This document shows, in pieces, positions 1 to 64,000 of a DNA stretch of 64,000 nucleotides. The DNA lies in the NCBI RefSeq assembly GCF_021631985.1, contig NZ_CP070225.1, positions 2,170,001-2,234,000 on the forward strand, given 5' to 3'. Below the pieces are notes generated by a model. That model was not told where the DNA came from, made no database searches, and saw nothing but the letters and a program-made list of their open reading frames with translations. A program made the translations under genes and the position numbers. The first letter of the stretch is position 1. The number at the start of each line of letters is the position of its first letter. The DNA is from Sandaracinus amylolyticus. Its GTDB lineage: Bacteria > Myxococcota_A > Polyangia > Polyangiales > Sandaracinaceae.

Positions 1-1331
1 CAGATCGGAATCGACGTGCACCCGAAGATCACGTCGAGCCCTCCGCTCGTGTCCGCCGTCTCTTCACGCGCGAACTCGCACGTGCTGGGGCACAGGATCA
101 CGCGCGTCGGGTCCGTCGCGTCGTCGTAGTGCCATCCGCCGCGCGTCGGATCACACGACGCCGCCGAGCCCGCGTACGGGATCGTCGTCGAGCCCGACGC
201 GCCGCGGATCTGCACGTTCACGCGACGCGGATCGAGCAGCGTGCCCTCCGGCGGCTCGGGCATCGCGACCTCGCACTCGATGCGCGAGGTCTCCGCGACC
301 GTGCTCGCGACGCTGTTCAGGAAGGGGCCCCACGCCGCCGCGCCGGCGCAGATCTGCGCGCGCACGCCGCCGGTGCGCGCGACGAGATCGGTGTACGTCC
401 AGCCCGGGCTGTCGGGCGTTCCGCCGCCCGGGAACGTGCACGTCTCGTCCTCGTCGGTCTCGCTGCCCCAGCCGTAGATCGCGTTGAACGTGTAGCCCTC
501 GAAGAGCGTCCCGTACGCCGCCGTGCGAAGCCCCGGCCCGAGCGTGCGCGTGCTGAACGGGTTCCCCGCAGGCCCCGGGAAGTCCTCGAGCGACGTGACC
601 GTGAGCCGCGGATCACTCGCCTGACAGGTCGCGCCGTTGCTCCGCCCGGGATCGCAGGTGCGCGAGTTGTCGTCGCTCACCACGACGATCGTCTTCGTCG
701 CGTCGTCGCGCAGCAGATTGCGCCACGGCGCCGAGCCGACGTCGGACGTCTCTCCGTAGCCATCCGTCTGCGCGAGCGTGCCGAGGATCTGCTCGACGGG
801 CTGGGTGCTGCGGATGTCGACCTCGACGTGGAAGAAGCGCGGACCATCGCCGCAGTTCGCGTCGCCCGCGAGCGGCTGAGGAATGCAGACCTGATAGCGA
901 TCCCCGCCGCCGACCGTCGTCGCGCCGCGACCGCGCAGGCTCAGCATGATCACGCGGTAGTCGAGATCGCGCCCCGCGATCAGATCGACGAAGTCGTTGA
1001 TGCCCGTCTGGACCTGCATGATCGCGTCGTCCATCGAGCTCGAGTTGTCGACCACCCAGATGATGTCGACCGGCCTTCGCTGCACCTCGACGAGCGAGCT
1101 GCCCATCGCGCAGCCGGCGTCGGGGTCGAAGATGATCGGCGCGTCGGTGGGCGGCGCGTCGACCGGCATCGTCGCGTCGACGGGACCGGCGTCGAATGGA
1201 GCCGCGTCGACGGCTGCGTCGACCAGCAGGCCCGATGCGTCGTAGCCCTCTGCGCGCTCGGTGCACGCAGGCAGGACGAAGGGAAGGGTGAGGGCGAGGA
1301 GCGCCGCGACGCGACCAGACGGCAAGTGCAC
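1..1331 (-). CDS. vWA-domain lipoprotein (partial, C-terminus beyond window)
   Basis: The frame is open for 443 codons and runs off the left edge. The start is GTG at 1331; an in-frame TAA lies four codons upstream, so no longer start is possible. The N-terminus is a lipoprotein signal (hydrophobic stretch LLALTLPFVLPAC, lipid-anchored Cys near residue 22), followed by an Asp/Ala-rich linker typical of myxobacterial surface lipoproteins. A von Willebrand A-like domain begins near residue 72: VDIIWVVDNSSSMDD carries the DxSxS metal-ion adhesion motif. The remainder is Cys-containing and secreted in character. vWA domains bind ligands through a divalent metal; the ligand here is unknown. It is divergent from the TPR gene at 1459. 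The assignment of domain and location is firm; the role is not known. Confidence 0.8.
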   Translation of the reverse strand, partial: MHLPSGRVAALLALTLPFVLPACTERAEGYDASGLLVDAAVDAAPFDAGPVDATMPVDAPPTDAPIIFDPDAGCAMGSSLVEVQRRPVDIIWVVDNSSSMDDAIMQVQTGINDFVDLIAGRDLDYRVIMLSLRGRGATTVGGGDRYQVCIPQPLAGDANCGDGPRFFHVEVDIRSTQPVEQILGTLAQTDGYGETSDVGSAPWRNLLRDDATKTIVVVSDDNSRTCDPGRSNGATCQASDPRLTVTSLEDFPGPAGNPFSTRTLGPGLRTAAYGTLFEGYTFNAIYGWGSETDEDETCTFPGGGTPDSPGWTYTDLVARTGGVRAQICAGAAAWGPFLNSVASTVAETSRIECEVAMPEPPEGTLLDPRRVNVQIRGASGSTTIPYAGSAASCDPTRGGWHYDDATDPTRVILCPSTCEFAREETADTSGGLDVIFGCTSIPI

Positions 1332-1458
1332 CGATCGAGCTTATCACGGTGCCGCGACACCAAGCCGGTGACGCCCCGGCGACATCCGCGCCCCATCGGC
1401 TCGTCGGCCTCGGACCTCTCGACGCGCCCGCGCACTTTGTCTACACCGACGTCTCGTC

Positions 1459-2583
1459 GTGCTCCCGCGCCACGTGCTCGTCACGGTCGTCGTCTCGGCG
1501 CTGCTCGGCGCCGCGGTGATCGCGCGCGCGCAGGAGCTCGAGGCCGGCGTGCAGCGCGCGGGCGAGCCCTCGTGGGGCGACCACGCGCATCCCGAGCGAC
1601 GTCGCGCGCGACAGCTCCGGCGCCAGGGCCTCGTGAAGCTGCTCGACGCACAACAGGCCGATCCCGACTCGCTCGGCCCGCCGCCCGAGGTGCTCTTCGA
1701 GCAGGCGCTCCTGCGCTTCGAGCGCGCCCGTCGCGATCTCCCCGACGATCCCGATCTCCTCTACTTCACCGGCCTCGCGCTCGCGGGTTGGTTCCGCCGC
1801 GAGCCCGACGGTCGCGAGGAGCGACGCACCGAAGAAGCGGTCGCGGCGTTCGAGGATCTGCGCCGCGCCGATCCCGACTACCACGCCGATCGCGTCGCGT
1901 TCGAGCTCGCGATCCTGCACTCGCGACGCGGCGATCACCGCGCCGCCGTGACCGAGTACCGTCGCGCGCTCGACGCCGCGCTGCTGCCCGCCGCGCCCAT
2001 GCCCCAGGCGATGACCGATCGCGAGCTCGCGCTCGCGCGGCTCTTCACGCCGGTGCCGCTCGCGACGGTGCACCTCAACCTCGCCGAGAACACGATGATG
2101 ATCGGCGACCTCGAGAGCGCGATCGCCTCGTACCGGCGCGCGAGCGAGCTCTCGGGCAACGATCCGCTCGGCCGCGTGCTCTCGCTCTGGGGCCTGGCGC
2201 TCGCGCTCGATCGCAGCGGCGATCATCGCGAGGCGCTCGCGACCGCGCGGCGCGCGATCCAAGCCGACCCGTTCGCGGCGGCATCGACGAGCGACGTGCG
2301 CCTCGGCATCGATCGACGCGCGCACGGCCCGATGGCGGTGCTCCACAGCCGTCTCGTGTTCTTCGAGCCCGCGTACGAGGTGCACGCGTACGACGGCATC
2401 GGCTGGGAAGCCCTCGCGCGGAGCGAGGACGCGGCGGCCTCGCGCGAGGAGCTCCTGCGCCGCGCGCGCGCATCGTGGGCGACGTACCTGACGGGCGGCG
2501 GCAACGAGGGCCGCTACGCGGAGCACGCGACCCGCGCGGCCGAGCGCCTCGATCACGAGCTCGCGCCGCCGCGCGGCCGTTGA
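1459..2583 (+). CDS. Exported TPR-repeat protein
   Basis: 374 aa from a GTG start. Residues 1-24 form a signal peptide (VTVVVSALLGAAVIARAQ) with a likely signal-peptidase I site after ARA. The body is helical and contains tetratricopeptide-like units, for example around residues 95-150 (yearly-spaced Ala/Tyr/Leu pattern with the segment AVTEYRRALDAAL) and residues 205-265 (LAENTMMIGDLESAIASY, then GDHREALATARRAIQADP). TPR arrays mediate protein contacts; no catalytic motif is visible. It is convergent with the Ser/Thr kinase gene, and the two stop codons abut exactly as TGATCA at 2581-2586, leaving no room for a terminator between them. The partner is unknown, although kinase and TPR proteins are often neighbours in myxobacteria. 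Confidence 0.75.
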   Translation: MLPRHVLVTVVVSALLGAAVIARAQELEAGVQRAGEPSWGDHAHPERRRARQLRRQGLVKLLDAQQADPDSLGPPPEVLFEQALLRFERARRDLPDDPDLLYFTGLALAGWFRREPDGREERRTEEAVAAFEDLRRADPDYHADRVAFELAILHSRRGDHRAAVTEYRRALDAALLPAAPMPQAMTDRELALARLFTPVPLATVHLNLAENTMMIGDLESAIASYRRASELSGNDPLGRVLSLWGLALALDRSGDHREALATARRAIQADPFAAASTSDVRLGIDRRAHGPMAVLHSRLVFFEPAYEVHAYDGIGWEALARSEDAAASREELLRRARASWATYLTGGGNEGRYAEHATRAAERLDHELAPPRGR

Positions 2584-4356
2584 TCACGGCGGCGCGGGCT
2601 GCACCGCCGCGATCGGCTGGTGGGCGAGATCGGGCTCGTCACGCGCGACGGTCTCGCTCTCGCTGCGCGTCTCCTCGACCTCCTCCGAAGCCTCGGCACG
2701 CGCCGCGAGCACCACCGCGCTCGCGCTCGTGGAGAGCTCGGGCGCCACTTCGGTCTCGGGCAACGGCGCGGCGGGCGCCTCGTCCTCGGCCGGCGGAGGC
2801 GGCGCGACCGGCCGCGCGCGCCGAGGCTCGCGCCGCACCTGCACCGGCGGCGGCGCCTCGACCTCGGGCTCCGCAGCCGCCGGAGGCAGCGTCACGATCA
2901 CCGGCGCGATCGCGGTCTCGACCTCGGCCGGTGTCTCGGGCGCGGGCTCGGCCACGGCCTCGGTCTCGAGCGGCAGCGCAGTCTCCGCGATCGGCGTCGC
3001 GACGATGTGCGGCCTCGCCACGCGCGCCACCACGAAGGCGAGCGTGAGCGCTGCGAGCGTGACCGCCGCGAGCCCCATCCAGCGCGCCGCCGAGCGCTGC
3101 TTGCGCTGCGCGATGCGCACCTTGATCGTGTCGAGCCGCGCCGACGCCCGCCGCTTCCGGGCTTCCTGCGCGTCCTGCGCCATCGACGCCGGCGGCGGCG
3201 TCGGGATCGTGATGTCGAGCGCGTCCGACGATGCGTCGCGCTTCGGCGCGTCGCGCGCGATCGTGCGCTGGTGCGCGATGACGCGCCGATCGGAGTCGAT
3301 GCCGTCGCCGCACGTGAGCGCGACGAACGCCGACACCTCGCGGTGCGTGCCCACCACGCCCGTCTCCTCCGCGACGCGCATCAGCGCTTCGAGCATCGCG
3401 TCGGCGGACTGGAAGCGTCGCTCGCGCGTGCGCTCGAGCGCGCGCGCCGCGATCTCGTCGAACGCCTCGTGCTGCGGCGCGATCCGCGAGATCCACGGGA
3501 TCGGCTCGGTGAGCACGCGGCGCATCGAGGTGACCATGTCGCCCTTGAAGAGCCGCTGCCCCGTGAGCCCTTCCCAGAGCATCACGCCCGCCGAGAACAC
3601 GTCGGCGCGCTCGTCGACCTGCTCGCCCGCGATGTGCTCGGGCGACGAGTACGACGCCTTGCCCTTGAACTGTCCGGCCTGGGTCGTGGTGAGGCGCGCC
3701 TTCGCCTTCGCGACCCCGAAGTCCGAGACCTTCGCGATGCCGTCGACGCCGACGAGCACGTTCTGCGGGCTCACGTCGCGATGCACGATGCGCATCGGCT
3801 CGCCGTCGGGACCGCGCACCGCGTGCGCCGCCGCGAGCCCCTCGAGCATGTCGGCGAGGATGCGCACGATCACACGCGTCGGCATCGCGCGGCCTTGCTC
3901 GCGCGCGCGCTTGATCAGCGTCGCGAGCGTGACGCCCTCGACGTACTGCATCACGAGGAAGGGGCCCGCGATCGGGTCGATTCCGACCGAGACGGTCTCG
4001 ACGACGTTGGGATGCCGGATCGCGGCGCCGAGCCGCGCCTCGTCGAGCAGCATCGTGTTGAACTCGTCGAGGTGCGTGTAGCAGTCGAGCAGCGTCTTGA
4101 TCGCGGCGAGGTGCTCGAAGCCCGCAGGACCGTGGGTCACCGCGACGTGCACGCGCGCCATCGCGCCGCGGCCGAGCTCGTGGAGCAGTCGATAGCGCCC
4201 GATGCGCTCGGGGACTCCGCCCGGGACGGGCACGCGCGCAGCTTCGGGCGGGACCTCGACGATGCTGCTGCTCGCTAGCGAGATCTCGATGATCTCCTCG
4301 GATGGCACGGCGTCGCGCGTGGCCGGATGCGAGCTGCGTGCACCAGACGACGTCAT
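2584..4356 (-). CDS. Membrane-anchored Ser/Thr protein kinase
   Basis: 590 aa. ATG at 4356 is preferred over upstream in-frame codons because GAGAGG lies six bases before it and the kinase domain starts soon after. The Hanks-type kinase domain spans about residues 50-320: glycine loop ELGRGAMARVH, ATP-binding lysine in AAIKTLL, catalytic loop IVHRDVSPQNVL (the S-P-Q variant common in myxobacterial kinases), and DFGVAK. It is followed by a charged linker, one transmembrane helix (WMGLAAVTLAALTLAFVVARVA, around residue 435), and a Pro/Glu/Ala-rich extracytoplasmic tail with no PASTA repeats. The kinase therefore faces the cytoplasm with a low-complexity outer tail that could sense or span the wall. 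All catalytic residues are present, so it should be active. Substrates are unknown. Confidence 0.93.
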   Translation of the reverse strand: MTSSGARSSHPATRDAVPSEEIIEISLASSSIVEVPPEAARVPVPGGVPERIGRYRLLHELGRGAMARVHVAVTHGPAGFEHLAAIKTLLDCYTHLDEFNTMLLDEARLGAAIRHPNVVETVSVGIDPIAGPFLVMQYVEGVTLATLIKRAREQGRAMPTRVIVRILADMLEGLAAAHAVRGPDGEPMRIVHRDVSPQNVLVGVDGIAKVSDFGVAKAKARLTTTQAGQFKGKASYSSPEHIAGEQVDERADVFSAGVMLWEGLTGQRLFKGDMVTSMRRVLTEPIPWISRIAPQHEAFDEIAARALERTRERRFQSADAMLEALMRVAEETGVVGTHREVSAFVALTCGDGIDSDRRVIAHQRTIARDAPKRDASSDALDITIPTPPPASMAQDAQEARKRRASARLDTIKVRIAQRKQRSAARWMGLAAVTLAALTLAFVVARVARPHIVATPIAETALPLETEAVAEPAPETPAEVETAIAPVIVTLPPAAAEPEVEAPPPVQVRREPRRARPVAPPPPAEDEAPAAPLPETEVAPELSTSASAVVLAARAEASEEVEETRSESETVARDEPDLAHQPIAAVQPAPP

Positions 4357-4720
4357 GCAGATCCTCTCGCGAACGTCGGCGACCCGGGCGAACTGCTCGC
4401 GCGGGCGGACGCCGCTCGTTTCGCAGGATCCATACCCGTGCAAGATCAAAGGAATTCGCGCGCCGGCGGAGCGCGGCACGGAGCGGCGCCCGTTCTGCGC
4501 CACGGGCGGCGCATCGCGGGCTCCGCAGAGGAGAATTGCCGCTAAGGAGAGCAGGAGGTGCAGGAGGGAAGGAAGTGCTCGACTCTCTGCGGTGAATTCT
4601 CGGAGGCGAGAGCAACGGACGCAGCAGGTCGAACGGAAGACTCATCCACTTGGTCTTCCTTCTCCTCCTGGCTTCCTCAGGAACTCGCTTCTCTCCCCGG
4701 CGTCGTCCGGGGAGTACGCG
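4357..4720. other. 364-bp gene-free region upstream of the kinase gene
   Basis: No reading frame here looks coding on either strand. A stem of CGCCCGT pairing with ACGGGCG lies at 4487-4508. The stretch near 4640-4680 is strongly pyrimidine-rich on the + strand (cttggtcttccttctcctcc). The region must contain the promoter of the kinase gene, which reads leftward, and the 3' flank of the acyl-CoA synthetase fusion, but no convincing -35/-10 pair or uridine-tailed terminator is visible. Confidence 0.5.
4487..4508. other. Short stem-loop in the kinase upstream region
   Basis: CGCCCGT at 4487-4493 is the exact reverse complement of ACGGGCG at 4502-4508, with an 8-nt loop. No U-tract follows on either strand. 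It may be part of the 5' leader of the kinase mRNA, or chance in GC-rich DNA. Confidence 0.3.
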
Positions 4721-7700
4721 TCAGCGACGGCGCGCGGCCGGCCGCTTCGAGCCGCCCTTGTTGCGCAGCTCGGCCGTGACGTGCTCCCAGCGCTGCGCGT
4801 CGAGCGGTGCGTAGCGCTCGGTCGTCGCGTCGTAGACGAACGTGCCCGCGCGATCGTCCATCGAGACGCCCGCCTCGCGCAGCGGCGCCTTCATCGTGCG
4901 GTAGCCATCGGTCAGCGGGATCGCGTCGACGAGCCGCACGAAGCGCGGCCTGCGCGCCGGCACGAGCGCGAGCGCGATCTCCCGCGAGAGCGTGTCCGCA
5001 TCGAGATCCACGCCGGGGCTCGGCACCAGCGACGCGACGAGCACCTCGCCCGCGATGCCCGGCAGGCTCACGCCGTACGCCGCCGCGCGACGCACGCCGG
5101 GCATGCGCGCGAGCGAGTCCTCGATCGCGATCGTCGGGATCGACCCGCCCGGGCTGCGCACGACGTCGGCGAGGCGATCGACGAACCAGTAGTCGCCGTC
5201 GGCGTCGCGACGCAGCAGGTCGCCGGTGACGAACCACGCGTCGCCCGCCTCGAACACACCGCGCAGCACGCGGCCCGCGGCCTCGCTCTCCTCGTCGCCC
5301 TCGCGACGCGGCTCGGGGCGCGCGACGTAGCCGTCGAAGCTCGCCATCGGATGCACCGGATCGATGCGCGCGATCAGCACGCCCGGCTCGTCGACGCCGC
5401 TCGTGAGCAGGCGCCCCGACTCGTCGCGCGCGATGTCTTCCTTCTCGAAGTCCCACCCGAGCAGCGCGAGATCGGTGCTGCCCGGCAGCGGCCGACCGAG
5501 CGCGCCGATCTTCGTGCCCGACGCGTTCGCGAGCACCGCGTTGCCCTCGGTCGAGCCGTAGAACTCGAGCACCGACGCGCGACCGAAGCGCTGCACCAGG
5601 CGCTCCCAGACGTCGGCGCGCATGCCGCTGCCCGCGAAGAGACGCACCGGCGAGTGCGCGTCGAGCGGCGAGGCCGGTGCCTCGACGACCGCGCGCAGCA
5701 TGTCGCCCGCGTAGAAGACGACGGTCGCGCCGTAGCGACGGACCTCGGGCCACATCGTCTCGGGGTCGAAGCGCTTCGCGAGCGCGAGGCGCGCGCCTCC
5801 GACCAGCGCACCGCCGACCGCGACGAGCATGCCCGCCGCATGGTGCAGGGGCAGGCAGCAGTAGACGGTGTCGTTGGAGGTCAAAGTACATCCGGCCGCC
5901 GCGCCGAGCGCGGAGAACGCCCAGCGGCGGTTCGTGATGCGCGCGGCCTTCGGGACCTCGTGGCGACCCGCGGTGAAGATGATGCACGCGAGGTCCGACG
6001 CGCGGCCCGCGTCGGGCTCGTACCAGGGCGGCAGCACGACGGCGTCGGGATCGATCGACTCCATGTCGAGCACGCCCTCGGGCAGCGTGGGCTTCTCGCC
6101 GAAGCCGCCGAGCGAGAGCACCGGGCCCGTGAACGCCTCGCGCGCGCGGGCCGCGTGATCCGGGTCGGTGACGAGCAGCTCCATCGGCGCGCCGGTCTCG
6201 CCGAGCAGACGCAGCGCGTGCTCGAGCGAGATGCGCGTGCTGTCGGGGCTCAGCAGCACCGCGACCGCGCCCATGCGGTTCAGCGCGCAGACGATCGAGA
6301 GGTACGAGGGACGCGTCGTCATCAGCACGCCGACGCGCGTGCCCTTGCGGACGCCGCAGTGCACGAGGCCGCGCACGACGTTGTCGACGCGGCGATCGGC
6401 GTCGCGATAGGTGAACGCGCGGCCCTTCCACAGGAAGAACGTGCTCTCGGGGATCGCGGCGGCCTGATCGGCGAGCGCCTTGCCCATCGAGATGCGGGTG
6501 TGGGCCTCGATGCGGCGCAGCTTCTGGAGGCGCGGCACCTGCCAGCGCAGCGAGTCGATCACCTCGCCGACCTCGCGGCCGACGTCGCTCACGCGGGTCC
6601 ACATCGCGTCGACCGCGCCGGTCGCGACGTCGTAGAACGCCTCGACGTCGATCGGTGCCTCGTCGAACTCCTCGTCGTCGATGTCGATCGGCGAGGGGCG
6701 CGAGGGCTCGTCGCGGAGGCGCTCGGGGATCGCGCCGTTCGCGTCGCGCCAGCGCACCCACTCGATCACCGAGGGCCACGTGACGGTCACCGCGCGGCTG
6801 CCGACGACGAGCCCGAAGTGCCCGGCGCGCACCGGGATCTCGTGGATCTCCGCGGCGGGCGCGGCCTCGCGGATCGCGCGCACCGACGCGGCGCGCGCGA
6901 TCTCGTCGGTCTCGCCGACGAAGAAGAGGATCGGACAGGTGACGTCGGCGAGCGTCACCGTGCGCCCGTCGATCACGAAGCCGCCCGACGCGAGTCGGTT
7001 GTGCACGATGAACTCGTCGACGAACGTGCGGAACGCCGGCCCCGGCCACGCGACGAAGCCCTCGCCCGCGAGGAAGCGCCGGCGGCTCTCGCGCTTCTCG
7101 AGCGCGTTGCGGTCGTGCAGCTTCTGCACGAACTCGAAGACCTGCTGCACTTCCTTGCGGACGCTGAGCAGCTTGAAGCCGGTGCTGGTGAGGAAGCCGG
7201 GCAGGCCCTCCATCTGGCGCAGCGGGATCTCGACCGCGCGTCGCGCCGCGGCGATCACGCGCTCCGCGGCCTGCACGCCGATGCCCGGGAGGTTGCGGCG
7301 GATGTCGACCGGCGATCCGAACGTGAGGATCGAGCGGATGCCCGCGCTCCGGCGCAGCGCCGCGACCTGGTAGCAGAACATGCCGCCCTGCGAGTACCCC
7401 GCGAGGTGCACGTCCTTGCCGGTGCGCTTGATGACCTCGTCGATCGCGCGATCGACGGCGCGCACGTGATCGTCGAGCGTGCGCTCCATGCCGCCGGGCG
7501 TGCGCTCGGGCGCGCCGAAGTCGACGAGCCACACGTCGAGCCCGGCGCGGCCGAGCTGGGTGACCGCGCTGAGCTCGGGCGAGATGTCGTAGACCTCGCT
7601 CGTGACCATCAGCGGCGGGACGAGGAGCAGCGGGCGCAGCGACTCGGTGTCGTCGGGGAGCTCGCCGCCGATGCCGGGCACCGGCGCGGGCGCGAGGTAG

Positions 7701-7894
7701 TGGCGGAGCTTCGAGACGCGGTCCTCGTACGCCACCTCGAACGCGGCGGCGTAGGGCGCCCCGAGACGCCCGAGGCGCATCACCTCGACCGCGTTGCGCG
7801 CGCTCGCCGAGAGGCGCCCGAAAGCGCGAGAGAGACCTGGACCACCACTGCGCCGCCGACGACGACGGCTCTCACGCTCGCGATCGATGCTCAT
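4721..7894 (-). CDS. PhaC-like alpha/beta hydrolase fused to FATP-like acyl-CoA synthetase
   Basis: 1057 aa; ATG at 7894 chosen because the upstream in-frame extension is Arg/Ser-rich non-coding sequence. Residues about 60-400 are an alpha/beta hydrolase resembling poly(hydroxyalkanoate) synthase: the nucleophile elbow is GYSQGG (Ser near residue 167, where PhaC has Cys), followed by a putative acid in VGETDEIA and a His in RAGHFGLVVG. Residues about 470-1040 are an AMP-forming synthetase of the very-long-chain/FATP type: EFYGSTEGNAVL (A5), WFVTGDLLRRDADG (A7) and a conserved C-terminal lysine region TDGYRTMKAPL (A10). The A3 phosphate-binding motif is abnormal: FTAGRHEVPKAAR near residue 640 replaces the usual TSGTTGxPK. 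A hydrolase and a ligase on one chain suggest successive steps on one acyl substrate, but the substrate is unknown and the ligase half may be altered or inactive. Confidence 0.85.
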   Translation of the reverse strand: MSIDRERESRRRRRRSGGPGLSRAFGRLSASARNAVEVMRLGRLGAPYAAAFEVAYEDRVSKLRHYLAPAPVPGIGGELPDDTESLRPLLLVPPLMVTSEVYDISPELSAVTQLGRAGLDVWLVDFGAPERTPGGMERTLDDHVRAVDRAIDEVIKRTGKDVHLAGYSQGGMFCYQVAALRRSAGIRSILTFGSPVDIRRNLPGIGVQAAERVIAAARRAVEIPLRQMEGLPGFLTSTGFKLLSVRKEVQQVFEFVQKLHDRNALEKRESRRRFLAGEGFVAWPGPAFRTFVDEFIVHNRLASGGFVIDGRTVTLADVTCPILFFVGETDEIARAASVRAIREAAPAAEIHEIPVRAGHFGLVVGSRAVTVTWPSVIEWVRWRDANGAIPERLRDEPSRPSPIDIDDEEFDEAPIDVEAFYDVATGAVDAMWTRVSDVGREVGEVIDSLRWQVPRLQKLRRIEAHTRISMGKALADQAAAIPESTFFLWKGRAFTYRDADRRVDNVVRGLVHCGVRKGTRVGVLMTTRPSYLSIVCALNRMGAVAVLLSPDSTRISLEHALRLLGETGAPMELLVTDPDHAARAREAFTGPVLSLGGFGEKPTLPEGVLDMESIDPDAVVLPPWYEPDAGRASDLACIIFTAGRHEVPKAARITNRRWAFSALGAAAGCTLTSNDTVYCCLPLHHAAGMLVAVGGALVGGARLALAKRFDPETMWPEVRRYGATVVFYAGDMLRAVVEAPASPLDAHSPVRLFAGSGMRADVWERLVQRFGRASVLEFYGSTEGNAVLANASGTKIGALGRPLPGSTDLALLGWDFEKEDIARDESGRLLTSGVDEPGVLIARIDPVHPMASFDGYVARPEPRREGDEESEAAGRVLRGVFEAGDAWFVTGDLLRRDADGDYWFVDRLADVVRSPGGSIPTIAIEDSLARMPGVRRAAAYGVSLPGIAGEVLVASLVPSPGVDLDADTLSREIALALVPARRPRFVRLVDAIPLTDGYRTMKAPLREAGVSMDDRAGTFVYDATTERYAPLDAQRWEHVTAELRNKGGSKRPAARRR

Positions 7895-7976
7895 GAAACG
7901 CTGGGAGCTCCCCCACGCGGGCTGGTGCCCGACGTGGGGCGAGCATAGCCGAAGCCACCCCCGCGAGCGTCCTCGC

Positions 7977-10321
<2,345 letters not shown>

Positions 10322-10325
<4 letters not shown>

Positions 10326-11044
10326 CGCGCTCCCTCGAGCACGCCGTCGGGCTCGCCGATCACGATCGTCGCGGGGCCGCGCTCGTCCTCGAAGTGCAGG
10401 GTGCCGTCCGCGGTCCAGCGCGGCGCGACCGGGGCCGTCGGGAAGCGCTCGCTCGGCGGGAGCGCGCGCGGCGCGCCGCCGCGGGTGTCGACGCGATGGA
10501 GCCGCGGCGATCCGTGCACGCCCGAGACGAACACGATCTCGCTGCCGTCGGGCGAGAGCGCGGGCGACCACGCGGGGGCCATGCCCTGCGTGAGCACGCG
10601 CGCCTGGCCGCTGCGCGCGTCGGCGATCGCGAGCTCGAGCTCGGGGAACTCACCGCGCACGTAGGCGACACGCGTCCCGGCGATCGAGAGCGGGCCCTCG
10701 ACCTGGGTGTCGAGCTCGATGGTCGCGCCGTCGCGGTGCGCGACCAGCACGTGATCGGCGCGCAGCACCACCAGCCCACCGGCGACGAAGCGCGCGTCGA
10801 GCACCGCCGTGCCGTCGAACGCCCCGTCGAGCCCGCTGGTGCCCAGCGTGAGCACGCGATCGGCGTCGGAGCCCTCGGGCACCGGCACGAGCCGGCCGAT
10901 CAGCGTCGCGCCGTCGTCGCGTCGATCGAGGAGGACCTCGCCGTCGTCGAGGAGGGGCGCGGACTCACGCGCGGCCGGCGCATCGGCGCGGCCGCACGCG
11001 CCGAGCGCGAGCACGAGGCAGGAGACGAGCGCGATCCGCAGCAT
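10322..11044 (-). CDS. PD40/TolB-like beta-propeller lipoprotein
   Basis: 240 aa from ATG at 11044. The signal is MLRIALVSCLVLALGACGR, with a clean lipobox (LGAC) so the mature Cys is near residue 17. The rest is beta-rich; APAWSPALSPDGSEIVFVSG and APRWTADGTLHFEDE are PD40 (WD40-like) blade motifs as in TolB. Such propellers bind proteins or ligands at the outer membrane or periplasm. The stop overlaps the start of the M23 peptidase gene by one ATGA, so the two are one transcription unit and may act together. No catalytic residues are visible. The domain call is good; the partner is inferred only from coupling. Confidence 0.75.
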
Positions 11045-11194
11045 GCGTTCCGCGCATAACAAGCGGCGTGCCCATGCGGTGGGCGCATGGAGGGTCGGGA
11101 TCGCAACCGCGAGCCGACGTTCACGCGCCAGCGTGTCGCGACCGAGCGCGCGCACCGACCACGACCTGGACGGGTGCGCGCTCGAGGCAGCAGC

Positions 11195-12703
11195 TCAGCG
11201 CGGGATGCCTCCGCGGACCTGGAAGCGCCAGAGGCCGGGCGGGCCGACGTTCGACGTCGTGCACAGATCGAGCACGTCGGGCGTCCCCGAGCCCGGCAGC
11301 GCGAGGTAGTCCGTCGCGTTCCCGGCCTCGAAGCCCGCGCTCGCCTCGTCGCCGCCGAGGCCACCGGTGCCCGAGCTCGCGTCGCCGGTCGTCCACTGGC
11401 ACCGCGTGTATCGGAACTCGACGTCGAAGTCGCCGGGCGCGACGTCGCTGCGATCGGTCAGCACGACCTGGAAGGTGTTCTGCAGATCGACGTGCGAGTT
11501 GAAGTAGCCGACGAGGCGCCACGTCGCGACGAAGCGCGATCCGGCGATGTCCCAGTGCACGTCGTTCGATGCGGGGCGACCTCCGCCGCGCGTGTCGACG
11601 TCGCCCCACCACGGCGCGATCAGCGGCGCGGGCACGGCCGGCATCGTCCGCGGGAACACCGGCGAGTAGGTCGAGAGCGCGCCCCCGAACGACACGTTGC
11701 CGTTGTTGTTCACGAAGATCGTCGTGTAGGTCGCGCCGTAGATCCGCAGCCCGCTCGGGAAGGCAGCGCTCAGATCGATCGCGGGCGACGAGACGTCGTC
11801 ACCGACCGCCACGATGCCCTCGGGATCGCCGAGCCCGCCGAGCAGCTCGGTCTGCGCCGCGACACACGTGCCCGCGTCGTAGGTGCAGGTCGCGCCGCAG
11901 GTGCGGAGACGGGTCTCGAAGTCGGCGCACCCGGTGCCCGAGTACGTCGTCTCGCCCGGCGTGCACTCGCCCTGGCCCGTGCACTCTCCCGCCGGCGCCC
12001 ACGCGCACGCGCTGTTGCAGCGGCGCGCCTGGGTGCCGCAGCGGCCGCACGGCGCGGTGTCGGTCGTGCCGGGCACGCACACGCCGGCCTCGACGCACTC
12101 GTCGTACATCCAGCGGCGCTCCGCGGTGCAGAAGCGCTCGACGGTCCCGCACATCGTCCCGCACGGCACCTGCTCGATCAGGCCCGGCGTGTCGCACGCG
12201 CCGTCGCACTCTCCGATCGGCTCGAAGACACACGCGGCGCTGCACACGGCCTCGCGCGTCCCGCCCGGCGCGCACCCCGCGTCGGTGCGCGTGCGCTCAC
12301 CGGGCGTGCACTCGCCTTCGTCCTCGCACGCGCTCGGCGCGCCCCACTCGCACGCGTCGCTGCAGGTCTCGGTCTGGGTGCCGCAGTCGCCGCACACCAT
12401 TTCGCGCGTCTCGCCGGGCGAGCACACGCCCTCGCCCTCGCACTCGCCGTACACCCACGATCCCGAGGTGTCGCAGAAGCGCTCGGTCGTCCCGCAGCGG
12501 CCGCAGGACGCGCTCTCCATCGTGCCGGGCACGCACGACGTGGGCACGTGGGCGTCGACCGGAGGCTGCGATGCATCGCGCTCCGGCGGCGCGCCTCCGT
12601 CGATGCCCGGCGCGCCGGCGTCGTCCTCCGGGGCGTGGCTCTCGCCGCAACCGACGAGCACGAGTGGCATGGCGAACGCGAGGATGATCAGCGCGCGGGA
12701 CAT
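11195..12703 (-). CDS. Cys-rich lipoprotein with nidogen-like (NIDO) domain
   Basis: 502 aa from ATG at 12703, which has AGAGG five bases upstream; an in-frame GTG two codons earlier is less well placed. Lipoprotein signal MSRALIILAFAMPLVLVGCGE. After an Asp/Pro-rich linker, residues about 60-290 hold repeated Cys modules of the pattern CxPGxxxxxxCGxCGTxxRxC (five to six copies). The C-terminal 200 residues match a nidogen-like domain: TTIFVNNNGNVSFG, APWWGDVDTRG, and later a GF-containing strand near NATDYLALPGSG. NIDO domains occur in adhesive extracellular matrix proteins and in myxobacterial surface proteins. It stands alone upstream of the M23 cluster on the same strand. An adhesive or matrix role is inferred. 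Confidence 0.82.
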   Translation of the reverse strand: MSRALIILAFAMPLVLVGCGESHAPEDDAGAPGIDGGAPPERDASQPPVDAHVPTSCVPGTMESASCGRCGTTERFCDTSGSWVYGECEGEGVCSPGETREMVCGDCGTQTETCSDACEWGAPSACEDEGECTPGERTRTDAGCAPGGTREAVCSAACVFEPIGECDGACDTPGLIEQVPCGTMCGTVERFCTAERRWMYDECVEAGVCVPGTTDTAPCGRCGTQARRCNSACAWAPAGECTGQGECTPGETTYSGTGCADFETRLRTCGATCTYDAGTCVAAQTELLGGLGDPEGIVAVGDDVSSPAIDLSAAFPSGLRIYGATYTTIFVNNNGNVSFGGALSTYSPVFPRTMPAVPAPLIAPWWGDVDTRGGGRPASNDVHWDIAGSRFVATWRLVGYFNSHVDLQNTFQVVLTDRSDVAPGDFDVEFRYTRCQWTTGDASSGTGGLGGDEASAGFEAGNATDYLALPGSGTPDVLDLCTTSNVGPPGLWRFQVRGGIPR

Positions 12704-12794
12704 CGGCACCTCTTCGTGGCGGACCCCCAGAGGGCGTCAGAAGCGCGCTGCGGAGTCAATCCCCTCGGGATCCTTCCAGCGTCGTCGGAAATGA

Positions 12795-12836
12795 GGTCCC
12801 TGCCGTCCGCGCGCTTCGCGCGGCACTCCTTCAAGC
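12795..12836 (+). repeat. REP-like dispersed palindromic repeat, copy A (short form)
   Basis: Begins GGTCCCTGCCGTCCG, followed by a GCGCGC-ttc-GCGCG hairpin core, then GCACTCCTTCAAGC. It is the short form of the neighbouring copy at 12861-12927, lacking about 26 central bases. It lies in the non-coding gap between the NIDO lipoprotein gene and the Bax1-like gene. Confidence 0.6.
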
Positions 12837-12860
12837 GCTGCGAACATCGGCTCGCCCTCC

Positions 12861-12927
12861 GGTCCCTACCGTCCGCGCGCTCCGCGCGCTCCCGTCCGGG
12901 ACCGGCGGGACGAGCACTCCGGCAAGC
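12861..12927 (+). repeat. REP-like dispersed palindromic repeat, copy B
   Basis: Begins GGTCCCTACCGTCCG, has a hairpin core GCGCGC-tcc-GCGCGC at 12875-12889, and ends CGAGCACTCCGGCAAGC. The core and flanks recur at 15614-15673 and, in reverse orientation, at 39992-40050. No open frame covers it. Confidence 0.6.
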
Positions 12928-12929
12928 AC

Positions 12930-14138
12930 TCACCGCTTTCGCAGCGCGTCGAGCTTCTCGAGGAGCGCGCCGATCGGGATCACGCCCTTGAAGACCAGGA
13001 GCGCCGCGGGCGCATCGTCGGGCAGCACCGCCTCGCTCACCCGCAGTCGCTCGCTCGCGCAGAAGAGCACCGGGTGAGGCAGGCCCTTCTCCGCGAGCTC
13101 GACGCGCTTCCACACCGCGTCGCGGCTCCAGTAGCCCATCACCTCGACGAGCACGCGCGCGCCGCTCGCGCGATGCGTGCACACGAGGTCGGGCACGCAC
13201 GCGCCGACGCCGGGCAGATCGAGGATCGTGTCCGCGATCTCCGCGCTCCACGCGCCGCCCTTGTCCTCGATGCGCGCGCGCAGGGCCTCGGCCTCGTCGC
13301 TCAGGCGTGCCGGGATCTCGTCGCGACCCAGCGCCGGTCCTTCCATCACGAAGCGCAGCGGCAGGCGCTCCTTGCCCCAGCGCACGTCGGCCGCGATGCG
13401 GTGGGTGCCGCTCGATGCGATCGCGGGGAGCGCGAGCGCGAGCGAGAGGCCGTACTTCGTGACCGACTCGAAGAGGCTGAACGGCCCGTCGATGTCGAGC
13501 CTCCACTTGCCCGGGCCCTCGGCGCGGATCGAGTAGAGGAGCCGCAGGAACTTCAGCTTGCGGAAGAGCGCGCGCATCGCCGCGGGCTCGATGTCCTCGA
13601 GCACCGCGACGACCTTCGTCGCGCGCAGCAGCACCGCCTGGGCCTGCGCGAGATCGTATCCCTCGACCAGCGCCCGCGGTCCGGGCGCGCGCATCTCGCG
13701 CAGCAGGTGCGCGCTGCGCAGATCCCCGTAGAGCGCGCGATCGAGCCGCTCGGCGTCCATCCCGTGCTCGGCCGCGACCTCCGCGAGCACCGCGGAGCGA
13801 TCGAGCAGCGCGTCCTCGCCGAGCGCACGACGTGCTTCGGTCGCGCGACGGAACACCTCGGCGCGTAGCGCGGGCGCGTCGTCGCCGACCTCGCTGTCGA
13901 AGACGAGCGCGTCCTCGACCAGCTTCGTCATCCCGTCGAGCAGCTTGCGATCGCGCGGCTCGACCTCGATCGCCTGCCACGCCTGCTCGAGCTCCTCGCG
14001 AGGACGACCGACGTGCTCCTTCGCGAGCTCGACGACCATCTCCGCGAGCTCGATCGCCTGCTCGCGTCGCGCGCCCAGCCCGACGAGCTTGAGCTCGTCC
14101 TTCTGCCGTCGCGCATGGACCAGATCGGGCGTCAGCAT
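12930..14138 (-). CDS. DUF790-family nuclease (Bax1-like XPB partner)
   Basis: 402 aa, ATG at 14138. The sequence begins MLTPDLVHARRQKDEL, as in DUF790 proteins, known in archaea as Bax1, the nuclease that binds XPB helicase. The C-terminal half contains a restriction-like nuclease region: LPGVGACVPDLVCTHRA, then VLVEVMGYWSRDAVWKRVEL, with the Asp and Glu residues expected for metal binding. Established knowledge: XPB-Bax1 acts as a helicase-nuclease in nucleotide excision repair-like processing. The gene follows the XPB helicase gene with a one-base gap on the same strand, which strongly supports a complex. The family is far more typical of archaea than of bacteria with UvrABC. Confidence 0.85.
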   Translation of the reverse strand: MLTPDLVHARRQKDELKLVGLGARREQAIELAEMVVELAKEHVGRPREELEQAWQAIEVEPRDRKLLDGMTKLVEDALVFDSEVGDDAPALRAEVFRRATEARRALGEDALLDRSAVLAEVAAEHGMDAERLDRALYGDLRSAHLLREMRAPGPRALVEGYDLAQAQAVLLRATKVVAVLEDIEPAAMRALFRKLKFLRLLYSIRAEGPGKWRLDIDGPFSLFESVTKYGLSLALALPAIASSGTHRIAADVRWGKERLPLRFVMEGPALGRDEIPARLSDEAEALRARIEDKGGAWSAEIADTILDLPGVGACVPDLVCTHRASGARVLVEVMGYWSRDAVWKRVELAEKGLPHPVLFCASERLRVSEAVLPDDAPAALLVFKGVIPIGALLEKLDALRKR

Positions 14139-14139
14139 C

Positions 14140-15537
14140 TCAGCCTCGCAGCGAGCGCACGCGACCGCTCTGGGCGTACGCGCTGTGATCGCGACGGCGC
14201 TCGCTGGTGTACGCCTCGCCGGTGTCCGCGGTGACGAGCTCGTAGAGCGTCGCGAGCTTGCCTTCCTTCTTGCGGAGCACGCGCCCGAGTCGCTGCACGT
14301 GCTCGCGCACCGAGCCCGAGCCCGACACGACGATCGCGACGTTCGCGTCGGGCACGTCGACGCCCTCGTTCAGCACCTTGCTCGTCGCGACCGCGGAGTA
14401 CGTCCCGTCGGAGAGGCCCGCGAGGATCGCGCTGCGCTCCTTCACCTTCGTCTGATGGGTGATCGCGGGGATCAGGAAGCGGCGCGAGAGCGCGTAGCAG
14501 GTCGCGTTGTCCTGCGTGAAGAGGATCGCGCGATCGTGACGATGCAGGTGGAGGAGGCGCTCGACCCAGTCGAGCTTCGCGGGCGCGGTGAGCGCGAGCT
14601 CGCGCTGGCGGCGGTAGGCCTGCATCGCGCGGTGACCCTCGGCGCTGCGGGCCGAGAGCATGATGAACTTCCCCCAGCCGTCGGGCTGGCTCATGCGGAT
14701 GCCGCTCTTCGCGAGGAACGCGCGGTAGACGCTGCGCTCGGCCTCGTACTCGTCGCGCTCCTCCGGCGTGAGGTGCACCGGGATGCGCACCACGTCGTAG
14801 TCCGCGAGGAACTCGCCCGAGAGCTCGACGATGTCGCGTCGGTAGACGGTCTTGCCGATCAGCTCGTCGAGCAGCGTCTCGCGTCCGTCGGCGCGCTCCG
14901 GCGTCGCGGTGAGCCCGAGGCGGAACGGTGCGATCGCGAGCTGCGCTGCGAGCGCGTAGGTCGGGCCCGGCAGGTGATGGCACTCGTCGAACACGACGAG
15001 CCCGAAGCGGTTCCCGATGTGCTCGACGTGCATGTACGCCGAGTCGTAGGTGGTCACGGTGATCGGCCGGACGTCGTGCTCGCCGCCGCCGACGAGGCCG
15101 ATCTCGCGATCGAACGTCGCGCGCAGCAGGTCGTACCACTGGCGCACGAGATCGAGGGTCGGCGCGATCACCAGCGTCGATCGCTTCCACAGCTCGATGC
15201 CCATCACCGCGACGTGCGTCTTGCCCGCGCCGGTCGGCAGCACGACCACGCCGCGCCCGCGCGCCCGCTTCCACGCCGCGATCGCCTCGCGCTGGTAGGG
15301 CCGCGGCTCGCGCTGGATCACCGGCGTCGCCTCGATCTCCTCGTACGCGCGCGCCTCGTCCTCGACCTCGATCTCGGCGGCCTTGAGCGCGAGCACCACG
15401 TCCGCGTACGCGATGCCGGGCGCACGATGCGAACGCGTGCGCGCGTCCCACACGCACACGGACGGCAGCGAGGGTGTGACCTCGGGCAGCCCGTGCACCT
15501 CGATCGTGCCGCTTCGGAACGCGAGTCGGACGCCCAC
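14140..15537 (-). CDS. XPB-type superfamily 2 DNA helicase
   Basis: 465 aa from GTG at 15537 (a TTG at 15549 is the alternative). The first 70 residues resemble the damage-recognition domain of archaeal XPB. Helicase motifs are intact: Walker A LPTGAGKTHVA at residues 100-110, VVFDECHHLPG (DExH), GLTATPERADGR (motif III), SKVLNEGVDVP (V) and EHVQRLGRVLRKKEGK (VI). The length fits minimal XPB (about 450-550 aa). It should unwind DNA 3'-5' with ATP in the cytoplasm, acting with the Bax1-like nuclease encoded immediately downstream. The start codon is uncertain because no clear ribosome-binding site precedes it. The helicase assignment is secure; the repair role is inferred from archaeal homologues. 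Confidence 0.92.
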   Translation of the reverse strand: MGVRLAFRSGTIEVHGLPEVTPSLPSVCVWDARTRSHRAPGIAYADVVLALKAAEIEVEDEARAYEEIEATPVIQREPRPYQREAIAAWKRARGRGVVVLPTGAGKTHVAVMGIELWKRSTLVIAPTLDLVRQWYDLLRATFDREIGLVGGGEHDVRPITVTTYDSAYMHVEHIGNRFGLVVFDECHHLPGPTYALAAQLAIAPFRLGLTATPERADGRETLLDELIGKTVYRRDIVELSGEFLADYDVVRIPVHLTPEERDEYEAERSVYRAFLAKSGIRMSQPDGWGKFIMLSARSAEGHRAMQAYRRQRELALTAPAKLDWVERLLHLHRHDRAILFTQDNATCYALSRRFLIPAITHQTKVKERSAILAGLSDGTYSAVATSKVLNEGVDVPDANVAIVVSGSGSVREHVQRLGRVLRKKEGKLATLYELVTADTGEAYTSERRRDHSAYAQSGRVRSLRG

Positions 15538-15613
15538 GCGGCGCAATGTAACAGGCGATCGGAGCGCGCGTGCTCGGTCGCGCACCTCGTGGGCGGCGGT
15601 GGGCGTGGAATCG

Positions 15614-15673
15614 CGATCCCGTCCGCGTGCTCCGCACGCTCCCCTGCGGGTCCTCCGCGGGCGAGCACTCCAG
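15614..15673 (+). repeat. REP-like dispersed palindromic repeat, copy C
   Basis: Reads GATCCCGTCCGCG, then a hairpin core GCGTGC-tcc-GCACGC at 15625-15639, and ends GCGAGCACTCCAGC. The same core and ending occur at 12861-12927, and the core is found again inverted at 40014-40028. It lies in the divergent gap between the XPB and Sel1-repeat genes. Confidence 0.6.
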
Positions 15674-15682
15674 CTGAGTCGA

Positions 15683-15704
15683 AATGCCCGAAGAAGCGGG
15701 CATT
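15683..15704. other. Stem-loop in the XPB/Sel1 intergenic gap
   Basis: AATGCCCG at 15683-15690 pairs perfectly with CGGGCATT at 15697-15704 across a 6-nt loop (aagaag). No U-run follows. The genes here are divergent, so it is not placed to end either; it could be an operator or part of the Sel1 mRNA leader. Confidence 0.4.
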
Positions 15705-15787
15705 CCGCCGGGGCTGCATCGCGAGCGCACACTTGGCGTGCTCGCGCCGTTGTGAGAATTTCGCGCCCCGGAGCAGGAGGACGCGCG

Positions 15788-16774
15788 GTGACGGCAACGC
15801 AGGCGATGGGCACTCGGGTGGCCCTCGGGATCTCGACGCTGGTGCTCGCGCTCGCGGCGTCGGTCTCGCCTGCCTCCGCGCAGGAAGCGCTCGCCGACGC
15901 GCAGGCCTGCTACGCGGGTCGCTTCGATCGCTGCGCGTTCGCGGGCGACGCGTACCACGAGGGCACCGGCGTCGCGGTGAGCTTCGAGATGGCGGCGCAG
16001 CTCTATCGCTACGGGTGCAACGGCGGCGACATGCGCTCGTGCCGCGCGATGGGGTGGATCCACCAGCAGAGCCCCGGGCACGGCGTGCCCACGAGCCTCT
16101 CGGAGTCGCACCGCTACTACGCGATGGCGTGCACCGGTGGGTACGCGCTCGGCTGCTACGACCTCGGCACGCTCTACTGGACGGGGCAGGGCGTGCCCGT
16201 GAGCTGGCCGACGGGCCAGTCGTACTACGAGCGCGCGTGCGGCATGCGCCACGCCGATGCGTGCCGCGAGGTCGCGTACATCTACGGGCGCGCGATGGGG
16301 GTCGCGCGCGACTACCAGCGCATGGCCGCGCTGCTGCGTCAGGCGTGCGACCTCGGCAACAGCACGGCGTGCCAGGAGATGGTCGATCCCGTCGGCGCGG
16401 CGACGCGTGCGGACGCGGAAGAGGGCACCGGGAGCGGCGGCGCTGGCGGCGCGCAGGCAGGGCAGGGCGGCGCGCCGGTGATCGTGGTCGGGATGCCGGA
16501 GCCGCAGTTCCAGGATCTCGTGCAGCGCTTCCGTCGCGACACCCGCACCTACGCGCAGATCGCGCTCGCGCGCGATCTCGCGAGCGGCGGCGTGACGCTG
16601 AGCTGCCAGCAGATCGCGACGCTGATGCAGACCAGCGCGATCGACAGCACGCGCGTGCAGCTGGGCACGACGCTGTGGCCGCGCGCGGTGGACCCGCAGA
16701 ACTTCTACTTGTTGCCGCAGGCGCTCGAGTACGAAGGAAGCCGCACGCTGCTGCGGCAGCAGACGGGGCACTGA
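15788..16774 (+). CDS. Exported Sel1-repeat protein
   Basis: 328 aa from GTG at 15788, chosen because AGGAGG lies seven bases upstream; an in-frame ATG at 15806 is the alternative. A signal peptide (VALGISTLVLALAASVSPASAQ) leads into at least four Sel1-like repeats (about residues 40-205): GDAYHEGTGVAVSFEMAAQL, LGTLYWTGQGVPVSW and similar, each with a conserved Cys pair such as RYGCNGGDMRSC. A Gly/Ala-rich linker near residue 220 is followed by a C-terminal region resembling the DUF4476 helical domain of other myxobacterial secreted proteins (QFQDLVQRFRRDTRT). Sel1 repeats are solenoids used for protein contacts in the periplasm. A strong stem-loop terminator follows. Confidence 0.8.
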   Translation: MTATQAMGTRVALGISTLVLALAASVSPASAQEALADAQACYAGRFDRCAFAGDAYHEGTGVAVSFEMAAQLYRYGCNGGDMRSCRAMGWIHQQSPGHGVPTSLSESHRYYAMACTGGYALGCYDLGTLYWTGQGVPVSWPTGQSYYERACGMRHADACREVAYIYGRAMGVARDYQRMAALLRQACDLGNSTACQEMVDPVGAATRADAEEGTGSGGAGGAQAGQGGAPVIVVGMPEPQFQDLVQRFRRDTRTYAQIALARDLASGGVTLSCQQIATLMQTSAIDSTRVQLGTTLWPRAVDPQNFYLLPQALEYEGSRTLLRQQTGH

Positions 16775-16786
16775 CGGAACGACGAA

Positions 16787-16814
16787 GGGCAGGAGCGCGT
16801 GAACGCTCCTGCCC
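16787..16814. terminator. Bidirectional terminator between convergent genes
   Basis: GGGCAGGAGCG at 16787-16797 and CGCTCCTGCCC at 16804-16814 form a perfect 11-bp stem with a 6-nt loop (cgtgaa). It lies 13 bp after the Sel1 gene and 19 bp before the stop of the convergent lipoprotein gene. There is no long U-tract, so it may act with Rho. Confidence 0.75.
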
Positions 16815-16832
16815 TCCGATCGGATCACGTCG

Positions 16833-18455
16833 TCAGCCCGGCGTCGGCTCCGGGCAGAGCGCGCACACTGCGAGATCGCTGGAGTCGGTCACCGGCGTCG
16901 TGCTGCCGATCGTCGGCGTGCCCGTGACGCTCGCGGTGTCCGAGAAGCTCGCCTCGACGGGATCGGGATTCGACTCGGTCGGCGTGCACTCGACCGACCA
17001 CGGAGCGCAGGCTCCGGGCGCGAGGTCCGGAATCTCGTCGGTCTGCGACGCTCCGCTCCCGCAGTCGTCGGTGACGACGATGGCCGTGAGCGGGGTGTCG
17101 CCGGTGTTGCAGACCTGACCGGAGCCGTCGATGACCACGACGACCTCGTTGTCCCGCACCTCGAGCCGCGGCGTGCAGACCTTGCTCACGGTGATCGCGG
17201 GGGCGGTGTCGGCCTCGCAGACGGCGCTGTCGGCGCCCGTTTCGTCGCTGGCGACGACCGCTCCCCCCGCCACCGCCGCGGCCGTCACGCTCGCCGAGAC
17301 CGTGATCTCCTGCTCCGTGGTCTCGTACGAGCCGTCGATGGTCACCGGCGTGGCGCCGAGCGGGTTGGGCAGCACCGTCACGTCACCCGAGAGGTCGTCG
17401 GTGATCGTCACGTCGTAGAGCGTTCCACCGCCCACATTCGTGACGGTGATCTCGTAGTCGTAGACGAACGCGGTGCCCGCCTCGTTCAGCACGCCGTCGG
17501 TGCAGCTCGTGGTGATCTCGATGCCGCAGGCCTCGAACTCGCCGAGCACCCAGTCCTTCAGCACCGCGTCGACGCTGGTCGATGCGCGCGTGGTCGCCAT
17601 GAACGACGAGAAGCAGGGCGGACCGTTCTCGGCGTCCGAGAACACCTCGGTGATGTTGATGCCGCCCTCGACGAACGCGCGGGGCGGGAAGGGCCCGTCG
17701 GCGTTCTCGCCCTTCTGGACGTAGAGCCACGGCGAGGCGGTCTCCAGCAGGTTCGTGGTGGCGCAGACGGTGTCCTGCGACGGGCTCAGGCAGTCGGCGC
17801 TGCCCTCGAAGAAGAGGTCGAGCGTGCCGTTGATCTCGCCGGACCCGTCCGCGCGCCACACCAGCACGCGCACGTTCGGCACCGTGCCGCCGTTCGAGTA
17901 GTCGATCTGCACGAGCAGATCGCCATCGGTGTGGTTGCCGCTGAACGTGCCGTCGGCGTTCGGCGTCACGCTCTGCTGGAAGAACCAGAAGCCCATGTTC
18001 GCGTCGCCCGAGGTGTCGACGCGATCCATGCCGAAGTAGAGGATCGTGTCGTTCGAGTCCTCGTCGATGTAGGCCGCGGCGTATGCGTTCGTGATGTCGT
18101 CCTTGTCGGGCACGGGCCCGCTGGCGCGATGACGCCACGCGCCGATGTCGAGGTCGTCCTTGCTCCCGCCGCCGCGGAAGATCGTCTGACCGTTGCCGTC
18201 GGGCAGCACGCCGGTGTGATCGAACGAGTCGCCACCGTCGCCGTCGGGCAGCGGCAGATTGACGTCGTCCCAGTCGTCGCCTTCGACCGCCGGGTCGCCG
18301 ACGGCGTTGCGATCGAGCTCGAAGAGCCCTTCGTCGTGCACCGACTCCACCGCCACGCCGACCGGTGCCGGCTCGGTCGCGCTGCACGCGCCGAGCGCGA
18401 GCATGCATCCCGCGAGCACCATCGACGGCGCTCGCCCACCCCTGAGCGTCTCCAT
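16833..18455 (-). CDS. Lipoprotein with DUF11-like repeat domain
   Basis: 540 aa. A lipoprotein signal (METLRGGRAPSMVLAGCMLALGACSA) is followed by an acidic, Gly-rich region. Residues about 300-400 form a DUF11-like Ig-fold unit: YDYEITVTNVGGGTLYDVT and ITDDLSGDV, with a second, shorter unit near residue 440 (VCNTGDTPLTAIVVTDDC). Repeats of this type occur in large secreted surface proteins and in conserved-domain cell-wall anchors. The middle (residues 100-290) is beta-rich with conserved Cys pairs and resembles a jelly-roll or carbohydrate-binding fold, but no family is recognised. GGAGGA lies three bases from the ATG, which is close for a ribosome site. It is convergent with the Sel1 gene and stands alone. 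Surface location is well supported; function is unknown. Confidence 0.75.
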   Translation of the reverse strand: METLRGGRAPSMVLAGCMLALGACSATEPAPVGVAVESVHDEGLFELDRNAVGDPAVEGDDWDDVNLPLPDGDGGDSFDHTGVLPDGNGQTIFRGGGSKDDLDIGAWRHRASGPVPDKDDITNAYAAAYIDEDSNDTILYFGMDRVDTSGDANMGFWFFQQSVTPNADGTFSGNHTDGDLLVQIDYSNGGTVPNVRVLVWRADGSGEINGTLDLFFEGSADCLSPSQDTVCATTNLLETASPWLYVQKGENADGPFPPRAFVEGGINITEVFSDAENGPPCFSSFMATTRASTSVDAVLKDWVLGEFEACGIEITTSCTDGVLNEAGTAFVYDYEITVTNVGGGTLYDVTITDDLSGDVTVLPNPLGATPVTIDGSYETTEQEITVSASVTAAAVAGGAVVASDETGADSAVCEADTAPAITVSKVCTPRLEVRDNEVVVVIDGSGQVCNTGDTPLTAIVVTDDCGSGASQTDEIPDLAPGACAPWSVECTPTESNPDPVEASFSDTASVTGTPTIGSTTPVTDSSDLAVCALCPEPTPG

Positions 18456-18683
18456 CTGTCCTCCACTCGTTTCGAGCCCCCATGTGAAGAAGAAGAGATC
18501 AGGCGACTCACGCGTGGCCGTGCGCTACGGCGCGCGAGAGCGCACACGACCTCATCGACGCTGCACGACGCCCCACAACGTCGCGCCGTGAAGGCTCACG
18601 GGGCGGCGAATCCGACCTCGTGCCTCGCCGTGAGCGTGCCCCTCGCGCGCGATGGCGCGCGGCGCTACACCCTCCGCCCCGCG

Positions 18684-19331
18684 ATGGCCTATTCGGTCAA
18701 GGAGATCTTCTACACGCTGCAGGGCGAGGGCGCGCGCGCCGGTCGTCCCGCCGTGTTCTGCCGCTTCGCGGGCTGCAACCTGTGGACGGGCCGCGAGCAG
18801 GACCGTGCGCGCGCGGTCTGCCAGTTCTGCGACACCGACTTCGTGGGGATCGACGGCACCGGCGGCGGGCGCTTCGCGGATGCCGATGCGCTCGCGGGCG
18901 CGGTCGCGTCGAAGTGGCCGGGCGGCGGCGCGCCCTACGTCGTGTGCACCGGGGGCGAGCCGCTCCTGCAGCTCGACGTGGCGGCGATCGACGCGCTGCA
19001 CGCGCGCGGCTTCGAGATCGCGATCGAGACGAACGGCACGCTCGAGGTGCCGCCCGGCGTCGACTGGATCTGCGTGAGCCCGAAGGCGGGGGCGGAGCTC
19101 GTCGTGCGCGAGGGGAACGAGCTCAAGCTCGTGTTCCCGCAGGAGGGGCTCGAGCCCGCGTCGCTCGAGTCGCTGCGCTTCGAGCACTTCTATCTGCAGC
19201 CGATGGACGATCGCACGCTCGTCGGACCGCGCGCGCAGCGCACGAGCACGAAGCGCGCGATCGAGCACTGCCTCGCGCACCCGCGCTGGAGCCTCAGCCT
19301 CCAGACCCACAAGCTGTTGGGAATCCCGTGA
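18684..19331 (+). CDS. queE: 7-carboxy-7-deazaguanine synthase (radical SAM)
   Basis: 215 aa from ATG at 18684 (MAYSVKEIFYTLQGEG, a signature N-terminus). It converts 6-carboxytetrahydropterin to 7-carboxy-7-deazaguanine, step 3 of queuosine/7-deazaguanine synthesis, in the cytoplasm. The iron-sulphur ligands are AGCNLW and VCQFCD: the spacing is C-x14-C-x2-C rather than the canonical CxxxCxxC, a variant known in some QueE enzymes. TGGEPLLQ and ETNGTLEVP, both typical of QueE, are present. The last base of its TGA is the first base of the queD ATG (TGATG), so the two are translationally coupled. queC and queF are not in the window. Confidence 0.94.
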   Translation: MAYSVKEIFYTLQGEGARAGRPAVFCRFAGCNLWTGREQDRARAVCQFCDTDFVGIDGTGGGRFADADALAGAVASKWPGGGAPYVVCTGGEPLLQLDVAAIDALHARGFEIAIETNGTLEVPPGVDWICVSPKAGAELVVREGNELKLVFPQEGLEPASLESLRFEHFYLQPMDDRTLVGPRAQRTSTKRAIEHCLAHPRWSLSLQTHKLLGIP

Positions 19332-19687
19332 TGGAGATCTGGAAAGAGTTCTCGTTCGAGGCCGCGCACCGCCTCCCGAACGTGCCGCCCGATCACAAGT
19401 GCGCGCGCCTGCACGGGCACTCGTACCGCGTGCGCCTGACGGTGCGCGGCGAGCTCGATCCGCAGCTCGGCTGGGTCGTCGACTTCGACACGATCCGCGA
19501 GGCGTTCGAGCCGGTGCGCGCGCAGCTCGATCACTACTACCTGAACGAGATCGAAGGTCTCTCGAACCCGACGAGCGAGCTGCTCGCGCGATGGATCTGG
19601 GCGCGCACGAAGCCGCGCCTGCCGCAGCTCGCGCGCGTCGAGGTGATGGAGACCTGCACGAGCGGCGCGCGCTACGAAGGGGCCTGA
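19331..19687 (+). CDS. queD: 6-carboxy-5,6,7,8-tetrahydropterin synthase
   Basis: 118 aa, ATG at 19331 sharing a base with the queE stop. It belongs to the PTPS/QueD family and turns 7,8-dihydroneopterin triphosphate into 6-carboxytetrahydropterin, supplying QueE. Zinc-binding histidines are in FEAAHRLP and RLHGHSYRV, with further conserved residues in LDHYYLNEI and the Glu of VMETCTSGARYEG near the C-terminus. The length is right for QueD (about 120 aa). It forms a two-gene operon with queE; the next gene begins 29 bp later and is unrelated in function. Confidence 0.95.
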   Translation: MEIWKEFSFEAAHRLPNVPPDHKCARLHGHSYRVRLTVRGELDPQLGWVVDFDTIREAFEPVRAQLDHYYLNEIEGLSNPTSELLARWIWARTKPRLPQLARVEVMETCTSGARYEGA

Positions 19688-19716
19688 GACGGTCGCGCCG
19701 GTGATGGCGGCGCGTT

Positions 19717-22179
19717 ATGGTCCGCGCGCTCCGCGTGCGCGCCCGCCCTCATCCTCGCGATCCCAGCCCGCGCGTCGCGATCGCGATCGGTGTGCTCGCG
19801 CTCGCGGCGGCGGTCGCGAGCGTCATGCCGCAGCTCCACGCGAACACGTGGATCTTCCGCGACGGGCGCTTCTACGTGAACGTCGCGACGACGATCGTCG
19901 AGGACCTCACGCTCGATCAGCACGCGTTCGCGTCGTCCTGGTACACCGGCACGCTCGGCTGGAACCGCGATCTCGATCCCGGCTGGAGCAACGTCGCGCT
20001 CGGCGCGCGCGGCGAGCACTGGCCGAAGCACCCGTGGATCCACCCGCTGATCGCGAGCCCGGTGTACTTCGCGCTCGGGCTGCCCGGGACGCTCGCGTGG
20101 AACCTGCTGATGTTCGCGCTGATCGCGAGCGGCTTGTACCGCTTCGCGCGCGCGTACGCGCCACCGGCGCCCGCCGCGCTCGCGGTCGCGCTCTTCGTGA
20201 TGGGCACCGCGATCCTGCAGTCGGCCTACGACTTCAGCGTCGACGTGCTGATGCTCGCGGCGTTCGCGCAGGGGCTCGCGGCGGTGCTCGTGGGACGCGG
20301 CGTGCTCGCGGGGGCGTGCATCGCGCTCTGCGTGATCATCAAGCCGACCGCGCTGATGTTGATGCCCGCGCTGGTGCTGACGATCGCGGAGCGGCGCGAC
20401 GGGACGACGCTGCGGCGATCCCTCGCGGCCGGCACGATCGGGCTGCTCACGTACGCGGGGATCAACTGGTGGATGTACGGGCGGCCCTGGTGGTCGGGGT
20501 ACAACCGCACGCTGGTCACGCAGGGCGGTCGCCCCGTCGTCGCCGATCACCTCGATGCGTTCGCGACGCCCTTCGCCGAAGGTTTCGACCGCATGTGGAG
20601 CGGGTACTACGGGCTGGTCCACACGTTCACCGCGATGGTGATCGCGGCGCCCGGCCTGATCGTGCTGCTGCGGCGCCGTCCGCTGCACGCGATCGGCGCG
20701 ATCCTCGGCGTGGCCGCGAGCCTGCTGGTGTTCGCGAAGTACGCGTACGAAGGGCATCGCTTCCACTGGCCCGCGCTCGCGCTGCTGGTGCCGTCGATCG
20801 CGGTCACGCTCGAGGTGATCGAGCACGCGGCGCGGGCGATCGTGATGCGGATGCGGCGGGTGTCGCATGCGCCGCGCAGCGCGGGGCTCGTGGCGGCGAT
20901 CGCGATCGCCGGGGGCGCGCTGGTCGCGCTGCCCTTCGGGCCGCGGCCCGAGGCGCGCGTGCTCGCGTCGGGCGCGTGGGGCGAGCGCGCGATGGAGCTC
21001 GCGCGTGCGATCGGGCTCGAGGGCACGGGCGCCGCGGTCGCGGTGGTGCTGGTGCACCTGGTGCTCGCGGGGCTGCTCGCCGCGCGCACCACGCGGATCC
21101 TCGAGCGCGTGGTGCCCTCGCCGATCGCCGCGTTCGCGATCGGGGCGTGCGCGCTGGTGCCCGAGGTGCGCGAGGCGTGCCTCGCGGGCGGGCCGGTGCT
21201 GGCGACGAGCGCGCTGCTCGCGCTCGGGCTCGAGCGGCTCTGCGCCGATCGTCGGGTGATCGCCGCGGTCGCGATCGCGCTCGCGATGATCGTGTGGGCG
21301 GTCGCGCCGAGCGACGGCGAGCCTGCGTCGGCGCTCACGACGCTCGCGAGGAGCTTCGACGAGCCCTCGGCGATCCGTCTGATCGCGCCGTGGATCGCGA
21401 TCGCGCTCCCCGGTCTGGTGATCGCGGCGCGACGCGAAGCGCGCACCGGGCTCGCGTTGCTCGTGCTCGCGATCGTCGCCGTGTTTCCCCGCGCGGGATC
21501 GTGGGCGCCGATCACGACCATCGCGCTCGCGGCGCCCGCCGCGGTGAGCGCCGATGCGATCGCGACGTGGATCGCGGATCGTGCGCGCGGGATCGACGCG
21601 CGCCGCGCGGGCGTGCTGGTGCTCGCGAGCATCGCGGCGCTGCTGGTGATCGGCGGTGTGCGTCGCGTGGTGCAGGCGCGCGAGCCGTTCCGCGTCGCGT
21701 CGTACGAGGGCGTGCGGCGCGCGGTCGTGATGCACGGCGAGGTGCCCTGCGATTTCCTCGCGTGGGAGCACTTGAGCTGGGAGTGCTCGCACTTCGACAG
21801 CGGGCTCTACGGGATGGTCGGGCTCGCGGTCTCGGATCCGCCGCGCGTCGGTGGCGAGCCGCGCGAGCTGATGGTGGTGCCGACGGGCCGCTCGGGGCAG
21901 GAGCGACGCGTCATCTGGGACGACGCGCGCGCGGGGCGCGAGCTCGCGATCCATTGGGCCGTGCCCGACGGGCTGCGGGGTGATGCGCTCGTCTTGGTGC
22001 GCGTCGACGAGCGCGAGGTCGGCCGCTTCGAGGTGCCGGCGCGCGACGACGCGACGATCCACGAGCTCGTGCTCGCCACGCCGGGCGTGGGTGACACCGC
22101 GCGCCTCGAGATCGCGGTCATGCCGAGCGCGGGACGACGGCACCAGGCGACCGTCGCGCTCGACGCGATCTGGCGCTAG
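19717..22179 (+). CDS. Large polytopic membrane protein, GT-C glycosyltransferase-like
   Basis: 820 aa, ATG at 19717. The first transmembrane helix (residues 20-38) is followed by a periplasmic loop with DGRFYVNVATTIVEDLTLDQH, the position where GT-C transferases place an acidic catalytic residue (here WIFRDGRFYVN). About a dozen further helices follow, with long hydrophobic blocks such as GAAVAVVLVHLVLAGLLAA, and the last 170 residues are a soluble domain rich in Arg, Asp and beta strands. The topology resembles the PMT/ArnT superfamily that transfers sugars from polyprenyl phosphates, but no PMT signature is clear. The 3' end overlaps the convergent histidine-kinase gene by four bases. Class is moderate confidence, substrate unknown. 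Confidence 0.6.
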   Translation: MVRALRVRARPHPRDPSPRVAIAIGVLALAAAVASVMPQLHANTWIFRDGRFYVNVATTIVEDLTLDQHAFASSWYTGTLGWNRDLDPGWSNVALGARGEHWPKHPWIHPLIASPVYFALGLPGTLAWNLLMFALIASGLYRFARAYAPPAPAALAVALFVMGTAILQSAYDFSVDVLMLAAFAQGLAAVLVGRGVLAGACIALCVIIKPTALMLMPALVLTIAERRDGTTLRRSLAAGTIGLLTYAGINWWMYGRPWWSGYNRTLVTQGGRPVVADHLDAFATPFAEGFDRMWSGYYGLVHTFTAMVIAAPGLIVLLRRRPLHAIGAILGVAASLLVFAKYAYEGHRFHWPALALLVPSIAVTLEVIEHAARAIVMRMRRVSHAPRSAGLVAAIAIAGGALVALPFGPRPEARVLASGAWGERAMELARAIGLEGTGAAVAVVLVHLVLAGLLAARTTRILERVVPSPIAAFAIGACALVPEVREACLAGGPVLATSALLALGLERLCADRRVIAAVAIALAMIVWAVAPSDGEPASALTTLARSFDEPSAIRLIAPWIAIALPGLVIAARREARTGLALLVLAIVAVFPRAGSWAPITTIALAAPAAVSADAIATWIADRARGIDARRAGVLVLASIAALLVIGGVRRVVQAREPFRVASYEGVRRAVVMHGEVPCDFLAWEHLSWECSHFDSGLYGMVGLAVSDPPRVGGEPRELMVVPTGRSGQERRVIWDDARAGRELAIHWAVPDGLRGDALVLVRVDEREVGRFEVPARDDATIHELVLATPGVGDTARLEIAVMPSAGRRHQATVALDAIWR

Positions 22180-23495
22180 CTCGGCGTCCAGCGCGGCAGG
22201 TGCGCGCGCAGGTGCAGGCCGCGCTCGCTGGGCACGATCTCGACGCGTCCGCCGTGCGCGGTGGCGACGTGCGCGATCAGCGCGAGGCCGATGCCGTGGC
22301 CCGGTGTGCCCGAGGCGCGCGCGGCGCGCGAGCGATAGAACGCATCGAACACCCGCGCGCGATCCTCCGTGGCGATCCCGGGGCCGCGATCGCGCACGTC
22401 GATCCGAGCCTCGTCGCCCGCCAGCGTCACCTCGACGTCCACCACGTCGTCCGAGAACTTCAGGGCGTTCGAGAGCGCGTTCGAGATCAGCGCGTCGAGC
22501 AGCGCGGCGTCGCCCGAGACGATCACGTCGTCTGCGACCGATGTGCGGACCCGCGATGCATCGGGAAGACGATCGATCACCTCGCGCACGACATCACCCA
22601 GGTCGATCGCTTCCGCGTGCGCACGATCGATCGGCTCGGCGCGCGCGAGCACGAGCAAGCGCTGCACGAGCTCGACGAGCCGCGCGACCTGGGCACGCGT
22701 GCGCGCGATCGCCTCGGGATCGGAGCGCTCGTCGAGCAGCTCGAGCTCGCCCGCGACGCTCGCGAGCGGCGTGCGCAGCTCGTGCGCCGCGTTCGACGCG
22801 AAGCTCCGCGCCTGCGCGAGCGCGACCGCGAGCCGCTCGACGAGCTCGGCGATCGCGGCGCGGAGATCCTCGAGCTCCGCGTCGTGCTCCGGCGCGGCGA
22901 TGCGATCCACGCGCGGCGCGCCGGGATCGATCGCGCGCACCCGATCGCGCAGGGCGCTCAGCGGCGCGAGCGCGACGCCTGCGATCCGCGCGGCCGAGGC
23001 ACCGCCCGCGAGCGCGCCCACCAGCGCGCCCGCGAGCAGCGCGATCACGAACAGCGATCGATGATCCCGCGCGGCGCCTTCGCTCGCAGCGAGGGTGAGG
23101 CGGCGCGCGCCGTACGAGACGGTGCAGGCGCGCAGCGAGCCCACGTCCGCGCACGACCCCGGCGGGAGCGGAGAGAGCTGCGCGTCGCCGGCGAGGACGT
23201 GGCCTTCGTCGTCGTACACCGCGGCGCGCGCGCCCACGACCGGCACCTCGTCGAGCTCGTCCGCGAGGATCGCGCCGAGATCGCTGGGGCCCTCGTCGTC
23301 GTCGGGCTCGTCCTCCTCATCGCGCACCTCGTCGGCGAGCGCGCGCGTGTGCGCGAGCAGCGCGTCGTCGTCGTGCGCGCGCACGAGCTGCTCCGCGGTC
23401 CATCCCGCGACGATCGCGGCGACCGCGCCGGCGAGCGCGGCGGCGCCGGCGCTCGCGAGCGCGACCCGCGCGCGGAGGCTGCGAGGCCCGGGCAC
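22176..23495 (-). CDS. Sensor histidine kinase
   Basis: 439 aa from GTG at 23495, the codon after the response-regulator stop with one base between. Two membrane helices (around residues 10-32 and 150-175) bracket an acidic periplasmic sensor loop of about 110 residues containing DEEDEPDDDEGPSD and one Cys pair (SCADVGSLRAC). HAMP-like linker, then H-box SFASNAAHELRTPLASV (phospho-His), N-box LLDALISNALSNALKF, and G-boxes DVRDRGPGIA and GHGIGLALI. All catalytic elements are intact. It should autophosphorylate in response to an envelope signal and pass phosphate to the upstream-encoded OmpR-type regulator. The very acidic sensor loop would suit metal or cationic ligands, an inference. Confidence 0.93.
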   Translation of the reverse strand: MPGPRSLRARVALASAGAAALAGAVAAIVAGWTAEQLVRAHDDDALLAHTRALADEVRDEEDEPDDDEGPSDLGAILADELDEVPVVGARAAVYDDEGHVLAGDAQLSPLPPGSCADVGSLRACTVSYGARRLTLAASEGAARDHRSLFVIALLAGALVGALAGGASAARIAGVALAPLSALRDRVRAIDPGAPRVDRIAAPEHDAELEDLRAAIAELVERLAVALAQARSFASNAAHELRTPLASVAGELELLDERSDPEAIARTRAQVARLVELVQRLLVLARAEPIDRAHAEAIDLGDVVREVIDRLPDASRVRTSVADDVIVSGDAALLDALISNALSNALKFSDDVVDVEVTLAGDEARIDVRDRGPGIATEDRARVFDAFYRSRAARASGTPGHGIGLALIAHVATAHGGRVEIVPSERGLHLRAHLPRWTPS

Positions 23496-23496
23496 G

Positions 23497-24156
23497 TCAG
23501 GCGTCTCCCAGCGCGTAGCCCTGGCCACGCAGCGTGCGGATGATGCCGGTCCCGAGCTTGCGGCGGATGCGCGCGACGAGGACGTCGAGGCTCGCGCTCG
23601 CTTCGTCGGTGATCTCGCCCCACACCGCGTCGAGGATCTCGCTGCGCGCGATCACGCGCCCGCCGCGCCCCGCGAGCAGCTCGACGATCGCCCACTCGCG
23701 CGTGGTGAGCGGCACCTCCGTTCCGTCGCGCCGCGCGCGCCGCGCGCCGAGATCGAGCTCGACGTCACCCGTGCGATGCACGACGCCGCGATCGACCGGA
23801 CCACGCCGCCCGAGCGCCCGCACGCGCGCGCGCAGCTCGGCGACCGCGAAGGGCTTCGCGACGAAGTCGTCGGCGCCCGCGTCGAGCCCCGCGACGCGCT
23901 GCGGGACCTCGCCGTGCGCGGTGAGCAGCAGGATGGGCACGCGCTCGCCCTCGTCCCGGAGCGCGCGGCACAGCGCGACGCCGGTGCCGTCGGGGAGCTC
24001 GACGTCGAGCACGACCACGTCCGCGCCCTCCGCTCCGAGCGCGCTGCGCGCCTCCGCACACGAGCGCGCTCCGTGGACGCGATGACCGTCGCGCTCGAGC
24101 GCGCGCATCACGAGATCGAGGAGCTCGGGATCGTCGTCGACGACGAGGACGCGCAT
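23497..24156 (-). CDS. OmpR-family response regulator
   Basis: 219 aa, ATG at 24156 (MRVLVVDDDPELLDL). Receiver domain residues 1-115: acidic pair DDD near the start, phospho-acceptor Asp in VVVLDVELPDGTG (about residue 51), Thr in LLLTAHGE and Lys in DDFVAKPFAV. The winged-helix domain (about residues 125-219) ends in TLRGQGYALG, the usual OmpR-family recognition region. It forms an operon with the kinase. Divergent from it at 24280 is a PepSY gene whose upstream region holds two tandem 11-bp-phased repeats expected for this family, so the regulator probably controls that gene and perhaps itself. Confidence 0.95.
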   Translation of the reverse strand: MRVLVVDDDPELLDLVMRALERDGHRVHGARSCAEARSALGAEGADVVVLDVELPDGTGVALCRALRDEGERVPILLLTAHGEVPQRVAGLDAGADDFVAKPFAVAELRARVRALGRRGPVDRGVVHRTGDVELDLGARRARRDGTEVPLTTREWAIVELLAGRGGRVIARSEILDAVWGEITDEASASLDVLVARIRRKLGTGIIRTLRGQGYALGDA

Positions 24157-24198
24157 CGCTCCGTCCTACCGCTCTCCGCTGCTTGTTTCGAGCGGCCC

Positions 24199-24245
24199 GT
24201 TCAGCTCTCGTTCGGGTCGGCCCACGCGTTCAGGCGACGTTCGGG
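24199..24245 (+). promoter_or_regulatory. Two tandem OmpR-type direct-repeat sites
   Basis: GTTCAG at 24199-24204 is followed 11 bp on by GTTCGGG at 24210-24216; the same pair recurs as GTTCAG at 24228-24233 and GTTCGGG at 24239-24245, 29 bp from the first. Head-to-tail half-sites 11 bp apart are what OmpR-family dimers bind. They lie between the response-regulator gene and the PepSY gene, 35 bp before the PepSY start codon. Function is inferred from spacing and location. Confidence 0.7.
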
Positions 24246-24279
24246 CGCGCCCCGCATCGTGACGGCCAGGAGGTCGACG

Positions 24280-24582
24280 ATGAATCGGATCAAGACGGCC
24301 GCGGTGATGCTCTCGATGGTGGTCGCGTTCGGCGCGGGCGGCAGCATCGCGGCGGCGCAGCAGGCCGCGCCGCGTGTCGCGATGGAGGACGCGCGGCGCA
24401 TCGCGCTCGAGCACGTGCCCGGTGGGAACGTCGAGTCGATCGAGCAGGACCACGAGGACGGTCGCGTGGTGTACGAGGTCGAGGTGCGCGACGCGCAGGG
24501 CCGCGAGCACGAGCTCGTGATCGATGCGGACGACGGGCGCGTGATCCGGACCGAGGTGGAGGACGAGCACGACGACGACTGA
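24280..24582 (+). CDS. Exported PepSY-domain protein
   Basis: 100 aa from ATG at 24280, with AGGAGG six bases upstream. Signal peptide MNRIKTAAVMLSMVVAFGAGGSIAAAQQ. The mature part is a single PepSY domain: MEDARRIALEHVPGGNVESI, DGRVVYEVEVRDAQGREHEL, and a tail ADDGRVIRTEVEDEHDDD that ends in an acidic cluster. PepSY proteins are small periplasmic modulators of proteases or sensors. Divergent from a two-component system, it is likely both regulated by that system and able to report to the kinase, a recurring PepSY/two-component arrangement. The paired repeats at 24199-24245 support regulation. Ends just before an unusual double palindrome. Confidence 0.9.
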   Translation: MNRIKTAAVMLSMVVAFGAGGSIAAAQQAAPRVAMEDARRIALEHVPGGNVESIEQDHEDGRVVYEVEVRDAQGREHELVIDADDGRVIRTEVEDEHDDD

Positions 24583-24588
24583 TGGATC

Positions 24589-24622
24589 GCTACGGAATCC
24601 GTAGCGCTACGGATTCCGTAGC
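24589..24622. terminator. 34-bp nested double palindrome between convergent genes
   Basis: Two abutting 17-mers, GCTACGGAATCCGTAGC (24589-24605) and GCTACGGATTCCGTAGC (24606-24622), are exact reverse complements, and each alone is a palindrome with one central base (GCTACGGA / TCCGTAGC). The block fills the gap between the PepSY stop and the GNAT stop. It can form a 17-bp hairpin on either strand or two 8-bp hairpins. A bidirectional terminator is the simplest reading. Confidence 0.65.
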
Positions 24623-24623
24623 A

Positions 24624-25109
24624 TCACAGCTCGCGCTCGTAGAACGTGTCGCAGCCGTGGTGGCCCGTCGCGCCCTTGCTGCAGGCGATGCGGAGGAAGC
24701 CGAGCTTCTCGTAGAGGCGCATCGCGCCGTCCATGCCGGTCAGCGTCTCGAGGTACATGCGGCGGTAGCCCATCGCGCGCGCCGCCTCGATGCATCGCTC
24801 GAGCACCGCGCGGCCCACGCCGCGGCCGCGCAGCTCGGGCAGGAAGTACATCTTGCGCAGCTCGCACGTGTCCGCGTCGCCGCCGTCGAGCGGCGCGACG
24901 CCGCCGCCGCCGAGCACGCGCCCGTCGTCCTCGACGACGAAGTAGACGCAGCGCGGGCGCCCGTATGCGCGCGACATGAACGAGACCTCGGGGTCGTGGA
25001 TCGCGAAGCCCGGGCCGTCTGCACCGAACTCCGGCATCACGGTGCGGATGACGTTCGCCATCTGCACGTCGTCACGCGGCTCGATCGTGCGGATCGTCGG
25101 TGCGCTCAT
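24624..25109 (-). CDS. GNAT-family N-acetyltransferase
   Basis: 161 aa from ATG at 25109 (MSAPTIRTIEPRDDVQMANV). The GNAT acetyl-CoA loop is LPELRGRGVGRAVLERCI near residues 93-110, followed by the usual beta5-alpha4 region (YRRMYLETLTGMDGAMRLYEKLGF). It transfers an acetyl group from acetyl-CoA to an amine in the cytoplasm; the substrate is not evident. The gene is convergent with the PepSY gene, with only the double palindrome between their stops. It is a compact, complete single-domain enzyme. Confidence 0.88.
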   Translation of the reverse strand: MSAPTIRTIEPRDDVQMANVIRTVMPEFGADGPGFAIHDPEVSFMSRAYGRPRCVYFVVEDDGRVLGGGGVAPLDGGDADTCELRKMYFLPELRGRGVGRAVLERCIEAARAMGYRRMYLETLTGMDGAMRLYEKLGFLRIACSKGATGHHGCDTFYEREL

Positions 25110-25180
25110 CGTGCGGCGAGTGATAGCGCACCGGCCCTCGCTTGCCGATTTCACTCGCGCGCGCACGATGTCGTGCACCG

Positions 25181-25741
25181 ATGCCCGCCGAAGTTCGTGC
25201 GAGCTGGTCGAAGGTCGCGGTCTCCCGCGCGAAGCGCGCGCTCTCGGGAGGCGAGCGCGAGCGAGCGCTGCGCGAGCTCGAGGTGGTGCGCGCGCCGCTG
25301 CGCGAGGCCGGGATCCTCGGGTGGGTCCCCGCGGAGCTCCACGCCGACGTGTGCCGCGCGATCGTCCGCGCGCTCGGTCAGGATCGCGCGCGCATCTTCT
25401 GGGCCGACCTCATGAACGAGTCGATGCGCTCGCCGCTGATGCGTCCGATCGTCAGCGCCGCGCTCTCGATCGACGGTCGCACGCCCGAGTCGCTCATCCG
25501 TCGCGCACCGCGAGTGTGGGAGCTCGTGACGCGCGGCGCGGGCGAGCTCACCGCGACGAAGGTGGACTCCGGCATGCGGCTCGACTTCGTCCAGCTGCCG
25601 CGCGCGTTCTGCGAGATCGCGTTCCTGCTCACGCAGGTCGGCACCTGCGATGCGTGCCTCGCGGCGGTCGGCACGACCGGCGAAGTGACGACGGAGCTCG
25701 ATCCGAGCGCCGCGCGCGCCCGGCTCACCGTGCGCTGGTGA
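25181..25741 (+). CDS. Small soluble protein resembling myxobacterial DUF2378
   Basis: 186 aa, ATG at 25181 (MPAEVRASWSKVAVSRAKR). No signal or membrane segment. The C-terminal half (PRVWELVTRGAGELTATKV, then EVTTELDPSAARARLTVRW) follows the pattern of the DUF2378/TIGR02265 family, a roughly 180-residue family largely restricted to Myxococcales and of unknown function. Two Cys residues (TCDAC) lie near residue 156. It is divergent from the GNAT gene and convergent with the lipoprotein gene at 25799; its stop lies two bases before a tandem repeat. The family match is tentative. Confidence 0.55.
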   Translation: MPAEVRASWSKVAVSRAKRALSGGERERALRELEVVRAPLREAGILGWVPAELHADVCRAIVRALGQDRARIFWADLMNESMRSPLMRPIVSAALSIDGRTPESLIRRAPRVWELVTRGAGELTATKVDSGMRLDFVQLPRAFCEIAFLLTQVGTCDACLAAVGTTGEVTTELDPSAARARLTVRW

Positions 25742-25743
25742 TC

Positions 25744-25815
25744 GTCACCAGAACCGCGCGGCTCACCAGAAGCACGCGGCTCACCAGAAGCACGCGGCTC
25801 ACCAGAAGCAGAGCG
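25744..25815. repeat. Four tandem 18-bp repeats overlapping a gene terminus
   Basis: Unit CTCACCAGAAGCACGCGG; copies at 25744-25761 (diverged), 25762-25779, 25780-25797 (identical) and 25798-25815 (diverged). The last copy contains the stop codon of the minus-strand lipoprotein gene. Because 18 is a multiple of 3, each copy repeats an in-frame Phe-Trp-stop, giving four tandem stops. Confidence 0.85.
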
Positions 25816-26512
25816 TCGCGCCGCGCAGCCCGTTGCCCGACTGCGCACCGTCGACCGTGCCGCCGAGCGCGAGGTACCACTTCGCGTCGGGCGCGCCTTC
25901 GTCGTCGGTCGGCGGATCGATGCGCAGCGTGCCGGTCCCGCAGAGCCCGGCGTCGGCCTCGACGAGATAGACGATCTGATCCGCGATCACGATCGTGCGC
26001 TCGTGACAGCCGCTCGCGGGCACGAAGTTGCGCGCGCTCGAGGGCTCGAGGTTCGCGCTCTGGCTCGCGCGCACCGTGAGCGTCGTGTCGACCAGCATCA
26101 CGTCGGCGTCGTGCGAGCTCGACCCCGCGTCGCCGCCGTCGGCATCGGCGGTCGGCGAGTCGGAGATCTGCAGGACGGTGCCGGTCGGATCGCAGATCTC
26201 GAGCGTGATCACCACACCGTCGCTCGATCCGAGATCGAGCGTCGCGACGTTCTCGCGCGGCGTGCCGAGCGTCACCGCGTCGCACGTGATCTCGGTCGCG
26301 CCCGGCTCGATGCGGCAGCGCTCGCTGCACCCGTCTTCGTTGGTGCGCGCGGCGCGTGCGTCGTCGGGCTCGCCGCACGGTCGCGCCTCCGCGCCCGCCG
26401 GGATGCCGCCGGTGTCGCTCCCGCCGAAGCGCACCGGCTCGCCGCCGAAGAACGAGACCTCGCATCCCGCGCAGAGCGCGAGGGCCAGCACGATCACGAC
26501 ACGTCCGCTCAT
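25799..26512 (-). CDS. Lipoprotein of unknown function
   Basis: 237 aa from ATG at 26512, overlapping the stop of the PA14-GT39 gene as ATGA, so it is the second gene of that operon. Signal MSGRVVIVLALALCAGCEV has a lipobox (CAGC). The mature protein carries several Cys residues (CGEPDD, DGCSERCRI, CDAVT), a beta-rich middle with Asp-rich loops (TADADGGDAGSSSHDADV) and ends in CFW. No family recognised; it may be a beta-sandwich or Ig-like domain. The C-terminus is encoded within the tandem repeat, and coupling suggests it is made in fixed ratio with the transferase. Confidence 0.7.
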   Translation of the reverse strand: MSGRVVIVLALALCAGCEVSFFGGEPVRFGGSDTGGIPAGAEARPCGEPDDARAARTNEDGCSERCRIEPGATEITCDAVTLGTPRENVATLDLGSSDGVVITLEICDPTGTVLQISDSPTADADGGDAGSSSHDADVMLVDTTLTVRASQSANLEPSSARNFVPASGCHERTIVIADQIVYLVEADAGLCGTGTLRIDPPTDDEGAPDAKWYLALGGTVDGAQSGNGLRGATLCFW

Positions 26513-28743
26513 CGTCCCTCGACCTCGCACTCCCACACGCTCGCCAGCGGCGCTCCGCGCACGTCCACGTGGTGGATGCGCTCGCAGCCCGGAGGCGGAG
26601 GATCGCCGTAGAGGTGGTAGTTCGTGACCACGTACTCCGCGGGCACGCGCGAGCGGAACGGCACCTCGACGAGATCGTCGCGCAGGCGCGGCCGCACGTC
26701 CCAGTTCGACGTGTCGATGCGCACCCGCGTGCCCTCGCGCGCGTGCTCGTTGAGCCACGCGACCGCGTGCCCCGGGCCCTCGGCCCACCACGAGACGTCG
26801 AAGAGCTGGCGCTCCGCGACACCCCCCGGGCCACCGACGAGCTCCGAGTAGTAGTCGAGCGGGAAGGGCTCGACCGACCGCAGCTCGACCAATCCATAGA
26901 GCGCCATCGCCGCGGCGGGCGCGAGCGCGATCGCGGGCGTCGTGCGCGAGGCCTTGCCGACGCGCGATGCGAGCGCAGCACCGGCGCGCGAGAGCGCGAT
27001 GCCCGCGAAGAGCGCGAGCATGGGCCAGCACTGCACGACGTAGCGCGCGAGGTCCTGGCGGAACGACGAGAGCCCTTGCAGGAACGGCGCGAGGAGCGCG
27101 ACGAGGATCAGCACGCTCGCCGCGCGCAACGCCTTGCGTCGCAGCCCGATCACGATCCCGATCGCGCCGGTGATCACCGCGAGCAGCGGCGTCGTGACCA
27201 CGAAGAGCACCGGGTAGTACGAGAACGGCGGCCCGACGATGCGCTCGCCGAGGAAGTACTCGGTGGGCAGACGCCCGCCCCAGTGCCCGAACGTCTGGCG
27301 CAGATGGCCCGCGGGGTCGGTGTGGATCCACGGCCAGAGCGCGATGCAGATCCCGAGGCCGATCGCGCCGCCGATCAGCGTCGTGATCGGGATCGGCCAG
27401 GTGCCGCGCGCGATCTCGCGGCGTCGCGCCCAGACGAGCGCCCACGCGATCGGGATCGTGATCCACAGGAACGTCAGCCGGGAGAGCAGGCCCGGAAAGA
27501 ACAGGAGCCCGCCGACGAACGCCGCGAGCGAGTCGCCGTGCTCGAGACGATCCCCGTAGCTCGCGCCGAAGCGCACGCTGCGCAGCCACACCGCGAGCGC
27601 GAGCAGGTTCGCGCACCAGAAGAAGACGACGATCGTCTCGTGCCCGACGAGCCGCCCGTGCGCGACGACGTGGGGCATCGAGACCATGAGCAGCGCCGCC
27701 GCGACGCCCGCGCGACGATCGAAGAGCACACGGCCGAGCCCGTACACGAGGCCGACCGACACCGCGCTCAGCACCGCGCCGACGTGCCGCGCTCCGTCGA
27801 TCCCGCCGAGCGCACCGCCGAGCCCGTAGATCCACTTGGTGATCGGCGGGTGCTCGTGGTTGAAGCGATAGGCCTCCGCGCTCCAGTCGCCGAGCAGCGC
27901 GTTGCGCACCTGCTGCTCACCCGCGTTCCAGTACCAGAGCTCGTCCCATGCGAGATCGGTGTCGGCGATGCGCGTCGATCGGACCAGCAGCGCGAGCAGC
28001 GTCACGCCCACGCCGATCGCGACGTCGATCACCGCGAGGCGCCGCAGCGGGCCATCGTCGCGACGGCGCCACGCGCGGACCGCGAGCCACGTGAAGAGCC
28101 CACCGAGCGCGAGGAGCAGCGCGAAGTCGCGCGCGTGCTCGGGCGCGCGGCGCGCCAGCGATCCGCTCTCGAGCGCGCGCTCCGCGTCGAAGCGGCTCAC
28201 GAAGAACGCGTCGCGATCGAGCGGCAGCACGCCCGCCATGTACGGGTCGCGACGATCCTGCATGCGCACGCGCAGGTACCCGCCGCCGCCGCGGTTGATC
28301 CAGCGCACCTCGACGCGGTGGACGCCGGGCTCGATCTCGCGGGTCTCGCTGCGCGTGCTGCGTGCGTGGGCGCCCGGATGATCGACGAAGCGACGCTCGT
28401 CGAGGAGCACGAACCCGTCGTCGTCGGACTCGATCTCGAGCTCGAGGCGCGTCGGTCGCGCGACCGCCCACCACGCGCGCCACGACACGCACTGCTCGGG
28501 GTGCTCCTGCTCGGCCGCGAAGGGCTCGACGTCGAACGAGCGCACCGCGTTGCGCGCCCACGCGGGATCGTCGAAGTCGCAGTGCGAGCCGCCGCTCGAG
28601 AGGCGCTCGAAGCCGTTGGCGCGCGTGGGTCGGGTGACGCCGTCGAAGATCGACAGTGCGCCTGCGATCGACGCGAGGGCGGCCGCGGCGAGGAGCAGCG
28701 GCGCGAGCCGAGCGAGGAGGGCGAGGGCGGGAGTTCGGCGCAT
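26509..28743 (-). CDS. PA14-like domain fused to a GT39/PMT-type membrane mannosyltransferase
   Basis: 744 aa, ATG at 28743. One N-terminal membrane helix (residues 5-30) leads to an exported domain (about residues 50-180) with PA14 features: ESDDDGFVLLDERRFVDHPG and GVHRVEVRWINRGGGGYLRV, matching the sugar/calcium-binding fold of PA14. Then a second membrane segment and a polytopic GT-C region: DLAWDELWYWNAGEQ (the acidic D-E pair of PMT loop 1) and NHEHPPITKWIYG (the HPP-x-x-K motif). These motifs are shared with dolichyl-phosphate-mannose transferases and ArnT, which glycosylate proteins or lipid A outside the membrane. A fused PA14 could position a glycan acceptor. Coupled to the lipoprotein gene by ATGA. 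Confidence 0.82.
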   Translation of the reverse strand: MRRTPALALLARLAPLLLAAAALASIAGALSIFDGVTRPTRANGFERLSSGGSHCDFDDPAWARNAVRSFDVEPFAAEQEHPEQCVSWRAWWAVARPTRLELEIESDDDGFVLLDERRFVDHPGAHARSTRSETREIEPGVHRVEVRWINRGGGGYLRVRMQDRRDPYMAGVLPLDRDAFFVSRFDAERALESGSLARRAPEHARDFALLLALGGLFTWLAVRAWRRRDDGPLRRLAVIDVAIGVGVTLLALLVRSTRIADTDLAWDELWYWNAGEQQVRNALLGDWSAEAYRFNHEHPPITKWIYGLGGALGGIDGARHVGAVLSAVSVGLVYGLGRVLFDRRAGVAAALLMVSMPHVVAHGRLVGHETIVVFFWCANLLALAVWLRSVRFGASYGDRLEHGDSLAAFVGGLLFFPGLLSRLTFLWITIPIAWALVWARRREIARGTWPIPITTLIGGAIGLGICIALWPWIHTDPAGHLRQTFGHWGGRLPTEYFLGERIVGPPFSYYPVLFVVTTPLLAVITGAIGIVIGLRRKALRAASVLILVALLAPFLQGLSSFRQDLARYVVQCWPMLALFAGIALSRAGAALASRVGKASRTTPAIALAPAAAMALYGLVELRSVEPFPLDYYSELVGGPGGVAERQLFDVSWWAEGPGHAVAWLNEHAREGTRVRIDTSNWDVRPRLRDDLVEVPFRSRVPAEYVVTNYHLYGDPPPPGCERIHHVDVRGAPLASVWECEVEGR

Positions 28744-28943
28744 GCGCGGAAGCCGGGCGGGTGTACCACACGGGGTCGCCCACTGCGGTCACGAGTCGCC
28801 GGGGACGAGCGTGCCCCGTGCTCGGGCCTGCCGACCCTGGGCGTCCCTGTCGGAACCGGCCAGCGTGTGGGTGCCGACCTCGGATCCCGCGGTTTTCCCG
28901 CTCGGATCACGGCTTGCTCGGCGCGCGCTCGAGGAGACCGCGC

Positions 28944-31037
28944 ATGCACCGCTTCCTTTCGATCTCGATCGCGCTCGTGACGATCGCGGGCTGCAACGGC
29001 ACGATGGGCGGCACGTGCACGAGCAGCAGCGAGTGTCGCGCCGGAGAGGCGTGCCTCGACGGAGTCTGTCGGGGCCGTGGAGACGGTGGGCTCGCCGATG
29101 CGAGCGATCCGCGCGCGCTCGCGTCGGTGCGCGTCGAGCCGTCGACGGTGACGCTCACGTCGATCGACGGCGCGCCGGCGAGCCAGGCGTTCCGTCTGAT
29201 CGCGACGCGGCACGACGGCACCGAGCACGACGCGACCGCGATGGCGTACTGGTCGACCGGCAGCATGCGCCTCGGCGCGATCGACAGCACGGGCACGTTC
29301 ACCGCGAGCGGCGTCGCGGGCGGCGTGGTGACGGTCAACGCGCGCCTCGCGAGCGGCAGCGACGTGCTCAGCGCGAACGCGACGATCGACGTCGTCGTCG
29401 AGCGCACCGTGTTCGGCGCGGGCGTCGATCCCGCGACCACGCCGGGCCGCTTCGGCGCGCCGGTCGCGGGCGATCCGAGCGCGGCGTCGATCCTCTATCC
29501 GCTCGAGGGCGCGGTGATGCCGCAGAACGTGTCGCCGCCCGACGTCCAGTGGCAGCCGGTCGGCGCCGCGGGCGACGTGTTCCGCATCCGCCTCACCAAG
29601 CCGCGCGCGACGATCACCGCGTACGTCGCGCACATCGGCGATCCCGGGTTCCGCCATGCGTGGCTCGTCGATCGCGACGCGTGGCGCGCGATCGCGGAGA
29701 GCGATCCCGACGACGACGTGCGCATCGAGATCGATCGGCTCGAGAGCGCGACGTCGCGCGTGGTCGCGGGCGCGGCACCGCGCACGATGCGCTTCGCGCG
29801 CGGGAGCTTGTTCGGCCGCGTGTACTTCTGGGATCTCAACGCAGGACGCACCGAGTCGATCGATCCGGTGAGCGCGGCGCGCGCGGTGGTGGTGCCCGCG
29901 CCCGCGCCCGCACCGAACGGCGGGCGCTGCATCGCGTGCCACACGGTGTCGCGCGACGGTCGTTGGCTCTGGGGTGTTCGCGAGGCCGACAACGCGGGCA
30001 TGCAGTTCGATCTCACGACGCCCCTCGGCGCCGACCCCGCGCCGACGCGCAACACGCCGGTTGCGGCTCCGATCACGATGGGCACCTACGATCCGACGGG
30101 CTCGATGCTGATCGGCTCGGCGGGCTGGAGCGGTCCGATGGTGATCGTCGACGCCGCGAGCGGTACGTCGGTCGGCGCGACCGGGCTGCCCACCGCGGGC
30201 ACGAGCTTCCCGTCGTGGTCTCCCGGCGAAGGCGACCGCATCGCGTTCATGGGCGAGGTCGCGGTCGCGCCCGACTCGCACCCGATCGACGGCGACGTCT
30301 ACGTGATGCCGCGCACCTCGGCGTCGCCGCTCGCGTTCGGCGCGCCCACGAAGATCCACGAGGGCAGCACGCTCTCGGGCGCGCCCGAGGGTGGCACCGC
30401 GGACTCGCACCCGGTGTGGTCGCCCGACGCGCAGATGCTCGTGTTCCAGCACGGGCCGCGCACGTTCAGCTTCGTGCCCGGCACCCACGACGTGCCTCCG
30501 GGCGCGCTCTATCGCATCGCGCCCGACGGGACGAACCTGGTGCGGCTCGACACGCTCAACGGCGGGCCGACGGGGACCAGTGCGTACTTCCCGACGTTCG
30601 CGCCCTACGTGACCGACGAGCGCGAGAGCGCGCGTTACTACTGGGTCGCGTTCTATTCGCGCCGCGACTACGGCAACGCGATCGCGGGGACGCAGGGGCG
30701 CGGGCTGCGTCAGCTCTGGGTCGCGGCGATCGACGCGAGCGCGCCCGCAGGGAGCGATCCTTCGTTCGTTCCCTATTGGCTCCCGGGGCAGAGCACGGCC
30801 GTGCACAACATCGCGGCGTACTGGGCGCCCGAGCCGTGCCGCGTGACCGGGAGCTCGTGCGCGACGAGCGCGGAGTGCTGCTCCGAGACGTGCGAAGAGG
30901 GCCCGGACGGCGCGCCGGTGTGTGTTCCGCCGCCCGAGACGGAGTGCCGTCGCGGCGGCATGACGTGCGGCAGCGACGAGGACTGCTGCGATGGCTCGAC
31001 GTGCTCGGGCAACGTCTGCATCGAGCCTCCCGTCTGA
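28944..31037 (+). CDS. Lipoprotein with Ig-like domain, CxxCH haem site and PD40 propeller
   Basis: 697 aa, ATG at 28944 with GAGGAG seven bases upstream. Signal MHRFLSISIALVTIAGCNG (lipobox). Cys-rich linker (TCTSSSECRAGEACLDGVC), then an Ig-like Big_2 domain (about residues 55-160, with SVRVEPSTVTLTS and DSTGTFTASGVAGGVVTV). CIACH at residues 329-333 is a c-type haem attachment site. Repeated propeller blades follow (TYDPTGSMLIGSAG, SPDAQMLVFQHG), like TolB/PD40 repeats, and the C-terminus holds a Cys cluster with tandem ECC motifs. A haem plus propeller on a lipoprotein suggests electron transfer or redox-coupled degradation outside the cell; the substrate is unknown. A strong terminator lies just downstream. 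Confidence 0.83.
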   Translation: MHRFLSISIALVTIAGCNGTMGGTCTSSSECRAGEACLDGVCRGRGDGGLADASDPRALASVRVEPSTVTLTSIDGAPASQAFRLIATRHDGTEHDATAMAYWSTGSMRLGAIDSTGTFTASGVAGGVVTVNARLASGSDVLSANATIDVVVERTVFGAGVDPATTPGRFGAPVAGDPSAASILYPLEGAVMPQNVSPPDVQWQPVGAAGDVFRIRLTKPRATITAYVAHIGDPGFRHAWLVDRDAWRAIAESDPDDDVRIEIDRLESATSRVVAGAAPRTMRFARGSLFGRVYFWDLNAGRTESIDPVSAARAVVVPAPAPAPNGGRCIACHTVSRDGRWLWGVREADNAGMQFDLTTPLGADPAPTRNTPVAAPITMGTYDPTGSMLIGSAGWSGPMVIVDAASGTSVGATGLPTAGTSFPSWSPGEGDRIAFMGEVAVAPDSHPIDGDVYVMPRTSASPLAFGAPTKIHEGSTLSGAPEGGTADSHPVWSPDAQMLVFQHGPRTFSFVPGTHDVPPGALYRIAPDGTNLVRLDTLNGGPTGTSAYFPTFAPYVTDERESARYYWVAFYSRRDYGNAIAGTQGRGLRQLWVAAIDASAPAGSDPSFVPYWLPGQSTAVHNIAAYWAPEPCRVTGSSCATSAECCSETCEEGPDGAPVCVPPPETECRRGGMTCGSDEDCCDGSTCSGNVCIEPPV

Positions 31038-31047
31038 GCGCAGGATC

Positions 31048-31084
31048 GCGACGCGCGAGGCCGCCGATCGGCCTCGCGCGTCGC
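31048..31084. terminator. 15-bp perfect stem-loop between convergent genes
   Basis: GCGACGCGCGAGGCC (31048-31062) pairs perfectly with GGCCTCGCGCGTCGC (31070-31084) across a 7-nt loop. It lies 11 bp after the haem lipoprotein stop and 8 bp before the stop of the convergent VOC gene, so it probably terminates both. Confidence 0.8.
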
Positions 31085-31091
31085 GTGTCGC

Positions 31092-31583
31092 TCACGCCGC
31101 GCGGCGAGCGCGATCGAGCTCGGCGATGTCGAGCTTCACCATCTTCATGATCGCGTCGGCGACGCGCTTCGCGCGCGGCGGGTCGTCGTCCTGCAACCAC
31201 TCGCCGAGCACGGCGGGCACGATCTGCCAGCGCACCCCGAAGCGATCCATGAGCCAGCCGCACGCCTGCGGCTTGCCTCCGCCCTCGAGGAGCGCGTTCC
31301 AGTAGCGATCGAGCTCGGCCTGGCTCTCGCACTCGACGACGAGCGAGATCGCGTCGTTGAAGTCGTGGTGCGGACCCGCGGTCATCGCCTGGAAGCGCTC
31401 CCCGAAGAGCGTGAAGTCGACGATCTTCACCGAGCCCGCTGCCCCGCTCGGACTGTCCGCCGGCAGGGGCGTGACCCGATCGACGCGAGAGTCGGGGAAG
31501 ATCGAGGCGTAGAGCCGCGCGGCTCCCTCCGCGTCCTTCGCGTACCAGAGATGCGTGTAGATCTTCTGCTTCTTCGCAGTCAT
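31092..31583 (-). CDS. PhnB-like VOC family protein
   Basis: 163 aa from ATG at 31583, preceded by AGAGGG six bases upstream. It is a 3-demethylubiquinone methyltransferase-like (PhnB/VOC) protein: KKQKIYTHLWYAKDAEGAARLYASIF and FQAMTAGPHHDFNDAISLVVEC are typical of the family, and HHDFN carries the usual His. Despite the annotation name these proteins are usually not methyltransferases; they adopt the bleomycin-resistance/glyoxalase fold and may bind metal. Cytoplasmic, complete, single domain. Function is unproven. Divergent from the phosphoesterase gene at 31717. Confidence 0.85.
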   Translation of the reverse strand: MTAKKQKIYTHLWYAKDAEGAARLYASIFPDSRVDRVTPLPADSPSGAAGSVKIVDFTLFGERFQAMTAGPHHDFNDAISLVVECESQAELDRYWNALLEGGGKPQACGWLMDRFGVRWQIVPAVLGEWLQDDDPPRAKRVADAIMKMVKLDIAELDRARRAA

Positions 31584-31716
31584 GGATGTCCCTCTCGTCG
31601 GTCGTGCGCGCGTGGCGCTCGATGGAACGACGAACGAGATGGGCCCGCCCCGACACGACGCCGATCTTTTTTCGCACCTCGTCGGAGCGGCTCGATTTCG
31701 GACGTACCTTCGCTGG

Positions 31717-32394
31717 ATGCGCGTCGTCGCGGTCGCGGACACACACACGTTCGAGCACGAGCTCTGGGTGCCCGACGGTGACGTGCTCGTGCACGCGGGC
31801 GACATGTTGCGCGGCGGGACGCTCGAGGAGCTCGAAGGCGTCGCGCGGTGGATCCGCGCGCTGCCCCATCGACACAAGGTGATCGTCGCGGGGAATCACG
31901 ATGTGTGCTTCGAGCACATGTCTTCGCGCTCGCGCGCGCTGGCGATGATCGGCGCGGACGATCCGTCCTCCGGCGTCGTGTATCTCGAGGACTCGGGCGT
32001 CGAGATCGAGGCGCTGCGCATCTGGGGCTCGCCGTGGCAGCCCGCGTATCACGACTGGGCGTTCAACCTGCCGCGCGGCTCCTCCGAGCTCGCCGCGAAG
32101 TGGGCGCTCGTGCCCTCGGGCATCGACGTCTTGATCACCCACGGCACGCCCTGCGGCATCGGGGATCGCGGGCCCACGTCGGGGCGCCATGGATGCGAGC
32201 GACTGCGCGAGGCGATGCCGCGCATCCGTCCCCGCGTGCACCTCTTCGGGCACATCCATCAGGACGGGGGCGCGTGGACGATCGACGGGACGCTCCACGC
32301 GAACGTGACGACCTGGGAGTGCGAGCGCGGCGCGACCGTGATCGACGTCGACGCGACCAGCGCGCGCACGTTCATCGTGCCGCCGCGCGGCTAA
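31717..32394 (+). CDS. Calcineurin-like metallophosphoesterase
   Basis: 225 aa, ATG at 31717. All metal-binding motifs of the MPPED/239AB-like metallophosphoesterases are present: VADTHTF (D, H), LVHAGDML (GD), VIVAGNHD (GNHD), LITHGTP (H) and HLFGHIHQDGG (GHxH). The fold hydrolyses phosphodiesters or phosphomonoesters with two metal ions. This size and motif set match the MPPED1/239AB type of small phosphodiesterase; the substrate is unknown. Cytoplasmic; no signal. The 3' end overlaps the convergent membrane-protein gene by four bases, so termination must occur inside the opposing gene. Confidence 0.9.
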   Translation: MRVVAVADTHTFEHELWVPDGDVLVHAGDMLRGGTLEELEGVARWIRALPHRHKVIVAGNHDVCFEHMSSRSRALAMIGADDPSSGVVYLEDSGVEIEALRIWGSPWQPAYHDWAFNLPRGSSELAAKWALVPSGIDVLITHGTPCGIGDRGPTSGRHGCERLREAMPRIRPRVHLFGHIHQDGGAWTIDGTLHANVTTWECERGATVIDVDATSARTFIVPPRG

Positions 32395-34082
32395 CGCGGG
32401 CGCGCGAAGAGCGTCCAGCGATCGCTCTCGAACACCGGCTCCGGCGCGTCCGGCGCGCCGCGGAAGAGCGAGCGCGGTGCGTCGCGGCCCGACTCGTGGC
32501 GCACGAGCCAGTAGTCGAACGACTCGCCCCACACCGCGTGGTCGTAGCGCTGCGGCGTCCACTCGAAGCGCGGAGGGAAGGGCGGCGGCGCCGCGCCCTC
32601 GGCGTATTGCACCGGCGACTTCGGGAACTCCACGAACGAGAAGCACGCGAGCCCACCGACGCGCGCCTGGAAGTACTGATGCGCGTGCAGGTAGATCGGC
32701 AGCGGCACGACCTCGCTCTGGGGATCGAAGATCAGCCCGAGCAGGCGCGCGCCGGGCTCCGTGTGCTCGAGCGCGGCGGAGAGCTCGCCCATCTCGCGAT
32801 CGGTCTCGCCGAAGCGCTCGGCGTGCACCTGACCGGTCGCGACCGCGAGCGCGATCAGCGCGGGCGCGAGCACGAGGCTCGTGCGCATCGGCAGCGCGCC
32901 GCGTGGGCCGAGCACCGGCAGGAGCGCGAGCGCGAGCGGCAGGAAGCGGTGGTTGATCGGCTCGATCAGCCGATACGAGAAGGGCGCGAACAGATAGAGC
33001 GCGAAGGTCAGCAGCAGCACGAGCTCGGGCGCGATCGTGCGCGGCATGGGGCACTCGGGCGCCGACGCGACCATCCGGCGCCACCACGGACCGGTCGTCG
33101 TCGTCACATCGAGGCCCGCCCGGACCACGGCCGCATCGCGCCATCCGCGCAGCGCGATCACGAGGACCACGCCCGCGAAGAACGCGACCGCGAGGGTCAC
33201 GCCGCTGCCGTCGCGATAGACGTCGAACGAGTGCCCCAGCCAGCTGCGCATCGTGTCCGCGACCGGCGTGAAGATCGGCGCCGCGCCCTGCGCCGCGACC
33301 TCCGCCGCGTGCCCGCTCCGCGATCCTGCTTCGCCGCGCTCGATCACGCCCGACTGCCGCAGCCACCACGCCATCGCGATCACGCTCGGCAGCGCCGCGA
33401 CGATCGATCCGATCAGCGCACGCACCGCGCGCGCACGACCCACCGCGGGCGCCATCGCGACGAGCTGCACGATGCACGCGAGGCCCATCCACGCGTAGAG
33501 CTGCGCGTGCGCGTAGAACGTCGCGAGCGCCGCGATCGCGAGCCACGCCGCGCGTCGCGCGTCGGGCCGCTGCACGAGACGCGCGTGCGCCGCGACCGCG
33601 ACGATCGCGAGCACCATGCCCGCCGCGTAGTTCAGGAAGCCCCAGAACACGTACGCGTGCATCGCGACCGGCGCCGCGAGGGCGCCGAGCATCGCGGGAC
33701 GACCGTGCACCCGCAGGTACCAGCCCACCGCGAGCGGCAGCGTCGCGATCGAGAGGACCGCGGTCGCGCGCCCCGCACCCTCGACGCCGAAGAGCGCCGC
33801 GAGCCAGTCGCCCAGCACGTAGAGCAACAGGTACTGGCTGCGCGCGTACTCGACGACGAAGAAGCGATCGAAGATCGCCTCGCCCTGACCGTGGATCGCC
33901 GCGATCGTGCCGAGGTGCTGCGGATAGTCGACGAAGGGGAGCCAGCGCACCGTGGCGAGCGGCATCGTGAGGGCGACCGCCGCGACACCGAGCACCACCG
34001 CCGCGACGCCGTGCTCGCGCGCCCACGTCCGCGCGCGCTCGAGCCACAGCCTCGCGCTCTTCCCGTTGCCCTGCGTCGCCAA
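32391..34082 (-). CDS. Polytopic membrane protein of unknown function
   Basis: 563 aa from a TTG start at 34082; no better start precedes the first membrane helix and no ribosome site is evident, so the start is uncertain. About ten transmembrane helices, beginning GVAAVVLGVAAVALTMPLA, with a loop-1 segment RWLPFVDYPQHLGTIAAIH resembling the acidic loop of GT-C glycosyltransferases, then an extracytoplasmic C-terminal domain (residues 430-563) with aromatic-rich strands. No characterised family is recognised. It is the third large polytopic protein in the window with this general plan (also at 19717 and 26509), so a role in envelope glycan handling is possible, but this is inference. Confidence 0.6.
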   Translation of the reverse strand: MATQGNGKSARLWLERARTWAREHGVAAVVLGVAAVALTMPLATVRWLPFVDYPQHLGTIAAIHGQGEAIFDRFFVVEYARSQYLLLYVLGDWLAALFGVEGAGRATAVLSIATLPLAVGWYLRVHGRPAMLGALAAPVAMHAYVFWGFLNYAAGMVLAIVAVAAHARLVQRPDARRAAWLAIAALATFYAHAQLYAWMGLACIVQLVAMAPAVGRARAVRALIGSIVAALPSVIAMAWWLRQSGVIERGEAGSRSGHAAEVAAQGAAPIFTPVADTMRSWLGHSFDVYRDGSGVTLAVAFFAGVVLVIALRGWRDAAVVRAGLDVTTTTGPWWRRMVASAPECPMPRTIAPELVLLLTFALYLFAPFSYRLIEPINHRFLPLALALLPVLGPRGALPMRTSLVLAPALIALAVATGQVHAERFGETDREMGELSAALEHTEPGARLLGLIFDPQSEVVPLPIYLHAHQYFQARVGGLACFSFVEFPKSPVQYAEGAAPPPFPPRFEWTPQRYDHAVWGESFDYWLVRHESGRDAPRSLFRGAPDAPEPVFESDRWTLFARPR

Positions 34083-34180
34083 CGTGGCGCGTCGTAGCGC
34101 ACGTGGACCGACCCTGTCACGCGGCGGCTCCCATCGAGCACTGGCCAGGGCACGCCTCGGGGACCATTCTGCTCCGTCCG

Positions 34181-35539
34181 ATGCGAGCTCCTCGCAGCAG
34201 TCCCGCGGAGCCCTGCGTGGCGGCCCAGGACGACGCCGCCGGCGCGGACCGTCGTGGCCTCCTCGGTCGTCGCAGCTTCCTCTACGCAGGGGGCGCCGCC
34301 GCGGCGCTCGTGGCGGGCTTTCCGCTCGTGCAGACCTTCGGCGCGCGCGACGAAGCGCGCCCCTGGCGTCCCGGCCCCTACGGCCCGCTGCGCCCCGATC
34401 CCGACGGACGCCTCGACCTGCCCGAGGGCTTCTCGTACCGCGTGCTCTCGCGCACCGGCACGACGATGAGCGACGGCCTGCGCGTCCCCGCGCGCCCCGA
34501 CGGAATGGCGTGCTTCACCCTGCCCGATGGATCGCTCGCGCTGCTGCGCAACCACGAGAACCCCGCGCACGTCGGCTTGCTCGGCCCGTGGACCGACGGC
34601 GTCGCGCCCGAGAGCTACTCGCGGGAGGGCATGGGCGGCGTGACGCGCGTGGTGCTCGACGCCGCGACGCTCGAGGTGCGCTCGTGCAACCTCGTGCTCG
34701 GCGGCACCACGCTCAACTGCGCAGGCGGGCCGAGCCCCTGGGGCTGGCTCACCTGCGAAGAGGACTACGACGCGCGCCACGGGCTCGTCTTCGCGTGCGA
34801 TCCGACCGCCGCGCGCATCGCACCGCCCCAGCCGATCCGCGGGTACGGTCGCTTCCGCCACGAGGCCGCGTGCGTCGATCCGCGCACGTCGATCGCGTAC
34901 CTCACCGAGGATCGCGAGGACTCGTGCCTCTATCGCTTCGTCCCGCACGATCCCGCGCGGCCCTTCGACGGCGAGCTCCAGGCGCTCGCGATCCGTGGCC
35001 GTCCGCGCGCGCGCACCGGCACCGGGCTGCGCGCCGGCGAGCGCCTCGAGATCGCGTGGGTCCCGGTGCGCGATCCCGATCCCGGCGACGACGTGCTGCG
35101 GCACCTCGCGCAGCAGGACGGTGCGGCGTCGTTCGTGCGCGGCGAGGGCATGGCGTTCGACCCCGAGCGCGGCGCCGTCGTGTTCGCCGCGTCGGCGGGC
35201 GGGCCCAACGCGAACGGCCAGCTCTTCCGCGTCGAGCCCGAGGGCGACGGCGGCGAGCTCGTGCTGCTCGCGCAGTCCGAGGGCAGCGCCGACTTCGACA
35301 TGCCGGACAACCTCGTGGTCGCGCCGAACGGCGTCGTGTTCTTCTGCGAGGACGGGCGCGATCGCAACTACGTGCGGGCCATCGGCACCGACGGACGCGT
35401 GTTCGACTTCGCGCGCAACACGCTGAGCCGCTCGGAGCTCGCCGGGGTGTGCTTCTCGCCCGACGGGCGCGCGATGTTCGTGAGCCTCCAGACCGACGGC
35501 CTCACCCTCGCGATCACCGGGCCTTTCGCCCACGCCTGA
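34181..35539 (+). CDS. Tat-exported PhoX-like (DUF839) phosphatase
   Basis: 452 aa from ATG at 34181; an upstream in-frame GTG at 34103 is less likely. A twin-arginine signal (RRSFLYAGGAAAALVAG) precedes the mature protein, as in PhoX. The body matches the DUF839/PhoX family: RLDLPEGFSYRVLSRTG, LLRNHENPAH, LTCEEDY and FHHEAAC-like HEAACVDP, and GEGMAFDPERGAV. PhoX enzymes use calcium and iron to hydrolyse phosphate monoesters outside the cell and are exported folded through Tat. No PhoB box is visible upstream, but it was not searched exhaustively. Function by homology, moderate to good. Confidence 0.83.
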   Translation: MRAPRSSPAEPCVAAQDDAAGADRRGLLGRRSFLYAGGAAAALVAGFPLVQTFGARDEARPWRPGPYGPLRPDPDGRLDLPEGFSYRVLSRTGTTMSDGLRVPARPDGMACFTLPDGSLALLRNHENPAHVGLLGPWTDGVAPESYSREGMGGVTRVVLDAATLEVRSCNLVLGGTTLNCAGGPSPWGWLTCEEDYDARHGLVFACDPTAARIAPPQPIRGYGRFRHEAACVDPRTSIAYLTEDREDSCLYRFVPHDPARPFDGELQALAIRGRPRARTGTGLRAGERLEIAWVPVRDPDPGDDVLRHLAQQDGAASFVRGEGMAFDPERGAVVFAASAGGPNANGQLFRVEPEGDGGELVLLAQSEGSADFDMPDNLVVAPNGVVFFCEDGRDRNYVRAIGTDGRVFDFARNTLSRSELAGVCFSPDGRAMFVSLQTDGLTLAITGPFAHA

Positions 35540-35615
35540 CCGGCGCTGGGCCACACCCCGACTTTTCGGGCGGCCGCCCTTTACGGCTCGATTTTCCCCG
35601 CTACCATCCCGGCCT

Positions 35616-35630
35616 CTTTTCCGGGAAAAG
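35616..35630. promoter_or_regulatory. Inverted repeat directly upstream of purE
   Basis: CTTTTCC (35616-35622) and GGAAAAG (35624-35630) are inverted around one base, ending two bases before the purE GTG. The site overlaps where a ribosome would bind. A 12-bp palindrome GGGCGGCCGCCC lies 49 bp before it (35567-35578). A regulatory role is possible but untested. Confidence 0.4.
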
Positions 35631-35632
35631 CC

Positions 35633-36139
35633 GTGGCAGAGACCTCGTTGAAGCCGCTCGTGGGCGTGGTGATGGGCTCGCGCTCCGACTGGGAGACGAT
35701 GCGCCACGCGGTCGACATCCTCGAGCAGCTCGGGGTGCCGCACGAGGTGCGCGTCGTGTCCGCGCATCGCACGCCGGATCTCCTCTTCGAGTACGCGTCC
35801 ACCGCGGAATCGCGCGGCCTGCGCGTGATCGTCGCGGGCGCGGGCGGCGCCGCGCACCTGCCCGGCATGCTCTCGTCGAAGACGCACGTGCCGGTGCTCG
35901 GCGTGCCGGTGCAGAGCAAGACGCTCTCCGGCATGGACTCGCTGCTCTCGATCGTGCAGATGCCCGCGGGCATCCCGGTCGGCACCCTCGCGATCGGCAA
36001 GGCGGGCGCGACCAACGCCGGGCTCTTCGCGGCGCAGATGCTCGCCGCCGAGCACCCCGCGATCCGCGAGGCGGTGCTCCGCTTCCGCGCGAAGCAGACC
36101 GAGGACGTGCTCGCGAAGCCCGATCCTCGCGAACAATGA
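35633..36139 (+). CDS. purE: 5-(carboxyamino)imidazole ribonucleotide mutase
   Basis: 168 aa, GTG start. Class I Pur[21 protein letters not shown] (phosphate loop GSxSD), VVSAHRTPD (catalytic His), [11 protein letters not shown] and VPVQSK. It converts N5-CAIR to CAIR in de novo purine synthesis and needs PurK, encoded next. The stop shares bases with the purK ATG (ATGA), so the two are translationally coupled. An inverted repeat sits just before the start. Confidence 0.97.
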
Positions 36140-37239
36140 GCGGCACGATGCGCGTCGGAGTGCTCGGCGCTGGTCAGCTCGGTCGCATGCTCGCGCTCGC
36201 GGGGCATCCGATCGGCGTGCGCTGCGTCGCGTACGCGCAGCAGCCCGACGAGCCCGCGTGCGCGGTGGGCGAGCACGTGCTCGGCGCGTGGGACGATCCC
36301 GCGGCGCTCGACGAATTCGCGTCGCGCATCGACGTCGCGACCTACGAGTTCGAGAACGTCCCGCTCGAAGCGGTACGTCGCGTCGGCGCGCGGGTGCCGC
36401 TGCGTCCTTCGATCGACGCGCTGCGCGTCGCGGCCGATCGCATCGAGGAGAAGACGCTCTTCCGGAAGCTCGGCATCGACACGCCGCCGTTCGCCGCGAT
36501 CGACTCCGAGGAGGACCTGCGCGCCGCGGTCGCGACCATCGGCCTGCCGGCCGTGCTCAAGACGCGCACGATGGGCTACGACGGCAAGGGCCAGCGCGTG
36601 CTGCGCACCACGCAGGACGTCGAGGGCGCGTTCGCCGCGCTCGGCTCGCGACCCTCGATCCTCGAGGGCTTCGTCGCGTTCGAGCGCGAGGTCTCGCAGC
36701 TCGGCGTGCGCGCCGCGGACGGCTCGATCGCGTTCTATCCGCTCGCCGAGAACGTGCACCGCGACGGCATCCTCCGCGTGAGCATCGCGCCTGCGCGCGC
36801 GACCCCCGCGATCGAGCAGACGGCCCGCGTGTACCTGCGCGCGATCCTCGAGTCGCTCGACTACGTCGGCGTGCTCGCGCTCGAGCTCTTCCAGGCCGGC
36901 GATCGACTGCTCGCGAACGAGATGGCGCCGCGCGTCCACAACACCGGCCACCACACCATCGAGGCTGCGGAGACGAGCCAGTTCGAGAACCACCTGCGCG
37001 CGGTCGCGGGCCTTCCGCTCGGCTCGACCGCGCTGCGCGGCCACGCTGCGATGGTGAACCTCGTCGGCGCGCTCCCCGCGCCCGCGTCGATCCTCGCGAT
37101 CGACGGCGCGCATCTGCACCTCTACGGCAAGGAGCCGCGCGCGGGTCGCAAGGTCGGTCACGTGACCGTGCTCGTCGACGACGAAGCAGGCCGCGACGCG
37201 CGTCTCGCCGCGGTTCTCCGGGTAGTCGACGCCCTCTGA
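36136..37239 (+). CDS. purK: N5-carboxyaminoimidazole ribonucleotide synthase
   Basis: 367 aa, ATG at 36136 overlapping the purE stop. ATP-grasp enzyme that makes N5-CAIR from AIR, ATP and bicarbonate, feeding PurE. Recognisable elements: [17 protein letters not shown] (nucleotide/AIR loop), [26 protein letters not shown] (ATP-binding), and [17 protein letters not shown] with conserved metal ligands. Normal length. Forms the purEK operon; no regulator adjacent. Confidence 0.97.
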
Positions 37240-37285
37240 TCGAATCGCGCGTGACGCGGAGCGCCACTCCGGTCACACCTCGGGC

Positions 37286-37310
37286 TGCCGACCGGGTGTG
37301 GCGGTCGGCA
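37286..37310. terminator. Stem-loop after purK
   Basis: TGCCGACCG (37286-37294) pairs with CGGTCGGCA (37302-37310), a 9-bp stem with a 7-nt loop, 46 bp after the purK stop. No U-tract follows. Likely terminates the purEK transcript or separates it from the next gene. Confidence 0.6.
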
Positions 37311-37322
37311 CGAGGGGGAAAC

Positions 37323-37339
37323 CCGGAGCGAAGCTCCGG
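37323..37339 (+). other. Short hairpin in front of the lipoprotein gene
   Basis: CCGGAGC (37323-37329) pairs with GCTCCGG (37333-37339) over a GAA loop. The stem ends two bases before AGAGGG, the probable ribosome site of the following gene, so it might influence translation. Confidence 0.45.
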
Positions 37340-37356
37340 AAGAGGGTATGGCGCCC

Positions 37357-38895
37357 ATGTGGGGGAAGCGCGTGGCGCTCGCGCTCCTGCTCGCCGGGTG
37401 TGGCGGCGGGCAGGACGCGAACGGGATGGACTCGTCGATCGATCCGGGTCGCGACGCGGCGATCGAGGCGATCGACGCGAGCGTCGAGCCCGACGGGTCG
37501 ACCGACGACGGCGCCTCGCGCTCCGACGCTGCCGACGCCGCGCAGCCCGACTCCGGCGTCGATGGCGGGGTGTTCCCGGTCTGCGCGATCGGCGACCTCC
37601 GCGCCGCGCTCGCGGCCGCAGGGCCCGGCGCGACGGTGCTGCTGCGCGACGGATGCCGCGCCGAGGGCCCGCTCGTCGTCCCGCCGGGCGTGACGCTCGC
37701 GGGCGAGGGCCCGACCTCCGAGATCGACGGCGGCGACACCGGCCCCGCGATCGAATTCGCCGAGGGCACCGGCGCGACGGTGCGCGACCTGCGCGTGAAC
37801 GTGCTCGGCGGCGGCTGGGCGATCCGCGCGGCGGGCGAGGGCGACGCGACGATGGAGCGGCTCTCGGTGCACATCGCGCGCGGCGCGGGCGTCGCGCTGC
37901 ACGAGCGCGAGCGCGTCGTGATGCGCTCGGTGAAGATCGACGGCCCGATGTTCGAGGCCGCTGCCGCGAGCGCGCCGACGACCTCGGCCGACACCGGCAC
38001 GTGGGCGGTCGTCGCGGTCGACGTGGGTGACGTCGCGGCGCCCGCGGCGGGCGGCGTGCGCGTCGAGGATCTCGACATCAGCGGCCTCGCGGTCGGTGGG
38101 CTCTCGGTGCAGCGCAGCGTGCTCGAGGTGATCGACACCGACGTCGAGCCCGACGCCGACGACGTGCGCGGCATCGTGATCTCCGCGTTCGAGTCGGACG
38201 TGCGGGTGAGCGGCCTGCGCGTGACCGATCTCTTCGCGGGCAACGGCGTGCCGGCGATCGCCGTCTCCGCGGTCTCGTCGCCGCGCGTCGAGATCGCGGA
38301 TCTGCGCGTGGAGAACGGCGCGGGCTACGGCGTGTTCGCCGATCGGAGCGCGGTCGCGATCGACGGCGTGATCGCGTCGAGCCTCGACGAGCCCGCGGTG
38401 CAGGTGCAGGGCGGCTCGCTCGTCGCGCGCGCTCTCGATCTCGAAGGCGGAGATGGCGCGGCGGTGGTCGCGATCGACGCCGAGCGCGTCGAGGTGCGCG
38501 GCTCGACGCTCGCGCGCCAACTACGGGCGCCGGTGCCGACGACCTCGGGCGCCGTCGAGCTCGGCGACGGCGTGCTGGTGCGACGCGCGTCGAGCACCGC
38601 GCCGATGCCCGCGATCGTGCTCGAGGACGTGGTGCTCGACGACAACGCGCGCGCCGGGCTGCTCGTCGATCTCGGTGGCGCCGCGCCCGCGAGCGTGTCG
38701 CTCACGAACGTGCGCGCACGGTCGACCGGCACCGCGCTCGGCGTGGTCTCGCAGAACGCGGCGATGCCGGCGGGCTGGGACGCGAGCGTGGTGCGCGAGG
38801 GCGCGGCCATCGCGAACGACGCGGTTTTCTCGGGCGGAATCGACGTCGCGGGCATCATCATGCCCCCCGCGATCGTCTGGCGTCCGTCGCTCTGA
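37357..38895 (+). CDS. Right-handed beta-helix lipoprotein
   Basis: 512 aa from ATG at 37357. The in-frame ATG at 37348 is only one base from AGAGGG, too close for a ribosome site, so the second is preferred. Lipobox in MWGKRVALALLLAGCGGGQ. An Asp/Ser-rich linker with DxDASVEPD repeats is followed by a parallel beta-helix: CAIGDLRAALAAAGPGATVLL and many short turns such as VRVEDLDISGLAVGG and VEVRGSTL. The right-handed beta-helix (pectate-lyase-like) fold usually binds or cleaves polysaccharides; no catalytic Asp triad is obvious. Surface-anchored, likely polysaccharide-interacting, function unproven. Confidence 0.76.
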   Translation: MWGKRVALALLLAGCGGGQDANGMDSSIDPGRDAAIEAIDASVEPDGSTDDGASRSDAADAAQPDSGVDGGVFPVCAIGDLRAALAAAGPGATVLLRDGCRAEGPLVVPPGVTLAGEGPTSEIDGGDTGPAIEFAEGTGATVRDLRVNVLGGGWAIRAAGEGDATMERLSVHIARGAGVALHERERVVMRSVKIDGPMFEAAAASAPTTSADTGTWAVVAVDVGDVAAPAAGGVRVEDLDISGLAVGGLSVQRSVLEVIDTDVEPDADDVRGIVISAFESDVRVSGLRVTDLFAGNGVPAIAVSAVSSPRVEIADLRVENGAGYGVFADRSAVAIDGVIASSLDEPAVQVQGGSLVARALDLEGGDGAAVVAIDAERVEVRGSTLARQLRAPVPTTSGAVELGDGVLVRRASSTAPMPAIVLEDVVLDDNARAGLLVDLGGAAPASVSLTNVRARSTGTALGVVSQNAAMPAGWDASVVREGAAIANDAVFSGGIDVAGIIMPPAIVWRPSL

Positions 38896-38976
38896 TCACG
38901 TCGCCGCGAGGGGCTCCGAGGTGCGAGAACCGGCGCACCCCGCGCTCTAGGTTCCACGTTCAGCGCAAACCGTGCG

Positions 38977-38995
38977 CGCACGTGCCCCACGTGCG
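38977..38995. other. Stem-loop after the beta-helix lipoprotein gene
   Basis: CGCACGTG (38977-38984) pairs with CACGTGCG (38988-38995) across three bases, a compact 8-bp stem with no U-run. It lies about 80 bp after the lipoprotein stop and before the next gene on the same strand. Confidence 0.4.
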
Positions 38996-39123
38996 TGCGA
39001 CCGCCCCGCACGATCGGCTGCTCGAGTAGCCATCGAGTGGCAGCGAGCCACGGAATTCACACGGTTTTCGGGAACCACGGTGCGCAGCGCCTCGACGGCA
39101 CGTGGGTTGCTCGAAACGGGCGC

Positions 39124-39804
39124 ATGGAAGCTTTCACCAAGGCCGCACGGCGTGATCTTCCGTCGGGTGCGCACCCAAGCTGGACCCCCGTGATCGCCGG
39201 ATGGCGTGACGCGGGTCTCGCGCGCGAGCTCGACGCACGCTGGGCCGCCCGCCTCATGGAGTCGCCGCCGAACGAGGCGACGAAGGCGATGGTGATCGCC
39301 GCGCACTACCACGCGTCCGGCGACCCGGTGGAGCGCGCGTGGCGCGCCCAGTCGGACCGCGTGCTCGAGCTCCTCGACGAGCCGACCGCGCCCGAGGCGC
39401 TCGCCGCGGCGACGCAGCTGATCCTGCCCGAGGTGCGCATCGCGGCGCGCCGCACGATCGAGGGCCTCGAGGTGCGCCTCGCGACCGATCGCGAGACCCT
39501 CGCGACGACCCGCGCGCGCGTCACGCTGCGTCGCATGCAGACCCACGCGCGGAGCGGTCGCGCACGTGCGGTGTCGATCGAGGGATTGCCGCCGCGCTCG
39601 TTCGTCTACGCGCTGAACGTGCTCCTCGAGTCGAAGGACGTGGCGCTGCGCTTCGTCCCGCTGGTCGCGATGCCGGGCCGCCGCGCGTGGATGGCCGCGA
39701 CGCTCGCGCAGTCGCTCCACCTCGAAGACCTCGACACGCTCGATGCCGACGAGCCGTGGCGCGCGTTCGCGCGCTTCACCGACGCGCTCGCGCTCGCGTC
39801 CTGA
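39124..39804 (+). CDS. Hypothetical soluble protein
   Basis: 226 aa, ATG at 39124 (MEAFTKAARRDLPSGAHPSW). No signal peptide or membrane segment. Mostly helical, with Arg/Glu-rich stretches (ARRTIEGLEVRLATDRETL) and an isolated segment RSFVYALNVLLESKDVALRFVPL. No family recognised. It stands alone on the + strand and ends before a very stable palindrome that also faces a convergent lipoprotein gene. Codon use matches its neighbours, so it is probably real, but the start lacks a clear ribosome site. Confidence 0.55.
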   Translation: MEAFTKAARRDLPSGAHPSWTPVIAGWRDAGLARELDARWAARLMESPPNEATKAMVIAAHYHASGDPVERAWRAQSDRVLELLDEPTAPEALAAATQLILPEVRIAARRTIEGLEVRLATDRETLATTRARVTLRRMQTHARSGRARAVSIEGLPPRSFVYALNVLLESKDVALRFVPLVAMPGRRAWMAATLAQSLHLEDLDTLDADEPWRAFARFTDALALAS

Positions 39805-39896
39805 AACCTCCGGTCGCGCTCTCGCTCCTCGTGGGAGCGCGGCCCAGACGATTTCCTCTCGTTCGCCTCCTCGTTCCTCGTCCCTTCCTCGCGAAA

Positions 39897-39964
39897 CACC
39901 GCGCCGACGGCGCCGCACCGGGACTCGTCCCCCCGGTGCACCCCAGGCGCCGTCGGCGCGGTGT
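39897..39964. terminator. Large nested palindrome between convergent genes
   Basis: Arms CACCGCGCCGACGGCGCC (39897-39914) and GGCGCCGTCGGCGCGGTG (39946-39963) match perfectly over 18 bp. Inside is a second 8-bp stem, GCACCGGG (39915-39922) with CCCGGTGC (39932-39939). It lies between two convergent genes, so bidirectional termination is likely, but such long stems also occur in mobile repeats. Confidence 0.7.
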
Positions 39965-39987
39965 GGATCCGGGCTCGACTCGACTCG

Positions 39988-40054
39988 CTCTCCGACGCAG
40001 GCCCCGCACGGAGGCGTGCGGAGCACGCGGACCGGAGGGCCCTGCGTCGGCGAG
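39988..40054. repeat. REP-like dispersed palindromic repeat, copy D (inverted), in a larger stem
   Basis: CCGACGCAGG (39992-40001) pairs with CCTGCGTCGG (40041-40050). The loop holds GCGTGC-gga-GCACGC (40014-40028), the hairpin core of the repeats at 12795-12927 and 15614-15673, here on the opposite strand. Confidence 0.55.
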
Positions 40055-40062
40055 CCGATTTC

Positions 40063-41385
40063 TCACTCGATGCAGAGGCGACGCGCGGCGCCCGCTTCGT
40101 TCGCGAGCGCGCCCGCGGGGTACGCCGAGACGAAGTTGAAGCACATCTCGTCCTCGGTCCGCTCGCCGAAGTAGATCGCGGCGTCGGTCGGGTTGTCGTA
40201 GACGCAGGTGGTCCGCAGCACGTCGCCGGGGTTGATCACCAGCGAGCCGCCCGGCGGGATCCACCCGGTCTGCGCGTTGAAGTCCCAGTGCGGCTCGTCG
40301 GCGAGCATCACGATGTCGTCCTCGCTGCCGCCGCGGAGGACCTCGGTGCGGATCGAGATGCCGTGCGTGTGCATGTGCAGGCCCGATCCGACGATCGTCA
40401 CCGGCGCGGTGATCGCGGGCGTGCAGTTCCCGACGACCTCGTGACCGCGCGCGCGCGGCGGGATCGCGATGGCGAGCGAGCCCAGCGTCGACGTGCCGAT
40501 CTCGTGCTCGCGCGGCGTCTGCGTCGAGCAGAGCGCCACGCCGCTGCGATCGCGCACGTCGTCGTAGCCCGCGACGTTCCAGTAGTGCACCTGCAGGATC
40601 ACGAAGCCGGTCGAGCCGGGCAGCTCGCGGCCCATCGTCTCGGGTAGCACCGAGTTCCGACCGCCGGGCGCCCAGCCCTGGAGGAACTGCGAGCCCTGGT
40701 TGAGCGCGGTGCCGCACTCCCACGCATCGCCGGGCTCGACGCCCGCGGGGAGCGCGGTCGCGCCGAAGATGATCCAGTGATGGAGCACCCGCGGGTCGTC
40801 GATGATCGGCGCGAACGCCGTGCCCTGCTCGACGTCGGTGAAGGGCGACGCGAACGCGAAGCACATCGTCGTGTTGCCCGCCGCGGGCGCGAGCGCGTAG
40901 GGCTGGTCCATCGCGCCGGGCGCGTGCGCGCGGAACTCGTGCGTGACCTCGCAGGGCAGGTGCTCGGGGCCGATCGGCGGCTGCGTCGGCGTGCCCGCGT
41001 CGTCGGTCGATCCCACGCCCGCGGGCGCGCCCGCCTCGATCCACGCGTCGAGCACCGCGAGCTCCTCGGCGGGCAGCATCTCGCCCGGCGGCATCGGGCG
41101 CGCGACGTCGTGGATGCGCTCACCGACGAGCTCGTAGACGTGGCGCGACGGGCTCGTCACCGCCATCGCGTGCATCGCCTCGTACGAGAGCACCGACATC
41201 GGCGCGCCGAACTGCGGCGACGCCGAGTGACAGCCCGCGCATCGTGCGTCGACGATCGCCTGCACGTCCGCAGGCAGCCGCAGCACCTCGGGCGCGTCGT
41301 CGCCTCCGTCGCACGCCGCGAGCCCGCTCATCGCGAGCAGTGGCACGAGCCAACGTGTCGTCTTCTTCGTCGTCGTGTGGATCAC
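40063..41385 (-). CDS. Lipoprotein with CxxCH site and copper type II monooxygenase domain
   Basis: 440 aa from GTG at 41385; AGGAGG lies eight bases upstream. Signal RWLVPLLAMSGLAACDG (lipobox). CAGCH at residues 49-53 is a c-type haem site. The region from about residue 140 matches copper type II, ascorbate-dependent monooxygenases (as in dopamine hydroxylase and PHM): LHHWIIFGAT, LQVHYWN and GLHMHTHGISIRTEVL carry the copper-binding His clusters. The enzyme class hydroxylates C-H bonds using two copper atoms; here an attached haem could supply electrons. Substrate unknown. Coupled by a GTGA overlap to the upstream lipoprotein gene. Confidence 0.86.
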   Translation of the reverse strand: MIHTTTKKTTRWLVPLLAMSGLAACDGGDDAPEVLRLPADVQAIVDARCAGCHSASPQFGAPMSVLSYEAMHAMAVTSPSRHVYELVGERIHDVARPMPPGEMLPAEELAVLDAWIEAGAPAGVGSTDDAGTPTQPPIGPEHLPCEVTHEFRAHAPGAMDQPYALAPAAGNTTMCFAFASPFTDVEQGTAFAPIIDDPRVLHHWIIFGATALPAGVEPGDAWECGTALNQGSQFLQGWAPGGRNSVLPETMGRELPGSTGFVILQVHYWNVAGYDDVRDRSGVALCSTQTPREHEIGTSTLGSLAIAIPPRARGHEVVGNCTPAITAPVTIVGSGLHMHTHGISIRTEVLRGGSEDDIVMLADEPHWDFNAQTGWIPPGGSLVINPGDVLRTTCVYDNPTDAAIYFGERTEDEMCFNFVSAYPAGALANEAGAARRLCIE

Positions 41386-42062
41386 GGGGTCCCCCTCCTC
41401 GTTCCGTCGAGCACGATGGTGATCTCGCCCGCCGTGCCGGTGATCGTCGTGATCAGCCGGCCGTCGTCTCCGTCCATCGAGAACGCCAGGCCGCGCGCGC
41501 TGCCTCCGCCGCCGGCGCCACCCGCGCTCGACTGTGCGCAGGTCGGCGTGATGCCGATCGACGTGCCCTCGACCACGTAGCTGCCGCGGATCTGCGTCGA
41601 GCTCGGTCGCACGAGCGTGCCCGCGAGCGTGCCCTCGAGCGTCGTGACGAACTCGAAGTCGAGGCGCGCCTCGGTGCCGTCGAACGCGGCCCACGCGCTC
41701 CCGGTGACCGTCGAGGTCTCGATGTCGAACATCCCCGCGGCCGTGCTCGAGACGTAGAAGGTCGCGTCGTCGAACACCCACGTGCCGGTGGGATCACCAC
41801 CGGTCGCGACGGGCACGTTCGAGCCGCCGTCGCCATCGTCCGCGACGGCGAAGCCGCCGGCGATGTCCGGCAGCTCGGTCGGCTCGGGGCTCACGTCGCA
41901 GCCCCCGTCGGGCTCGCCCGCGTCGGGCGTGCCTGCATCGATCATCTCGGTCGGCGCATCGATGCGCGTGCCGGCGTCTGTCGGCTCGTCCGACTCTCCG
42001 CCACACGCGATCACCAACGCCGACAGAGCTCCCAAGAACGCGACGATTCCCCCACGTTTCAT
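41382..42062 (-). CDS. Asp-rich lipoprotein
   Basis: 226 aa, ATG at 42062. Lipobox in MKRGGIVAFLGALSALVIACGG. A Thr/Asp-rich linker (PTDAGTRIDAPTEMIDAG) precedes a beta-rich domain with WVFDDATFYVSSTAAGMFDI and a central Gly-rich SAGGAGGGGSARGL loop. No family recognised. It overlaps the copper/haem lipoprotein gene by GTGA and is transcribed first, so the two are probably made together. Possible binding partner or carrier for that enzyme. Confidence 0.65.
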   Translation of the reverse strand: MKRGGIVAFLGALSALVIACGGESDEPTDAGTRIDAPTEMIDAGTPDAGEPDGGCDVSPEPTELPDIAGGFAVADDGDGGSNVPVATGGDPTGTWVFDDATFYVSSTAAGMFDIETSTVTGSAWAAFDGTEARLDFEFVTTLEGTLAGTLVRPSSTQIRGSYVVEGTSIGITPTCAQSSAGGAGGGGSARGLAFSMDGDDGRLITTITGTAGEITIVLDGTRRGTP

Positions 42063-42156
42063 AGGGCGACGAGCATACGGCGAGCGCGCTCGCATCGGTG
42101 TGGACGTTTTGTGCACGGGGGCGATGGCGCGCGCGCGCTCGTGCGAGAATCGAAGG

Positions 42157-42858
42157 GTGGCGAGCATCCTGGTGGTGGAGGACGAAGGACCGATCGCGAC
42201 GTTGGTCGCAGACCACCTGCAGCGCGCAGGACATCGGGTCGCGATCGCGCGTGACGGTGACGAGGCGCTCGAGCGACACGCCGCCGACCCCGCCGACCTG
42301 CTCGTCCTCGACGTGATGCTCCCGAGAAGGAGCGGGCTCGAGGTGTGCGGCGCGATCCGCCGCGGCGGCGGTGCGCAGCCGGTCGTGCTGATGCTGACCG
42401 CGCGCAGCGGCGAGGAGGACGCCGTCGCGGGCTTCGAGGCGGGCGCCGACGACTACGTGCGCAAGCCGTTCGGCGTCGCGGAGCTGGTTCGTCGCGTCGG
42501 TGCGCTGCTCGCGCTCGCGGGGCGGCCGCGCGCGCCCGCGCCGGCGTCGACGATCGAGATCGCGGGGATGCGGATCGATCTCGTCTCGCGATCGGTGCGC
42601 GTTCGCAGCGGTGAAGCTCGTCTGACCCCCAAGGAATTCGATCTGCTCGTGCACCTCGCGCAGCACCCCGGGCACGTGCTCGAGCGCGAGGATCTCCTCG
42701 TCGAGGTGTGGGGCTACCGGCACGCCGGCTACGCGCGCACCGTGGACTCGCACGTCACGCGGGTGCGCAAGAAGCTCGCGGCCGCGGGCCTCGCGTACGA
42801 CCCGATCACGACCGTGCACGGCGTCGGTTATCGATTCGAGCCGCGCGAGGACGCGTGA
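42157..42858 (+). CDS. OmpR-family response regulator
   Basis: 233 aa from GTG at 42157; an ATG at 42124 is an alternative and neither has a clear ribosome site. Receiver: VVEDEG at the N-terminus, phospho-Asp in LLVLDVMLPRRSGL, Thr in MLTARSGEED and Lys in DDYVRKPFGV. Winged helix: LTPKEFDLLVHLAQHPGHVL and ARTVDSHVTRVRKKLAAAGL, ending with ITTVHGVGYRFEP. An OmpR/PhoP-type transcription factor, phosphorylated by the adjacent kinase, whose GTG overlaps its stop. Targets unknown; it may control the divergent lipoprotein pair to its left. Confidence 0.95.
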   Translation: MASILVVEDEGPIATLVADHLQRAGHRVAIARDGDEALERHAADPADLLVLDVMLPRRSGLEVCGAIRRGGGAQPVVLMLTARSGEEDAVAGFEAGADDYVRKPFGVAELVRRVGALLALAGRPRAPAPASTIEIAGMRIDLVSRSVRVRSGEARLTPKEFDLLVHLAQHPGHVLEREDLLVEVWGYRHAGYARTVDSHVTRVRKKLAAAGLAYDPITTVHGVGYRFEPREDA

Positions 42859-44345
42859 GAGCGCTGAGGCAGCGCGTGTCGCTCAAGATCGGCGTCGCGG
42901 TCGCGACGCTGGTCGTGCTCGTGGCGCTCGGTCTCTGGCTCGTCTTCCGCCTGACGCTGCTGGTCTACGGCGAGGAGCTGCGTGCGCGACTGGTGCAGCC
43001 GGGGCTCGCGCTCTCGACGGCGATCGTGCGCGCGGGGAGCAGCGACGACGCGTCCCTGCGCCGCGATCTGGGCGACGTCGAGGGGTTCTGCATCGCGCTC
43101 TACGATCGCGAGGGCGTGCTCTTCGCGCGCTCGCGCGACGATCAGCCCGACGTGCCCGAGCGTCTCGACGCACACGTGCGCGGGCTCGCAGACGCGACCC
43201 CTGGGCACCCGCGATCGATCGGGGCAGGGCGCCTCGACGCGCCGACCGCGATGATCGCGCGCGTCGACGGTGCCGGGCGCGCCGCGTACCTCGGGGTCTT
43301 CGAGCACAGCGCGGCCGCGACGTTCACCACGGTGCGGATGCGCTCGCTCAGCATCATGGTCGTGATGCTCGCGTTCTTCGCGCTCGGCGTGAGCGCGATG
43401 CTCGCGCACCGCATCCGCCACGGCATCCAGAGCACGCAGCGCGTGGTGCACGCGATCGCCCAGGGCGCGCTCGATCGCCGCCTGCCCGCCGCGGGCGACG
43501 ACGAGCTCGGCGCGCTGGTGCGCGACTTCAATCGGATGGCCGATCGCGTGGAGGATCTCGTGGCCACGCTGCGCCGCGAAGAGGCGCGGAAGCGTGCGCT
43601 CTTCGCCGCGTTCACCCACGAGATCAACACGCCGCTCACGAGCGTGCTCGGGTACCTCGAGTCGCTCCGCATGGACGAGGTCGACGCCGATCCCGAGACG
43701 CGCCGTCGTTACGTCGAGGTCGCGTACGAGCAGGCGCTCGCGCTCGACGCGCTCGCCGACGATCTCGAGACGCTCTCGCGCCTCGAGCACGACGGCATGT
43801 CGCTCGATCGCGCGCCCCACGATCTGCTGGCGATCGCGCGCCGCGAGATCGACGCGCTCGCGCCGCGCGCGAAGGACGCATCGGTGACGCTGCGCGCGGA
43901 GGGCCACGGCGTGATCGCCGACGTCGATCGGCGCCGCGTGGGTCAGGTGATCCGCAACCTGCTCGACAACGCGATCCGTCACTCGCGCGCCGGCGGCACG
44001 GTGCGGGTCGAGGTCGTCCGCGACCCGCGGGGCGATGCGAGCGTGGTGGTGCGCGACGAGGGCGAAGGGATCGCCGCGGAGCATCTCGCGCGCATCGGCG
44101 AGCCGCTCTTCCGCGTCGATCCGTCGCGCGCGCGTGGCACCGGCGGGCGCGGCCTCGGTCTCGCGATCGCGCGCGGCATCGCGCACGCGCACGGGGGCAC
44201 GCTCGAGCTGCACAGCACGCTCGGCGCCGGGACCTCGGCGCGTCTCTCGCTACCGCGCGAGCCCGCGCCGCGCGAAGCACGCCTCGACGGCGGCGATCGA
44301 GACCTCGAGCCCCTCGGCAGCGGGATCGATCGTCTCGACGCGTGA
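42855..44345 (+). CDS. Sensor histidine kinase
   Basis: 496 aa, GTG at 42855 overlapping the regulator stop. Two membrane segments (residues about 12-33 and 160-180) around a 125-residue periplasmic loop; HAMP domain (RIRHGIQSTQRVVHAIAQGA), then H-box FTHEINTPLTSV, N-box IRNLLDNAIRHSRAGG and G-boxes DEGEGIA and GLGLAIARG. The periplasmic loop has no obvious ligand fold. The last 96 bases overlap the convergent M48 protease gene, so the C-terminal 30 residues are encoded opposite the end of another gene; the core catalytic domain ends before that. Confidence 0.92.
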   Translation: MRALRQRVSLKIGVAVATLVVLVALGLWLVFRLTLLVYGEELRARLVQPGLALSTAIVRAGSSDDASLRRDLGDVEGFCIALYDREGVLFARSRDDQPDVPERLDAHVRGLADATPGHPRSIGAGRLDAPTAMIARVDGAGRAAYLGVFEHSAAATFTTVRMRSLSIMVVMLAFFALGVSAMLAHRIRHGIQSTQRVVHAIAQGALDRRLPAAGDDELGALVRDFNRMADRVEDLVATLRREEARKRALFAAFTHEINTPLTSVLGYLESLRMDEVDADPETRRRYVEVAYEQALALDALADDLETLSRLEHDGMSLDRAPHDLLAIARREIDALAPRAKDASVTLRAEGHGVIADVDRRRVGQVIRNLLDNAIRHSRAGGTVRVEVVRDPRGDASVVVRDEGEGIAAEHLARIGEPLFRVDPSRARGTGGRGLGLAIARGIAHAHGGTLELHSTLGAGTSARLSLPREPAPREARLDGGDRDLEPLGSGIDRLDA

Positions 44346-45848
44346 TCGACCGACCTCGAGCGCGGCGCGCGCCTCGTCGCAGCGATCGAGCCACGACGCG
44401 AGCCGCGCGCTCTCGAGCGGCCAGAACGCGACGTCGGGCTCGAGCTCGGTCAGCGCGCGATAGAAGGGCAGCGCACCTTCGAGGTCGCCCGCATCCCAGC
44501 GCTGGAAGGCCATCGCGCCGAGGTCGGAGATCGCACCGCCGCGCAGCGCGACGATCCAACCAGGCGGCGGGCCTTCGTCGGGCTCGGCGAGCGTGAGCGC
44601 GGTGGTCCACCCGACGCTCCCGCTCGTGATCACGAAGAGCAGCGCGAGCGTGCCGATCGTCTGCGCGGCGCGCGGTGGTGGTGCGGGCCGCGGATAGCTC
44701 GGTGTGAGCCCCGCGCCGACGAGCCGATCGTAGAGGTGCGGATGCACCGGCTTCGCGACGCGCGTCACCGCGGGCGCGAGGTTCAGCTCGTAGATGCGCT
44801 CGAGCGCGCGCGCGTAGCTGCCCGCGTCCTCTTCGTGCGCGTGCGCGATCGCGTCGGCGCGCTCCTCCATGCGGCGCGCGATGCGCTGCACGATGCGGCT
44901 CACGATCAGCGCGACGAGCACCAGGCAGAGCAGCACGAGCACGCCGCGGAGCGCGTCGCCGTGCCCGAACGCGTGCATCAGCGGGCGGATCAGCGCGATC
45001 GGATAGAGCGCGACGAGCGCGACCGAGCGCGCGAGCACCACGCTGCGCGGCTCCCCGAGGTGCCCGAGCTCGTGCGCGGTCACGCCGGCGATCTCCTCGT
45101 CGCTCAGATCGCGCACCGCGGGCTCGGTGAACGCGAGCTCGCCGGTGCGCGGGAACGCGAGCGCGTTGACCATCGGCCAGCGCACGATCCACGTGCGCTT
45201 CGCGCGGACGCCGACCTTCTCGACGCACGCATCGACGATCGCGGTGATCCGCGCGTCGGCAGGACGCGCGAGCCCGAGCGCGACCGCGACGCGCAGCCCC
45301 GCGCCGAGCGCGACCGCCACGAGCATCGCGAGGATCACCACCGCGACGATCGCGGCGGGCACCGGCTCGGCGGGGATGAGCGCACCGCCGATCAGCACGA
45401 TCAGCACGTGCGGGTACATCGCGAGGAACACGAACGCCTGTCCCGCGAGCCGCTCGCGCAGCGACACCACGCGCCTCCCGATCCGGCGCTCCACGCGACC
45501 GAGCTGCGGGTACGCGCCCGCGAACGCCGCGATCCCGACGAGCACGCCGAGCGGACCGCCGCGGAGGTAGGAGAGCGGCCCCGCGAGCATGCCTGCGGTG
45601 ACGCCGAGCACGATCGCCGAGAGCATCGGCGCACTCGATGCGAGCACGCGCGCCGGCCACGCGCGCCGCGCGCGCTCGGTCCAGTGCGCGTCCTCGGGCA
45701 TCCCGCGCACCGCGAGCAACGCCAGCGACACGCCGAGGTACGCGCCCACGCACGACACGAGCGCCGCGAGCGGCACCCACACCAGCGCGCCGATCCCGAC
45801 CCAAGCGGGCAGGGCGGCGCGAACCGCTTCGATCGCCTCGGAGCCCAA
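44250..45848 (-). CDS. M48-family membrane zinc protease
   Basis: 532 aa from TTG at 45848 (start uncertain). Six or more membrane helices surround the zinc-protease motif AGVTAHELGHLG (HExxH near residue 262); a second set of conserved residues, MEERADAIAHAHEEDAGSY, supplies the third zinc ligand (E) further on. This fits HtpX/Oma1-like M48 proteases acting on membrane or periplasmic proteins. The C-terminal 120 residues include a TPR-like helical segment (GDLEGALPFYRALTELEPD). The gene end overlaps the kinase gene on the other strand by 96 bp. Substrates unknown, though an M48 next to a two-component system can serve envelope quality control. Confidence 0.88.
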   Translation of the reverse strand: MGSEAIEAVRAALPAWVGIGALVWVPLAALVSCVGAYLGVSLALLAVRGMPEDAHWTERARRAWPARVLASSAPMLSAIVLGVTAGMLAGPLSYLRGGPLGVLVGIAAFAGAYPQLGRVERRIGRRVVSLRERLAGQAFVFLAMYPHVLIVLIGGALIPAEPVPAAIVAVVILAMLVAVALGAGLRVAVALGLARPADARITAIVDACVEKVGVRAKRTWIVRWPMVNALAFPRTGELAFTEPAVRDLSDEEIAGVTAHELGHLGEPRSVVLARSVALVALYPIALIRPLMHAFGHGDALRGVLVLLCLVLVALIVSRIVQRIARRMEERADAIAHAHEEDAGSYARALERIYELNLAPAVTRVAKPVHPHLYDRLVGAGLTPSYPRPAPPPRAAQTIGTLALLFVITSGSVGWTTALTLAEPDEGPPPGWIVALRGGAISDLGAMAFQRWDAGDLEGALPFYRALTELEPDVAFWPLESARLASWLDRCDEARAALEVGRSRVETIDPAAEGLEVSIAAVEACFARRGLAR

Positions 45849-45890
45849 CGCGGACGGAGTCTACGTGCTCACCCCGTCGCGCGTCCCTCG

Positions 45891-46256
45891 TCAGCTCTGG
45901 CAGCCACACGCGCCCGCTGCGGCGCGCGCACGATCGCATCGGGGCCGCGCATCCTCGCAGAGCATGCGCGTCCCCTCGTCGTGATCGTCGTGCCCCGCGA
46001 GCTCGCAGATGCGCCCGCTCAGGTCGCACGCGTGCGCCGCGATCTCGCAGCGCGGAGCGCATGCTTCCTCGCGCTGCGCCGCGACGTTCGCCTCGCTCTC
46101 GAGGCGAACGACGCGCTCGTGCCACTGCCGCGCGAGCATCGCGTCGTCCTCGTGCTCGGTGGGGTCGGCGTGCGCAGACTCGAGGCCTCCGCCGCATCCC
46201 GCGATGCCGCTCGCCGCCGCCATCATCACCACGCACGCGATCCACGCCGCTCGCAT
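45891..46256 (-). CDS. Small Cys-rich lipoprotein
   Basis: 121 aa, ATG at 46256. Lipobox in MRAAWIACVVMMAAASGIAGCGG. The mature part has regularly spaced cysteines (CAPRCEIAAHACDLSGRIC, then CEDARPRCDRARAAAGACGC), as in small disulphide-rich metal- or redox-binding proteins. Helical with acidic patches. Same strand as the M48 protease gene 42 bp downstream, so they may be cotranscribed. No family recognised. Confidence 0.6.
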   Translation of the reverse strand: MRAAWIACVVMMAAASGIAGCGGGLESAHADPTEHEDDAMLARQWHERVVRLESEANVAAQREEACAPRCEIAAHACDLSGRICELAGHDDHDEGTRMLCEDARPRCDRARAAAGACGCQS

Positions 46257-46301
46257 GGCCGCGATGCTACAAGCGTCGCCGCGGCGCGCCCACTTCTCCG
46301 A

Positions 46302-47714
46302 CTAGCGGTTGCGCAGCTTGCGCGCGATCGAGAACGCCATCTCGAGCGCCTGGCGATAGTTGAGCCGCGGGTCGCACGCCGTCGCGTAGTTCATCTCGAG
46401 GTCGCCCTCGGTGATGCCCGCCGCGCCGCCGACGCACTCGGTCACGTCCTCGCCCGTCAGCTCGAAGTGCACGCCGCCCATCACGGTGCCCGCGGCCGCG
46501 TGCGCATCCATCGTGATCTCGATCTCGCGCAGGATGTCGCCGAAGTCGCGGGTCTTGCGCCCGCTCGACGTCGTCTGCGTGTTGCCGTGCATCGGATCGC
46601 AGATCCACAGGACGCGACGTCCCGACGCCTTGATCGCCGAGAGCAGCCCCGGCAGCGCGTCCGCCGCGCGCCGCACGCCCATGCGCGTGATGAGCACGAT
46701 CTTGCCGGGCTCGTCGTCGGGGCTGAGCATCTCGATCAGCCTCAGCACCTCGTCGGGCTTCGCGCTCGCGCTGATCTTCACGCCCACCGGGTTCGCGATG
46801 CCGCGGAAGAACTCGACGTGCGCGCCGTCGAGCTGACGCGTGCGCTCGCCGATCCACGGAAGGTGTGTCGTGAGGTCGTACCACTGATCGCGGCGCGGGA
46901 CGGTGCGCGTCTGCGCCGACTCGTACTCGAGGTTCAAGCCCTCGTGGCTCGTGTAGAACTCGACGCGCGTGAGGTCGTCGATCGTCTTCTCGCCGAGCGC
47001 CTCCATGAAGCGCAGCGCCTCGGAGAGCTGACGGCTCGTGCGCTGGTACTCCTCGCGCAGCGTCCCGGGGAGCACCGCGTTCTCGAAGAACGCGAGGTCC
47101 CACTGCTCCGGGTGGTGGAGGTCCGCGAAGCCACCTTCGGTCAGCGAGCGCACGAAGTTCAGCGTGAGCGCGGCGTGCTGGTAGCCCGCGAGGAGCAGCT
47201 GCGGATCCGCCGCGCGCGCCTCGGGCGTGAACTCCGCGCGGTTCACGAGATCCCCGAAGTAGTTCGGCAGCTCGACCTCGCGTCCGTCCGCGAGCTTGCC
47301 GCGCTCGGTCGGCTGGCTGCGCGGCTTCGCGTACTGCCCCGCGATGCGCCCGATCCGGACCACCGGCTTCATCGAGCCGTGCACCAGCACCAGCGACATC
47401 TGCATCAGGATCTTCAGCTTCGCGCTGATCACGCGCGGTCGCGTGTCCGCGAGCGTCTCGGCGCAGTCGCCGCCCTGCAGGATGAAGCGGCGTCCCTCCT
47501 GCGCGTCGGCGAGGTGCTTCTTGAGGCGCTCGATCTCCCACGACGTCACGAGCGGCGGCATGTTGCGCAGCGTCTCGACCGCGGCCGCGAGCTTCGCCGG
47601 ATCCGGGTAGTTGATGCCCTGCGCGACGGGGTGATCACGCCACGAGTCGGGGTGCCAACCCCGCGGGGTCGTGGAGATCGTCGGGGCGGTCGCGTCGCGC
47701 TTGCTGCCGGTCAT
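46302..47714 (-). CDS. aroF: 3-deoxy-D-arabino-heptulosonate 7-phosphate synthase, class II
   Basis: 470 aa from ATG at 47714. Class II (plant/Mycobacterium type) DAHP synthase, the first enzyme of the shikimate pathway, joining phosphoenolpyruvate and erythrose 4-phosphate. Signature segments: RRFILQGGDCAE (catalytic Cys), RIGRIAGQYAKPRS, FYTSHEGLNLEYE, WICDPMHGNTQTTSSGRKTR (metal and PEP ligands) and NYATACDPRLNY. Complete length. Feedback-sensitive N-terminal loops cannot be judged. Stands alone; the symbol varies between genomes. Confidence 0.96.
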   Translation of the reverse strand: MTGSKRDATAPTISTTPRGWHPDSWRDHPVAQGINYPDPAKLAAAVETLRNMPPLVTSWEIERLKKHLADAQEGRRFILQGGDCAETLADTRPRVISAKLKILMQMSLVLVHGSMKPVVRIGRIAGQYAKPRSQPTERGKLADGREVELPNYFGDLVNRAEFTPEARAADPQLLLAGYQHAALTLNFVRSLTEGGFADLHHPEQWDLAFFENAVLPGTLREEYQRTSRQLSEALRFMEALGEKTIDDLTRVEFYTSHEGLNLEYESAQTRTVPRRDQWYDLTTHLPWIGERTRQLDGAHVEFFRGIANPVGVKISASAKPDEVLRLIEMLSPDDEPGKIVLITRMGVRRAADALPGLLSAIKASGRRVLWICDPMHGNTQTTSSGRKTRDFGDILREIEITMDAHAAAGTVMGGVHFELTGEDVTECVGGAAGITEGDLEMNYATACDPRLNYRQALEMAFSIARKLRNR

Positions 47715-47800
47715 GGGGCGGAGGTGTAGAGCCAAACACGCCTGTGCGCGAGCGCACAGGCTCGCCGCCGACCCGGCGCGGAGCTACATCCGCCTCCGAC

Positions 47801-48613
47801 ATGGTGCTTCCGCCGCAAGGGCCTCCGCCCGGAGGGCCCGCTCCGCGCCCGATCGGCGAGCCTTCGTTCGACGAGCCTCGCGCGCCGACGCCGCGCGCCA
47901 CCGCCGACCGCGAGAAGCCGCGCGCCTCGGGCGAAGAGCGCCCCTTCGTCACGGTCGCGGTCGTCGTCGCGAACGTGCTCGTGATGGTCCTGATGATCGC
48001 GAGCGGCGTGGGCGCGATGGCGCCCACCGCGGAGTCGCTGCTCGGCTGGGGCGCGAACTTCGGTCCCTACACGCTGGGTGGTCAGTGGTGGCGCCTCGTC
48101 ACCGCGTGCTTCGTGCACGCCGGGCTGCTCCACCTCGCGTTCAACATGTACGTGCTCTGGGATCTCGGGCGGCTCACCGAGCGCGTCTACGGCGCGCTCG
48201 GGTTCACGCTCGTCTATCTCGTCGCGGGCATCGGCGGCAGCCTCGCGAGCGTCACGATCAATCCGATGGGCGTGAGCGTCGGCGCGTCGGGCGCGGTGTT
48301 CGGCGTCGCGGGCGCGTTCCTCGCGTTCCTCGCGCGCAACCGCGGGCGCCTCGATCCGCACGTGTTCGCGCACCTGCGCCGCAGCCTCGTCACGTTCGTG
48401 CTCATCAACCTCGCGCTCGGCTTCACGGTGCCGGGGATCGACATGGCCGCGCACCTCGGCGGTCTCGCGATGGGCTTCCTCAGCGGCCTGCTCGCCTCGC
48501 CCACCGTCACGCGGCAGGGCCCGCAGCGCGCGTACTGGGCGTACCCGGTGGTCGGCGCGGTCGGCGTCGCGATGTGCGTGCTCGCGTGGCTCGGCATGCC
48601 GCTCGTGCGGTGA
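47801..48613 (+). CDS. Rhomboid-family intramembrane serine protease
   Basis: 270 aa, ATG at 47801. A 50-residue Pro/Arg-rich cytoplasmic N-terminus precedes six helices. Catalytic Ser in GASGAVFG (H4), His in MAAHLGG (H6) and a conserved loop segment GGQWWRLVTACFVHAGLLHLAFNM (WR motif and HxxxN-like region) are all present, so it should cleave membrane-spanning substrates. The stop and the LysR stop meet as TGATCA at 48611-48616 with no gap. Regulatory role unknown; rhomboids in bacteria often process exported or secretory-linked substrates. Confidence 0.93.
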   Translation: MVLPPQGPPPGGPAPRPIGEPSFDEPRAPTPRATADREKPRASGEERPFVTVAVVVANVLVMVLMIASGVGAMAPTAESLLGWGANFGPYTLGGQWWRLVTACFVHAGLLHLAFNMYVLWDLGRLTERVYGALGFTLVYLVAGIGGSLASVTINPMGVSVGASGAVFGVAGAFLAFLARNRGRLDPHVFAHLRRSLVTFVLINLALGFTVPGIDMAAHLGGLAMGFLSGLLASPTVTRQGPQRAYWAYPVVGAVGVAMCVLAWLGMPLVR

Positions 48614-49543
48614 TCACGGGCGCAGCGCGCGCGTGAGCTCCTGGACGACCACGCCGCGCATCCAGCGATGCCCCTCGTCCGCGTGGAAGCGCTCGTGCCA
48701 GAGCGCTGCGACGGGGATCGCGCCAATCGGGATCGGCACGTCGGTCACCACCAGATCCATCTCGCGCGCGACATCGACCACGAGCTCGCGCGGCACCGCG
48801 GCGAGCATGTCGGTCGACGCGACGACCCGCGGCACCAGCAGGAACCCCGGCACGACGAGCCCCACCCGCCGCTCGAGCCCGAGCCGCTCGATCGCGACGC
48901 CCACCGCGCTCGGCGACGCGCTGCCGGTGCGCACCACGACGTGCGGATACGCGAGCCACGCCTCGCGCGTGATCGTCCGACGCCGCAGGGCAGGGTGACC
49001 GCGTCGCGCGAGCACGCCCCAGCTCACCGTGCCGAGCGCGCGCTGCACGAGGCCCGTGCCCTCGCGCGGCGCCGGCGCGAGCGCGAGATCGACGCCGCCC
49101 GCGCCGAGCACCGTCGCGTCGTCGCCCGCGATCGGCGGTCGGAGCTCGAGCCCACAGCGCGGCGCCTCGCGCTGCATGCGCGCGACGATCGCGGGCACCT
49201 GCGGCGCGAGGAGATCCGGGCACGCGATGGTGAACGCGCGCTGCGACGTCGCAGGATCGAACGCGGGCTCGACCTGCAGCAGCCTCCGCACGTCGGCGAG
49301 GGTGCGCGCCAGCGCGGGTGCGAGCGCATCGGCGCGCGGGGTCGTGTGCATCGCGCGTCCCACGCGCACGAGCAGCGGGTCGCCGAGGAGATCGCGGAGT
49401 CGCGAGAGCGCGTGGCTCGTGCTCGGCTGGGTGAGCCCGAGCCGGCGCGCGGCGCGCGTCACGTTGCGCTCGGCGAGCAGCGCATCGAGCACGACGAGCA
49501 GGTTCAGATCGATCCCGGCGAGCTCCGGCGCGGCGGTGAGCAT
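48614..49543 (-). CDS. LysR-family transcriptional regulator
   Basis: 309 aa, ATG at 49543 (MLTAAPELAGIDLNLLVVLDALLAERNV). N-terminal winged helix (residues 1-65): NVTRAARRLGLTQPSTSHALSRLRDLLGDPLLVR. C-terminal ligand-binding domain of two alpha/beta lobes (about 90-305), with VPRVVASTDMLAAVPREL near the cleft. The gene is convergent with the rhomboid gene and divergent from the epimerase gene; two T-N11-A dyads lie between. It probably represses itself and activates the divergent gene in response to a small metabolite. Confidence 0.94.
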   Translation of the reverse strand: MLTAAPELAGIDLNLLVVLDALLAERNVTRAARRLGLTQPSTSHALSRLRDLLGDPLLVRVGRAMHTTPRADALAPALARTLADVRRLLQVEPAFDPATSQRAFTIACPDLLAPQVPAIVARMQREAPRCGLELRPPIAGDDATVLGAGGVDLALAPAPREGTGLVQRALGTVSWGVLARRGHPALRRRTITREAWLAYPHVVVRTGSASPSAVGVAIERLGLERRVGLVVPGFLLVPRVVASTDMLAAVPRELVVDVAREMDLVVTDVPIPIGAIPVAALWHERFHADEGHRWMRGVVVQELTRALRP

Positions 49544-49558
49544 CGGGCGAGCATCTCG

Positions 49559-49583
49559 CATCCATCGACGCCGTGCATGGATG
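49559..49583. promoter_or_regulatory. LysR-type dyad, site 1
   Basis: CATCCAT, 11 bases, ATGGATG: a perfect 7-bp dyad with the T-N11-A spacing of LysR-family binding sites, 16 bp upstream of the LysR start codon. Its twin is 30 bp away (centre to centre), matching the usual pairing of recognition and activation sites. Confidence 0.75.
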
Positions 49584-49589
49584 TCTGCG

Positions 49590-49612
49590 ATCCATCGATG
49601 GGACGCATGGAT
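49590..49612. promoter_or_regulatory. LysR-type dyad, site 2
   Basis: ATCCAT, 11 bases, ATGGAT: a perfect 6-bp dyad of the same sequence as site 1, ending 22 bp before the epimerase ATG at 49635. It also contains the palindrome CCATCGATGG. Occupancy of both sites by a LysR tetramer would bend the divergent promoter region. Confidence 0.75.
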
Positions 49613-49634
49613 GGTTTCCGGCATGATCGGCGCC

Positions 49635-50648
49635 ATGCGCGTCTTCGTCACCGGAGCTTCGGGGTTCGTGGGTGGTCACCTGGTCGAGCACCTCGTGCGG
49701 AAGGGCCACGACGTGCGCGCGATGGCGCGCTCGGATCGCAGCGCCGAGCTGGTGCGTCGCTGCGGCGCGACGCCGGTCCGCTGCGATCTCGACGACGTCC
49801 GCGCCGAGCACCTCGCGGGCGAAGGCGCGGTGATCCACGCGGCCGCGCGCGCCGAGGAGTGGGGCACGAAGGAGGAGTCCGAGCGCGCGAACGTCGAGGG
49901 CACGACGCGGGTGCTCGAGGCTGCGCGGGCCGCGGGCGTGCGCCGCTTCGTGCACGTCGGCACCGAGGCGGCGATCTTCGCGGGTCGCGATCTGATCGAC
50001 GTGGACGAGCGCGCGCCGTACCCGACGTCGAGCCCGTACCTCTACGGCATCACGAAGGCCGAGGCCGAGCGTCGCGTGCTCGCCGCGAGCGCGCCCGGCT
50101 TCGAGACGCTCTCGATCCGGCCGCGCCTCGTGTGGGGCCCGCGCGACACGAGCGTGCTCCCGGCGGTGCTGCGCATGGCCGAGACCGGTCGCTTCGCGTG
50201 GCTCGACGGAGGCCGCGTGCGCACGTCGGTCACGCACGTGCGCAACATCGCGCACGCCCTCGAGCTCGCGCTCACGAGAGGCCGCCCCGGGCAGGCGTAC
50301 TTCATCGCCGACCACGAGCAGCACACGGTGCGCGACTTCCTCGCCCAGCTCGTCGATGCCGCGGCAGGCGTCGACCTCGGCACGCGCAACATGCCGTCGT
50401 CGATCGCGCGTCCGCTCGCGCGCGTCGTCGAGTCCATCTGGCGCGCGCTCCACCTCCGCAGCACGCCCCCGATGACGAGGTTCGCGATCGACATGATGTC
50501 GAGCACCGTCACGGTCAGCACGAAGAAGGCCCGCGAAGAGCTCGGCTACGCCCCGATCGTCACGTACCAGGAGGGCCTCGCAGAGCTCCGCGCCGAGCGC
50601 ACGACGCGACGCCCGACGACGTCGACGGCGAGCGTGCCTGCCTCTTAG
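49635..50648 (+). CDS. NAD-dependent epimerase/dehydratase family protein
   Basis: 337 aa from ATG at 49635; in-frame ATGs at 49623 and 49611 are possible but lie in or next to the LysR site. Extended short-chain dehydrogenase fold: MRVFVTGASGFVGGHLVEHL (NAD loop), VGTEAAI, then YLYGITKAEAE (YxxxK catalytic pair). The substrate is not obvious: 3-beta-HSD-like and dTDP-sugar epimerases share the motifs. Divergent from a LysR regulator with two paired binding sites between them, so probably induced by the regulator's ligand. Confidence 0.88.
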   Translation: MRVFVTGASGFVGGHLVEHLVRKGHDVRAMARSDRSAELVRRCGATPVRCDLDDVRAEHLAGEGAVIHAAARAEEWGTKEESERANVEGTTRVLEAARAAGVRRFVHVGTEAAIFAGRDLIDVDERAPYPTSSPYLYGITKAEAERRVLAASAPGFETLSIRPRLVWGPRDTSVLPAVLRMAETGRFAWLDGGRVRTSVTHVRNIAHALELALTRGRPGQAYFIADHEQHTVRDFLAQLVDAAAGVDLGTRNMPSSIARPLARVVESIWRALHLRSTPPMTRFAIDMMSSTVTVSTKKAREELGYAPIVTYQEGLAELRAERTTRRPTTSTASVPAS

Positions 50649-50659
50649 GAGAGCAGGAA

Positions 50660-52138
50660 TCACCGACGCGCGTCGAACGTCCCCGAGAACCCGCGCCCCA
50701 CGAGCGTCCCGTCCCAGCGCCCAGGGCTCAACGTGTTCGGCCCCGAGATCGTCGCGTTCCCACGCAGCGTGATCGCATCCGCGCCGATCCGCGCGTTCAC
50801 CACCGCGTCGATCGCCGCGTCCACGCCCGCCGACACGATCCCGGTGCACACGTTGTCCACCGTGGTGCCGACGTTCGGATAGTCGATCGCTTCCTCCGCC
50901 GCCTGCGCGAGCCCATCGCAGAACCCAGCCGCGACCTCGGTCAGCGCCTCGCGCAGCGTCGTCCAGCGACGACCACTGCCTTCGTACACGAGCGCATCGA
51001 GCAGCCACGCCACGATCGATCCGATGCTCACGTTGATCGTGTGGCGCTCGATGTTGAACTCGCCGCACACCGCGCTCGCGTTGAACTCGCTCGGGCTGAA
51101 GCGCCAGTCGCGCACCATCAGCGGATCACCGACGATCGGCATCGCGCGGTACATGAACGTCACGCGGTTCCACGTGTGCGTGCCGCGATAGCTGTCCGCC
51201 ACCGCGCCCGCGCGCAGCGTCATCGTCTCGTCGATCACCCACGTGTCGAGCACGACGTTCAGATCCGCGATCGCGCGGAACACGTCGCGCGACCACGGCG
51301 GCAGGTACTCGGCGATGAAGGGCTGCGCGAGACGGCAGATCTCCATGTCGACCCAGTCGGGCAGCCCGCTCCAGTCGATGCACGTCCCGTCGGTCCCGAG
51401 GAAGCGGAAGATGTCCTCCACGTCCGCGATCCACGCGGGCACCGCCTCACCGATGTTGAGCGTCGACGTCATCATCCACGTTCCCGACAGATCCGGGTTC
51501 GCGATGTCGCAGACCGTTCGCGGCCGACAGCGCCCGGCTTCGCAGAGATCCTCGGGCGGACACATGTCGTCGGCGAAGCACGCGCCACCGCCCGGCCCCG
51601 GCACGCAGAGCCCGTCGGTGCACTCGAGCCCGATCGGACAGTCGGTCGTGAACGCGCAGTGGCACACGCCGTCCTCGCCGCACGTCAGCGGAGGCGGGCA
51701 CATCATCGACGCATCACACGGGATCGGGATGCGCGGATCGTGCGTGCACCGCCCCGCGATGCAGAGCTCGTCCTCGCCGCACTCGGGATCGAATTCGCAG
51801 AACGCGCCCGAGTCCGAAGGCTGCACGCACACGCCCATGCGGCACTCGCCGGGCGCATCGCACGGACGACAGTCGGTGCCGTCGCCGGGGGGCGGACGAT
51901 CGGGATCGGGCACGCAGCGCGGGATGCCTCCGACCGCCGCGCACAAGAAGCCGCTCGGACACTCGTCGAAGCCCTCGCCGCACTCGGGCTCGAGCGGTCC
52001 TGCGTCGAGCCCCGGCTGCACGGTGCCGCCGTCGGGATCGCGGGTGCGACCGCCGCCGCCGTCGGAGCATCCGATCACGAGCAGAGATGGAATCGAGAGC
52101 GCGAGGACCAAGCACGAGCGAAGCGTCGACGACGTCAT
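50660..52138 (-). CDS. Cys-rich lipoprotein
   Basis: 492 aa from ATG at 52138. Signal MTSSTLRSCLVLALSIPSLLVIGCSD (lipobox). Residues about 50-220 hold repeated Cys clusters (DECPSGFLCAAVGG, GECRMGVCVQPS, CEDGVCH-type loops) like metal-binding or EGF-like modules; the remainder is an alpha/beta domain with paired Cys (GTCIDWSG, VCGEFNIERHTI) and no clear family. A terminal region NATISGPNTLSPGRWDGTLVGRGFSGTF ends in Arg. Surface lipoprotein of unknown function; downstream and convergent with the epimerase gene (12-bp gap). Confidence 0.7.
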   Translation of the reverse strand: MTSSTLRSCLVLALSIPSLLVIGCSDGGGGRTRDPDGGTVQPGLDAGPLEPECGEGFDECPSGFLCAAVGGIPRCVPDPDRPPPGDGTDCRPCDAPGECRMGVCVQPSDSGAFCEFDPECGEDELCIAGRCTHDPRIPIPCDASMMCPPPLTCGEDGVCHCAFTTDCPIGLECTDGLCVPGPGGGACFADDMCPPEDLCEAGRCRPRTVCDIANPDLSGTWMMTSTLNIGEAVPAWIADVEDIFRFLGTDGTCIDWSGLPDWVDMEICRLAQPFIAEYLPPWSRDVFRAIADLNVVLDTWVIDETMTLRAGAVADSYRGTHTWNRVTFMYRAMPIVGDPLMVRDWRFSPSEFNASAVCGEFNIERHTINVSIGSIVAWLLDALVYEGSGRRWTTLREALTEVAAGFCDGLAQAAEEAIDYPNVGTTVDNVCTGIVSAGVDAAIDAVVNARIGADAITLRGNATISGPNTLSPGRWDGTLVGRGFSGTFDARR

Positions 52139-52304
52139 GACGCGCGCGATCCTATCACCGCGCGGAGCCATTCCTCCGACCCGACGTGCGCGCGCGAACG
52201 TCATCGCACGCGAGCACGTACAATCACCTCACACGTGCTTGACACCGTGAGGGCAGGGCGCTACCAAACGCCTCCCTTTCGACGGGGCTGACAAGCAGCG
52301 AAGC

Positions 52305-52376
<72 letters not shown>

Positions 52377-52543
52377 GTGCAGCGAGCTCCAGCGGCATCT
52401 CCGATGCCCGTCGCTCGCGCGGTTTCGGTTGAGTCTCGGCAAGCGATAGCGACCTCTCGGTCGCAGCGCGACGAGACCTGCGACGAGCTTCCCACCTCGC
52501 GCATCTCGCGCTGCTGCGCACCGGCAAGCAGGAGATGACGACG

Positions 52544-54532
52544 ATGGGAACGACGACTGCTCGCGCCGTGCTCGAGGCGCAGAACGCGCTGCGCCCCGAC
52601 GTGATCGCGGCGCGCGCGACGATCGATGGGCGCGAGAAGATCGTCGACCTCCTCACGCCGCTGCCCGAGGGCACGCCGATCAAGCCGATCGCGCTCGATC
52701 ACCCCGACGCGCTCTGGGTGATCCGCCACTCGTCGTCGCACGTGATGGCCGACGCGGTGCAGCGGCTCTTCCCGGGCACCAAGGTCGCGTTCGGCCCCGC
52801 GACCGAGAACGGCTTCTACTACGACTACGATCGCCCCGGCGGCTCGTTCACCGAGGACGATCTCCGCGCCATCGAGACGAAGATGGCGGAGATCATCGCC
52901 GAGGATCGTCCCTTCGTGCGCGAAGAGGTGACGGTCGATCAGGCGCGCGACATCCTCTCTCGCCTCGGCGAGACCTACAAGCTCGAGCACCTCGAGCGCC
53001 TCGCCGCGATGGGCGAGCAGATCTCGATCTACCGCCACGGCGACTGGGTCGATCTCTGCGAGGGCCCGCACGTCCCGAGCACGAAGTTCCTCAAGGCGTT
53101 CCAGCTCACGACCGTCGCGGGCGCGTACTGGCGCGGCGACGAGCGGAACCCGATGCTCCAGCGCATCTACGGCACCGCCTTCGCGAACGAGAAGGCGCTG
53201 CGCGCGTATCTCAAGCAGCTCGAGGAAGCGAAGAAGCGCGACCACCGCAAGCTCGGCAAGGAGCTCGAGCTCGTCGGCTTCCACCCCTGGGCGCCCGCGT
53301 CGCCGTTCTTCATGCCGCGCGGCGCGATGATCTACACGAAGCTCGTCGACTACGTGCGCGACCTCTACGTGCGCTTCGGCTACGACGAGGTCGTCACCCC
53401 GCAGATCTTCGATCGCGAGCTCTTCCTGACGTCGGGCCACCTGCCCGCGTACTCCGAGAACATGTTCCTCGCCGCGACGCGCGAGAACATCGAGGACGTC
53501 GTCGAGCACCTCAGCAAGGAAGAGCTCGGCAGCAAGCCGGACATCGAGAAGGCGCTCGAGGAGAAGATCCGCTTCGGCATCAAGCCGATGAACTGCCCCG
53601 GGCACTGCCTGCTCTACGGGATGCAGCGCCGCAGCTACCGCGAGCTCCCGATGCGCGTCGCGGACTTCGGTCGCCTGCACCGCTTCGAGCGCAGCGGCGT
53701 CACCCAGGGTCTCACGCGCGTCCGCACGTTCTGCCAGGACGACGCCCACATCTTCTGCACGCTCGACCAGGCGCAGGGCGAGATCGAGTCGTTCATCGAT
53801 CTCGTGTACGCGGTCTACCAGGACTTCGGCTTCGCCGAGGTGCGCGTGGTGATCGCGACGCGCCCCGACGAGCGACTCGGCTCGGACGAGGTCTGGGATC
53901 GCGCCGAGAAGGCGCTGATCGCCGGCGTGCAGGCGAAGAAGCTCGACTACTCGATCGCCGAGGGTGAAGGCGCGTTCTACGGCCCCAAGATCGAGTTCCA
54001 CTTGAAGGACGCGATCGGACGCAGCTGGCAGCTCGGGACGATGCAGGTCGACTTCAACCTGCCCGAGCGCTTCGACCTCACCTACGTCGGCGAGGACAAC
54101 ACGCAGCATCGCCCCGTGATGCTGCACCGCGCGATCCTCGGCTCGATCGAGCGCTTCATGGGCGTGCTGATCGAGCACGTCTCGGGGGCGTTCCCGACGT
54201 GGCTCGCCCCCGAGCAGATCGCGCTGCTCACGGTCAGCGAGAAGTTCGAGCCCTACGCGCGCGAAGTGCAGCAGCTCCTCCAGCGCGAGGGTTTCCGCGT
54301 GAAGATCGATCTCTCGAGCGACAAGCTCGGCGCGAAGATCCGCAACGCGCGCCTGATGCGCATCCCCTTCCTCGGCGTGATCGGCGAGAAGGAAGTCGAG
54401 GGTCGCGGCCTCGCGATCCGCTCGCGCGACGAGGACAAGGATCTCGGGTTCGTCGCGCTCGATCAGGTGATCGCGCGTCTCCGTCACGAGTCGCGTCCGC
54501 CCTCGCTCCGCCCCGCGTCGGTCGGGGAGTGA
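52544..54532 (+). CDS. thrS: Threonine-tRNA ligase
   Basis: 662 aa from ATG at 52544, nine bases after AGGAG; the ATG at 52535 directly abuts that site and is less likely. N-terminal TGS-like segment is short and divergent. Editing domain: HSSSHVMADAVQRLFPGT and CEGPHVPSTKFLKAF, which remove Ser-tRNA(Thr). Catalytic core: IKPMNCPGHCLLYGM (Cys of the zinc site), RLHRFERSGVTQGLTRVRTF (motif 2 with zinc His), and HRAILGSIERFMGVLIEH (motif 3). Anticodon domain at the C-terminus (QQLLQREGFRVKIDL). Start of the translation gene cluster; infC follows after 121 bp. Confidence 0.97.
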   Translation: MGTTTARAVLEAQNALRPDVIAARATIDGREKIVDLLTPLPEGTPIKPIALDHPDALWVIRHSSSHVMADAVQRLFPGTKVAFGPATENGFYYDYDRPGGSFTEDDLRAIETKMAEIIAEDRPFVREEVTVDQARDILSRLGETYKLEHLERLAAMGEQISIYRHGDWVDLCEGPHVPSTKFLKAFQLTTVAGAYWRGDERNPMLQRIYGTAFANEKALRAYLKQLEEAKKRDHRKLGKELELVGFHPWAPASPFFMPRGAMIYTKLVDYVRDLYVRFGYDEVVTPQIFDRELFLTSGHLPAYSENMFLAATRENIEDVVEHLSKEELGSKPDIEKALEEKIRFGIKPMNCPGHCLLYGMQRRSYRELPMRVADFGRLHRFERSGVTQGLTRVRTFCQDDAHIFCTLDQAQGEIESFIDLVYAVYQDFGFAEVRVVIATRPDERLGSDEVWDRAEKALIAGVQAKKLDYSIAEGEGAFYGPKIEFHLKDAIGRSWQLGTMQVDFNLPERFDLTYVGEDNTQHRPVMLHRAILGSIERFMGVLIEHVSGAFPTWLAPEQIALLTVSEKFEPYAREVQQLLQREGFRVKIDLSSDKLGAKIRNARLMRIPFLGVIGEKEVEGRGLAIRSRDEDKDLGFVALDQVIARLRHESRPPSLRPASVGE

Positions 54533-54616
54533 CGCAGCACTCGAGCAGCCGTTCTGGACTGTGGGGCGGGGGCTTGTGATGAGCCCTCGCACGCTCCATC
54601 ATCGCCGTTCGTTCAT

Positions 54617-54636
54617 GGAAGGGCAGAGGCCCTTCC
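54617..54636 (+). promoter_or_regulatory. Hairpin just upstream of the infC ribosome site
   Basis: GGAAGGGC (54617-54624) pairs perfectly with GCCCTTCC (54629-54636) across AGAG, three bases before the AGGAGG of infC. Position suggests influence on IF3 translation, perhaps autoregulatory; it also lacks a U-run, so it is not a simple terminator. Confidence 0.6.
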
Positions 54637-54653
54637 CACAGGAGGATTGAGTC

Positions 54654-55394
54654 ATCCGACCCCGCTTCGATCCGCGCGCGCAGCGCGCCGCCTTCTCCGG
54701 CCCTCGTACGAACCACCGAATTCGCGTCCCCGAAGTCCGTGTCATCGGCGCCGAGGGCGAGATGCTCGGTGTCCTTCCGACCCACGAGGCGCTCCGTCTC
54801 GCGAAGGAGAAGGAGCTCGACCTCGTCGAGGTCAACCCGAAGGGCATGCCGCCGGTCTGTAAGATCATGGACTTCGGCAAGTTCAAGTACGAGGAGAAGA
54901 AGAAGGAGAACGAGGCCAAGAAGCGGCAGATCCAGGTGGAGCTCAAGGAAGTGAAGCTCCGCCCGAAGACGGATGATCACGACATGGACGTGAAGACCCG
55001 TCACGTCCGCCGCTTCCTGGAAGAAGGCAACAAGGTGAAGGTCACGTGCCGCTTCCGCGGTCGCGAGATCACGCACCCCGAGACGGCCGAGCGTCAGCTC
55101 ATCGAGATCATCGAGAAGACGCGCGACATCGGCGTCATCGAGCAGACCCCCCGCATGGAGGGCAAGACGATGACGATCCTGATCGCGCCGAAGCCCGAGA
55201 TCCGTGCGCGCGTCGCGGCCCAGGCCGCGCAGGCCGCGAAGAAGGCCGCCGAGCGGCCGCCGGCGAAGGCCGTCGCGAACGGCCAGAAGGGCGCGAACGG
55301 CGCGTCCACCGCTCCCGTCGACGACGACGACCTCGATGACGACGAGGATGACGACGACGACGACGACGACGACGACGCAGACGACGACGAGTGA
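54654..55394 (+). CDS. infC: Translation initiation factor IF-3 (AUC start, acidic tail)
   Basis: 246 aa reading from ATC at 54654. In this frame a TGA lies at 54648 and there is no ATG, GTG or TTG before Met-37 (54762), yet conserved IF3 sequence (TNHRIRVPEVRVIGAEG) begins well before that Met; AGGAGG ends eight bases before the ATC. IF3 genes are known to use AUU/AUC/AUA starts that IF3 itself discriminates against, giving autoregulation, and the Myxococcus IF3 (Dsg) is reported to start at AUC. IF3-N is residues ~20-90, IF3-C ~95-180 (KLRPKTDDHDMDVK, TCRFRGREITH, VIEQTPRMEGKTM). A 65-residue Ala/Lys then poly-Asp tail follows, resembling the extension of Dsg. Confidence 0.93.
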   Translation: MRPRFDPRAQRAAFSGPRTNHRIRVPEVRVIGAEGEMLGVLPTHEALRLAKEKELDLVEVNPKGMPPVCKIMDFGKFKYEEKKKENEAKKRQIQVELKEVKLRPKTDDHDMDVKTRHVRRFLEEGNKVKVTCRFRGREITHPETAERQLIEIIEKTRDIGVIEQTPRMEGKTMTILIAPKPEIRARVAAQAAQAAKKAAERPPAKAVANGQKGANGASTAPVDDDDLDDDEDDDDDDDDDDADDDE

Positions 55395-55405
55395 CGGGGA
55401 CGAGG

Positions 55406-56392
55406 ATGCGCATCGGCATCCTCGGCGCCGGCACGATCGGCGCCTACCTGGGCGGGCGGCTCGCGGCGGCGGGGCACGACGTCGTGCTCGTCGGCAGGCC
55501 GCGCGTGCTCGACTGCATCGCGAAGGACGGCCTCGTCCTCGAGGATCTCGACGGCTCGCGACGTGAAGCGCTCCCCCGGTGCGCGAGCGACTCCGCGGCC
55601 CTGCGCGACTGCGAGGTCGTGCTGATCACGACGAAGGTGGCGGACCTCGAGCAGGCCGCCGCGTCGATCCTGCGGCACGCCTCGATCGCGATCGGCCTGC
55701 AGAACGGCGTCGAAGCACCGCGCATCCTGCGGCAGGTGCTCGGCGCGCCGCGTGCGCGGGCCGGCATCGTGTCGTGGAACGCGGTGTGGCGCGACGAGCG
55801 CACGCTGCGTCGCTCGACGAGCGGGCCGGTGGTGATCGAGCAGCGCGGCGAGGACGCGATCGTGCTGCGCGTGATCGCGGCGCTGGACCGCGCGGGCCTT
55901 CCCGCGAAGGGCGCCGACCCGATCGAGCCGGTGCTCTGGAGCAAGCTGCTCTTCAATCTGAACAACGCGGTGAACGCGATCAGCGGCGTGTCGCTCGCCG
56001 ACGAGCTCGCGCAGCGCGGATGGCGCCGCGTGGTCTCGGCGTGCCAGCGCGAGGGGCTCGATGCGCTGCGCCAGGCGGGCATCTCCCCGGTCCGACTGGG
56101 CGCTACGATGGACCCTCGCTTCGCGTCGCGGATGCTGCTCGTGCCCGACGTGGTGTTCCGCGCGCTCGCAGGTCGCGTCGTGAAGATCGACGCGGCGGCG
56201 CGCAGCTCGATGGCGGACGATCTCGCGCGGGGCCGCAAGACCGAGGTCGCGTACCTGCAGGGCGCGATCGTCGCGCTCGGTGAGAAGGTCGGCGTGCCCA
56301 CGCCGGTGAACCGTCGCGTGGTGGACGCGATCCACCGCATGGAGCGCGGCGAGCCCGCAGGCGTGACGGCCGAGCAGCTGCTCGCGAGCTGA
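55406..56392 (+). CDS. panE: 2-dehydropantoate 2-reductase family protein
   Basis: 328 aa from ATG at 55406; a GTG at 55391 overlaps the infC stop and is the alternative. ApbA/PanE fold: RIGILGAGTIGAYLGGRLA (NADPH loop), VLITTKVADLEQAA, IGLQNGVEAP, WSKLLFNLNNAVNAISG (catalytic Lys and Asn) and a C-terminal helical domain ending AEQLLAS. It would reduce ketopantoate to pantoate in coenzyme A synthesis, though close relatives act on other 2-keto acids. Its position between infC and rpmI is unusual and probably makes it part of the infC transcript. Confidence 0.85.
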   Translation: MRIGILGAGTIGAYLGGRLAAAGHDVVLVGRPRVLDCIAKDGLVLEDLDGSRREALPRCASDSAALRDCEVVLITTKVADLEQAAASILRHASIAIGLQNGVEAPRILRQVLGAPRARAGIVSWNAVWRDERTLRRSTSGPVVIEQRGEDAIVLRVIAALDRAGLPAKGADPIEPVLWSKLLFNLNNAVNAISGVSLADELAQRGWRRVVSACQREGLDALRQAGISPVRLGATMDPRFASRMLLVPDVVFRALAGRVVKIDAAARSSMADDLARGRKTEVAYLQGAIVALGEKVGVPTPVNRRVVDAIHRMERGEPAGVTAEQLLAS

Positions 56393-56400
56393 CCGACGCC

Positions 56401-56529
56401 TCAGTCGAGGTGCTCGAGATCGCCGGTGAGTGACACCCACGCGTGCCGGCGCGAGATCGAGACGCGGACGGGATCTCCATCGCACGTGAGCGAGAGCCGT
56501 CCGCAGCTGCGCGAAGCACGACGTGTCAT
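56401..56529 (-). CDS. Possible small protein (42 aa)
   Basis: ATG at 56529 opens a frame of 42 codons (MTRRASRSCGRLSL...GDLEHLD) with GC-rich third positions like neighbouring genes and no shadow gene over it. It ends eight bases from the panE stop, convergent. It may extend to GTG codons upstream. No family recognised; it may be chance in GC-rich DNA. Confidence 0.25.
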   Translation of the reverse strand: MTRRASRSCGRLSLTCDGDPVRVSISRRHAWVSLTGDLEHLD

Positions 56530-56609
56530 CCGCACGAGGACACCGGTCCGACCCGCGGACTTCGGACGTGACCAGCGCGCGCTGATGGCACAAGGCGTGG
56601 CGCCAACGC

Positions 56610-56638
56610 TTGACTGCGTAGGTCCACGCTCGTACACC
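56610..56638 (+). promoter_or_regulatory. Putative rpmI promoter
   Basis: TTGACT (-35) and TACACC (-10-like) separated by 17 bp, 71 bp before the rpmI ATG. The best sigma70-like match in this gap; not tested. Confidence 0.5.
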
Positions 56639-56653
56639 TCCGCTCCCCCGCGT

Positions 56654-56676
56654 AGGCCCGCGTGCGCGCTGGGCCT
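56654..56676 (+). other. Leader hairpin upstream of rpmI
   Basis: AGGCCC (56654-56659) pairs with GGGCCT (56671-56676) over an 11-nt GC-rich loop, 33 bp before the rpmI start. Ribosomal-protein operons are often regulated in such leaders; no known L20 motif is identified here. Confidence 0.4.
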
Positions 56677-56708
56677 CACGCCGCAGAGAAAGTCAGGGAA
56701 TCGCAGTC

Positions 56709-56912
56709 ATGCCGAAGATGAAGACCCACAGCGGGACGAAGAAGCGCATGTGGTTGACCGGATCCGGTCACGTGCGCCGCGGCACCGCCGGCCTCAGCCA
56801 CATGATGCGTGGCAAGAGCGCGAACCGCCTCCGCCGTCTCCGCAAGAACAGCCTCATCTCCCCCACCCACGAGAAGATGGTCAAGCGCCTCCTCCCCTAC
56901 GGGCGGGCCTGA
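56709..56912 (+). CDS. rpmI: 50S ribosomal protein L35
   Basis: 67 aa, ATG at 56709 (MPKMKTHSGTKKRMWLTGSG). Matches bacterial L35: very basic, with the usual KMKTHSGTKKR start and RRLRKNSLISPTHEKMVKRLL. Lies between its own promoter and rplT, as in most bacteria. Confidence 0.97.
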   Translation: MPKMKTHSGTKKRMWLTGSGHVRRGTAGLSHMMRGKSANRLRRLRKNSLISPTHEKMVKRLLPYGRA

Positions 56913-56953
56913 TCGCACTCGTCGACTGAAGAAGAAAGAACGGGAGAAGAGCA

Positions 56954-57298
56954 ATGCCGCGCGCGAAGAGGGGCTTCAAGGCCCGCCGTCGTCGTAACCG
57001 CATCTTCAAGCACGCCAAGGGCTTCTACGGCGCCCGTGGCCGCATCTTCGGCGACGCCGTCGAGCAGGTGCGCAATGCCTGGCAGGACGCGTTCCGCGCT
57101 CGTCGCGCGAAGAAGCGCGACTTCCGCCGCCTGTGGATCGTCCGCATCAACGCGGGCGCTCGCACCCACGGCCTCAGCTACTCGCGCCTCGTGTCGTCGC
57201 TGAAGAAGGCGAACATCGCGCTCGACCGCAAGATCCTCGCGGATCTCGCGCTGCGCGATCCGGGCGCGTTCAAGGCGGTGGTCGACGCCGCGCGCTGA
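56954..57298 (+). CDS. rplT: 50S ribosomal protein L20
   Basis: 114 aa, ATG at 56954, GGGAG seven bases upstream. Basic N-terminus [20 protein letters not shown], then the conserved globular part with [20 protein letters not shown] and [18 protein letters not shown]20 is an early 50S assembly protein and in many bacteria represses its own operon through the leader. Complete and typical. Confidence 0.97.
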
Positions 57299-57316
57299 TT
57301 CCTCCTCGAGAGCCCC

Positions 57317-58435
<1,119 letters not shown>

Positions 58436-58454
58436 GGCCGCGGCCGAGGGATCG

Positions 58455-60965
58455 ATGAAGGCTTCGTACCAGTGGCTGCGCGAGCTCTCGGGCGTCGACG
58501 CGAGCCCGAGCGAGATGGCCGAGCGGCTCACCCGCGCGGGCGTCGAGGTCGAGGGGCTCACCGCGTTCGGCGAGGGGCTCGATCGCGTGGTGATCGCGGA
58601 GGTGCGCGGGAAGCGCCCCCATCCGTCGCGCGACAAGCTCACGCTCGTCCGCGTCTGGAACGGCAAGGAAGAGCGCGAGGTCGTCTGCGGCGCGCCCAAC
58701 GTGCCCGACGCGGGCGCGAAGGTGCTGCTCGCCGAGGTCGGCGCGCGGCTGCCGAACGGGATGGAGATCGCGGCGCGCGAGGTCGCGGGCGTGAGCTCCT
58801 CCGGGATGCTCTGCAGCGAGGTCGAGCTCGGGATCGGCGCCGACGCGGAGGGGATCGTCGTGCTCGAGCGCGCGAGCTCGGGCCGCGTGGGCGCCGCGGT
58901 CGCCGATGCGCTGAGCCTGCGCGATCAGGTCTTCGAGATCTCGCTGACGCCGAACCGCGCCGACTGCCTCGGCCACGTCGGGCTCGCGCGCGAGATCGCG
59001 ATGCTCTTCGAGCAGCCCTTCGTGCTGCGCGCGCCTCCGGCGCCCCAGCGGCTGCTCTCGGTCGATTCGGCCGATACGCGCGGGCCGGTCGTGACCGTGC
59101 TCGATCCCTCGCGCCAGCACCCGGGCGAGACGCTGAGCCTGGTGCAGCCCGCGCAGGGCGCGCCGATCAACGTGCCGATCGCGATCCGCGATGCCGATCG
59201 CTGCTCGCGCTACCTCGGGCTCGTGCTGCAGCACGTGCAGGTGCGTCCGGCGCCGTTCTGGATGCGCTACCGCCTCCACGTGCTCGGTCAGCGCTCGATC
59301 GACGCCGTGGTCGACGTGACGAACTGGGTGCTGCTCGAGACCGGACACCCGATCCACGCGTTCGATCTCGACGCGCTGCGCGGTCCCGCGATCGTCGTGC
59401 GCACCGCGCGTGACGGCGAGCGCTTCACCACGCTCGACGGAATCGAGCGCGAGCTCTCGACCGACGATCTCGTGATCGCGGACGCCGAGGTGCCGGTCGC
59501 GCTCGCGGGCGTGATGGGCGGCGCGGCGAGCGGCGTGCGCGCGACGACGCGCAACGTGCTGCTCGAAGTCGCGCACTTCGATCCCCGCTCGGTGCGCCGC
59601 ACCAGCCGCCGTCACGGGCTGCACACCGAGGCGAGCCATCGCTTCGAGCGCGGCGTCGATCCCAACGGGCTCGAGCACGTGCTGCGGCGCGCGGCGCAGC
59701 TGCTCGGGACCGTGGCCGAGGCCGCGAGCGCGCCGAGCGCGAGCGATGCGCACGCACGCCGGATCGCGCCGGTCGCGATCGCGCTCCGCCCCGGGCACGT
59801 CGAGTCGCTGCTCGGCGGGCCGGTGCCCGCGAGCGAGGTGCGTCGTGTGCTCGAGGGCGTGGGCTGCGAGATCGCGCCCGCCGAAGAGGGCGGCTGGCGC
59901 GTGACCGCGCCGACGCATCGTCCCGATCTCGGACGCCCCGAGGACCTCATCGAAGAGGTCGCGCGCGTCCGCGGCTACGATCACATCCCGAGCGCGCTCG
60001 CCTCGATGGCGCCCAGCGCGGACGCCGGCGATCGTCGCTACGCGATCGTGCGTGCGCTGCGCGAGGGTGCCGCCGCGGCAGGGCTCTTCGAGGCCGTGAA
60101 CTTCGCGTTCTGCTCGCGTCGCGATCTCGAGATGGCGAAGGCACCGCTCGACGTGGTCGCGCTGAGCAACCCGCTCTCCGAGGAGCGCTCGGTGATGCGC
60201 ACCTCGATGCTTCCGGGCCTGCTCTCGGACGTCGTGCGCGCGCAGCGGCACCAGGCCCCGCGCGCGACGCTGTTCGAGGTCGGTCGCACGTACCATCCCG
60301 CGGCGTCGACGCCGCGTCGCGTCGTCGAGCGTCCGGTGCTCGCGCTCACGCTGAGCGGCCCGCGCGAGCTCTGGGTCGGCGACGAGAGCCCGTTCGACTT
60401 CTGGGATGGCAAGGGCGCGGTGCTCGCGATCCTGCGCTCGGTGGGCCTGGTGGCGGAGACCGTGCGCGACGAGTCGATCGCGGAGCACGCGCCGTGGCTG
60501 CACCCGCGCCGCAGCGCGCGCGTGGTCGTGGGGGCCCGATCGGTCGGTGTCCTCGGCGAGGTGCATCCCGACGTGGTCGAGGCCTTCGAGGCGACCGGGC
60601 GTCCGATCTTCGGCGTGCTCGACCTCGACGCGATCGTCGCGCTCGTGAAGGCCGCGGGGCCGCCCCGCGCGCGCCCGCTGCCGCGTTTCCCGGCGGTGGT
60701 GCGCGACCTCGCGGTCGTGGTGCCCGAGGCGACGACCGCGGCGGACGTCGTCGACGCGATCACGCAGGCCGCGCCGCTCGCCGAGCGCGCCGAGCTCTTC
60801 GACGTCTACCGCGGCAAGCCGGTGCCCGAAGGCCGGAAGAGCCTCGCGTTCCGGATCGCCTATCGCGATCCCGACGCGACGCTCACCGACGCGCGCGTCG
60901 AGCAGGTCCACGCCGCGGTGGTGCAGGCGATCGCCGACCGCTTCGGCGGCGCGCTGCGCGCCTGA
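58455..60965 (+). CDS. pheT: Phenylalanine-tRNA ligase, beta subunit
   Basis: 836 aa, ATG at 58455 (MKASYQWLRELSGVDASPSEM). Long form: tRNA-binding OB domain (about residues 40-150, ending LCSEVELGIG), B3/B4 editing module (210-390, including RLHVLGQRSIDAVVDVTNWV and HRFERGVDPNGLEHVL), B5 and the degenerate catalytic-like core, and the ferredoxin-fold anticodon-binding domain near the C-terminus (FPAVVRDLAVVVPEATTAA). Partner of PheS. Complete length. Confidence 0.97.
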   Translation: MKASYQWLRELSGVDASPSEMAERLTRAGVEVEGLTAFGEGLDRVVIAEVRGKRPHPSRDKLTLVRVWNGKEEREVVCGAPNVPDAGAKVLLAEVGARLPNGMEIAAREVAGVSSSGMLCSEVELGIGADAEGIVVLERASSGRVGAAVADALSLRDQVFEISLTPNRADCLGHVGLAREIAMLFEQPFVLRAPPAPQRLLSVDSADTRGPVVTVLDPSRQHPGETLSLVQPAQGAPINVPIAIRDADRCSRYLGLVLQHVQVRPAPFWMRYRLHVLGQRSIDAVVDVTNWVLLETGHPIHAFDLDALRGPAIVVRTARDGERFTTLDGIERELSTDDLVIADAEVPVALAGVMGGAASGVRATTRNVLLEVAHFDPRSVRRTSRRHGLHTEASHRFERGVDPNGLEHVLRRAAQLLGTVAEAASAPSASDAHARRIAPVAIALRPGHVESLLGGPVPASEVRRVLEGVGCEIAPAEEGGWRVTAPTHRPDLGRPEDLIEEVARVRGYDHIPSALASMAPSADAGDRRYAIVRALREGAAAAGLFEAVNFAFCSRRDLEMAKAPLDVVALSNPLSEERSVMRTSMLPGLLSDVVRAQRHQAPRATLFEVGRTYHPAASTPRRVVERPVLALTLSGPRELWVGDESPFDFWDGKGAVLAILRSVGLVAETVRDESIAEHAPWLHPRRSARVVVGARSVGVLGEVHPDVVEAFEATGRPIFGVLDLDAIVALVKAAGPPRARPLPRFPAVVRDLAVVVPEATTAADVVDAITQAAPLAERAELFDVYRGKPVPEGRKSLAFRIAYRDPDATLTDARVEQVHAAVVQAIADRFGGALRA

Positions 60966-61033
60966 GCAGCGCACTGATCCCGCGGACAGCCGCCGGCGCG
61001 GGGATCCAGGCGTGTGCGCGCGCCAACGATTCC

Positions 61034-61071
61034 TGAATTCGACTGTGAATCCAGAGCCCTTGAATTCGACT
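61034..61071 (+). repeat. Direct repeat upstream of ihfA
   Basis: TGAATTCGACT occurs at 61034-61044 and again at 61061-61071, 27 bp apart, 45 bp before the ihfA start. Could be a regulator site or part of the promoter; IHF genes are sometimes autoregulated. Confidence 0.5.
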
Positions 61072-61115
61072 CCATGCCGTGGTTGCATCGCATACCCGGC
61101 ATCGAGGGGGCTCTG

Positions 61116-61463
61116 ATGACCAAGGCCGAGATCATCGACAGCGTCTACGAGCGGGTCGGAGGCTTCTCGAAGAAGGAAGCCGCCGAGGTCGTCGAAGCGG
61201 TGTTCGAGGAGATGAAGGAAGTCCTCGCCCAGGGCGAGAAGATCAAGATCTCCGGCTTCGGCAACTTCGTCGTCCGAGCGAAGAAGCAGCGCGTGGGCCG
61301 GAACCCGCAGACCGGCGAGCCGATCCCGATCAGCGCCCGCCGCGTGCTCACGTTCAAGCCGAGCCAGGTCCTCAAGGCGACGCTGAACCCGCACAAGTCG
61401 AGCGGCTCCGGGACGTTCGTCGCGCCGACCGCCAACACCGGCGCGAGCTCGTCGGGCACCTGA
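61116..61463 (+). CDS. ihfA: Integration host factor alpha subunit
   Basis: 115 aa, ATG at 61116 (MTKAEIIDSVYERVGGFSKKEA). Bacterial DNA-binding (HU/IHF) fold: KKEAAEVVEAVFEEMKEVL, KIKISGFGNFVVR (beta ribbon), RVGRNPQTGEPIPISARRVLTFKPSQ. Bends DNA at specific sites and works with a beta subunit encoded elsewhere. The pheT-ihfA-merR order is the conserved arrangement. A direct repeat lies in its upstream gap. Confidence 0.96.
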   Translation: MTKAEIIDSVYERVGGFSKKEAAEVVEAVFEEMKEVLAQGEKIKISGFGNFVVRAKKQRVGRNPQTGEPIPISARRVLTFKPSQVLKATLNPHKSSGSGTFVAPTANTGASSSGT

Positions 61464-61545
61464 TCCGGCTGGGCACCTGATTCGGCTCCGGCCCCTCCGT
61501 TGACGCGGTCGGGCCGGCCGGGTACCAGAGCGTCCCCCGAGAGCG

Positions 61546-62031
61546 ATGGCGCGACCCACACTGCTGCCGGACAAGCTCTTCTTCCGCATCGGCGAGGTCT
61601 CGGAGCTCGTCGGCGTGCGGCCCCACGTGCTGCGCTACTGGGAAGAGGAGTTCGGCATCCTCAAGCCGATGAAGACACGCGGCGCGCACCGCCAGTACCG
61701 GCGCCGCGACGTCGAGCTCGCGCTCGTCATCAAGAAGCTGCTGCACGAGGACGGCTTCACGGTCGCGGGCGCGCGCAAGAAGCTACGGGAGCTCGGGCAC
61801 CTGGAGGCGGTCGCGATCGGGCGCCAGGCGGCGGAGGCGAGCACGCGCGCGCTCGAGCTGCGCGCCGAGCTGCTCGCGGTGCGCGCGGACCTCACGTCGC
61901 TGCTCGCGCGGATCGACGCGTCGTCGCGCGAGGAGAGCGCGGTGCGCGAGCGTGCGAAGCCGAGCACGAGCGAGGTGCAGGCGAGCGAGGTCGTGGTGCG
62001 GATCGAGACGAGCGCGCGCAGCGAGCGCTGA
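61546..62031 (+). CDS. MerR-family transcriptional regulator
   Basis: 161 aa, ATG at 61546. N-terminal MerR wing-helix: [25 protein letters not shown] and [26 protein letters not shown]. The rest is a charged coiled-coil with no Cys or metal-binding loop, so it is not a metal sensor. MerR genes next to ihfA are widespread in proteobacteria; the ligand is unknown. Followed by tRNA-Pro. Confidence 0.94.
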
Positions 62032-62084
62032 TCGTGCTTGCGGGTTTTCCGTTTGCGGCTAACCTCCGCCCTCCGACTCACCGG

Positions 62085-62159
62085 CGGGGCGTGGCGCAGC
62101 CTGGTTAGCGCACCAGACTGGGGGTCTGGGGGTCGTGGGTTCGAATCCCGCCGCCCCGA
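62085..62159 (+). tRNA. tRNA-Pro (GGG)
   Basis: Acceptor CGGGGCG/CGCCCCG with discriminator A; anticodon arm CCAGA-CTGGGGG-TCTGG gives GGG at 62120-62122; T-arm GTGGG-TTCGAAT-CCCGC. No encoded CCA. Reads proline CCC codons. Confidence 0.95.
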
Positions 62160-62176
62160 GTCGAAGTCGGAGTCAG

Positions 62177-62204
62177 AGGCCGCGGAGCAGATGCTCTGCG
62201 GCCT
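62177..62204 (+). terminator. Terminator after tRNA-Pro
   Basis: AGGCCGCGGAGCA (62177-62189) and TGCTCTGCGGCCT (62192-62204) form a 13-bp stem with one G-U pair, followed by TCGTCTTT. It lies 18 bp after the tRNA and should end its transcript. Confidence 0.75.
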
Positions 62205-62304
62205 TCGTCTTTCCGTCCCCCCGACTCGCTGGTGACGGATCCTCGAGGGGGACGTCCAAGTCCGAGGTGGGGCCGCGCGCATCGCGGCTCGAAGGAGCTT
62301 GGAC

Positions 62305-63111
62305 TTGCTTCGACCTTGTTTGTTGCTCGTATCGCTGCTCGCGCTCGCGGGCTGCGACGGATCTTCCGCGACCACCACCGACGAGGACGCCTCGACACCG
62401 CGCGCCGATGCCGGCAGCGACGCGGCGACACCCGGCACCGACTCCGGCGTTCCTCGCGATGCCGCGCCCGACGCACCCGCGTCGCAGCCCGCGATCGTCG
62501 CGACCACCCTCGGCACGCTCGAGACCGACGCGATCACCGCGCTCCCTTACGGCACCCGCGGCGCCGCGCTGCTCGACGCGCTCACGCTCTCGACCGGCGC
62601 GTCGGCATCCCTCGAGGACGCAGAGGGAGGTGCGCTCGATCCCACGTCGTTCCTCGACGACGACGCGCGTGTGATCGTCACCGCGGGCGACGACGAGCGC
62701 GCGTACCCGATCGAGATGGAGACGCTCGAGAACACGACCGTGCTCGTCGTCCCCGGCGAGACCACGCCGCGCCGGCTCGACACGCGCTACTTCGTCAACG
62801 GCGGCGCCGAGTGGATCGTCCTCGATCGCGACTCGGACACGCACTTCTGCATGCCGAGCGACATTGCCTCGGGCACCTACGGCCCGGCTGACGGCGAGGC
62901 GACGTTCGTGTGTCTCGAGGTGATGGGCCTCGACGGGCTCGGCATGCTCGGGGCCGCGACGAACGACGACGACTTCACCGTGGAGCTCGAGGTGAGCGCG
63001 ACCGCGATCCGCGGCCACTTCCACGGCGAGCTCGCGGCGCGCGGGGAAGGCGAGCCGGTCGAGATCGTCGGCTGGATGGGCTCGGATCGCGTCGACAGCG
63101 GCGGCTGGTGA
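62305..63111 (+). CDS. Asp/Ala-rich lipoprotein
   Basis: 268 aa from TTG at 62305, seven bases after AAGGAG; an in-frame TTG at 62299 is too close to that site. Signal MLRPCLLLVSLLALAGCDG (lipobox). A low-complexity linker (DASTPRADAGSDAATPGTD) leads to a beta-rich domain (residues 70-260) with WIVLDRDSDTHFCMPSD and conserved Cys. No family recognised. A clear Rho-independent terminator follows. Confidence 0.68.
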   Translation: MLRPCLLLVSLLALAGCDGSSATTTDEDASTPRADAGSDAATPGTDSGVPRDAAPDAPASQPAIVATTLGTLETDAITALPYGTRGAALLDALTLSTGASASLEDAEGGALDPTSFLDDDARVIVTAGDDERAYPIEMETLENTTVLVVPGETTPRRLDTRYFVNGGAEWIVLDRDSDTHFCMPSDIASGTYGPADGEATFVCLEVMGLDGLGMLGAATNDDDFTVELEVSATAIRGHFHGELAARGEGEPVEIVGWMGSDRVDSGGW

Positions 63112-63116
63112 CGAGC

Positions 63117-63157
63117 GCGGCGCGCGGCGCTGGTGGCCGCGCGCCGCCTCGCTTTTT
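63117..63157 (+). terminator. Rho-independent terminator
   Basis: GGCGCGCGG (63119-63127) pairs with CCGCGCGCC (63137-63145), extended by two further pairs, and is followed at 63153-63157 by TTTTT. It ends the lipoprotein transcript before surE. Confidence 0.85.
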
Positions 63158-63199
63158 CGGCGGCATCGCGGCGCGGGCTGACGCAGACTCGCCCCCGAG

Positions 63200-63988
63200 A
63201 TGAGCTCCGTGCGCCCGCTGATCCTGCAGTCGAACGACGACGGCGTGTACGCCCCCGGCCTGCGCCTCCTGCGCCAGGCGCTGCTCGAGATCGCCGACGT
63301 CATCACCGTCGCGCCGCTCTTCGAGCAGAGCGCGAACAGCCACTCGCTCACCCTCGCGCGCCCGCTGCGTCATCGCGAAGTCGACGGCCTGCACGCGATC
63401 GACGGCACGCCCGCGGACTGCATCTACGTCGCGCTCTTCGAGCAGCGATTCCTGCCGCGCTGGCCCGACCTCGTCGTGAGCGGGATCAACCACGGCTACA
63501 ACCTCGGCACCGACACGTTCTACTCGGGCACCGTCGCCGCGGCGCGCGAGGGTGCGCTGCGCGGTGTGCCCGCGATCGCGTTCTCGCAAGGGCAGGGCGG
63601 CTCGATGGAGACGTCGGCGAAGGCGGCGGCCGAGCTGGCGCGTCGCTTCCTCGCCTCGCCGCGCGATCCCAAGGGCCCGACGCCGCTGCTCAACGTGAAC
63701 TTCCCGGCGGGGCGCAACGAGCACGCGGGCGTGCGCGCGACGTGCCTCGGCCGGCGCCTCTACGACGACGTCGTCGTCATGCGCCACGATCCGCGCGGCC
63801 ACGAGTACTTCTGGATCGGCGGCCCCAACGCGCGCCACGAAGAGGTCGCGGGCTCGGACACCGAGGCCGTCGACGCCGGCTTCGTCTCGGTGACGCCGCT
63901 GCGCCTCGATGCGACGCTCCCCGATCACTTCGGCCTCGCCGCGTTCATCGCGGGCGAGGGCGAGCTCCCGCCCACGGAGGAACGCTGA
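63200..63988 (+). CDS. surE: 5'/3'-nucleotidase SurE
   Basis: 262 aa, ATG at 63200. Metal-dependent nucleotidase of stationary-phase survival: LILQSNDDGVYAPGL (metal ligands SNDDG), VVSGINHGYNLGTD and YSGTVAAAREGALRGVPAIAFS match the family exactly. It dephosphorylates nucleoside monophosphates in the cytoplasm. Its TGA overlaps an ATG at 63988 (TGATG), suggesting a coupled next gene; in many bacteria that would be pcm or nlpD, but the window ends. Confidence 0.95.
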   Translation: MSSVRPLILQSNDDGVYAPGLRLLRQALLEIADVITVAPLFEQSANSHSLTLARPLRHREVDGLHAIDGTPADCIYVALFEQRFLPRWPDLVVSGINHGYNLGTDTFYSGTVAAAREGALRGVPAIAFSQGQGGSMETSAKAAAELARRFLASPRDPKGPTPLLNVNFPAGRNEHAGVRATCLGRRLYDDVVVMRHDPRGHEYFWIGGPNARHEEVAGSDTEAVDAGFVSVTPLRLDATLPDHFGLAAFIAGEGELPPTEER

Positions 63989-64000
63989 TGGATCCCCGCG
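63988..64000 (+). CDS. Start of a coding region cut by the window edge
   Basis: ATG at 63988 shares its first base with the surE stop and is preceded by GGAGG seven bases upstream. Only four codons (MDPR) are visible, so no identity can be given. Confidence 0.5.

Follow-up and report, generated by a model that had tools for sequence, protein, structure and literature searches.

A tandem direct repeat as probable operator between a two-component system and a divergent PepSY gene in Sandaracinus amylolyticus

The window, that is, the whole stretch of 64,000 nucleotides analysed from the genome of Sandaracinus amylolyticus (G000), contains a two-component system encoded on the minus strand. The sensor histidine kinase gene (22176..23528, stop included) carries HisKA and HATPase_c domains over cutoff and a weak 2CSK_N match; by comparison with G001, a sister genome in the same genus with the same gene arrangement, the kinase probably begins at the GTG at 23495 instead, one base past the regulator stop. 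The response regulator gene (23497..24156, minus strand) is of the OmpR/PhoB type, encoding a receiver (Response_reg, 99.2 bits) and a winged-helix Trans_reg_C domain (67.6 bits), both over cutoff, and a putative tandem operator with the 11-bp period of this family can be read from the DNA beside it. BasR/PmrA was found among the nearest solved chains of the regulator. The top NCBIfam models among the matches listed were PmrA for the regulator and cztS_silS_copS for the kinase, and for neither protein did any of the best 25 matches (of 76 and 95 for the two) reach its cutoff. The PmrA model NF007928 scored 164.3 (cutoff 330), and the heavy-metal models TIGR01387 (cztR_silR_copR) and TIGR01386 (cztS_silS_copS) scored 143.8 (cutoff 279.2) and 147.7 (cutoff 292.55), respectively.

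A PepSY gene encoding 100 amino acids (24280..24582, plus strand; PepSY 56 bits, cutoff 24) is located on the other side of the regulator start, preceded by the Shine-Dalgarno sequence AGGAGG (24268..24273, plus strand), as read from the sequence. Judged by eye, its product has a hydrophobic, signal-peptide-like N-terminus ending in AAAQ; the C-terminus is acidic, and the presumed mature part holds 23 D/E and 8 K/R. The genome encodes two PepSY matches over cutoff. The second (G000:C1:7551015-7551218) has a counterpart in G001, and neither this kinase nor this regulator has a match in its 3.2-kb stretch. Just past the PepSY stop, a near-perfect hairpin with a 15-bp stem (24589-24622, RNA z-score -5.1) points towards a convergent acetyltransferase gene, and its identical sequence is present in G001. 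A scan of the locus for sigma-70 consensus promoters and terminators found nothing; the hairpin was missed because no T run follows it. Further downstream (~25746-25810), a gene without known Pfam family is followed by a short unit resembling CACCAGAAGCACGCGGCT, repeated in tandem.

The intergenic region (24157-24279, 123 bp) extends from the minus-strand regulator ATG at 24156 to the plus-strand PepSY ATG at 24280. A sequence-only reading of this DNA had described two copies of GTTCAG-N5-GTTCGGG, their half-sites phased at 11 bp, 35 bp before a PepSY gene divergent from the regulator and kinase genes. The description holds: the copies are exact and lie at 24199-24216 and 24228-24245, the half-site period is 11 bp, the two-component genes (regulator start 24156, minus strand) diverge from the PepSY gene, and 34 bases separate copy 2 from the PepSY ATG. 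The core of each copy, GTTCAG-N5-GTTCGG, is hereafter called a box. Box 1 (24199..24215) and box 2 (24228..24244) are exact matches on the plus strand, 29 bp apart from start to start in the same orientation, and occupy 43-88 nt upstream of the regulator start codon; box 2 lies where the predicted PepSY promoter would have its -35 element.

All half-sites of both boxes are identical in G001, with no change in 24 bases, compared with 20 changes among 93 other aligned positions (one-sided p 0.006), the latter including the N5 spacers and gap columns, while the six candidate -10 bases, which are unchanged, were set apart. The 29-bp register is also identical in G001. In the genome containing the window (10.96 Mb, 2 contigs), GTTCRG-N5-GTTCRG occurs at five sites, two of them at this locus; the broader GTTYRG-N5-GTTYRG returned the identical five sites, and a reversed-pattern control gave one match. 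The remaining sites (615280, 6758359, and 8606988) are single boxes, of which 8606988 has a counterpart in G001, where three exact boxes exist genome-wide, two of them at this locus. The pair, for which a genome scan had been proposed, is thus unique to this locus in its own genome. When two mismatches were allowed, the window contained four matches against 3.7 expected, which is not above chance, and the two exact ones were these boxes.

Chance or a non-regulatory origin of the repeats has to be considered, since single exact boxes, present in 278 of the 317 genomes from the class, arise by chance in most of them, so that a lone box is weak evidence. The tandem pair is another matter: among 20,000 dinucleotide shuffles of the 123-bp region, at least one box appeared in nine and two boxes in none, only five genome sites exist with two of them here, the half-sites are conserved, and the box recurs at orthologs. 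We therefore reject a chance repeat, whose probability we regard as negligible. A large regulon marked by the box was not supported either, per-genome counts being low and exact boxes so widespread in the class.

The search of the 317 genomes for orthologs of the regulator yielded 37 regulators at E <= 1e-58 from 34 genomes, all with flanks (a weaker match, G022, was excluded). Among the 35 orthologs outside the genus, 14 have a box of at least 10/12 reading outward from the regulator within 150 bp upstream, and nine have one of at least 11, reaching up to 12/12; in the other 21, no box within these 150 bp scores 10 or more. With gaps of N2-N4 and N6-N9, outward matches of at least 11 were found at N4 alone, in 2/35. 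Boxes reading towards the regulator reached at least 10 in 2/35 and at least 11 in 0/35. As controls, 79 of 80 regulators from other bacteria were used, one having been dropped with no match or no 150 bp upstream; none of the 79 has a box of at least 10, and other gaps gave at least 11 in one (N3). Because the control hosts are on average less G+C-rich, these 79 are unmatched in composition, and the shuffles and other gaps serve as the matched controls. When both strands of the 37 loci (367 kb in total) were scanned, N5 returned 23 matches scoring 11 or more, compared with 6 to 12 for each other gap. Thirteen of the 23 lie beside the regulator (four in the genus), three before RND operons, and seven elsewhere, so the N5 excess comes from promoter positions. 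The 29-bp tandem register does not hold as a general rule: it was seen at 3 of 20 sites (G000, G001, and, weakly, G276 at 9/12) and is absent from the other 17.

The genes opposite these 14 boxes vary, and their common neighbour is the regulator. The box faces a PepSY gene in G053 (tblastn and profile matches) and a PepSY-like gene just under cutoff in G284; outer-membrane efflux protein genes in G222, G275, G008, G037, G272, and G032; a PAP2 gene in G015a and, by eye, a similar gene in G015b; a deoxyhypusine-synthase-like gene in G265; a partial HAEPLYID match below cutoff in G276; and a phytase-like gene, not PepSY, in G217a. The box of G241 has no clear gene opposite. Several further orthologs lie directly 3' of an RND pump gene in the same direction, and regulators in this position lack any box scoring 10 or more in their own upstream region. 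In G013, G043, and G049, an 11/12 box precedes the first gene of the operon (outer-membrane efflux protein); these RND operons end with the regulator and kinase, placing the box ~5.6 kb from the regulator start. No box was found at the operon start of the other co-directional RND loci, several of whose sequence stretches were too short to reach it. In G248 and G279, an 11/12 box lies 1.1-1.3 kb from the regulator, without clear target.

The box was also found at a PepSY gene away from the two-component genes. G276 carries its regulator on contig C78, and on a separate contig, C138, an unlinked PepSY gene (PepSY 35.5 bits, cutoff 24) has a perfect box (L105:1399-1415), CACCTT 10 bp further on, and the ATG at 1477. 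This stretch was one of 26 PepSY stretches examined (L104-L129), of which six have a kinase or regulator match within ~1.5 kb and four carry a box scoring 11 or more: L104 and L110, which belong to regulator orthologs already counted, L105, and L114, whose box has no known partner. In the tree of regulators, the co-directional RND loci group together, needing four changes against a shuffled mean of 8.0 (0/500 as low). PepSY linkage, scored for six rows that include G284 and G248 (both PepSY-like) and G015a (1 kb distant), also needs four changes, which 68/500 shuffles matched or undercut. A single origin of PepSY linkage is not what the tree asks for, though it may still be the case, and the regulated gene may possibly have been gained or swapped several times.

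The spacing to the promoter elements was compared across the box sites. At the window locus, CATCGT (24255..24260, plus strand), a candidate weak -10 element of the PepSY gene, starts 10 bp past box 2 and is identical in G001. At the box sites outside the genus, the base at +12 after the box is A in 12/18 and that at +16 is T in 8/18, a count that left out the G248 and G279 sites; with these and the genus included, and the G276 PepSY site excluded, the figures are 13/21 and 10/21. A weak xAxxxT hexamer thus tends to start 11 bases after the box, with 10 bp between. The spacing and orientation of box and hexamer are typical of class II activation, as far as promoter sequence can indicate. On the opposite strand, TAGGAC (24163..24168, minus strand), a candidate -10 of the regulator, ends 6 nt before the ATG, predicting a leaderless transcript. 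At 11/16 box loci (genus included), against 1/21 others (Fisher 5e-5), a TA stands precisely 12 nt upstream of the start codon of the regulator; this fixed position suggests a leaderless regulator transcript, and the regulator promoter is likely leaderless.

Boxes so close to the regulator start bring both promoters within reach, so they might serve repression of the PepSY gene, or mainly autoregulation of the regulator, for which the positively autoregulated dbfQRS offers a precedent (PMC12714742). However, the boxes point away from the regulator, and none of those pointing towards it reaches 11; moreover, they also precede RND operons far from the regulator start and the unlinked PepSY gene. 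We consider repression or autoregulation as the main role unlikely. A different OmpR-family protein, such as PhoB, might bind the boxes instead. A box, GTTCGGCTGACGTTCGG, occurs in a conserved non-coding block with a hairpin at G000:C1:8606988 (L018 ~1501-1517) and G001:C1:9649177 (L103), flanked in both genus members by pstB-like and porin-like genes (named by eye), and this might be a Pho-type site. GTTCA direct repeats also characterise actinobacterial PHO boxes, which likewise favours PhoB as the binding protein. However, the regulator described here is the constant neighbour of the box across families, and the 79 other regulators lack it, so that binding by PhoB or another family member seems very improbable.

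The sequence-only reading had proposed that the regulator activates the PepSY gene. The half-site conservation in G001, the boxes at orthologs, before RND operons and at the unlinked PepSY gene of G276, and the -10 geometry, all drawn from comparison of sequences, strongly support this control, and we hold that the regulator very probably governs the PepSY promoter. In the mechanism that we infer, a head-to-tail dimer of the phosphorylated regulator would bind each GTTCRG-N5-GTTCRG box. Box 2, 10 bp before the weak -10, would replace the -35 element, and the regulator would activate the PepSY gene in a class II manner rather than repress it, with box 1, 29 bp further upstream, adding to activation. 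The PepSY protein would then be exported and modulate the cognate kinase, most likely damping it and closing the loop. As a whole, this mechanism appears reasonably probable. Its operator would tie the PepSY gene to the adjoining two-component system, and the box recurs in several families and, in one case, at a PepSY gene away from the two-component genes.

Feedback on the kinase, direct or indirect, which the sequence-only reading also proposed as a possibility, is argued by analogy. The extracytoplasmic loop of the kinase is, as had been claimed, strongly acidic (118 residues, 27 D/E, net charge -18). Across 35 of the 37 kinases (those found), mean net loop charge is -10.3 in six PepSY-linked, -4.4 in five OEP-divergent, -4.8 in ten RND co-directional, and -6.1 in 14 other systems. 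Charge follows PepSY linkage only partly, the PepSY-linked G284, G248, and G015a having -3, -6, and -2, respectively, and the lowest charge of all (-21) is that of G217a, where no PepSY gene faces the box; as a mark of PepSY linkage, the acidic loop gave a mixed result. Separately, two cysteines of the loop (residues 126 and 135 of the kinase) show no variation among the 34 orthologs aligned (the 37 loci less two whose kinase was not found and one with an over-long kinase), and they may possibly form a disulfide or a metal site.

The precedent for feedback is DbfQ of Vibrio cholerae. According to PMC12714742, this protein of 135 aa, which has one PepSY domain, binds the DbfS sensor domain with a Kd of 30 nM and biases DbfS to phosphatase, through a predicted contact of basic DbfQ with acidic DbfS residues. 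The same source reports PepSY-two-component neighbourhoods in several phyla at >60 times the chance rate, opposite-strand cases included. On this analogy, feedback of the PepSY protein on the kinase is plausible, with odds that we judge slightly short of even. A plain copy of the DbfQ contact is argued against because the kinase loop and the PepSY protein are both acidic here; coupling through cations, or ion buffering, is an alternative. In the BqsS sensor, the periplasmic domain binds Fe2+, with Glu48 of an ExxE motif described as key ligand (PMC12666569, in part).

The PepSY protein may instead be read as an output: the regulator would answer cation or metal stress and induce an acidic, ion-binding periplasmic protein, affecting the kinase only via less free ion. 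The strong acidity of the PepSY protein fits this, as do the RND operons adjoining regulator orthologs, where the three pumps scanned best match the CusA/CzcA model, below its cutoff, and the metal-binding PepSY protein UipA, encoded beside a two-component system (review PMC8963506, in part). Against it, no metal site was identified, and the kinase-linked DbfQ precedent is left unexplained; we regard the output reading as possible, if not the one to expect. More speculatively, one regulator lineage may keep a fixed GTTCRG-N5-GTTCRG operator and a leaderless opposite-strand promoter while swapping the target among RND metal-type pumps, PepSY, PAP2, and others. In the genus of the window, an acidic PepSY protein would stand in the place of the pump, the acidic loop and PepSY being coupled via shared cations, with PepSY as a cation buffer setting the kinase threshold; this wider scheme is rather doubtful. 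Under regulator control of the PepSY gene, such modules would be linked to relatives of metal-type efflux pump regulators, which suggests cations as a possible signal class for myxobacteria.

No description of this operator or locus was found in the literature searched, many subscription papers lying outside it. The locus belongs to the recently described kind of PepSY-linked two-component modules, and what it adds is an example with a well-defined operator. As in DbfQRS (PMC12714742, in part), a small single-PepSY gene lies beside an OmpR-type regulator and a kinase, within four genes of them. Unlike in DbfQRS, the PepSY gene of the window is divergent with its own two-box promoter, and both the PepSY protein and the kinase loop are acidic, whereas the contact predicted in that system joins basic residues of DbfQ to acidic ones of DbfS. 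UipRS-UipA of Microbacterium likewise has a PepSY gene beside a two-component system and an acidic ion-binding face; UipA differs in being transmembrane with tandem PepSY domains, and according to the review (PMC8963506), UipRS had yet to be demonstrated to act in sensing. Metal-RND regulators of the CusRS/CzcRS/UzcRS type resemble the orthologs that adjoin RND operons with boxes, and UzcRS of Caulobacter, a CusRS homolog, activates an efflux operon (PMC12004947, in part); the window locus differs in having no pump and in heavy-metal two-component scores far below cutoff.

BqsRS/CarRS of Pseudomonas aeruginosa, with PA2658/PA2659, is also a PepSY-linked two-component system, although its two PepSY genes are upstream of the two-component genes. 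According to part of PMC4682146, the BqsR operator TTAAG-N6-TTAAG has the same 11-bp period, its 6-bp spacer is essential, at the bqs promoter its downstream pentamer overlaps the -35 element, and at another promoter additional sites upstream increase output. The half-site here is GTTCRG rather than TTAAG: written as TTCAG-N6-TTCGG, the box differs in 3 of 10 pentamer bases from that operator, and the P. aeruginosa genome has ~400 BqsR-like sites compared with five box sites here. PhoP-box promoters of architectures I and II, as given in part of PMC3335776, likewise place a direct repeat of two N5-spaced hexamers 11-12 nt ahead of the -10, the distance in architecture I being 12 (once 11) nt, with a half-site of (T/G)GTTTA. 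Expression from the ybjX promoter rises >8-fold through a second PhoP box that lies 30 nt upstream in reverse orientation (PMC3335776), while the two boxes described here share one orientation at 29 bp.
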